IMG/VR virus record: IMGVR_UViG_3300009684_000138
Span: 1-27,943 of that record
Length of the DNA: 27,943 bases
From: a virus
Strand: one strand, 5' to 3'
How positions within the stretch are numbered: the first letter of the stretch is position 1; every line of letters starts with the position of its first letter. The notes under the pieces were generated by a model. It was not told where the DNA came from. It searched no databases and worked only from the letters and a program-made list of their open reading frames with translations. The position numbers and the translations under genes are program-made. This document shows, piece after piece, positions 1 to 27,943 of the stretch.

Positions 1-9
1 CCTTGGTAT

Positions 10-24
10 CATTGGGTATTTTGT
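10..24 (+). repeat. 15-bp direct repeat shared with the promoter at 3412
   Basis: The 15 bases at 10-24 recur exactly at 3416-3430, inside the spacer of a consensus promoter. Here the flanking hexamers are poor: GTATCA at the -35 position and TATAGC or TAGCGT near the -10. This may be a decayed or weak promoter copy ahead of the tRNA cluster. The exact repeat is seen; promoter activity is a guess. Confidence 0.4.
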
Positions 25-46
25 TTATAGCGTATTTTAAAAGTTT

Positions 47-122
47 GCTACCTTAGCTCAGTTGGTAGAGCAATGAACTAGTAATTCATAGGCCGTCAGT
101 TCGAATCCGACAGGTAGCACCA
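47..122 (+). tRNA. tRNA-Thr (anticodon AGT)
   Basis: Full cloverleaf: acceptor 47-53 pairs with 112-118, D arm 56-71, anticodon stem 73-77/85-89, T arm 95-111 with one A.C mismatch, and encoded CCA at 120-122. The seven-base loop 78-84 places the anticodon AGT at 80-82, reading ACU. G1-C72 and C2-G71 agree with known threonine identity elements in E. coli. An A at the wobble position is unusual, since bacteria normally use A34 (as inosine) only in tRNA-Arg(ACG) and sometimes tRNA-Leu. Confidence 0.9.
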
Positions 123-197
123 TCCTAACTTAGTGTTGTTGGTCAGCACGGCTGATTGTGGATCAGCAAGACTAGGTTCGAATCCTAGAGTTAGGAC
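123..197 (+). tRNA. tRNA-His (anticodon GTG)
   Basis: Directly abuts the CCA of the preceding tRNA. Acceptor 123-129 pairs with 190-196. The anticodon stem GCTGA/TCAGC encloses a loop with GTG at 158-160. C197 sits at the discriminator position, as expected for His. No G(-1) is encoded (base 122 is A, the last base of the upstream CCA), and a full CCA is not encoded, so both ends would need processing and addition enzymes. Confidence 0.9.
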
Positions 198-214
198 CAT
201 TTTGGAGAATGATT

Positions 215-436
215 ATGTTACTAGATGTTGAGTTTGTTAAAGTTCCAAAAGACTTTCAACAGGTGGGTAAGGAGCTTGCTGCTATTATGATTGATGTTGG
301 TTTTGCCAAGTCAAAGACTGAGGCTAGGAACCACATCAAGGGTGGTGCAATTAAGATCAACGATCAAAAAGTTGTTGATCCTTTTGCCAGACTGTGTCGT
401 GAAGATAATAAATACTATCTAGTCGAGTATGAATGA
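215..436 (+). CDS. free-standing S4 RNA-binding domain protein (TyrRS C-terminal type)
   Basis: A 73-residue protein that is essentially one S4 domain. The core is the pattern SKTEARNHIKGGAIKIN followed by KVVDP, as in the C-terminal tRNA-binding domain of bacterial tyrosyl-tRNA synthetases; the catalytic domain is absent. The S4 fold binds structured RNA, often tRNA or rRNA. ATG 215 is chosen because GGAG at 204-207 lies seven bases upstream, whereas ATG 209 is too close. It sits between tRNA-His and tRNA-Tyr and ends eight bases before tRNA-Tyr. A role in binding or chaperoning the phage tRNAs, or in altering host TyrRS activity, is inference. It could also be a general RNA-binding protein. 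Confidence 0.75.
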   Translation: MLLDVEFVKVPKDFQQVGKELAAIMIDVGFAKSKTEARNHIKGGAIKINDQKVVDPFARLCREDNKYYLVEYE

Positions 437-443
437 AACTTTT

Positions 444-526
444 GGGTAGACGGCGAAGTTGGAGAGTCGCGGGGGACTGTAAATCCTCTTCTTAAAGATG
501 AGTTGGTTCGAATCCATCTCTACCCA
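444..526 (+). tRNA. tRNA-Tyr (anticodon GTA)
   Basis: Acceptor 444-450 pairs perfectly with 519-525 and A526 is the discriminator. The anticodon loop CTGTAAA holds GTA at 479-481. A long variable arm of about 13 bases makes it class II, as expected for bacterial tRNA-Tyr. The T arm has the standard TTCGAAT loop. CCA is not fully encoded (ACAT follows). Confidence 0.92.
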
Positions 527-534
527 CATAAGCG

Positions 535-585
535 CCTCAGTTGTATAAATAGCAATGTCAATAAGACTGCTTATACAACTGAGGG
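535..585 (+). promoter_or_regulatory. late promoter inside an RBS-hiding hairpin (homing endonuclease leader)
   Basis: A perfect 14-bp inverted repeat (535-548 with 571-584, loop 22 nt) contains the exact T4-type late promoter TATAAATA at 544-551 across its 5' arm. The 3' arm ends in GAGGG (581-585), the ribosome binding site of the gene starting at TTG 593. Read-through RNA from the tRNA operon would fold and hide the RBS. RNA started at about 557 from the late promoter lacks the 5' arm and leaves the RBS open. This is the arrangement known for T4 I-TevI. The layout is seen; its function is inferred. Confidence 0.75.
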
Positions 586-592
586 TCAGCGT

Positions 593-1234
593 TTGCTTTA
601 TACAATTTATAAGATAACAAATAAAATAAATCAAAAATATTATATCGGAATGCATCAAACCAAAAATCTTGATGATGGTTATATGGGTTCTGGTAAGCTT
701 ATTAAAGCTGCTATTCAGAAATATGGATTTGAGAATTTTGTAAAAGAAATTCTATATGTTTTTAATAATGAAAAAGATATGAAAACCAAAGAAAAAGAAC
801 TTGTTGTTTTGAATGAAATGAGTTATAATCTTTGTGAAGGTGGGCGTGGTGGATTTAGTTTTATCAATAAAAATTCACTTAATTATAAATTTACAAAAGA
901 AGAATCGAAAAAAGCAACTACAGAGCGTTTATTTAATCCAGATAAAAAAGAAAAATGGTTAAGAGCCTATTATAATTCAATAAAAACGCCTGAACATAAA
1001 GCGAAAATGAAATTTGTATCTCGATGGATGATTGGCGATAATAACCCATCTAAAAGACAAGATGTGAAAGATAAAATTAGTAAAGCTAAAAAAGGAAAAT
1101 CATCTGGTGTTGGAGTAAAAAATTCTCAATATGGTACTTGTTGGGTAACGAACGGTCAAGAAAATAAAAAAATTAAAAAAGAAGAGCTTGACAACTTCAT
1201 TGAATTAGGTTATTATAAGGGTAGGATATTATAA
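593..1234 (+). CDS. GIY-YIG homing endonuclease
   Basis: A 213-residue protein. Residues 3-19 hold the GIY-YIG core in variant form (TIY, then YYIG), followed by the DDGYMGSGK stretch typical of phage endonucleases of this family. The C-terminal half has a NUMOD3-like DNA-binding segment (NPSKRQDVKDKISKAKKGKS) and a closing WVTNG...GYYKGR motif, also seen in phage homing endonucleases. The start is taken as TTG 593 because GAGGG at 581-585 is seven bases upstream and the GIY motif should lie near the N terminus; the open frame extending back to 503 overlaps tRNA-Tyr. It is Lys/Asn-rich and very AT-rich relative to its neighbours. It probably cuts intronless or allelic phage DNA to spread itself within the tRNA cluster. 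Confidence 0.85.
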   Translation: MLYTIYKITNKINQKYYIGMHQTKNLDDGYMGSGKLIKAAIQKYGFENFVKEILYVFNNEKDMKTKEKELVVLNEMSYNLCEGGRGGFSFINKNSLNYKFTKEESKKATTERLFNPDKKEKWLRAYYNSIKTPEHKAKMKFVSRWMIGDNNPSKRQDVKDKISKAKKGKSSGVGVKNSQYGTCWVTNGQENKKIKKEELDNFIELGYYKGRIL

Positions 1235-1239
1235 AATAT

Positions 1240-1340
1240 GGACTTGATGCTTTGGAGTTCGATTCTCCTTTATCACTGGAGCGTGAGAGTTGTGGTAACG
1301 GGGCAGTACACCCCACCAAGTTCGATTCTTGGCAAGTCCA
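1240..1340 (+). ncRNA. 101-nt tRNA-like element of unknown type
   Basis: The ends pair as a perfect 7-bp acceptor (GGACTTG 1240-1246 with 1333-1339), and a normal T arm (CCAAG-TTCGATT-CTTGG, 1316-1332) precedes the 3' strand. The interior does not fold as a tRNA. A second T-arm-like hairpin (GGAG-TTCGATT-CTCC, 1254-1268) sits where the D arm should be. The only anticodon-like hairpin (GGGG-CAGTACA-CCCC, 1305-1319 region) lacks U33 and leaves almost no variable loop. It is about 28 nt longer than a standard class I tRNA, and its 3' end is ACTA, not ACCA. It could be a rearranged pseudo-tRNA, a tRNA mimic, or a tRNA with an internal duplication. Confidence 0.45.
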
Positions 1341-1369
1341 CTAAGTTTGCAAGAGGAACTACTCAATAA

Positions 1370-1446
1370 GCCTGTTGGGCGGTATTGGCTATCGCACAGT
1401 CCTCATAAGACTGCTAAAGTTGGTTCGATGCCAACAACAGGCACCA
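1370..1446 (+). tRNA. tRNA-Met or tRNA-Ile2 (anticodon CAT)
   Basis: Acceptor GCCTGTT 1370-1376 pairs with AACAGGC 1436-1442. D arm GCGG/TCGC, anticodon stem CAGTC/GACTG with CAT at 1404-1406, T arm GTTGG/CCAAC, encoded CCA at 1444-1446. The paired 1-72 end and lack of three G-C pairs in the anticodon stem argue against an initiator tRNA. CAT could be elongator Met, or Ile2 reading AUA after lysidine modification, which is common in AT-rich phages; sequence alone does not decide. Confidence 0.9.
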
Positions 1447-1461
1447 GATAAAGGATATATA

Positions 1462-1947
1462 ATGAGAAACATTTTTGTAATTTCTGATACTCATTTTGGT
1501 CACGCTAATATCATAAAATATTGTGATAGACCTTTTGCGACTCTTTTTGAGATGGATGAAAAAATCATTGAAAATTGGAATTCAGTTGTAAAGACCGAAG
1601 ATATCGTGTATCATCTAGGTGATGTTTATTTTGGAAAAAATAATCCTTCTAATTTCGCCAATCGTTTGAATGGACGTAAACGACTGGTTCTTGGAAACCA
1701 TGATAATGGTAAAGATGAAATTCTTCATACTATGTTTGAAAAAATTATGGTGTGGAGAATGTTTCCTGATTTTGGTTTGCTTTTAACTCATGTTCCTGTC
1801 CATCATGGATCGCTTGAGAATAAAGTTTCCAAGAATGTTCATGGTCATATTCATGACAAAGTTATTGATGATGATAGGTACATCAATGTTTCTGTAGAGC
1901 AGATCAATTATACACCCATTAATATCGAATCTATTAGGGTTAAATAA
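1462..1947 (+). CDS. calcineurin-like metallophosphoesterase
   Basis: A 161-residue phosphoesterase with the full metal-binding series: SDTHFGH (D9, H11), LGDVYFG, GNHDNG, THVPVHH and HGHIHD. This compact type is common in tailed phages, where the substrate (phosphodiester, nucleotide or phosphoprotein) is usually unknown. The start is ATG 1462, with AGGA at 1452-1455; the longer open frame would run back through tRNA-Met. It lies between tRNA-Met and tRNA-Pro, so it is transcribed with the tRNA cluster. It is distinct from the LpxH-like enzyme at 24130, which is longer and belongs to another branch of the superfamily. A role in RNA or nucleotide metabolism is possible but not shown. Confidence 0.82.
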   Translation: MRNIFVISDTHFGHANIIKYCDRPFATLFEMDEKIIENWNSVVKTEDIVYHLGDVYFGKNNPSNFANRLNGRKRLVLGNHDNGKDEILHTMFEKIMVWRMFPDFGLLLTHVPVHHGSLENKVSKNVHGHIHDKVIDDDRYINVSVEQINYTPINIESIRVK

Positions 1948-1952
1948 AATAA

Positions 1953-2031
1953 CAGCCAGTAGGGGAGTTTGGTCGTCCCCGCAACCCTTGGAAGGTTGAG
2001 ATCGAAGGTTCAAATCCTTCTTGGCTGACCA
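1953..2031 (+). tRNA. tRNA-Pro (anticodon TGG)
   Basis: Acceptor CAGCCAG pairs with TTGGCTG (last pair G.T). The C1-G72 pair is a known proline identity feature. The GC-rich D arm uses GGGG/CCCC. Anticodon stem CAACC/GGTTG encloses TGG at 1989-1991. T arm GAAGG/CCTTC with loop TTCAAAT; CCA encoded at 2029-2031. Confidence 0.93.
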
Positions 2032-2037
2032 ATTAAT

Positions 2038-2113
2038 GCCGACTTGGTGAAGGTGGTACTCACGCTAGTTTGAAGAACTAGAGAACCCTGATCGTAACGG
2101 GGAGTCGGCACCA
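2038..2113 (+). tRNA. tRNA-Phe (anticodon GAA)
   Basis: Acceptor GCCGACT (2038-2044) pairs with AGTCGGC (2103-2109). Anticodon stem CTAGT/ACTAG with loop TTGAAGA giving GAA. CCA encoded at 2111-2113. The T loop reads ATCGTAA, so the normally invariant T54 is A; the T stem has one T.G pair. Confidence 0.9.
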
Positions 2114-2115
2114 TA

Positions 2116-2147
2116 TATAAATACTTCTACAGTAATTGTAGAGGTAT
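2116..2147 (+). promoter_or_regulatory. late promoter plus RBS-hiding hairpin before the HNH gene
   Basis: An exact late promoter TATAAATA (2116-2123) directly follows tRNA-Phe. A stem of about 9-11 bp (from 2121-2131 with 2137-2147, loop of 5, one G.T pair) places AGAGG (2140-2144), the RBS of the gene at 2152, in its 3' arm. The 5' arm starts within the promoter, so late transcripts starting near 2129 lack most of it while read-through transcripts carry it all. The logic is the same as at 535-585. Confidence 0.65.
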
Positions 2148-2151
2148 TACT

Positions 2152-2559
2152 ATGCCAAAAGGCGTTTATCCTAGAAAGAAAAAAAAACTATATCTCGAAT
2201 CAGTTCGGGATTCTCAAGTTGGCCATGGTATGGAAAGATCACCACATTGGCCAACTGTTCAACATGCACATTTAAAACTTGAGCCAACCTGTGCTGCATG
2301 TAATGGTGAATTGAATTTAAATGTCCATCACAAAAAACCATTCCATCTATTTCCAGAATTAGAATTAGAACCTACCAATCTCATTACTCTTTGTATGGAC
2401 GGTGATAAAGATTGTCACATTAAGCTAGGACATGGCGGTGATTTCAAAGCCTACAATCCAAATGTTATGGAAGATGTTGCAACTGTTAAATCTAATTTCA
2501 GTATGGAACTACTGACAGAAACAGCCGTTAAAGCGAAAAAAACTAGGCTTTTAACTTAA
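2152..2559 (+). CDS. HNH endonuclease
   Basis: A 135-residue HNH nuclease. A zinc pair CAAC (about residue 47) precedes the core VHHKKPFHLFPELELEPTNL, with NLITLC and then a CH pair; the C-terminal motif GHGGDFKAYNPNV is typical of a phage HNH family. Such enzymes nick or cut DNA using one metal ion in the beta-beta-alpha fold. It is free-standing between tRNA-Phe and tRNA-Ser with its own late promoter and hairpin leader, which fits a homing endonuclease in the tRNA cluster. A role in packaging or recombination is possible but less likely in this position. Confidence 0.85.
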   Translation: MPKGVYPRKKKKLYLESVRDSQVGHGMERSPHWPTVQHAHLKLEPTCAACNGELNLNVHHKKPFHLFPELELEPTNLITLCMDGDKDCHIKLGHGGDFKAYNPNVMEDVATVKSNFSMELLTETAVKAKKTRLLT

Positions 2560-2564
2560 TAATA

Positions 2565-2654
2565 GGAGAGTTGGCCGAGAGGTTTAAGGCACACGTTTGC
2601 TAAATGTGCGAAGGCGAAAGTTTTCCGTGGGTTCGAATCCCACACTCTCCGCCA
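2565..2654 (+). tRNA. tRNA-Ser (anticodon GCT)
   Basis: Class II tRNA. Acceptor GGAGAGT (2565-2571) pairs with ACTCTCC (2644-2650), discriminator G2651, CCA 2652-2654. Anticodon stem CACGT/ATGTG encloses TTGCTAA with GCT at 2599-2601. The long variable arm closes with GGCGAAAGTTTTCC. It is very similar to the tRNA-Ser at 2794, so the two are probable duplicates that diverged in anticodon. Confidence 0.93.
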
Positions 2655-2662
2655 TATAAATA
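2655..2662 (+). promoter_or_regulatory. late promoter TATAAATA before tRNA-Trp
   Basis: Exact late-promoter octamer beginning at the base after the CCA of tRNA-Ser. A start site about six bases downstream would give a transcript beginning just before tRNA-Trp (2673). It could supply tRNA-Trp and the tRNAs after it late in infection. Chance occurrence in AT-rich sequence cannot be excluded. Confidence 0.55.
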
Positions 2663-2672
2663 AAAAAAATAC

Positions 2673-2746
2673 ATCAGTGAAGTGTTACGGTAGCACATCG
2701 GTCTCCAAAACCGAGAGCGTAGGTTCAACTCCTACCACTGATGCCA
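2673..2746 (+). tRNA. tRNA-Trp (anticodon CCA)
   Basis: Acceptor ATCAGTG (2673-2679) pairs with CACTGAT (2736-2742). G2743 is the discriminator, as in bacterial Trp tRNAs, and CCA is at 2744-2746. Anticodon stem TCGGT/ACCGA with loop CTCCAAA gives CCA at 2705-2707. T arm GTAGG/CCTAC. Confidence 0.93.
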
Positions 2747-2755
2747 AAATAAATC

Positions 2756-2784
2756 TTGACAAAATTATCAAGATTAGGTAGAGT
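2756..2784 (+). promoter_or_regulatory. sigma70-type promoter before tRNA-Ser(TGA)
   Basis: TTGACA at 2756-2761 and TAGAGT at 2779-2784, spacing 17. The -35 is perfect and the -10 matches 4 of 6. It would start transcription at or just ahead of tRNA-Ser(TGA) at 2794. It shares the TTGACA box with the promoters at 3412 and 22359. Confidence 0.6.
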
Positions 2785-2793
2785 TAAATTATT

Positions 2794-2883
2794 GGAAGTG
2801 TGACCGAGTGGTTTAAGGTTCTGGTCTTGAAAACCAGCGAAGGCGAAAGTCTTCCGTGAGTTCGAATCTCACCGCTTCCTCCA
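2794..2883 (+). tRNA. tRNA-Ser (anticodon TGA)
   Basis: Class II. Acceptor GGAAGTG (2794-2800) pairs with CGCTTCC (2873-2879) with one T.G pair. Anticodon stem CTGGT/ACCAG with loop CTTGAAA gives TGA at 2828-2830. CCA encoded at 2881-2883. The discriminator is T rather than the G usual for serine. The variable arm is nearly identical to that of the tRNA-Ser at 2565. Confidence 0.92.
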
Positions 2884-2888
2884 TAACA

Positions 2889-3007
2889 TGCCCTTTAGCG
2901 TTGAAACAGACTAGGGTGATAGTGAATGATTCTCTCCTATCTGGCCAGATTAATGGGAGACGCTTAAATAACTATCCGTTGCCAAGCTACGATAGTGCTT
3001 GGAGCTA
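2889..3007 (+). other. gene-free structured stretch inside the tRNA cluster (possible RNA)
   Basis: About 120 bases with neither a tRNA nor a plausible gene, but with several strong pairings. TCTCCT/GGGAGA (2933-2938 with 2955-2960) encloses the 12-base palindrome ATCTGGCCAGAT (2939-2950). AGCGT/ACGCT (2897-2901 with 2960-2964) can enclose both. Two interleaved 6-bp pairings follow: ACTATC/GATAGT (2971-2976 with 2991-2996) and CCAAGC/GCTTGG (2982-2987 with 2997-3002). They overlap in the pseudoknot pattern or represent alternative hairpins. It may be a structured RNA processed from the tRNA transcript or remains of lost tRNA genes. Confidence 0.35.
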
Positions 3008-3011
3008 TTAT

Positions 3012-3087
3012 GCGACGTTCTTCTAACGGCTAGGAATCCAGATTTTCACTCTGTACAATATCGGTTCGAATCCGATACGTCGCACCA
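3012..3087 (+). tRNA. tRNA-Glu (anticodon TTC)
   Basis: Acceptor GCGACGT (3012-3018) pairs with ACGTCGC (3077-3083), A3084 discriminator, CCA 3085-3087. The D-arm sequence TCTAACGGCTAGGA is of the tRNA-Glu type. The anticodon loop TTTTCAC holds TTC at 3045-3047; only four of five anticodon-stem pairs form. T arm ATCGG/CCGAT. Confidence 0.9.
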
Positions 3088-3105
3088 TTATAGGAAAGGA
3101 AATTT

Positions 3106-3330
3106 ATGGCTGACATTTTAAATTTTCCAGATAGACAAAAACCTATCAATAATGTACCAGTTATTGTGCATAACATTAAAAATCGAAAAGAATATTTAAT
3201 GATGTGTAAAGAAATTTTGACCGAAGAAGATTATTTTGATGTTTGCCGTGGAATTCTTGATGATGAGTATTATGAAATACTAGATGAACCATTAAAAAAA
3301 ATTGTGAGTGTTTATTTCACTCACATATAG
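3106..3330 (+). CDS. small conserved phage protein, function unknown
   Basis: A 74-residue acidic protein. The central stretch (residues 26-66) MMCKEILTEEDYFDVCRGIL followed by DDEYYEILDEPLKKIVSVYF resembles small proteins I recall from T4-like cyanophages and related phages; no function is known to me. No signal peptide or membrane segment is visible. AGGAAAGGAAATTT before ATG 3106 gives a strong RBS. Its stop codon TAG (3328-3330) lies within the first bases of tRNA-Ile, so RNA processing of the tRNA would cut the mRNA at its stop codon. Confidence 0.65.
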   Translation: MADILNFPDRQKPINNVPVIVHNIKNRKEYLMMCKEILTEEDYFDVCRGILDDEYYEILDEPLKKIVSVYFTHI

Positions 3331-3403
3331 TCGTTTAGCTCAGAGGTAGAGCACTGTCCTGATAAGACAGGGGTGGAAGGATCGTTACCTTCAACGACTA
3401 CCA
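3329..3403 (+). tRNA. tRNA-Ile (anticodon GAT)
   Basis: Acceptor AGTCGTT (3329-3335) pairs with AACGACT (3393-3399), A3400, CCA 3401-3403. Anticodon stem CTGTC/GACAG with loop CTGATAA gives GAT at 3361-3363. The T stem GAAGG/CCTTC carries loop ATCGTTA, again with A in place of T54, as in tRNA-Phe at 2038. The first two bases are also the last two bases of the upstream gene's stop codon. Confidence 0.92.
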
Positions 3404-3411
3404 AATATCGC

Positions 3412-3439
3412 TTGACATTGGGTATTTTGTATATATAAT
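3412..3439 (+). promoter_or_regulatory. consensus early promoter (TTGACA-N16-TATAAT)
   Basis: Perfect -35 TTGACA (3412-3417) and perfect -10 TATAAT (3434-3439), spacing 16. The start would be near 3446, giving a short leader of about 25 bases before the gene at 3470. The same hexamers and spacing recur at 22359. The spacer carries the 15-bp repeat found at 10-24. It likely uses the host housekeeping sigma factor early in infection. Confidence 0.85.
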
Positions 3440-3469
3440 GTACTGATGAATACATCAATGGAGGTTAAT

Positions 3470-3670
3470 ATGTCTGGTTATCGTTTTATCGTTCAATACG
3501 ATATTAAGCATGTAAAGAAGACTTCTGCTCTGTATGGTCTTCTAACGACACAAACTGTCAAGTTTCCCTCATTGCAATCTGCAATGTCTTTTGTTCGTGA
3601 TATGAAGGGAAAGAAGACAACTAAGTTTGAAGTTATCGGGATGCCCATCATTGAAAGGATTGCGTCATGA
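3470..3670 (+). CDS. small early protein, function unknown
   Basis: A 66-residue basic protein. I do not recognise a family. It has no membrane segment; a mixed helix/strand composition with QYDIKHVKK near the start and IGMPIIERIAS at the end. ATG 3470 is chosen because GGAGG (3460-3464) lies five bases upstream; an in-frame ATG at 3446 has no RBS and would coincide with the expected transcription start. It is the first gene behind a consensus promoter and overlaps the next gene by four bases, so it is likely expressed immediately after infection, as is typical of host-takeover genes. That role is inference. Confidence 0.65.
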   Translation: MSGYRFIVQYDIKHVKKTSALYGLLTTQTVKFPSLQSAMSFVRDMKGKKTTKFEVIGMPIIERIAS

Positions 3671-3924
3671 TTAAGCGTATTGTATTGTCGATTATATTGT
3701 TTCTTGCTTTTCTTGGACCTGTAATAGCTCAACATCATCATCGCCATGCTCCACAACAACACCGTAATTCCGGTGGTTTTGGTACTGCACTTGGTCTTAG
3801 TCTTTTGGGGCTTGGTGTGGCTGGCGCATATTATTATAACCATCAACTTCCCCCAACATGTTGGAAAGAAATAGTTGGTTATGACCGTTATGGTCGGGAG
3901 ATGTGGGAAGTGACATGTCGTTGA
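3667..3924 (+). CDS. small exported His-rich protein
   Basis: An 85-residue protein translationally coupled (ATGA overlap) to the gene before it. Residues 1-21 form a signal peptide (basic MIKR, hydrophobic core, VIA cleavage site). A His-rich stretch HHHRHAPQQH follows, then a Gly/Leu/Ala hydrophobic segment (about 38-55) that may be a second membrane span, and a C-terminal part with two cysteines (TCWKE and VTCR) that could form a periplasmic disulfide. No family recognised. Early expression of an envelope protein suggests superinfection exclusion or envelope modification, in the manner of T4 Imm/Sp, but there is no sequence evidence for that link. Confidence 0.65.
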   Translation: MIKRIVLSIILFLAFLGPVIAQHHHRHAPQQHRNSGGFGTALGLSLLGLGVAGAYYYNHQLPPTCWKEIVGYDRYGREMWEVTCR

Positions 3925-3931
3925 ATCTTAT

Positions 3932-4006
3932 TCAAGAATAGTTTAATGGTAGAACGACAGACTTTGAATCTGTTAAGTCTAGGTTCGAATCCTAGTTCTT
4001 GATCCA
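3932..4006 (+). tRNA. tRNA-Gln (anticodon TTG)
   Basis: Acceptor TCAAGAA (3932-3938) pairs with TTCTTGA (3996-4002), discriminator T4003, CCA 4004-4006. The anticodon stem ACAGA/TCTGT encloses CTTTGAA with TTG at 3964-3966. T arm CTAGG/CCTAG. Last tRNA of the cluster, followed at once by a terminator. Confidence 0.93.
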
Positions 4007-4007
4007 A

Positions 4008-4280
4008 TTATTTCTCTATTGACACTTTTGATTGTTCCAAGAACTTCTTGATAGTGTCAATAGAGTTTTTGCATGTCTTGTTGTTTTTATACAACTCTAC
4101 TAATGTTTTTGCTATCTGTACATCTGTTAGTTTGCTTGCGTCAGGGAATTTCTTTACAATCGGACATTGAAACATAGATGCGTCTGGAATGACCACTTGA
4201 TATTTTGTGGTTGTCAATAATTGTGTGGAATTACATCCAGCCAGAAACAATGTAAACGGAATGATTACATAATACTTCAT
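4008..4280 (-). CDS. o-spanin (Rz1-like outer-membrane lipoprotein)
   Basis: A 90-residue lipoprotein. Residues 1-16 are a signal sequence ending in the lipobox LAGC, with C16 as the lipidated residue. The mature part has TTTKYQVVIPD, then MFQCP, and a C-terminal helix with LYKNNKTCKNS, a pattern I recall in phage proteins annotated Rz1-like. It would sit in the inner leaflet of the outer membrane and pair through the periplasm with the i-spanin encoded just upstream (four-base overlap). The complex fuses the two membranes in the last step of lysis. This two-gene minus-strand unit is the only minus-strand coding in the window. Its 3' end doubles as a terminator for the plus strand. Confidence 0.72.
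   Translation of the reverse strand: MKYYVIIPFTLFLAGCNSTQLLTTTKYQVVIPDASMFQCPIVKKFPDASKLTDVQIAKTLVELYKNNKTCKNSIDTIKKFLEQSKVSIEK
4014..4070 (+). terminator. rho-independent terminator of the tRNA cluster, inside the o-spanin gene
   Basis: A perfect 13-bp inverted repeat (4014-4026 with 4053-4065) followed by TTTTT on the plus strand. The 26-base loop holds a further small hairpin. It lies eight bases after tRNA-Gln and within the 3' end of the minus-strand o-spanin gene, so the coding sequence there also serves as the terminator of the opposing operon. There is no T run in the minus direction. The long loop is atypical. Confidence 0.6.
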
Positions 4281-4636
4281 TGAAGGTCTCCATTCAAACG
4301 ACGAATTGTTTCTTTTAAAATTTCTGAAGATGGGTGGTCGTTTTTCATAACTTGTTCTGAGTTTAGATATGTTTCAATTTTTGAAATTTCTATCATAAGA
4401 ACAGAATTTTTTTTATTTAAACCATCCAGTTCTTGCTTTTGTAATGTATTGATTTCATTCATTTTTATAATAAATGTTTGTTGGTCTTTGATAATCTGCT
4501 CAAGTTGTCTATTAGTCATTTCTAATATAGCTTGTTTTTTGATATTATTTTTCCACATTACTACTCCTGTAGTCAAAATAGATATTGACACAGCAGCTAT
4601 TATCCCATATAATTTAAACTTACTAAAATCAAACAT
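4277..4636 (-). CDS. i-spanin (Rz-like inner-membrane protein)
   Basis: A 119-residue type II membrane protein: one N-terminal span (about residues 9-28, YGIIAAVSISILTTGVVMW) and then a long periplasmic coiled coil rich in Q/E/K/I/L. It has the layout of lambda Rz. The start codon at 4636 is preceded (on the minus strand) by GGAG. It overlaps the lipoprotein gene by four bases, the usual coupling for spanin pairs. No promoter is obvious in the 51 bases to the divergent gene at 4688. The identity rests on topology and the paired lipoprotein more than on sequence similarity. Confidence 0.7.
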   Translation of the reverse strand: MFDFSKFKLYGIIAAVSISILTTGVVMWKNNIKKQAILEMTNRQLEQIIKDQQTFIIKMNEINTLQKQELDGLNKKNSVLMIEISKIETYLNSEQVMKNDHPSSEILKETIRRLNGDLQ

Positions 4637-4687
4637 GTCTATCCTCCATATGATAATATTTATGCAAAAGAAACAAGGAAATCCTCA

Positions 4688-5401
4688 ATGAAAGTTAATA
4701 TTGGTAATTATATTAATCCAATCAACATCGAATGGGTATTTGATCGTTATTTGGAAAAAATGCATAAGAAAGATTACTGGGACATTAATGCCCTTGACTA
4801 CACTAGATTAGATAAAGTCGTAAAATGGATCATCGAACAATCGCAAACTGTTATTGATTACACAATTAATAAATTCTATTTTAATAATAAAAATCGTAAG
4901 ATAGAAGTTCTTATTGAAAATCATGATCTTTGGTCTATGGATCAGACATTGTCTTATATCATACACCCAATGCTTATTAAACTTAAGGAATCCAAGAATG
5001 GAATTCCTATGACTGATGAAGCTGATACGCCTCATATTGAAAAAGGCAAGCCTGTAATCGAAGAAGTTGATTCTCCTCATAATTTGGATTATGATCTTTT
5101 TGGAAAAGGAAACGAAAATAATTTTGGTCATTCTGATGATAAAATGGCTGAACGTTGGGAATGGATTCTTGATGAAATGATTTATGCTTTTAGCACATTT
5201 GATGATAAATTTTTGGATCAGTTTCACACCGGCAAGATTGATTATATTTTTGTAAAAAACGAAACCACTGGCCTTTCTAGTATGCAAAAAGGACCTAATG
5301 ACACACACAAATTTGATCATGTTGGCCATGATGCTGCAATGATTCGTCGTATTAATGGTCTCAGACTGTTTGCAAAATATTATGAGTCTTTGTGGGATTA
5401 A
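4688..5401 (+). CDS. conserved T4-like phage protein, function unknown
   Basis: A 237-residue acidic soluble protein. Features seen: ENHDLWSMDQTLSYIIHPML (about residues 77-96), an acidic low-complexity middle (about 108-150), then RWEWILDEMIYAFSTF and the C-terminal RINGLRLFAKYYESLWD. This set (W-S-M-D-x-T-L, W-x-x-x-L-D-E-M-I, N-G-L-R-L-F-x-K-Y-Y) recurs in phage proteins that I recall as conserved but unassigned in T4-like cyanophages and relatives. No membrane or nuclease motif is visible. An AAGGA box precedes ATG 4688. It lies between the spanins and the heat-shock gene. Confidence 0.65.
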   Translation: MKVNIGNYINPINIEWVFDRYLEKMHKKDYWDINALDYTRLDKVVKWIIEQSQTVIDYTINKFYFNNKNRKIEVLIENHDLWSMDQTLSYIIHPMLIKLKESKNGIPMTDEADTPHIEKGKPVIEEVDSPHNLDYDLFGKGNENNFGHSDDKMAERWEWILDEMIYAFSTFDDKFLDQFHTGKIDYIFVKNETTGLSSMQKGPNDTHKFDHVGHDAAMIRRINGLRLFAKYYESLWD

Positions 5402-5405
5402 ATAC

Positions 5406-5434
5406 TTGACAAATAATGGACTGCATACTAAATA
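5406..5434 (+). promoter_or_regulatory. possible promoter of the small heat-shock gene
   Basis: TTGACA at 5406-5411 is a perfect -35. The -10 is weak: TAAATA at 5429-5434 (spacing 17), matching 3 of 6, or an overlapping alternative. If used, the transcript would start near 5441, inside the dyad at 5435-5467. Confidence 0.4.
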
Positions 5435-5467
5435 ATATCATGTAGTGCCTAATGGACTACATGATAT
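5435..5467 (+). promoter_or_regulatory. 12-9-12 inverted repeat at the heat-shock gene start region
   Basis: Perfect 12-bp arms ATATCATGTAGT (5435-5446) and ACTACATGATAT (5456-5467) with a nine-base spacer. It overlaps the expected transcription start, so it may be an operator, or a leader hairpin in read-through RNA. The nine-base spacer is like the HrcA operator CIRCE, but the arm sequence is not CIRCE. No T run follows, so it is not a terminator. Confidence 0.5.
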
Positions 5468-5471
5468 ATAC

Positions 5472-5487
5472 CTCGCTTAAATAGGAG
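5472..5487 (+). promoter_or_regulatory. ROSE-like RNA thermometer over the heat-shock RBS
   Basis: The leader just before the small heat-shock gene has CUCGCU (5472-5477) pairing with the RBS AGGAG (5483-5487) across a five-base loop. Pairs are C5472-G5487, U5473-A5486, C5474-G5485, C5476-G5484 and U5477-A5483, with G5475 unpaired. The U-Y-G-C-U anti-RBS motif with one extruded G is the hallmark of ROSE elements, which control ibpA/hspA-type genes in rhizobia and enterobacteria. The downstream gene is exactly that family. Melting at higher temperature would free the RBS. Function is inferred from motif and context. Confidence 0.6.
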
Positions 5488-5495
5488 AATTAAAA

Positions 5496-5993
5496 ATGAA
5501 TGCATGGAAAATCGACCATACTTTTGCTGATATGGAAAAGTTTAATAAGTTTTTTGTTGGCTCAGATAAGTTTGCTGCCAAGATTCAAGAAACAGTTGAT
5601 CATATTTCTAAGACTTCAGTAGGATATCCGCCATTCAACCTCAAGAAGGTTGATGAAAATAAGTATGTTGTTGAGGTTGCTGTTGCTGGATTCGGCAAGC
5701 AAGACGTTGAACTTACTCTTGAAGATAATAAGCTTTTCATCAAGGGGTCTACTACACTTGATACATTGACTCAAGATGGTATTGACGTACAATATCTACA
5801 TAAGGGAATTGCTGATCGTTCTTTTACTCGCACTTTCACTCTTGCTGATAACGTCGTTGTGAATAATGCACAAATGATCAATGGTCTTCTAAAAATTTGG
5901 CTGGAACATGTTATTCCAGAAAATAAGAAGCCCAAGAAAATCGATATTACGGATGCTAATCAACCGGATAATCGAGAATACCTCAAAGGTTAA
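5496..5993 (+). CDS. hsp20: small heat-shock protein, Hsp20/alpha-crystallin family (IbpA-like)
   Basis: A 165-residue sHSP of the IbpA/HspA class, near the usual length. Seen: YPPFNLKKVDENKYVVEVAV (about residues 45-64) opening the alpha-crystallin domain, AGFGKQDVELTLEDNKLFIKG, then GIADRSFTRTFTLADNV and GLLKIWLEHVIPE at the end of the domain, and a short C-terminal tail. It acts as an ATP-independent holdase for unfolding proteins. Phage copies are frequent in T4-like cyanophages, where a role in keeping virion or replication proteins folded has been suggested. It has its own leader with a ROSE-like hairpin and is closed by a strong terminator, so it is a single-gene unit. RBS AGGAG at 5483-5487, start ATG 5496. 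Confidence 0.92.
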   Translation: MNAWKIDHTFADMEKFNKFFVGSDKFAAKIQETVDHISKTSVGYPPFNLKKVDENKYVVEVAVAGFGKQDVELTLEDNKLFIKGSTTLDTLTQDGIDVQYLHKGIADRSFTRTFTLADNVVVNNAQMINGLLKIWLEHVIPENKKPKKIDITDANQPDNREYLKG

Positions 5994-5995
5994 TT

Positions 5996-6021
5996 AAAGG
6001 GGGCAAAAGCCCCCTTTTTCT
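5996..6021 (+). terminator. rho-independent terminator after the heat-shock gene
   Basis: Stem AAAGGGGGC (5996-6004) with GCCCCCTTT (6009-6017), loop AAAA, then a T-rich tail. Strong, compact, and directly after the stop codon of the heat-shock gene. Confidence 0.92.
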
Positions 6022-6038
6022 TTAATAAAGGAGTTAAA

Positions 6039-6212
6039 ATGTTTTTTGATTATTTTTCGCATGTATTTGATGTGGCAAAAAAATCAATTCGTTGTACACA
6101 AGCTATCAATGAACTCAATCGTTTAAGTGATCGTGAACTCAATGATCTTGGATTGACTCGTGGTGAAATTTATGCAACTGTATACCTAACAATGTTGATA
6201 ACTGATAAATAG
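6039..6212 (+). CDS. DUF1127-type small protein
   Basis: A 57-residue protein. Its C-terminal half reads INELNRLSDRELNDLGLTRG followed by EI, the signature of DUF1127 (L-x-x-L-S-D-x-E-L-x-D-I-G-L-x-R-x-D/E-I). The family is abundant in alphaproteobacteria. From memory, members there have been tied to RNA turnover, phosphate and stress responses, and some bind RNA. AGGAG at 6029-6033 sets ATG 6039. The gene lies between the heat-shock terminator and the endolysin. Presence in a phage suggests capture from an alphaproteobacterial host and possible interference with host RNA decay or small-RNA control; that is inference. The frame is short but the motif match is clear. Confidence 0.8.
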   Translation: MFFDYFSHVFDVAKKSIRCTQAINELNRLSDRELNDLGLTRGEIYATVYLTMLITDK

Positions 6213-6263
6213 TTATAATGAATTTCTTCTATATTATGAAAAATTATTATAGGAGAATAACTT

Positions 6264-6878
6264 ATGTCTATCTCATTAGAAAAATTAAATTCTGCATTTG
6301 CTGATGCTACTGAAGAAGATGTTACTTTATATTTTGAAGCGTTCAATCAGGTGTGTCTAGATTATGAAATCAATACACCTGAAAGAATGGCAGCATTTAT
6401 CGCTCAAGTAGCACATGAAAGTGGTCAATTGACTGCTGTAAAAGAAAATCTTAATTATTCTGCTGATGGTCTCATGCGAATTTTTAAAAAGTATTTTACC
6501 CCAGCATTAGCTGCTCAATATGCTCGTAAACCAGAAAAAATTGCGTCTCGTGTATACGCTAATCGTATGGGCAATGGTCCAGAAGAAACTGGTGATGGAT
6601 GGAAATATCGTGGTCGTGGTCTTATTCAATTAACTGGTAAAGACAATTATACCAAATTTGCGGCTGACATGGAAATGACTTTAGACGAGGCTGTTGAATA
6701 TCTTGAAACACCAGAAGGCGCAATGGAATCTGCTGCTTGGTTTTGGAATTCAAGAAATTTAAATTCTTATGCTGATAGAGGAAATATTACTAAAGTTTCT
6801 GAATTAGTCAATGGTAAACCAGTAAATCATTTGCAAAATAGAATTGATTTATATAATCATGCGCTTTCTGTTCTATAA
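6264..6878 (+). CDS. endolysin, glycoside hydrolase family 19 (chitinase-like)
   Basis: A 204-residue GH19 lysozyme-like enzyme, a single catalytic domain with no signal peptide. AAFIAQVAHESGQ (catalytic Glu at about 52) and KENLNYSADGL (second Glu at about 61) precede the family motif NRMGNGPEETGDGWKYRGRG followed by LIQLTG. It cleaves the glycan strand of peptidoglycan at lysis. AGGAG sits six to ten bases before ATG 6264. The stop codon overlaps the start of the holin-like gene (TAATG), so the pair is translationally coupled and forms the lysis cassette. The enzyme would need the holin to reach the periplasm. Confidence 0.93.
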   Translation: MSISLEKLNSAFADATEEDVTLYFEAFNQVCLDYEINTPERMAAFIAQVAHESGQLTAVKENLNYSADGLMRIFKKYFTPALAAQYARKPEKIASRVYANRMGNGPEETGDGWKYRGRGLIQLTGKDNYTKFAADMEMTLDEAVEYLETPEGAMESAAWFWNSRNLNSYADRGNITKVSELVNGKPVNHLQNRIDLYNHALSVL

Positions 6879-7285
6879 TGCCAGACAATTTAGAAGATCA
6901 AAAATTTGTTTCTGCCGATTCGCAATATGAATCATGGTTCAATAGAAACTGGCGTCCATCAGCCGCTTGGTTGTATATGGCAACATGTGCATTTGATTTC
7001 ATCATCGCACCAATTTGTTGGGCAATCATTCAAGGCTACTTTGGCAAACAGATCATACCTTGGGTACCACTAACGCTGCAAGGCGCTGGGCTATACCATA
7101 TGTCTATGGGTGCTATCATCGGCGTCACAGCATGGACTAGAGGGCAGGAAAAGATATCTGCGATGAATCTTGCAATGACATATTCTGATCCAGAGATTGC
7201 TGATAGAAAAAGAGCAGCAATTTTAAGAAAAGCTGGACAAACCAATGATGCTGATGCTACAATAGGTGACAAGAAACCCATTTAA
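6878..7285 (+). CDS. holin-like membrane protein (3-TM phage/GTA type)
   Basis: A 135-residue membrane protein. A hydrophilic N-terminal 25 residues end in FNRNWRPSAAW; hydrophobic segments lie at about 27-52, 60-72 and 75-90 (YHMSMGAIIGVTAWTRGQEK closes the last). The cytoplasmic tail is charged. The N-R-x-W-R-P motif, the L-Q-G-A-G turn and R-G-x-E-K ending fit the 3-TM holin family of phages and gene transfer agents. It is coupled to the GH19 endolysin by a one-base overlap. The holin would open the inner membrane to release the enzyme. Lysis timing is not visible in the sequence. Confidence 0.78.
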   Translation: MPDNLEDQKFVSADSQYESWFNRNWRPSAAWLYMATCAFDFIIAPICWAIIQGYFGKQIIPWVPLTLQGAGLYHMSMGAIIGVTAWTRGQEKISAMNLAMTYSDPEIADRKRAAILRKAGQTNDADATIGDKKPI

Positions 7286-7300
7286 TTTATTGGAGACATT

Positions 7301-9763
7301 ATGGAATTTTACACCAACGTTTATCAACGAGGCGATAAGATTTACGTGCGTGGATACGACAAAGGTCTTCGTGTGAAGAAAATTATTGATTATGAACCAT
7401 ATGTTTTTCTTCATCATAATAATCAGGGTGAATATAAGACACTTGATGGCACTCCTGTAATTAAATTTCCGTTTGAAAGTATCAAGTCTGCACGTGAATT
7501 TTTAACTCAGAATGAAGGTGTATCAAATAGGGAAGTGTATGGAATCACACATTTCCTTTATCAGTATATCTATGATCATTTTAAGGGTGAAATTAATTAT
7601 AATCCAGAGTTTATCACTGTTGGTACAATCGATATTGAGTGTGCTGCTGATGCTGGATTTCCTGATATTCAGAAGGCTGATAAGCCTCTAACTGCTATTA
7701 CTATTCGGTGTCGTAACCGTTCTTACGTATTTGGATGTGGTAATTTCTTTACTGTTGATCCTAACATTTATTATATTAAATGCAAGGATGAACCAGAACT
7801 TATTCAAATGTTTATTAAGTGTTGGAAGGCACTTGATTTAGATATCGTTACTGGATGGAACATTGAATTCTTCGACATTCCTTATATCATCAATCGTATC
7901 AAGCTGGTGTTTGGAGAAGCAGAAGCTAAGAAGCTTTCGCCTTGGGGTGTTATTCAAGAGAAAACTGTAGAGTTCAAGGGTAAAGAGAATCAGACATATT
8001 CGATTGCTGGTATCTCTACGCTTGATTATTATCAACTTTATCGTAAGTTTACTTTTGGTAATCAGGAATCATATAAACTTGATTATATTGCCCAAGAAGA
8101 ATTGGGTGAGAAGAAAATCGCATATGATGGTTCTTTGCTTGATCTATACAAGAATGATTTCCAGAAGTTTATTGAATATAACATTCATGACTGTGTTCTG
8201 GTAGATCGTTTGGATGGAAAGCTTAAGTTTATTGAACAGGTTATGGCTCTGGCATACGATGCGAAGGTAAACTATAATGATACAATGACTACGGTTCGTC
8301 CGTGGGATATTATCATTCATAATTATCTAATGGATCAGAACATCGTAGTTCCTCCAATGAAGGTTCAAACTATGGATGAGCCTCTTGTTGGTGGTCACGT
8401 CAAAGAGCCAAAGATTGGCCTTTCAAAGTGGGTTGTGTCTTTTGATTTGAATTCACTTTACCCACATTTGATTATGCAATATAATATTTCGCCAGAGATG
8501 TTTGCTGGAAGGATTGATTTCCCATCAATTGATTATCTATTGAAGGGTGATTGGGAATATCGTGATAGTATGGTGTCATACGCAGCTAATGGTTGTACTT
8601 ATCGAAAGAATAAGCAGGGATTTCTTCCTACTTTGATGGAAAAGATGTACAATGATCGTGTTGTATATAAGAAAAAGATGATCGAAGCAAAGAAAAGGTT
8701 TGAAATTACTAAGTCTAAGGAAGATGAGAACCTTATTGCTCGTTATCACAATATGCAGATGGCCAAGAAAATTCAGCTTAATTCTGCATATGGTGCGTTG
8801 GGAAATCTTTACTTTCGTTGGTTTAATTTCAATCACGCTGAAGCTATTACTATGTCTGGTCAGCTTTCAATTCGTTGGATTGAAAAGAAGATGAATGAAT
8901 ACATGAATAAGATGATGAACACTAATGGTGTTGATTATGTCATTGCGTCAGATACTGATTCTATCTATGTTACGTTTGAATCTTTAGTTAATAAACTTGA
9001 TAAAATGGAAGACCCTCTTATCGTTGATGCTATTGATAAGTTTGTTGAAATTAAAATTCAGCCTTATCTTAATGCATGTTATCAAGAACTTGCTGATATG
9101 ATGAATGCATATCAACAGAAGATGCAGATGAAGCGTGAAACTATTGCCAATAAGGGTATTTGGCGAGCGAAGAAGATGTATATTTTGAATGCATGGAATG
9201 TTGAAGGTGTGCAGTATGATAAGCCTAAACTCAAGATCATGGGCATCGAAGCAGTACGATCATCAACACCTTATGCTTGTCGTGAAGGTATTAAAAAGTC
9301 GTTAGCTATTATCATGAATAAGGAAGAAGCTGATTTACAAGAGTTTGTTGCTAACTTTCAAGATGAGTTTGATACATTCTCATTCGAGCAGGTTGCATCG
9401 CCTTCTGGTGTCAATGGTATGAAGAAATATTATGATAAGGATACAATTTACACTCTTGGTACTCCAATTCATGTCAAGGGATCATTGATCTTTAATCATC
9501 TTCTTCTTAAAAAGAGCATTAAAAATGTTCCACCTATCATGGATGGTGATAAGATCAAGTTTGCATATTTGAAGATGCCCAATCCTGTTCATGATACGGT
9601 TATCTCATGTCCAGATAATCTTCCTATTGAATTCAACTTGGATAAGTACATTGACAGAGATAAGCAGTTTGATAAAGCATTCATGATACCACTTAAATCA
9701 ATTACAGATGTAATTGGTTGGTCCCCAGTAAAAAGATCATCATTAGAAGGATTATTTGGATGA
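7301..9763 (+). CDS. 43: DNA polymerase, family B (T4 gp43-like)
   Basis: An 820-residue replicative polymerase, shorter than T4 gp43 (898) and near the cyanophage length. The proofreading exonuclease is intact: Exo I TIDIEC (D111, E113), Exo II TGWNIEFFDIP (184-194), Exo III YNIHDCVLVD (293-302). The polymerase motifs are also intact: A DLNSLYP (382-388), B KKIQLNSAYG (489-498), C DTDS (551-554), and KKMYI further on. The C-terminal SSLEGLFG is probably the sliding-clamp-binding tail. Start ATG 7301 has GGAG at 7291-7294. It heads a run of overlapping genes (small protein, membrane protein, uvsX, gp41), a typical T4-type replication block. Confidence 0.97.
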   Translation: MEFYTNVYQRGDKIYVRGYDKGLRVKKIIDYEPYVFLHHNNQGEYKTLDGTPVIKFPFESIKSAREFLTQNEGVSNREVYGITHFLYQYIYDHFKGEINYNPEFITVGTIDIECAADAGFPDIQKADKPLTAITIRCRNRSYVFGCGNFFTVDPNIYYIKCKDEPELIQMFIKCWKALDLDIVTGWNIEFFDIPYIINRIKLVFGEAEAKKLSPWGVIQEKTVEFKGKENQTYSIAGISTLDYYQLYRKFTFGNQESYKLDYIAQEELGEKKIAYDGSLLDLYKNDFQKFIEYNIHDCVLVDRLDGKLKFIEQVMALAYDAKVNYNDTMTTVRPWDIIIHNYLMDQNIVVPPMKVQTMDEPLVGGHVKEPKIGLSKWVVSFDLNSLYPHLIMQYNISPEMFAGRIDFPSIDYLLKGDWEYRDSMVSYAANGCTYRKNKQGFLPTLMEKMYNDRVVYKKKMIEAKKRFEITKSKEDENLIARYHNMQMAKKIQLNSAYGALGNLYFRWFNFNHAEAITMSGQLSIRWIEKKMNEYMNKMMNTNGVDYVIASDTDSIYVTFESLVNKLDKMEDPLIVDAIDKFVEIKIQPYLNACYQELADMMNAYQQKMQMKRETIANKGIWRAKKMYILNAWNVEGVQYDKPKLKIMGIEAVRSSTPYACREGIKKSLAIIMNKEEADLQEFVANFQDEFDTFSFEQVASPSGVNGMKKYYDKDTIYTLGTPIHVKGSLIFNHLLLKKSIKNVPPIMDGDKIKFAYLKMPNPVHDTVISCPDNLPIEFNLDKYIDRDKQFDKAFMIPLKSITDVIGWSPVKRSSLEGLFG

Positions 9764-10041
9764 AGTTAAATGAAGAAGACGATTTTGGGTTTTCACTTGT
9801 CTCTGAACAGGAGTTGAAGGCACACGAAGAACTCTTGAGACAAAAGGTTCAAGAGCAGACAGTAGTCAAGGATTCCTTGACTACTCAATATCAAAATAAA
9901 ATCGATGGATTAATGGCGATGATCATGCCTCTCCTTACAAATTTAGCTAAAGACCCAACTAAAGAATATATTTTTTGGCCAGATCGTTCAGTTAAGATTA
10001 ATGCTTTTAAGAAAAAAATAGAGGACTACGTAAACACCTAA
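9760..10041 (+). CDS. small conserved protein downstream of gp43
   Basis: A 93-residue soluble protein overlapping the gp43 stop (ATGA) and the next start (TAATG). The N terminus is acidic (EEDDFGFSLVSEQE), the middle is helical with many E/K/Q, and the C terminus has LLTNLAKDPTKEYIFWPDRS then KINAFKKKI. The P-x-K-E-Y-I-x-W-P-D-R pattern occurs in small proteins next to gp43 or uvsX in T4-like marine phages; no function is known to me. ATG 9760 is favoured over an upstream in-frame ATG at 9718, which lies deep in gp43. Tight coupling to polymerase and recombinase genes suggests a replication-related role. Confidence 0.7.
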   Translation: MKLNEEDDFGFSLVSEQELKAHEELLRQKVQEQTVVKDSLTTQYQNKIDGLMAMIMPLLTNLAKDPTKEYIFWPDRSVKINAFKKKIEDYVNT

Positions 10042-10877
10042 TGATAAATTACCTAGCATTATTGTCGGCACTTGCTGTATCAGGGGTGTCGGCTTATTAT
10101 TCTATAATTGGTCTCACTACAATTTTTTCTTCTCAATTCTGGCCTGTTGTAATTATGGGAACAGTTCTTGAATTTGGAAAATTAGTAACTGCATCATGGC
10201 TTTATAGAAATTGGGATATGTCTTCAATATTGATCAGGACATATTTGACAAGTGCGGTTATAGTATTGATGTTAATTACATCTATGGGTATTTTTGGATT
10301 TTTATCAAAAGCTCACATTGAACAATCATTAAACATCAATAATGGCGGCAGAGAACAAGTTGCCATTATTCAAAATAACATTGATGTACAGAAACAATAC
10401 ATTGATGATTTAAATAAACAAATTCAACAAATTGATGCTGCAATTAATAAAATGACAGATCGTGGACAAGCTAATTCATCTTTAAGAGCAGCAGACCAAC
10501 AACGCAAAACTAGAGATTCTCTGGTTCTAAAGAAAGATATCCATGTCAAAAATATATCCACACTTACACAAGAACGAATCAAATACGAATCAGAATCCCG
10601 TAAACTTGAAGCCGAAGTCGGGCCTATTAAATACATTGCGGAACTTATTTACGAAAATGGTGAAGCGGCTAATTTAGAACGAGCCGTAAGATACGTAATC
10701 ATATTATTGGTTCTGGTATTTGATCCTCTTGCTGTCATTTTGTTGATAGCAGCTAATCAAGGCATCGCTGAACAAAAAGTTACAATCAAAAAAACAGTCA
10801 TCCGTAAAAAGAAAAAACAGTTGACTTCTGACCAAAAAGCACTTAAAATAGATTCTGATAAAGTATTCAAACAATGA
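10041..10877 (+). CDS. membrane protein with central coiled coil
   Basis: A 278-residue integral membrane protein. Three hydrophobic segments lie in the first 90 residues (about 4-26, 32-50 and 66-90), then a coiled coil of about 120 residues (about 100-205, rich in Q/I/D/K), then a fourth span (about 216-238, YVIILLVLVFDPLAVILLI) and a very basic cytoplasmic tail. Similar proteins occur beside uvsX in T4-like cyanophages and relatives, with unknown function. A membrane anchor for the replication machinery is one idea; no sequence motif proves it. It is coupled to the preceding gene (TAATG) and followed seven bases later by uvsX. Confidence 0.7.
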   Translation: MINYLALLSALAVSGVSAYYSIIGLTTIFSSQFWPVVIMGTVLEFGKLVTASWLYRNWDMSSILIRTYLTSAVIVLMLITSMGIFGFLSKAHIEQSLNINNGGREQVAIIQNNIDVQKQYIDDLNKQIQQIDAAINKMTDRGQANSSLRAADQQRKTRDSLVLKKDIHVKNISTLTQERIKYESESRKLEAEVGPIKYIAELIYENGEAANLERAVRYVIILLVLVFDPLAVILLIAANQGIAEQKVTIKKTVIRKKKKQLTSDQKALKIDSDKVFKQ

Positions 10878-10884
10878 GGTAAAC

Positions 10885-11943
10885 ATGTCTTTGCGTGATA
10901 AATTAATTAAAAATTCCACAATCGATCTTACTGCAACTCTACAAGATAGTAAAATTTATACCAAAAAGGATACGATTTCAACGCCCGTTCCAATGATCAA
11001 TGTGGCATTGTCTGGTTCGATTGATGGTGGTATTGTTCCCGGTTTGACTATGCTTGCTGGGCCATCTAAACACTTCAAGACGGGATTTGCATTGCTTCTT
11101 GCATCGTCTTTTCTCAAGAAGTATAAGGATGGTCTGGTACTTTTTTATGATTCTGAATTTGGTACGCCACAGTCATATTTTTCTACTTTTAATATCCCCT
11201 TGGATTCTGTTATTCACACTCCAATTACAGATATTGAAGAATTGAAACATGATATCGTAACTCAGCTTCAGGGTCTCGAACGCAATGAGCATGTGTTTAT
11301 CGTGATCGATTCGATTGGTAATCTTGCATCAAAAAAAGAAACTGATGATGCTGTAGATGGTAAGACTGTTGCTGATATGTCTCGTGCCAAGGCTCTGAAA
11401 TCTCTATTCCGAATTGTAACACCTAAGCTTACACTTAAGGATGTTCCTATGGTTGCTATCAACCATACTTACAAAGAAATTGGTCTTTACCCCAAAGATA
11501 TTGTGGGTGGTGGTACTGGTTCTTACTATAGTTCCGACAACATTTGGATCATCGGTCGTCAACAAGACAAAGATGGTACTGAAATTCAAGGATATCATTT
11601 TGTCATTAATATTGAGAAGTCACGTTATGTTAAAGAAAAGTCTAAGATTCCTATCACGATCTCTTTTAATGGTGGCATCAATCGGTGGAGTGGCCTCCTT
11701 GATGTTGCTCTTGATGGGGGGTATATTGTTAAGCCAAAGAATGGCTGGTATGCTACCGTAGATCGTGTCACTGGTGAAGTTCGACAGCCATCTGTCCGGG
11801 CTGGAGATATTGTTGATAATAAAGAATTTTGGGTCAAAATGTTTAAAGAGACAGATTTTGCAAAATTCATTGAAAACAAGTATACCATGGGTATGGGTTC
11901 TATTATGGCAGAAGATGATGAAATAATTGAAGAAAATATCTGA
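10885..11943 (+). CDS. uvsX: UvsX RecA-like recombinase
   Basis: A 352-residue strand-exchange protein of the T4 UvsX family. Walker A is the variant GPSKHFKT (59-66), as in UvsX rather than cellular RecA. FYDSEFGTPQSYF follows (catalytic Glu at about 91), then Walker B HVFIVIDSIGNL (136-147). VAINHTYKE and VGGGTGSYYSSD correspond to the L1/L2 region. The C-terminal tail is acidic, as expected for interaction with UvsY-type mediators. It drives recombination-dependent replication and repair. The RBS GAGGT is six to ten bases before ATG 10885. The order gp43, uvsX, gp41 matches T4-like marine phages. Confidence 0.95.
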   Translation: MSLRDKLIKNSTIDLTATLQDSKIYTKKDTISTPVPMINVALSGSIDGGIVPGLTMLAGPSKHFKTGFALLLASSFLKKYKDGLVLFYDSEFGTPQSYFSTFNIPLDSVIHTPITDIEELKHDIVTQLQGLERNEHVFIVIDSIGNLASKKETDDAVDGKTVADMSRAKALKSLFRIVTPKLTLKDVPMVAINHTYKEIGLYPKDIVGGGTGSYYSSDNIWIIGRQQDKDGTEIQGYHFVINIEKSRYVKEKSKIPITISFNGGINRWSGLLDVALDGGYIVKPKNGWYATVDRVTGEVRQPSVRAGDIVDNKEFWVKMFKETDFAKFIENKYTMGMGSIMAEDDEIIEENI

Positions 11944-11976
11944 GAATTATGTGTTGGGTCGTCATAAGGGAAAAAC

Positions 11977-13377
11977 ATGATTGAAAGTATTATTTTTAAT
12001 AATTTGATATTCAATGAGGAATATGGCCGTAAGGTATTACCTTTCCTTAAAGAAGAATATTTTAATGATGTGGCCGATAAAACACTGTATAATCTAATCA
12101 ATGTATATGTAGATACTTACAATAGTTTTCCTTCTAAGGAAGCATTAGCCATTGATCTATCTAATAAAGATGGGATGAATGAAGATGTGTTCAATCGTTG
12201 TAAGACTAGTATTCAAAACCTAGAACCAAGCACTGAAAAGAAGGATGAATGGCTATTAGATCAAACAGAAAAGTTCTGTCAAGAAAAGGCAATTTATAAT
12301 GCCATCATGACTTCAATTCAGGTATTGGATGATAAGTCTGGTAAAACTTCAAAAGGAATGATCCCACAAATTTTGTCTGATGCTTTGGGTGTTTCTTTTG
12401 ATACAAACATTGGGCATGATTTTCTTGAGGATTCTAATTCTCGGTATGAGTTCTATCATGCCAAGGAAACTCGTACACCATTTGACATTGATTACTTTAA
12501 CAGAATTACAAAGGGTGGTATTCCAAACAAAACATTGAATATCATCCTCGCAGGTACAGGTGTTGGTAAATCACTTTTTATGTGTCATTGTGCAGCATCT
12601 AATCTGACTTTGGGTAAGAATGTTTTATACATCACCCTTGAAATGGCAGAACAGAGAATCGCTGAACGTATTGAAGCTAATTTGCTTGATGTGACGGTTG
12701 ATGATCTTGTTCTGTTGCCAAAGGAGATGTATGAGAAGAAGATTGACAAGTTAAAGTCCAAGACAACTGGTAAACTGATCATCAAGGAATATCCTACTGC
12801 TTGTGCGGGTTCAGCAAACTTTAGACATTTGCTGAATGAGTTGAAGCTCAAGAAGGGATTTATTCCTGATATCATCTATATCGATTATCTAAATATTTGC
12901 TCATCTTCTCGTATGAAGTATGGTTCAAACGTCAACTCATATACGCTCATTAAAGCCATCGCTGAAGAGCTTCGTGGTTTGGCGGTAGAATTTGACGTTC
13001 CTATCATGTCTGCCACTCAGACAACTCGCTCTGGCTTTTCTAGCTCTGATATCGACATTACTGACACTTCTGAATCATTTGGTCTTCCTGCCACTGCGGA
13101 TTTTATGTTTGCGATCCAAACGTCTGAAGAACTTGAATCCCTCAATCAATTGATGGTCAAGCAGCTTAAGAATCGTTACAATGATCCCACTTACAATAAA
13201 CGTTTTGTTATTGGTGTTGACAGGTCGAAGATGAGGTTGTACAATGTTGAACAATCAGCACAGCAAGATTTGATCGATAGTCCTGTGATGGATAACACCA
13301 AATTTGGTGAAGAAGATAGTGAACGTGGTAAGCCAAAGAATAAGTTCGGAAAAGCTGCATTTCAGGGGTTTAAATGA
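11977..13377 (+). CDS. 41: replicative DNA helicase, DnaB family (T4 gp41-like)
   Basis: A 466-residue hexameric 5'-3' helicase. The N-terminal 150 residues form the helical DnaB-type collar. The RecA-like motor begins near residue 165: Walker A AGTGVGKS (192-199), ITLEMAEQRIAERIEANLL (motif 1a), PDIIYIDYLNI (Walker B), VPIMSATQTTR (motif 3) and LKNRYNDPT near motif 4. The C terminus is acidic then basic. It moves on the lagging-strand template and works with the primase encoded at 22419. GGGA precedes ATG 11977 after a 33-base gap from uvsX. Its last four bases overlap the next gene. Confidence 0.96.
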   Translation: MIESIIFNNLIFNEEYGRKVLPFLKEEYFNDVADKTLYNLINVYVDTYNSFPSKEALAIDLSNKDGMNEDVFNRCKTSIQNLEPSTEKKDEWLLDQTEKFCQEKAIYNAIMTSIQVLDDKSGKTSKGMIPQILSDALGVSFDTNIGHDFLEDSNSRYEFYHAKETRTPFDIDYFNRITKGGIPNKTLNIILAGTGVGKSLFMCHCAASNLTLGKNVLYITLEMAEQRIAERIEANLLDVTVDDLVLLPKEMYEKKIDKLKSKTTGKLIIKEYPTACAGSANFRHLLNELKLKKGFIPDIIYIDYLNICSSSRMKYGSNVNSYTLIKAIAEELRGLAVEFDVPIMSATQTTRSGFSSSDIDITDTSESFGLPATADFMFAIQTSEELESLNQLMVKQLKNRYNDPTYNKRFVIGVDRSKMRLYNVEQSAQQDLIDSPVMDNTKFGEEDSERGKPKNKFGKAAFQGFK

Positions 13378-13601
13378 AAACGTATTATTACGAGGAACCT
13401 ATATTGCATGGTGATGCACTGGTTGGTATCGATGAGATTGAAATCACAGAAGAGCAAATTTTGGAAGTCTATTGGGATTTTTGGAAAGCTCAAATGATCA
13501 AAAAATATGGTGAAGATCATTTTCTTATCACAAAAGAAAATTGTATCAATGATTATGTTGTGGTTAATTGGGCCAGAGAAAAGAAAGATGTAATCGAATG
13601 A
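13374..13601 (+). CDS. small hypothetical protein downstream of gp41
   Basis: A 75-residue acidic, aromatic-rich protein; no family recognised. YYYEEPILHG opens it, and IEITEEQILEVYWDFWKAQM then IKKYGEDH follow. No signal or membrane segment. It overlaps gp41 (ATGA) and the next gene (ATGA), so it belongs to the replication operon and is translated by coupling. Small genes in this position often vary among related phages. Confidence 0.6.
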   Translation: MKTYYYEEPILHGDALVGIDEIEITEEQILEVYWDFWKAQMIKKYGEDHFLITKENCINDYVVVNWAREKKDVIE

Positions 13602-13876
13602 TTTATGAATTAAATGATCGTTATATAGATTCTCTTGAAAATTCTATAATGGAACTTGAAAAAGATAACGAAAGACTTAGAAGTCAGGTTGAACGTTTCA
13701 AGACTGCATTTCAACATGCTCAACCAGAAAAATATGAAGTTCTTTTCATCTGTGGTATAGCAGGAGAGAAAGATAAGATAGGTCTACCAGAATACATCAA
13801 TGTTTGTCCAGTTCATGGATTGGATGGGTTTGCAATGTATAAGAAATATACCGATTATTCAGCACCGGGATGGTAA
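13598..13876 (+). CDS. small coiled-coil protein, function unknown
   Basis: A 92-residue protein. Residues 8-45 form a coiled coil (ENSIMELEKDNERLRSQVER), followed by VLFICGIAGEKDKI and CPVHGLDGF. The two cysteines are far apart, so a zinc site is unlikely. ATG 13598 is favoured over an upstream in-frame ATG because it gives the ATGA overlap used by its neighbours. I do not recognise a family. Confidence 0.55.
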   Translation: MIYELNDRYIDSLENSIMELEKDNERLRSQVERFKTAFQHAQPEKYEVLFICGIAGEKDKIGLPEYINVCPVHGLDGFAMYKKYTDYSAPGW

Positions 13877-13878
13877 AG

Positions 13879-14091
13879 ATGAATTATAAGATTAATGCAG
13901 ATGAGAATAAGACAAATTATGTCGTTATTGAAACACAGACAGATCAAGTAATCAAACAGATTAGTGATTTTTCTGAGGCCCGAAAGCTTATGAAGCATCT
14001 TAATCTTGGTGGTGGATTTGATGGATGGACACCAAGTTTTCTTCTTGCTGACTTTTCTAATATTATAAATAAATCACGCAAAAGTATGTAG
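13879..14091 (+). CDS. small conserved phage protein, function unknown
   Basis: A 70-residue protein (73 if the ATG at 13870 is used; both are in frame). VVIETQTDQVI and SEARKLMKHLNLGGGFDGWT precede PSFLL. The short pattern G-G-F-D-G-W-T-P-x-F recurs in small T4-like phage proteins as I recall, without known function. ATG 13879 follows the previous stop codon closely; 13870 would overlap it by seven bases. The last 28 bases contain the late promoter at 14064, so the end of the early replication operon overlaps the start of the late RNA. Confidence 0.55.
   Translation: MNYKINADENKTNYVVIETQTDQVIKQISDFSEARKLMKHLNLGGGFDGWTPSFLLADFSNIINKSRKSM
14064..14071 (+). promoter_or_regulatory. late promoter TATAAATA before a gene-free transcript
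   Basis: Exact late octamer inside the last codons of the small gene ending at 14091. The expected start is near 14077. No gene lies between it and the terminator at 14191-14220, so it would drive a short RNA. Confidence 0.6.
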
Positions 14092-14220
14092 TGCATCATT
14101 GATGCAAGAGGCAAGAGACTTTACATAGGTCAAGGAATAGTTGAGAGCAATCGGTGGGGTTCCGCTCAACCATATTTTGTGTTTGATTTAAAGGCGGGCC
14201 TGAAAAGGCCCGCCTTTTTT
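14077..14220 (+). ncRNA. candidate late small RNA (about 140 nt)
   Basis: Bounded by an exact late promoter (14064-14071) and a strong terminator (14191-14220). After the previous gene's stop codon at 14091 there is no open frame beyond a few codons. Predicted folds: hairpin TGCATC/GATGCA (14092-14097 with 14101-14106) and a longer one GTTGAG/CTCAAC (14140-14145 with 14165-14170) with inner CGG/CCG. The terminator hairpin ends it. A regulatory or structural role is possible; RNA expression is not shown by sequence alone. It might instead be only the terminator region of the replication operon. Confidence 0.5.
14191..14220 (+). terminator. rho-independent terminator between replication block and late operon
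   Basis: A 10-bp perfect stem AAGGCGGGCC (14191-14200) with GGCCCGCCTT (14207-14216), loop TGAAAA, ending in a run of T. It separates the replication genes and the candidate small RNA from the virion operon. Confidence 0.94.
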
Positions 14221-14237
14221 GTTGACTAATAACTTTG

Positions 14238-14245
14238 TATAAATA
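14238..14245 (+). promoter_or_regulatory. late promoter TATAAATA of the virion operon
   Basis: Exact octamer 17 bases after the terminator, giving a leader of about 60 bases before ATG 14310. No other gene start lies between, and the following 11 genes are tightly packed on the same strand. T4-type late transcription needs the phage sigma gp55 and clamp gp45, neither of which is in this window. Confidence 0.8.
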
Positions 14246-14309
14246 CAACTGTAAGCAGTAAGGCTACGGCAAACCTGCATGGTTCTGGATAAGCCCAAGG
14301 GAAACTCCA

Positions 14310-15083
14310 ATGGTAGATGATAAAAAGTTAAAAGTCTTAAAAGAATATTTCTTAAAAAGACGTGAAGGCGAAAAACATCAGCTAACGACAAATGATGAAC
14401 AAAGGTTTGCCGTAGCCAGCTTACAAACCTCCCCTGATATTCAATTATCAGAAGCGGCTTATATTTCATTAAATAAAAAATCTAATAAATCAAATGTGCC
14501 TTTCAATGTACTTAAGGAAGTATATCGCAGAGGTTATTTTGCATGGAAAAATAATTTTGTTAGCACTCAGGAACAAGCTGGCTTCGCTCGTGTGAATTCA
14601 TATCTTAACAAAGGCATCACATACCACATAGAAGATAAAGATTTACATGAATCTATTTGGGCTGGGTATAAGAAAAAAAATGGTCTTGACAATCCTACAA
14701 TGAATGCTCAAGAGCTTGCTAAAAAACATAAAGTATCTATTGAAGTAATTAATAAAGAGATTGAACGTGGTGTTAAAATTGAAAAAGAACACACATCAGA
14801 TGAAAAAATTGCAAATAAAATTGCTAGAGATCATATTGGCGAAGACCCAAAATATTATGAAAAATTAAAAAAAGTTGAAAAGAAAACAGTATCTGAAGAC
14901 ACACCAACAAATTCTGCTGGTGGTGGTTCTGTAAGAGGTATGGGATATGTATCTGGTGATCCCAATGGTCAGCCACCAGCCTATCAATCTGGTAATGTAA
15001 TAGATTCTGATCAAAGAAATAATGTTCTATTCAAATTGATTAAACAGTATCATACAGACCTACATAATAAAAAACCTAAATAA
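14310..15083 (+). CDS. multidomain late (virion-type) protein with small phage modules
   Basis: A 257-residue protein built from small modules. Residues about 62-112 (NVLKEVYRRGYFAWKNNF, then TQEQAGFARVNSYLNKG) match a short domain that recurs in phage structural proteins (DUF5824-like, from memory). Residues 134-190 (AQELAKKHKVSIEVINKEIE, then KEHTSDEKIA and DPKYYEKL) match another (DUF5661-like). The tail has PTNSAGGGSVRG and ends QYHTDLH. L-S-E (46-48) and L-H-E (112-114, just at the module boundary) fit the (L/I)-x-E prohead protease consensus of T4. It is the first gene behind the late promoter at 14238. Probably a capsid-interior or scaffold-associated protein; its exact role is unknown. 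Confidence 0.6.
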   Translation: MVDDKKLKVLKEYFLKRREGEKHQLTTNDEQRFAVASLQTSPDIQLSEAAYISLNKKSNKSNVPFNVLKEVYRRGYFAWKNNFVSTQEQAGFARVNSYLNKGITYHIEDKDLHESIWAGYKKKNGLDNPTMNAQELAKKHKVSIEVINKEIERGVKIEKEHTSDEKIANKIARDHIGEDPKYYEKLKKVEKKTVSEDTPTNSAGGGSVRGMGYVSGDPNGQPPAYQSGNVIDSDQRNNVLFKLIKQYHTDLHNKKPK

Positions 15084-15087
15084 CAAG

Positions 15088-16008
15088 ATGACTAATAATA
15101 TAAAAGAAAAAATAATGCAAGAAGACTTACGTAATTGGTTTAGTAAATCACATCCTGAAGGTGGATGGAAAAGAGTAAATTCTAAAGGTGAAGTTGCTGG
15201 TCCTTGTGCTAGAGAACCGGGTGAACCAAAGCCAAAATGTATGTCTAATGAAAAAAGAGCAAAGTTAACAAAAAAACAAATAATTTCTGCTGTTCGTGCG
15301 AAAAGAAAATATGATCCTAATCCAAAACGCAAAGGCAAACCGATTAATGTTTCAAATTTTGGAAAAGGAAAGATTTCTGAAATGAATGATATTACAGAAA
15401 CAAATAAACCAACGAATCCATCATTATGGTCTAAAGCAAAATCTATGGCTCGTCAAAAATTTGATGTGTATCCTTCTGCGTATGCTAATGGTTGGGCAGC
15501 AAAGTGGTATAAGTCAAAAGGTGGCGGATGGAAATCAGTAAAAGAAGAAGTTACGTCTGAAGCTTGTTGGGATGGGTATGAAAAAGATGGTATGAAGAAA
15601 AAGGGAAATAAAATAGTTCCTAATTGCGTACCAAAAGAAGAAACAACTTATAGAATCGTGAAACAAGTAATTCATGAAAAACTTTATAGCTGTTGTGATA
15701 ATTGTGACTGTGGGTTTATTGATGAAGCAAAGACTCCTGCTTGGCAACGAAAAGAAGGTAAAAATCCAGAAGGTGGTTTGAATAGAGACGGTGTAAACTC
15801 ATATAGAGAACAACATCCCGGTTCTAAATTACAAATGGCTGTGACAACAAAACCTTCTAAATTAAAAAAAGGCTCTAAAAGAGCAAAAAGACGTTTATCA
15901 TTCTGTCGGCGCATGAAAGGCATGAAGAACAAGTTAACTTCTGCTAAAACTGCACGTGATCCAAATTCAAGAATAAATAAATCATTGAGAAAATGGAATT
16001 GTTCATAA
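15088..16008 (+). CDS. fusion of three basic phage domains, probable packaged/virion protein
   Basis: A very basic 306-residue protein made of at least three units found as separate short proteins in other phages. Residues 13-88 run DLRNWFSKSHPEGGWKRV to KRKGKPINVS. Residues 111-152 run PSLWSKAKSMARQKFDVYPS to KSKGGGWKSV (DUF5872-like, from memory). Residues 214-305 run AKTPAWQRKEGKNPEGGLNR through GSKLQMAVTTKPSKLKKGS to INKSLRKWNC (DUF6321-like). A CWDGYEKDGMKKKGNK insert and a CCDNCDC cluster lie between. I-S-E (96-98), I-H-E (195-197) and I-D-E (211-213) sit at the unit borders and fit the T4 prohead protease consensus. A processed, DNA-binding capsid-interior protein is inferred. ATG 15115 is an alternative start. 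Confidence 0.6.
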   Translation: MTNNIKEKIMQEDLRNWFSKSHPEGGWKRVNSKGEVAGPCAREPGEPKPKCMSNEKRAKLTKKQIISAVRAKRKYDPNPKRKGKPINVSNFGKGKISEMNDITETNKPTNPSLWSKAKSMARQKFDVYPSAYANGWAAKWYKSKGGGWKSVKEEVTSEACWDGYEKDGMKKKGNKIVPNCVPKEETTYRIVKQVIHEKLYSCCDNCDCGFIDEAKTPAWQRKEGKNPEGGLNRDGVNSYREQHPGSKLQMAVTTKPSKLKKGSKRAKRRLSFCRRMKGMKNKLTSAKTARDPNSRINKSLRKWNCS

Positions 16009-16021
16009 CAAAGGAAATAAA

Positions 16022-16462
16022 ATGATGGACGAATTAATTAAAGAAATGAAAGTTGCATTAGCATCAGTGTTTTCTTTTTATTTAAAGGCACACTATTTTC
16101 ATTGGAATGTGGAAGGACCAAACTTCCCTCAGTACCATTCATTTTTTGGTAATTTGTATGAAGAAGTATTTAACTCTGTCGATCAATATGCAGAAGAAAT
16201 CAGATCACTTGATTCATATTCACCCGGTTCTCTTGGTAGGTTTAAAGAATTAAGCAAAGTAGAAGATGAAATTAATATTCCTACCGCAATGATTATGATT
16301 AGACAATTAACTGATGATAACTTAAAAATCATCTCCATTCTTGAAAATATTAATAAGCTTGCAAACGAAAATAACAAAAGCGGTCTTTCTAATTTTATTG
16401 AAGATCGTATTGATAAACACAACAAACACGCATGGCAGCTTAAAGCCATTTCAAAAGGTTAA
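16022..16462 (+). CDS. dps: Dps-family ferritin-like protein
   Basis: A 146-residue Dps homologue with the complete inter-subunit ferroxidase set at the standard spacing: H27 (in HYFHWNVEG), H39 (QYHSFF), D54 and E58 (DQYAEEIRSL). The length fits the family core, without the long lysine tail of E. coli Dps. Dps dodecamers oxidise and store iron and protect DNA from Fenton damage; some bind DNA. The gene lies between two modular virion-type genes in the late operon, so it is made during assembly. Whether it is packaged, protects replicating DNA or keeps iron from the host is not visible. AGGA precedes ATG 16022; ATG 16025 is an alternative. Confidence 0.9.
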   Translation: MMDELIKEMKVALASVFSFYLKAHYFHWNVEGPNFPQYHSFFGNLYEEVFNSVDQYAEEIRSLDSYSPGSLGRFKELSKVEDEINIPTAMIMIRQLTDDNLKIISILENINKLANENNKSGLSNFIEDRIDKHNKHAWQLKAISKG

Positions 16463-16468
16463 AATAAA

Positions 16469-18520
16469 ATGTCACTGGAAAAGTCAATTAGAGATATTAT
16501 GGAAGGTCGTGAGAATATCGAAGCCACTCCTAGACCTAATACAAAGACTCGTAAGGAACTAGAGAACGTTGGCCGTTTTGACAGCGCAGAACCAACTAGT
16601 GACAAGTCAACTCATAATAGACAAGCAGAAATTTACCGCAAGGTTATAGAGAACAAGGAGCCAATCATGAATCGTTTAACTACAACATCAACTTTTGACA
16701 TTTTTAAGAAGGTACTTGAAATTGTTGAAGGTAAGAAAGAAAAAGAAGACTCTAAGGCTGATAAAGAAGAAGATAAAGGCGAAAAAAAGTCCAATAAAGA
16801 CGATGGTGATGATAAAATGAAGTTTAAAGGTGGAAAGACTGAAGTAGACGTTGAACCAGAAACTAATAAGCCTGTTGTAGATGGTGAAGATATGGAAGAT
16901 GATAAAAAGAAAAAAAAATTAAGCGATAAACAAAAAAATAATATAGATGTTGCTCTTCCCAAGGGAAAAATTACTTCAGCAGATTTTAAAAAACTTCGTA
17001 AAGAAGATGTAAATATTAATGAAAGTGATTATCCACTTTACCATGATCAATATACTCATGCTGTGAACACTGCATTAAGACATCATGCTAAAAAAGGTAT
17101 TCAGGTGAGTGATGATGATCATTTCAAACATATTAGCACAGGTCCACGTAAGCCAGCCGAAGGTGATACAGTAAGTCATAATATTCCTGCTACTGATAAA
17201 GATGGAAAAGAGCACATTATTCATATGCAAATTTATAATAAAGGTGGTAAAACACCATATGAACTGAATACTTATTCCAGCAAGGTCAATCCTAAGATGA
17301 AGAAGGAAGAAGTTGAAGCTATGGAAGAAGAATCACTTGATGAAGGATTTGAAGTGGGCGAAGTATATCATATTGAAAACAGGGATGGTGAACGCAGCCA
17401 TTTTATTCCTATAGAAAAGCAGAAAAACGGAAAGTATAAAGGGATGCAGTTTGATCAGGGTGCATCTGGACGTAGTAGTAAAAAACCAACTACCGCATCA
17501 TATGAGCCTAATTATAGGTGGAAAAAAACACCTAAAGAAGAAATACCAAACCACATTTCTTCAGTTCTGAAGGAAGAAGAAATTGATGAAATGACTTTAG
17601 ACAAAGCAAAAAAATATGTTGATGCAAATATTGAAGATCAAAAAGAAAGAGCAAAATTTGATGGCTTTCTTTCTGGTCAAAGAGGTGATTCCTATCCTAA
17701 AGGTATGTTTAAAGACCCCGCTGCTAATATTCATCCTCGTGATGTAAGGCGCAAAAAAGGTCTTGAAATGGTAATGAACAAAAACAAAGTTCCTTTTACT
17801 ACTAAAGAAGAAGTTGAAGAGATTGATGAGGTATCGAGAGACCGTGCCACTGAGCGTAAAGCAGCACTTACTCCAGAGCGTAAAGCAGCACTTGAGCGTT
17901 ATTTAAAGGCACCAATTGAGCCGGGTGAAACTTCATTACGAAGCATGAATAGACTAATTGGTAGTTATCGTGCAGCCAAAAGACTTAAGAAGGAAGAAGT
18001 TGAAAATGTTGATGAAAAGGTCAATGCATATGCAGTAGGCATGGCTCAGGCTGAAAAGTCAACTGGTGATAAGCCACCTCTTAAGAAGTCAACTATCGTC
18101 AAGGCACATGAAATTGCCAAAAAAATTGAAAAGAACGAAGACTTCTCAGAAGTTGAATTAGCTCATATTTATTCTGTAATTGAAACTTATGGTGCTATGG
18201 CTCAGAAAAATCAGAATAGAAAAGATGAATTTAAAAATCTCAAAGGTCAAGAATCACAAAAGACCAAAGAAAATGCTATGAAGCAGCAGGACATAGAAGC
18301 GCAAAAGAAAAAAGAAGAAATTCTTAGACAGCGTCAACAACGTACTGCACTTAATCAGAATTATGAATTAGAAGTTCATGCTGCAATGATTGAAGCAGTA
18401 AAGAAGTCTATTTCTGATATTGTTAAGAATCCAGCCGGTCCATTCGACGATGCTGTTAAAGGTGTCAAGTCTTCTGATGCTGGTCGGACATATATTACTG
18501 ATACCAAGAAAGTAAAATAA
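16469..18520 (+). CDS. long modular late protein with repeated (I/L)-D-E junctions
   Basis: A 683-residue, highly charged protein. The N terminus MSLEKSIRDIMEG is followed by an acidic/basic low-complexity part (about 86-160), then ALPKGKITSADFKKLRKED. After that come separate small modules, each introduced by a K/E-rich linker ending in x-D-E or x-N-E: INE (183-185), LDE (290-292), IDE (372-374), IDE (452-454) and VDE (514-516). The linkers repeat the pattern KKEEVE. Most junctions fit the (L/I)-x-E consensus cleaved by the T4 prohead protease. The C-terminal part (about 580-645) is coiled coil. It is likely a polyprotein placed in the prohead and cut during maturation; no module has a function I can name. 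Confidence 0.6.
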   Translation: MSLEKSIRDIMEGRENIEATPRPNTKTRKELENVGRFDSAEPTSDKSTHNRQAEIYRKVIENKEPIMNRLTTTSTFDIFKKVLEIVEGKKEKEDSKADKEEDKGEKKSNKDDGDDKMKFKGGKTEVDVEPETNKPVVDGEDMEDDKKKKKLSDKQKNNIDVALPKGKITSADFKKLRKEDVNINESDYPLYHDQYTHAVNTALRHHAKKGIQVSDDDHFKHISTGPRKPAEGDTVSHNIPATDKDGKEHIIHMQIYNKGGKTPYELNTYSSKVNPKMKKEEVEAMEEESLDEGFEVGEVYHIENRDGERSHFIPIEKQKNGKYKGMQFDQGASGRSSKKPTTASYEPNYRWKKTPKEEIPNHISSVLKEEEIDEMTLDKAKKYVDANIEDQKERAKFDGFLSGQRGDSYPKGMFKDPAANIHPRDVRRKKGLEMVMNKNKVPFTTKEEVEEIDEVSRDRATERKAALTPERKAALERYLKAPIEPGETSLRSMNRLIGSYRAAKRLKKEEVENVDEKVNAYAVGMAQAEKSTGDKPPLKKSTIVKAHEIAKKIEKNEDFSEVELAHIYSVIETYGAMAQKNQNRKDEFKNLKGQESQKTKENAMKQQDIEAQKKKEEILRQRQQRTALNQNYELEVHAAMIEAVKKSISDIVKNPAGPFDDAVKGVKSSDAGRTYITDTKKVK

Positions 18521-18521
18521 T

Positions 18522-18797
18522 ATGGCTATTATTATTGGTGGCAAACCAGTAGTTATTGATGATCTTAAGAAAAAAGAAGAGGTAGTACAGCCAATACAAG
18601 AGGCTGTACCACTTCCTCCTGTGGAAGTTATACTTCCTCCTGTAGAACCAACATTTGTGTCACCTACACGTATAATTCAAACACGTAAAACACCACAGAT
18701 CACTGATAGTAACATATTAATCGTTAATGGTAGACGCAGAACTATCGGCAGAAAATCACAATATCTTTTAGATATGATGATTATCGACGATGAATAA
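18522..18797 (+). CDS. small proline-rich protein, function unknown
   Basis: A 91-residue protein. The N terminus AIIIGGKPVVIDD is followed by a Pro/Val-rich middle (about 28-50, LPPVEVILPPVEP) and a basic segment GRRRTIGRKSQYLLDM, ending in acidic IDDE. It starts one base after the previous stop codon, inside the late operon. I do not recognise it. The extended proline-rich middle suggests a linker or binding peptide. The final codons run into AATAAATA (18793-18800), a one-base variant of the late promoter, before the abundant-looking gene at 18831; that promoter is uncertain. Confidence 0.55.
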   Translation: MAIIIGGKPVVIDDLKKKEEVVQPIQEAVPLPPVEVILPPVEPTFVSPTRIIQTRKTPQITDSNILIVNGRRRTIGRKSQYLLDMMIIDDE

Positions 18798-18830
18798 ATA
18801 GTAAAAAGAATTTTTTAGGAGAACAAACTA

Positions 18831-19802
18831 ATGGCACAATGGGGTAGAGAAGATAAGGCTGTTACTGCTAACAGCACTACTACAAAAGAAACATCTAATG
18901 GTGCGCCAATTGGCACATTTACATTAGTAAAAGGCGATCAAGTTGGTCGTGTTGATGGAGCTAATGCTCACTACGGTAACACTTCAGCAGGTTCAAGAGC
19001 AAATACTGACGTAAATATGTTTGGTAACACCACTATTGGTGCATTCATTCCTAACATGGCCGTTGGTGTATTTGGTGTTGACGTAACCGAAGTTGGTATT
19101 GATGGTGGTCCAATTGCTCAGACATTCGTTCTAACGGGTGGGTCTGGTTATACAGCAAATGCTGTTGTAACTGTAACATGGGCAAATGGTACAACCAATG
19201 CAACTGCTGTAAATGCATTTGCTAACGTAACATCTGCTACTCTTGGTGGTTCAATTACTCAGCTTAATATTGTACAAGCTGGTTCTGGCATCAAGCTTAA
19301 CCCAACTATTACAATTGCAGCACCATCAGCAATTAATATCACAGCAAACACAACTGGTGTTGATAATGCTGCTGATTTTATTAAAATTACATCTGCAAAC
19401 GTTAAGTTTCAAGCTGGTGACAGATTCTATTATGGTGTACCAACAAGTAATACTGCAATCGGTGGTATGACTGGAAATTCATTCTACTATGTTTCTTTCT
19501 CAAATTCAACAGGTATCTGTGTTGCTGCTACATCAGGTGGCGCAAATATCGATCTAACTGCGGCTACTTCCGCTACAGCAGAAGTTCACACTGCCACAGG
19601 AGACACTGCTACAGGTTATGTAGTGGTATCTGGTGGTAAGAACAAGGGTATTGCTCACGCTGGCTGGAATGTGCGCCGTGAAGGCTCTGGTGGTCGTGCA
19701 GGACGTGTTCATTACGAAACTCTAGTAGCTATGGGTTCACTTGGTGACGCCTCTGCATCAGTTCGTGATGCATCTGACGATACAATTCTGCCCGATTCTT
19801 GA
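18831..19802 (+). CDS. virion structural protein (head-surface/decoration type)
   Basis: A 323-residue protein with a composition typical of beta-rich virion proteins (Gly, Thr, Ala, Asn, Val; almost no Cys). It begins MAQWGREDKAV and ends with GIAHAGWNVRREGSGGRAGR followed by VHYETLVAMGS and DASDDTILPDS. This N- and C-terminal pair recurs in T4-like cyanophage and pelagiphage structural proteins as I recall. The middle has immunoglobulin-like strand-rich sequence (TGGSGYTANAVVTVTWANGT and GDRFYYGVPTSNTAIGG). AGGAG and ATG 18831 are well spaced. An abundant capsid-surface or minor tail protein is likely; the exact position in the virion is unknown. Confidence 0.65.
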   Translation: MAQWGREDKAVTANSTTTKETSNGAPIGTFTLVKGDQVGRVDGANAHYGNTSAGSRANTDVNMFGNTTIGAFIPNMAVGVFGVDVTEVGIDGGPIAQTFVLTGGSGYTANAVVTVTWANGTTNATAVNAFANVTSATLGGSITQLNIVQAGSGIKLNPTITIAAPSAINITANTTGVDNAADFIKITSANVKFQAGDRFYYGVPTSNTAIGGMTGNSFYYVSFSNSTGICVAATSGGANIDLTAATSATAEVHTATGDTATGYVVVSGGKNKGIAHAGWNVRREGSGGRAGRVHYETLVAMGSLGDASASVRDASDDTILPDS

Positions 19803-19819
19803 TAGTTAGGTAGAATATC

Positions 19820-20104
19820 ATGACAGATAATGTAAAGAAAACTTCTGAACTTGCAATTTCCAATAATGCTGTTGGGTCCGATAGAATTGTTTTTCTAAAA
19901 GACCCAGCAGGGGTTCCTTCAACTCGCACAATAACTGTTGCCAATTTATTAGGTAATAGTTCTGCAAACGTAGCTATTAGGAATGCGACTCCTGCAAACA
20001 GTACTATAAATGTTAATTCAGGAACAATTTTTTATGATAGCTCTTATTTGTATGTTGCGGTTGCAAACAATGTCTTAAAAAGAATTAATTTACAATCATT
20101 TTAA
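19820..20104 (+). CDS. small fibre-like structural protein, paralogue of the next gene's N terminus
   Basis: A 94-residue protein. Residues 4-45 (VKKTSELAISNNAVGSDRIV to RTITVANLLGNSS) align with the start of the 388-residue protein encoded at 20116 (TKITQLTTTATANGADLFVI to KSIQIAGLFGN). The C-terminal half (GTIFYDSSYLYVAVANNVLK, then RINL) is a short module common at the ends of phage structural proteins. No enzyme motif. The paralogy suggests one duplicated gene that was then lengthened or shortened. Probably a fibre or head-surface protein. Confidence 0.6.
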   Translation: MTDNVKKTSELAISNNAVGSDRIVFLKDPAGVPSTRTITVANLLGNSSANVAIRNATPANSTINVNSGTIFYDSSYLYVAVANNVLKRINLQSF

Positions 20105-20115
20105 TGGTAAAATAA

Positions 20116-21282
20116 ATGGCTAATACAAAAATTACACAATTGACAACTACGGCCACTGCAAATGGAGCAGATTTATTTGTAATTGTTACTGATACTGCTG
20201 GTACAGCTACAACTAAAAGCATCCAAATAGCAGGATTATTTGGTAATGTGACTGTTAATACCGCTTTTAAATCGAATGTATCAATTGTTAATACTTCATT
20301 ATTATTGATTGGTAATTCAACTGTTAATTCGGTATTAGGTCAAACTTCATTATCATTAGCTAATAGTACAGTACAAACAAATGTTACTAATTTAGGTATT
20401 AGTTCTGGTATTGTCACTGTAAATAACTCTGGTATGTATATTGGTTCTAATACTATTGCAAATTCATCTGGATATTTTTCCGGTAATAATTCGTCTAATT
20501 TAATTGCTAATTCTACATTATTAAAATTTAGCAACACTACATCAACATCAAATCTCACTATTGCTGGTTTAAAAGTTGGTCTTTCTACTGTAAATATTTC
20601 TGGAATTTATGTCGGCGCAAATATGACAGTAAATTCTACATCTTTTAAAATTGGTGACAGTTCAGTAAATGTATTTACTAATTCATCGACTATTATGATT
20701 GGGTCTAATGTATTAATTAATACATCATCCATTTCATTAGGATCAGAAACAAGAGCTAATTCTGGTATTTTCACTGTTGGTAATTCAACTGTTAATACTT
20801 CAATTAATATATCATCAATTAAAATTATGAATTCAACGTCAAATGTTGTATTATCTATACCAACAACTACGCAATATTCAGCAACTAATATATTCCTATC
20901 TGCAAATAGCTCATGGGGAACACCAGAAGAACACATGGTTGTTGATGTTTCTCGTGATGAGACAACGACAATTGCTGTTGGCACTAATAAGTATGTATTC
21001 TATGCACCTTTTGCAATGACGCTCACCAAACTACCAAAAGCATCAGTAACAAGCAATAGCACTTCTGGTGTTATTACATTAGATATTAATGAAGCTGGTG
21101 TTTCTATTCTAAGTACTCTATTGACTATTGATGCAAATGAATCAACAAGCGCAACGGCAGCAACACCAGCGGTATTATCAGACAGTAGTATTGCAGATAA
21201 TGCAAAAGTATCAATTGATATTGATGGTGCTGGTACTAGTGCAACAGGTCTAAAGGTTACGTTTTACTATAAAAGAACTTAA
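20116..21282 (+). CDS. fibre-like repeat protein (putative receptor-binding or head fibre)
   Basis: A 388-residue protein in three parts. An N-terminal domain of about 45 residues is shared with the gene before it. A long Asn/Ser/Thr-rich repeat region (about 50-260) has imperfect units around IGNSTVN / SGIYVG / LANST, likely a beta-solenoid or trimeric fibre shaft. A C-terminal domain (about 272-388: EHMVVDVSRDETTTIAVGTN, YAPFAMTLTKLPKAS, TLDINEAGVSILSTLLTIDA and DIDGAGTSATGLKV) is widespread in phage fibre and head proteins. It may bind host surface sugars or sit on the capsid. The repeats could vary by recombination. Receptor binding is inference. Confidence 0.65.
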   Translation: MANTKITQLTTTATANGADLFVIVTDTAGTATTKSIQIAGLFGNVTVNTAFKSNVSIVNTSLLLIGNSTVNSVLGQTSLSLANSTVQTNVTNLGISSGIVTVNNSGMYIGSNTIANSSGYFSGNNSSNLIANSTLLKFSNTTSTSNLTIAGLKVGLSTVNISGIYVGANMTVNSTSFKIGDSSVNVFTNSSTIMIGSNVLINTSSISLGSETRANSGIFTVGNSTVNTSINISSIKIMNSTSNVVLSIPTTTQYSATNIFLSANSSWGTPEEHMVVDVSRDETTTIAVGTNKYVFYAPFAMTLTKLPKASVTSNSTSGVITLDINEAGVSILSTLLTIDANESTSATAATPAVLSDSSIADNAKVSIDIDGAGTSATGLKVTFYYKRT

Positions 21283-21289
21283 ATAGAAA

Positions 21290-21679
21290 ATGTATGATGT
21301 TTTGAATAATGATAATTTTTTATTATACTGTGCCAAATATTATGACAATCCTCAATGTCATTCTACAGAAGAATTTATCGAAGATTTAAGACGTGTTAAA
21401 TATATTAAAAAATTGATTACTCGATATGTAGAAAATGATGATTTGAAAGAGAGGTTAATTCTCAATCATATCATCATTTTAAATAATGTGTTTGGTGCAG
21501 AATTATTGTGTAGAATTTTATTATTGAAAATGCGTTCAGAATTCAAATATATTAAACCATTTTTGATTTTGCTAAATATTTTACCTGAAAAAGTTTACAA
21601 TGTTGGTGAAGAAAAAATAATTTATACAGATTTAATTTCTATGGATGACACTCTAATTAAAATACTGAGGAAAATATGA
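21290..21679 (+). CDS. conserved T4-like phage protein (DUF7207-like)
   Basis: A 129-residue helical protein. NFLLYCAKYYDNPQCHSTEE (about 9-28), DLRRVKYIKKLITRY, then LKERLILNHIIILNNVFGAE and a hydrophobic C-terminal half. The pattern matches a small protein conserved in T4-like cyanophages and relatives, unassigned as far as I know (DUF7207 from memory). No signal peptide. It sits between fibre-like genes and small late genes and overlaps the next start by four bases (ATGA). Confidence 0.65.
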   Translation: MYDVLNNDNFLLYCAKYYDNPQCHSTEEFIEDLRRVKYIKKLITRYVENDDLKERLILNHIIILNNVFGAELLCRILLLKMRSEFKYIKPFLILLNILPEKVYNVGEEKIIYTDLISMDDTLIKILRKI

Positions 21680-21963
21680 AAGAAGATGTACCAACAGTAT
21701 CCACAGGAGATGCAATAGCCGGAACTAAAGGCGATGTAACTTGGGCTAAACCTTTAAGAAAAATTGTTAAAAGAATGATTCTTGGTGATAAAACCACTAA
21801 TGAAGGCGTTATTAAAAATATCGCAAAAGCTACAGTAAAAGGTGCTGTTGGTGCTGTCGCTGACGTAGCTAAAAAAGAATTTGAGAATGCAACCGGATCA
21901 ATTGGTTCTAGTTTTTTGAAACACTTTACTAAAAGTTATCCAAAAAAAGGAGCAAAGAAATGA
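21676..21963 (+). CDS. small late protein, function unknown
   Basis: A 95-residue very basic protein. The N terminus PTVSTGDAIAGTKGDVTW resembles the PTNSAGGGSVRG segment in the protein encoded at 14310. A helical Ala/Val/Lys-rich part (ATVKGAVGAVADVAKK) and a basic end (YPKKGAKK) follow. Four-base overlaps link it to both neighbours. Basic charge and late expression fit a capsid or DNA-associated role, but no family is certain. Confidence 0.55.
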   Translation: MKEDVPTVSTGDAIAGTKGDVTWAKPLRKIVKRMILGDKTTNEGVIKNIAKATVKGAVGAVADVAKKEFENATGSIGSSFLKHFTKSYPKKGAKK

Positions 21964-22355
21964 TTGCCGATTCAGCCATAATTGATATCCAAAGAAGAAC
22001 AGAACGTATGGATATAATGTTAGATAAACTTGATACATCAATCGAAAAATTAACAGAAGTTTCACAGAACGTGTCGAAATTATTAGCAGTACATGAAGAA
22101 AAACTTGGCCAGCAAGAAAAAATTAACAACTATTTCACCAATATCATCGAACAGAGAAGAAGCGAAATGGACGAAAAATTGAAAGATATTTGGGACGAGC
22201 TTAAAGATATTAGATCGGAACAAAGAACACAACATGAAAACCTAAATGCAAAACTTTCACAGTTCGAACGTTTCATTTGGATGGTCGGTGGCGGCGGTGT
22301 CGCCTTTGGGTTCATTCTCTCATATGGTTCAACCATCCTAAAATTATTAAAATAA
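21960..22355 (+). CDS. coiled-coil protein with C-terminal membrane anchor (DUF7201-like)
   Basis: A 131-residue protein. Residues 8-105 are coiled coil, beginning with IDIQRRTERMDIMLDKLDTS and KLTEVSQNVSKLLAVHEEKL, a pattern I recall in small T4-like phage proteins (DUF7201 from memory). The C-terminal 25 residues (WMVGGGGVAFGFILSYGSTI) are a membrane span. Last gene of the late operon. The topology (cytoplasmic coil, tail anchor) could fit a lysis accessory or assembly factor at the membrane, but the function is unknown. Confidence 0.65.
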   Translation: MIADSAIIDIQRRTERMDIMLDKLDTSIEKLTEVSQNVSKLLAVHEEKLGQQEKINNYFTNIIEQRRSEMDEKLKDIWDELKDIRSEQRTQHENLNAKLSQFERFIWMVGGGGVAFGFILSYGSTILKLLK

Positions 22356-22358
22356 GTC

Positions 22359-22386
22359 TTGACATCTTTTTTTTCGCTGATATAAT
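22359..22386 (+). promoter_or_regulatory. consensus early promoter of the primase/nucleotide operon
   Basis: Perfect TTGACA (22359-22364) and TATAAT (22381-22386), spacing 16, the same as the promoter at 3412. Expected start near 22393, leader about 25 bases before the primase start at 22419. It would re-initiate early/middle transcription after the late operon. Confidence 0.85.
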
Positions 22387-22418
22387 TAGGGTATCAGAAT
22401 GAAATAAACAGGTGATTG

Positions 22419-23447
22419 ATGCTATGGATTGATAACAAATATATCGGCATTGTATCCAGTAGGTTACAAATGTTTAAAAGAAAGAACAATGGGTTTAATT
22501 TCCGTTGTCCTTTTTGTGGTGACAGCACCAGATCAAAGACCAAAACTCGTGGATGGATTTATCAAGAAGCAGGTAGCTATAAGTATCACTGTTTTAATTG
22601 TAACAATCATTCTTCATTCAAAAAGTTTTTACAGAATATTGATCAGACTTTATACACTCAGTACAAGATGGAATGTCTTGCTGAAACGAAAACTCCTGAG
22701 CAAAAAGAACATGAAGAATTTGTTGAGAAAATGAAGCCCAAGGCTTATATTTCTAATACATTCTTGAAGAGTCTTAAGAAGATAAGTCAGTTGCCTCATG
22801 ATAGTAACATAAAGAAATTTATTGTCAATAGGAAAATTCCAAATCCATATCATGCTAAACTATTCTCATGCCCGAATTTTATGAATTTTACGAACACATT
22901 AATTCCTAATAAGTTCACAGAAGACGCATTAAAGCATGATGAAACTAGGATTCTTATCCCATTTATCGACAAAAACAATAAAGTACATGCTTTTCAGGGT
23001 AGATCATTGAGGTCAAATTCTCAGGTTAAATATATCACAATCGTGATTGACGATGATGTTCCTGTGATATATGGTCTGGATACGGTTAACTTTAATAAGA
23101 CAGTTTATGTTATGGAGGGTCCTATTGATTCGATGTTTATCCATAATAGTATTGCTACTGCTGGAGGAGATTTGGTTTCTAGTCTTGCTCCTCTTAAGAG
23201 TTCCAAAGCATCGATGGTAATCGTTTATGATAACGAACCTCGTAGCAAAGAGACAATAAAAAAACTTGACAAGGCCATCATGAATGGCTATTCTGTTTGT
23301 ATATGGCCATCTAACGTCGAACATAAAGATGTGAATGATATGATACTTGCTGGTCTATCAACAGAATTCATTGAATATATAATCAAACAGAACACATATC
23401 GTGATCTTGCAGCCAAACTGGCGCTTACAAAATGGAGTAAGGTATGA
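22419..23447 (+). CDS. 61: DNA primase (T4 gp61-like)
   Basis: A 342-residue primase. The N-terminal zinc-binding module reads FRCPFCGDS then YHCFNCNNH (two CxxC pairs, about residues 28-64), as in gp61. LIPFIDKNNKVHAFQGRSL and VYVMEGPIDSMFI belong to the TOPRIM-type catalytic core (acidic EGPID), followed by VIVYDNEPRSKET and HKDVNDMI. It makes pentamer-scale RNA primers with the gp41 helicase encoded at 11977. ATG 22419 is chosen: AGGTG lies five to nine bases upstream and the first residues MLWIDNKYI match the gp61 start. It overlaps thyX by four bases. Confidence 0.93.
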   Translation: MLWIDNKYIGIVSSRLQMFKRKNNGFNFRCPFCGDSTRSKTKTRGWIYQEAGSYKYHCFNCNNHSSFKKFLQNIDQTLYTQYKMECLAETKTPEQKEHEEFVEKMKPKAYISNTFLKSLKKISQLPHDSNIKKFIVNRKIPNPYHAKLFSCPNFMNFTNTLIPNKFTEDALKHDETRILIPFIDKNNKVHAFQGRSLRSNSQVKYITIVIDDDVPVIYGLDTVNFNKTVYVMEGPIDSMFIHNSIATAGGDLVSSLAPLKSSKASMVIVYDNEPRSKETIKKLDKAIMNGYSVCIWPSNVEHKDVNDMILAGLSTEFIEYIIKQNTYRDLAAKLALTKWSKV

Positions 23448-24130
23448 ATACCGCTAAGATTATTGCCGTTACACAACCAACTATTTCTCTTCTTCTTGAA
23501 GATTTGTCTGACGAAAAAGTGCTCACTGCTAATGAGTTCATTGCTTATGTTGCTCGTGTAAGCAATCCCGGCAATCAAAATAACAAATTGACTTCTGCTA
23601 AGTTGCTTAAATATCTTGCCAAACACAAACATTGGTCACCATTCGAAATGGTAGATGTTGTGATGGAAATAAATACTACACGTGATATTGGTCGTCAGAT
23701 TCTTCGCCATCGTTCATTTAGTTTTCAGGAATTTTCTCAACGCTATGCTGATCCTACCAAGGATATGGGTTTCGTTACTCGTGAAACTCGGTTGCAAGAT
23801 ACAAAGAACCGTCAGAATAGCGTTGAAACTGATGATATTAAACTTGCAAGTAACTGGGAACTTGAACAGTTTGAAGTTATCCAAGTAGCCAAGAATGCTT
23901 ACGCATGGGCAATTGAACAGGGTATTGCTAAGGAACAAGCTCGTGCAGTTCTTCCTGAAGGTTTGATTATGTCACGTATGTACATGAAGGGTTCACTTCG
24001 TTCATGGATTCACTACTGTCAGGTTCGTATGGACTCATCAACTCAGAAAGAGCATCGTGACATTGCCACTGATGCATGGTATCAAATTACTGAATTATTC
24101 CCGTCACTCAAGGATGCATTGGATATCTAA
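23444..24130 (+). CDS. thyX: flavin-dependent thymidylate synthase ThyX
   Basis: A 228-residue ThyX. The signature RHRSFSFQEFSQRY (88-101) fits RHRx7SxR exactly. HKHWSPFEMVDVVMEI (61-76) and EQARAVLPEGLIMSRMYMKG with SLRSWIHY belong to the dUMP/FAD sites. It makes dTMP from dUMP with NADPH, FAD and methylene-folate, independently of the host ThyA/ThyX. Together with RNR in the same operon it raises dNTP supply for an AT-rich genome. Overlaps primase by four bases and the next gene by one. Confidence 0.97.
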   Translation: MNTAKIIAVTQPTISLLLEDLSDEKVLTANEFIAYVARVSNPGNQNNKLTSAKLLKYLAKHKHWSPFEMVDVVMEINTTRDIGRQILRHRSFSFQEFSQRYADPTKDMGFVTRETRLQDTKNRQNSVETDDIKLASNWELEQFEVIQVAKNAYAWAIEQGIAKEQARAVLPEGLIMSRMYMKGSLRSWIHYCQVRMDSSTQKEHRDIATDAWYQITELFPSLKDALDI

Positions 24131-24867
24131 TGAATAGTTACAGATCAGTTTTTCTATCAGACATTCATCTTGGAACACAGTCTTGCCAATCGAAAGCACT
24201 GCTTTCTTTTTTGAAATCATTTGAATGTGAAAAACTGTATCTGGTTGGTGACATCATCGATGGCTGGGAGATGCATAAGCGCATGCACTGGCCACAAGAC
24301 CACAATGACGTAATCCAAAAGATTTTGAGAAAAGGTCGTAAAGGTACTGAGATATTTTATATTCCCGGTAACCATGATGAGTTTCTAAGGTCTTTTGGGT
24401 CTCAGTTTCTAGGCAATATACATCTTCTTCCAGAAACTGTACATATATCTCCTGCTGGAAAAACATATTTGGTAATCCATGGCGACCAGTTCGATGTAGT
24501 CATTAAAAACGCTAAGTGGTTGGCTCATGTAGGATCATGGGCTTATGATGTGGCAATAGTTTTAAATATTGGATTAAATAAAATAAGAAACCTTTTTGGA
24601 CTGCCATATTGGTCAATCAGTGCTTGGGCTAAGTACAAAGTTAAATCAGCAGTTAATTTTATTGGTAATTATGAAGAAACTTTAACGAATTTTGCTAAAT
24701 CAAAGCACGTAGATGGCATAATCTGTGGACATATCCATCATGCTAATATAAAGGACATTGATGGTCTTAAATACATCAACTGTGGAGACTGGGTGGAGTC
24801 TTGCACTGCAATCGTAGAACACCATAATGGAAAATTAGAATTGTTGAGGTACACATATGAAGCTTGA
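24130..24867 (+). CDS. LpxH-like UDP-2,3-diacylglucosamine hydrolase family phosphoesterase
   Basis: A 245-residue metallophosphoesterase of the LpxH/COG2908 branch. Metal ligands: SDIHLGT (D11, H13), GDIIDGW (D41), PGNHDEF (N81), HGDQFD (H117) and GHIHHANI (about 200-207). WPQDHNDVIQKILRKGRKGT, FGLPYWSISAWAKYKVK and INCGDWVESCTAIVEHH closely match the form common in alphaproteobacteria, which is longer than and distinct from E. coli LpxH. In those bacteria the lipid A step is usually done by LpxI, so the native substrate may be another phospholipid or nucleotide. It is a probable host-derived gene in the nucleotide operon, coupled to thyX and to the next gene. Envelope remodelling to block superinfection is a guess. 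Confidence 0.82.
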   Translation: MNSYRSVFLSDIHLGTQSCQSKALLSFLKSFECEKLYLVGDIIDGWEMHKRMHWPQDHNDVIQKILRKGRKGTEIFYIPGNHDEFLRSFGSQFLGNIHLLPETVHISPAGKTYLVIHGDQFDVVIKNAKWLAHVGSWAYDVAIVLNIGLNKIRNLFGLPYWSISAWAKYKVKSAVNFIGNYEETLTNFAKSKHVDGIICGHIHHANIKDIDGLKYINCGDWVESCTAIVEHHNGKLELLRYTYEA

Positions 24868-25042
24868 AGTAACGTCATACACTGAAAACAATGATGGCAG
24901 TGGTACTGTAGTCTTTGATATGGACAATGAGACACTGCATTATTTTGCTAAAATTGGTATCTTAAAGGTACTAACAGAAGCAGCCGAACGAACAAAGAAA
25001 GAACACGGAGAAAATAAGAATGACGATAATTCAAGTAACTAA
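24857..25042 (+). CDS. small conserved phage protein, function unknown
   Basis: A 61-residue protein overlapping the LpxH-like gene by 11 bases and nrdA by 23. EVTSYTENNDGSGTVVFDMD then LHYFAKIGILKVLTEAAERT is a pattern I recall in tiny T4-like phage proteins next to nucleotide genes. The tail is Lys/Asn-rich. No function known. Confidence 0.6.
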   Translation: MKLEVTSYTENNDGSGTVVFDMDNETLHYFAKIGILKVLTEAAERTKKEHGENKNDDNSSN

Positions 25043-27305
25043 GCGTAATGGTTCCAAAGAGTCTATTGATCTAGAAAAGTTTCATAAAGTAGTATCATGG
25101 GCATGTGAAGGTATTAAAGGAGTTTCGGCATCTGAGATTGAAATTCGTTCACAAATTCAATTCTATAATAGCATTAAAACTTCTGATATTCAAGAAACTT
25201 TGATTAAAGCCGCCGCTGATCTAATATCAGAAGATTCACCGGGATATCAATATGTTGCTGGACGTTTAATTAATTATCACCTCAGAAAAGAAGTATATGG
25301 TGATTATAATATTCCAGTATTGCTTGATCATATCATTGAAGTAGTTTCATTACAGTATTATGATAAAGACATTCTTAGGTGGTATTCTTCAGATGAAATA
25401 AATACTCTAAACACTTATATTGACCATGACCGTGATTATAAAATTTCTTATGTAGGCATGGAACAATTTCGTGGTAAATATTTGATTAAGAATCGTTCTA
25501 CGGGCAAAATTTTTGAAACGCCACAAATGGCATATATGCTTATTGCAATGGTGTTATTTCGTAACTATAAAGAAGATCGTCTTAAATGGGTAAAGGATTT
25601 TTATGATGCAACAAGCACTTTTGAAATATCGTTGCCGACTCCTATTATGGCTGGTCTCCGTTCGCCTCAAAAGCAATTCTCTTCGTGCGTTCTTATCGAA
25701 ACAGATGACAGTCTTGACTCAATCAATTCTTCATCTTCTTCGATTGTTAAGTACGTTTCTCAGAAAGCAGGTATTGGGATTGGTGCTGGTTCTATTAGGG
25801 CTATTGGCTCTCCTATTCGTAATGGGGATACTTCTCATACTGGCGTTATTCCTTTCTTCAAGCTATTTCAGGCAGCAGTTAAATCTTGTTCACAAGGCGG
25901 TGTTAGAGGCGGCGCAGCAACTCTATATTACCCTGCGTGGCATTTGGAGTTCGAAGACCTAGTTGTTCTTAAGAATAACAAGGGTACCGAAGATAATCGT
26001 ATTAGAGGTTTAGATTATGGTGTCCAATTTAATAAAGTTATGTATGAAAGGTTGTTACAAGGGGGCAATATTACTTTGTTTTCCCCTTCTGATGTTCCTG
26101 ATCTTTATGAGTCTTTTTTTATTGATACCGATAAATTTAGAACGATCTATGAACAGGCAGAACGAAACCCTAAGATTAGAAAGAAGACTGTCTCAGCAAT
26201 TGAACTCTTCTCAGGATTCATGCAAGAGAGGAAGGATACCGGACGTATTTATTTGCAAAATGTAGATCATGCAAACGATCATGGATCGTTTATCAAAGAA
26301 TTAGCTCCTATTCGTATGAGCAATCTTTGTTGTGAAATTACCTTGCCAACGAAACCACTTAATGATATAAATGATCCTGATGGAGAGATTTCACTATGCA
26401 CATTAGCTGCTATCAACTGGGGAAAAATTCGTGATCCTGCTGATTTTGAACGTCCTTGTACTCTTGCTGTTCGTGCTCTCGACGAGCTACTGGACTATCA
26501 AGATTATCCAGTCTTGGCAGCAAGGAAATCTACGATGGCGAGACGACCCCTCGGTGTCGGTATTATTAATCTCGCTTATTGGCTCGCTCGTAACGATTTA
26601 TCTTATCAGCACATTGATCATGACGGATTGAACAAGCTTCATTCATTTGTCGAAGGTTGGTCATACTATCTAATCAAGGCATCCATTGATCTTGCAAAGG
26701 AAAAGGGTGCGTGTGAAAAATCTATGGAGACAAAATATGGTCAAGGAATTTTTCCTATCGATACTTACAAGAAAGAAGTTGATGAATTGGCCACCCCTCA
26801 ATACCGTTTCGATTGGGGACTATTGGCTTCACAGGCGAGAACCTATGGTATCAGAAACTCAACTCTTATGGCTCTCATGCCATCAGAGACATCAGCGCAG
26901 ATTAGCAATTCTACAAATGGAATTGAGCCTCCACGCTCATTGGTTTCCGTTAAGCAGAGCAAAGATGGAGTTCTTAAGCAAGTGGTGCCAGAAGTTAGGA
27001 AACTTAAGAAAAAATACGACCTTCTTTGGGATCAAAAGTCGCCCGAAGGATATCTTAAGATCGTTGCCGTCCTCCAGAAATTCATCGATCAGGGCATCTC
27101 GGTCAATACCTCATACAACCCCAAGTTTTATGAAGATGAGAAAATCCCGATGTCTGAGATGATTGGACATCTTCTTATGTTCTATAAGTATGGTGGAAAA
27201 CAATTATATTATTTTAACACTGCTGATGGTGCTGGTGAATATGAAATGCCCGTACTTGTAATTGGTGAAGTTGTTGATGATGATTGTGAATCATGTAAAA
27301 TTTAA
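25020..27305 (+). CDS. nrdA: ribonucleotide reductase class Ia, alpha subunit
   Basis: A 761-residue NrdA. An ATP-cone allosteric domain occupies about residues 1-92 (VTKRNGSKESIDLEKFHKVV). The catalytic set is intact: C223 (SSCVLIE), the radical site N435/C437/E439 in SNLCCEI, C460 (SLCTLAAIN), the loop PSETSAQISNSTNGIEPPRS, and the C-terminal redox pair CESC at 756-759. It reduces NDPs to dNDPs and needs a NrdB tyrosyl-radical partner, which is not in this window. GGAG at 25007-25010 precedes ATG 25020. Last gene of the nucleotide operon, followed by a strong terminator, so nrdB must be transcribed separately or supplied elsewhere. Confidence 0.96.
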   Translation: MTIIQVTKRNGSKESIDLEKFHKVVSWACEGIKGVSASEIEIRSQIQFYNSIKTSDIQETLIKAAADLISEDSPGYQYVAGRLINYHLRKEVYGDYNIPVLLDHIIEVVSLQYYDKDILRWYSSDEINTLNTYIDHDRDYKISYVGMEQFRGKYLIKNRSTGKIFETPQMAYMLIAMVLFRNYKEDRLKWVKDFYDATSTFEISLPTPIMAGLRSPQKQFSSCVLIETDDSLDSINSSSSSIVKYVSQKAGIGIGAGSIRAIGSPIRNGDTSHTGVIPFFKLFQAAVKSCSQGGVRGGAATLYYPAWHLEFEDLVVLKNNKGTEDNRIRGLDYGVQFNKVMYERLLQGGNITLFSPSDVPDLYESFFIDTDKFRTIYEQAERNPKIRKKTVSAIELFSGFMQERKDTGRIYLQNVDHANDHGSFIKELAPIRMSNLCCEITLPTKPLNDINDPDGEISLCTLAAINWGKIRDPADFERPCTLAVRALDELLDYQDYPVLAARKSTMARRPLGVGIINLAYWLARNDLSYQHIDHDGLNKLHSFVEGWSYYLIKASIDLAKEKGACEKSMETKYGQGIFPIDTYKKEVDELATPQYRFDWGLLASQARTYGIRNSTLMALMPSETSAQISNSTNGIEPPRSLVSVKQSKDGVLKQVVPEVRKLKKKYDLLWDQKSPEGYLKIVAVLQKFIDQGISVNTSYNPKFYEDEKIPMSEMIGHLLMFYKYGGKQLYYFNTADGAGEYEMPVLVIGEVVDDDCESCKI

Positions 27306-27309
27306 TAAT

Positions 27310-27336
27310 ATTGGGGGGTAAAATGCCCCCCAATTT
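27310..27336 (+). terminator. rho-independent terminator after nrdA
   Basis: Stem ATTGGGGGG (27310-27318) with CCCCCCAAT (27326-27334), loop TAAAATG, short T tail. It directly follows the nrdA stop codon. Confidence 0.9.
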
Positions 27337-27353
27337 CATAAGAAAGTAATTAA

Positions 27354-27557
27354 ATGAAAACAAAAAAAACAAAATTTACTTTCACAAAATTGACTTTCCC
27401 AGAAATTTATGATAAATTAAATAGTCGTAATTGGGTTATCGTGCATTTAAAAGAATCAATGAAAGCAAAATTGTTTGACACGAACACAAAAATATTATAT
27501 CATATACCAGATGGATATATAGAATACGACAAAGAAAGATATTACAGGAAATATTAA
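27354..27557 (+). CDS. small basic protein, function unknown
   Basis: A 67-residue Lys-rich protein. Seen: KFTFTKLTFPEIYDKLNSRN, then WVIVHLKESMKAKLFDTNT and DGYIEYDKERYYRKY. No known motif, signal or membrane segment. It starts 18 bases after the nrdA terminator with only a weak A-rich RBS region and is followed one base later by the SET-domain gene, so the two are probably co-transcribed, from a promoter I cannot see. Confidence 0.55.
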   Translation: MKTKKTKFTFTKLTFPEIYDKLNSRNWVIVHLKESMKAKLFDTNTKILYHIPDGYIEYDKERYYRKY

Positions 27558-27558
27558 T

Positions 27559-27943
27559 ATGCCTATGTTATATAAAACTACAGTAGCAAAAAGTAATATA
27601 CATGGTTTAGGACTTTTCTCGAATGAATTCATAAAAAAAGATTATGTTTTTTGGAAACATGATCATATTATAGATGGTTGGATAGATATCAGAAGCGTAG
27701 AAAAACATAAGTATGATGTGTTTTTAGAAAATATGGATTACTTTTATTGCTATGATGAAACTCTTGATCTGTATATACGTCATGCTGATAATATCATATT
27801 CATCAATCATTCAGAAACTCCTAACCTAGATAGTCCATCAAAGTATATACACATAGCCAATAAGGACATTGAAAGAGGTGAAGAGCTTACCTTAAACTAC
27901 CGTGATATTTGTGATTATGGCTGGCAAACAGTGGAGAATATAA
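27559..27943 (+). CDS. SET-domain protein (methyltransferase fold), 3' end outside the window
   Basis: At least 128 residues, still open at the window end. My translation from ATG 27559 shows the SET series: SNIHGLGLFSNEFIKKDYVF (cofactor-binding start), IIFINHSETPNLDSPSKYIH (the NHS-x-x-PN motif) and IERGEELTLNYRD (the GEELT-x-x-Y motif with the catalytic Tyr). SET enzymes transfer methyl groups from S-adenosylmethionine to lysines, in histones or, in bacteria, other proteins. Small SET proteins occur in several large phages without known targets. AGGA at 27545-27548 supports this start; ATG 27565 is an alternative. Confidence 0.82.
   Translation, partial: MPMLYKTTVAKSNIHGLGLFSNEFIKKDYVFWKHDHIIDGWIDIRSVEKHKYDVFLENMDYFYCYDETLDLYIRHADNIIFINHSETPNLDSPSKYIHIANKDIERGEELTLNYRDICDYGWQTVENI

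Follow-up and report, generated by a model that had tools for sequence, protein, structure and literature searches.

The leader of the small heat-shock gene hsp20 in a T4-like phage is most likely a short two-hairpin RNA thermometer of the ROSE type, with a temperature response that we infer, and probably allows the phage to raise chaperone production as the infected cell heats up. Many other aquatic T4-like phages, well-known cyanophages among them, have the element too. So far, ROSE elements have been described for bacterial small heat-shock genes. The window, that is the whole stretch of DNA analysed, is a 27,943-base IMG/VR contig and belongs to a T4-like phage (UvsX, family B DNA polymerase). 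It also carries 12 tRNA genes clustered at 47-4006 with small ORFs between them, and a homing-endonuclease-like ORF (by eye) lies inside this cluster at 503-1234.

The motif consists of CTCGCT (5472-5477), the loop TAAAT (5478-5482) and AGGAG, which is followed after 8 nt by the hsp20 start codon ATG at 5496. It is rare, with one match in the window vs 0.03 expected. In the minimum free energy structure, C5472-G5487, U5473-A5486, C5474-G5485, C5476-G5484 and U5477-A5483 are paired and G5475 is bulged. The sequence-only reading had described UCGCU with an unpaired G facing AGGAG across a five-base loop before an IbpA-class gene, and this description proved exact in the letters, in the fold and in the Pfam family of the product (PF00011). 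It did not include hairpin I, a 12-bp hairpin with a bulged G located upstream of hairpin II, and the true extent of the predicted element is about 5430-5498. All features are listed in Table 1. Directly after the hsp20 terminator, a 57-aa DUF1127 protein with its own SD is encoded at 6039-6212 on the plus strand (PF06568, 41.7 bits). Proteins of the DUF1127 family are small and little understood, and a phage-borne member merits a look.

Table 1. Features of the hsp20 unit in the window.
Feature	Position	Strand	Details
TTGACA, exact sigma-70 -35-like hexamer	5406..5411	+	From sequence; -10 poorly matched in the window copy
Whole element, match of phage covariance model R1	5430..5498	+	56.4 bits, E 7e-16 (rough); window copy itself in the seed
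Hairpin I	5435..5467	+	Arms 5435-5446/5456-5467, bulged G5447, inner pairs 5448-5449/5454-5455, loop 5450-5453 (UAAU)
Hairpin II, putative thermosensor	5472..5487	+	CUC[G]CU with AGGAG SD; loop 5478-5482; G5475 unpaired
Shine-Dalgarno (SD) AGGAG of hsp20, predicted to be sequestered in hairpin II	5483..5487	+	Sequence, fold, predicted SD exposure
hsp20 / IbpA-class small heat-shock protein gene, 165 aa	5496..5993	+	PF00011 61.2 bits, E 1e-16; phrog_432 Hsp20
Intrinsic-terminator-like hairpin closing the hsp20 unit	5996..6017	+	

Folded alone, hairpin II was no better than shuffled sequences (46 nt, -2.8 kcal/mol, z 0.18), as would be expected if an ordinary SD faced a complementary stretch by chance. 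It is weak, with -2.4 to -2.8 kcal/mol compared with -4.1 to -7.6 quoted for Pseudomonas (PMC3669281). The full leader (5434-5500) folds far better than shuffles (z -5.8), which is due to the upstream hairpin I (5435-5467). Since the fold energy of hairpin II was not significant, conservation was used as the criterion, and conservation is what makes this predicted feature real. A chance origin has a negligible probability: it was already refuted by conservation in related phages, and covariation, gene association and held-out retrieval likewise contradict it.

With the Hsp20 protein as query, 48 viral loci were retrieved. In these protein-selected loci, CTYGCT-loop-AGGAG was found directly before hsp20, or before a small gene leading into hsp20, wherever upstream sequence was present, and nearly all relatives whose upstream sequence is usable have the element at the head of hsp20 or its operon. 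The UYGCU/AGGA pairing, on whose conservation in related phages the sequence-only reading had staked its claim, is thus kept there. A covariance model, R1, was built from phages only (its E-values are rough, from a short calibration) and matched 42 of the 47 loci searched, nearly all upstream of hsp20; a weak match about 1 kb upstream in L034 was not counted as support. The distant relatives L041 and L043-L047, which lie outside the model, were also matched, more weakly, and represent a variant clade with CUGUC or CGUC replacing UYGCU. Within this clade, L041, L043, L044 and L047 keep hairpin I and place CUGUCU or CGUCU, not CUYGCU, opposite AGGAGG, possibly as a variant thermosensor. R1 was also run on 18 loci from named or single-cell phages, 12 of which were retrieved when the model had already been built. 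The element stands immediately before hsp20 in 17 of the 18 (S-PM2, S-SM2, HTVC008M and others); the sole exception is Vibrio phage IBT_VpB-34, which lacks it at hsp20.

Exact IMG/VR scans for CTCGCTTAATAGGAG and CTTGCTTAACAGGAG, using DNA alone, led back to hsp20-operon genes among the matches listed. In the resulting pool, which includes the 48 protein-fetched loci, the motif preceded an ORF in at least 184 cases among the matches listed; 135 of these ORFs were Hsp20 and 34 were a small leader gene followed by hsp20, while the remaining listed cases were 5 truncated copies, 1 groES (PF00166, 75 bits) and 9 apparently by chance. The leader gene (64-98 aa, MLxxINTxIDTI...) was located between the element and hsp20 in L021 (2715), L084, L052, L060, L032 and about 30 others, therefore the element heads a two-gene operon in many phages. 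Its product is phasin-like by eye and has no Pfam match, and in L110 an EF-hand protein takes its place. The annotated hsp20 starts conflict with the element in L398 (S-SRM01), L392 (S-CAM3) and L401 (S-T4): the start in S-SRM01 falls inside hairpin I, and those in S-CAM3 and S-T4 are about 75 nt downstream of the ATG following the element. Just upstream of hairpin I or of the promoter, a CTGG-ATNAAGTAA-CCAG-like stretch (AGTAACCAGC / AGTAAGCTGG) recurs in L030, L033, L027 and many others.

A set of 75 diverse leaders aligned as two hairpins (alignment A1, which excludes as coding sequence the motif-like TTYGCT...AAGGAG matches in the last part of the small leader gene that precedes hsp20). 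Covariation in A1 was 0.426 vs 0.174 in shuffled alignments (0 of 500 reached it) and at most 0.134 when slid, and the hairpin I pairs 24-45 and 25-44 occur in all four Watson-Crick types. Because helix II was partly pattern-selected in A1, a second set was counted, consisting of leaders chosen by protein alone plus two leaders found by the model. Here covariation was 0.511 vs 0.175 with 92.3% of cells paired, in an alignment fitted to the model and hence leaning towards structure; UYGCU was kept in 67 of 71 protein-selected leaders, with a loop of 3-10 nt (S-PM2 checked by eye). The column of the bulged G5475 is conserved in 73 of the 75 A1 leaders, the two departures being alignment shifts. 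Changes in helix II are mostly C-G/U-G exchanges, with the outer pair varying. Since the SD is fixed, its pairs vary little, so the covariation support comes mostly from hairpin I.

Whole phage records were then considered (24 records, up to 187 kb). A model match was present at the hsp20 operon in 23 of them, all except Vibrio phage IBT_VpB-34 (22.5 bits in S-PM2, 29-68 in the rest), and the head of this operon was the best match in 22. In L234, groES was preceded by the best match (56.5 bits) and hsp20 by the second best (41.7 bits); apart from this groES, no strong match was seen elsewhere in the 24 records. The two copies on L234, a 5 kb viral contig, occupy 799-861 and 2825-2891, before a GroES/Cpn10 gene and hsp20, respectively. 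These scans ruled out the hypothesis of a general motif present at many phage genes. They also bear on the proposal that the structure is the binding site of another regulator, e.g. phage RegA, or a constitutive 5'-end element for mRNA stability or translation with no role in temperature. The gene regA lies just upstream of hsp20 in several cyanophages, and a stable hairpin near the likely transcript start could protect the mRNA; however, in whole phage records the structure hardly occurs outside hsp20 operons, it recurs at bacterial hsp20 genes, and its homology to ROSE_3 points to thermosensing. We regard this proposal as very improbable.

For the favoured thermometer, the following mechanism is suggested. 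A sigma-70-like promoter pair was located just upstream of hairpin I in 28 of 75 leaders vs 4.4 in shuffles, and an exact T4-late TATAAATA in 15 of 75 vs 0.15; with promoters in this place, transcription probably begins at hairpin I or close to it. This hairpin would serve as a stable scaffold, while in hairpin II the AGGAG SD would pair with CUC(G)CU and keep ribosomes blocked at ordinary temperature. Warming would open hairpin II, as we propose because of its bulged G and few pairs, and would increase Hsp20 translation, with melting presumed within the host's range and a benefit expected for the phage under heat. In Pseudomonas, structure probing showed that hairpin II melts and hairpin I stays closed (PMC3669281). 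Between 5 and 50 °C, the predicted SD exposure increased from 0.04 to 0.22 in the window, from 0.01 to 0.23 in a Pseudomonas ibpA leader and from 0.07 to 0.20 in an E. coli-like leader. The mean predicted exposure of 20 control genes of the window was 0.45 with no trend, and two of them were also closed. Known elements gave predicted melting curves as shallow as those of the new ones, and the SD of some relatives (L292, L290) was predicted half open at all temperatures, thus folding is no proof of switching.

The same RNA could also sense proteostasis: free Hsp20 would bind the leader and repress its own translation until titrated away by aggregates, possibly in combination with thermosensing. 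E. coli IbpA represses its own translation via its ROSE-bearing 5'UTR, and for this the protein needs R93, R97 and K98 together with an aromatic side chain at position 34 (PMC10474464). Matched to the E. coli sequence in an alignment made by eye, which weakens the residue assignment, the phage proteins retain counterparts of R93 (R108 in the window, nearly invariant in 17) and of R97 (R112 in the window), as well as an aromatic residue within YPP/FPP. Self-repression would account for the lasting association of the leader with hsp20, but the leader is also present before groES in one phage, and K98, whose change to Ala loses activity (PMC10474464), is replaced by Thr in the protein encoded in the window and is variable among its relatives. 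Such autorepression is a serious competitor to thermosensing or may act alongside it; as a rival it is unlikely.

ROSE-like elements are defined by two to four hairpins and by a U(U/C)GCU whose pairing with the SD is imperfect, with a bulged G (PMC3669281, PMC11182007). The window leader has the SD paired with UYGCU, the bulged G, two hairpins with the SD in the last, and a small heat-shock gene. In the search with the Rfam ROSE covariance models, which had been suggested along with the motif, the window copy was unmatched by any ROSE model, and no ROSE family matched the window leader at gathering or at E<=10, including RF01832 ROSE_2 and RF00435 ROSE; the gathering cut-off of ROSE_3 (43 bits) was not reached, and the best ROSE_3 match in the window (8.4 bits) was elsewhere. 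Weak matches of mir-144, MALAT1 and freshwater-2 in the window leader were far below cut-off and were discarded. ROSE_3 did match other phage leaders in place at sub-threshold scores, i.e. L074 (31.5 bits, E 2.8e-5 for 131 nt), L027 (30.9), phage C48C1 (26.8), P-RSM1 (21.8) and L016 (19.9).

In a bacterial genome collection, 28 of 78 loci had an R1 match ahead of hsp20 (29-54 bits), from marine alphaproteobacterial single cells, SAR86, PS1/OCS116 and Woeseiaceae; one of the 28, L299, is apparently a phage contig binned with Bacteroidetes. Among these 78 loci, no match was found in Sphingomonadales. Of 32 genomes from a single marine alphaproteobacterial order, 24 carried the element, and hsp20 was confirmed at the loci retrieved. 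On 200 Pseudomonadota genomes, R1 gave three matches, namely the starting genome and two canonical ROSE_3 elements (67.1 and 70.7 bits). We take this retrieval by a phage-only model as the best evidence of kinship, and on it we class the putative thermometer as ROSE-type, closest to the short Pseudomonas form. Together with the UYGCU facing the SD, the unpaired G, the small heat-shock gene and the conservation, it bears out the earlier ROSE-like reading.

Two records gave full-strength Rfam matches: ROSE_2 scored 100 bits in L295 (MG065691, Campylobacter phage A11a), a typical enterobacterial ibpA leader, and ROSE_3 scored 69 bits in L298 (OQ572409, Pseudomonas phage Y7), a typical Pseudomonas ibpA leader. 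Both records are labelled UNVERIFIED; such typical bacterial leaders suggest host DNA in the records, and they were used as positive controls only. Co-transfer of the element with a host gene is plausible, judging from its presence at bacterial hsp20 genes. A wider reading is tentative: T4-like phages from the sea and from fresh water may have in common a dedicated ROSE-type chaperone regulon (hsp20, hsp20 with the small leader gene, groES) that senses temperature and protein aggregation together, is tuned to cool aquatic hosts and is traded between phages and marine bacteria.

Across T4-like phages, some of them cyanophages amenable to laboratory culture, the hsp20 operon is headed by the same RNA logic as in bacterial ROSE. 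Whether phages sense heat during infection becomes directly testable, with a bearing on the phage-host balance under ocean warming. R1 supplies a model for annotating similar phage leaders missed by current Rfam families. The Hsp20 of cyanophage S-ShM2 has been purified and its assemblies imaged (PMC5028025, PMC8546028), but no study of the gene's regulation was found in the open-access literature. In two cyanophage small heat-shock protein papers (PMC3827213, PMC5028025), a term search found no treatment of regulation by the leader.

The sequence-only reading knew of no established phage case. No phage ROSE element was found in the open-access full-text literature, and a report elsewhere is possible, but other RNA thermometers in phage genomes are recorded, i.e. 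lambda cIII, SPbeta blyA and the sigma-70 gene of a Caudoviricetes phage (PMC4166951, PMC11182007). They resemble the present element in being phage-borne; unlike it, they are not reported as ROSE and are not at chaperone genes, and lambda cIII is opposite in sense, closing on warming. The Synechocystis hsp17 thermometer, likened here by description, also precedes a small heat-shock gene, in a cyanobacterium, but is a single short hairpin (PMC3669281). The likeness to rhizobial and enterobacterial ROSE that had been noticed in the motif held for motif and gene class, whereas the phage element is larger, with two hairpins, and nearer to Pseudomonas ROSE_3. Rhizobial ROSE (ROSE1, Bradyrhizobium hspA) shares the UYGCU with an unpaired G at the SD and the small heat-shock genes, but has three to four hairpins (PMC3669281) and gave no match here. 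Enterobacterial ROSE_2 (RF01832, E. coli ibpA) shares the UYGCU/SD pairing, the small heat-shock gene and the IbpA-class protein; its upstream architecture differs, it left the window leader unmatched, and it weakly matched only one marine bacterial copy (L385, 23.1 bits). Pseudomonas ROSE_3 (RF02523, ibpA; PMC3669281) has, like the phage element, two hairpins with the small heat-shock gene directly downstream, a hairpin I apex of UGCC...GGG with a bulged G, and a hairpin II in which U(U/C)GCU faces the SD. Compared with it, the phage copies score below gathering (best 31.5 of 43 bits, window copy unmatched), and the phage form is shorter and AT-rich, with a looser hairpin II, is carried by phages and occurs once at groES.
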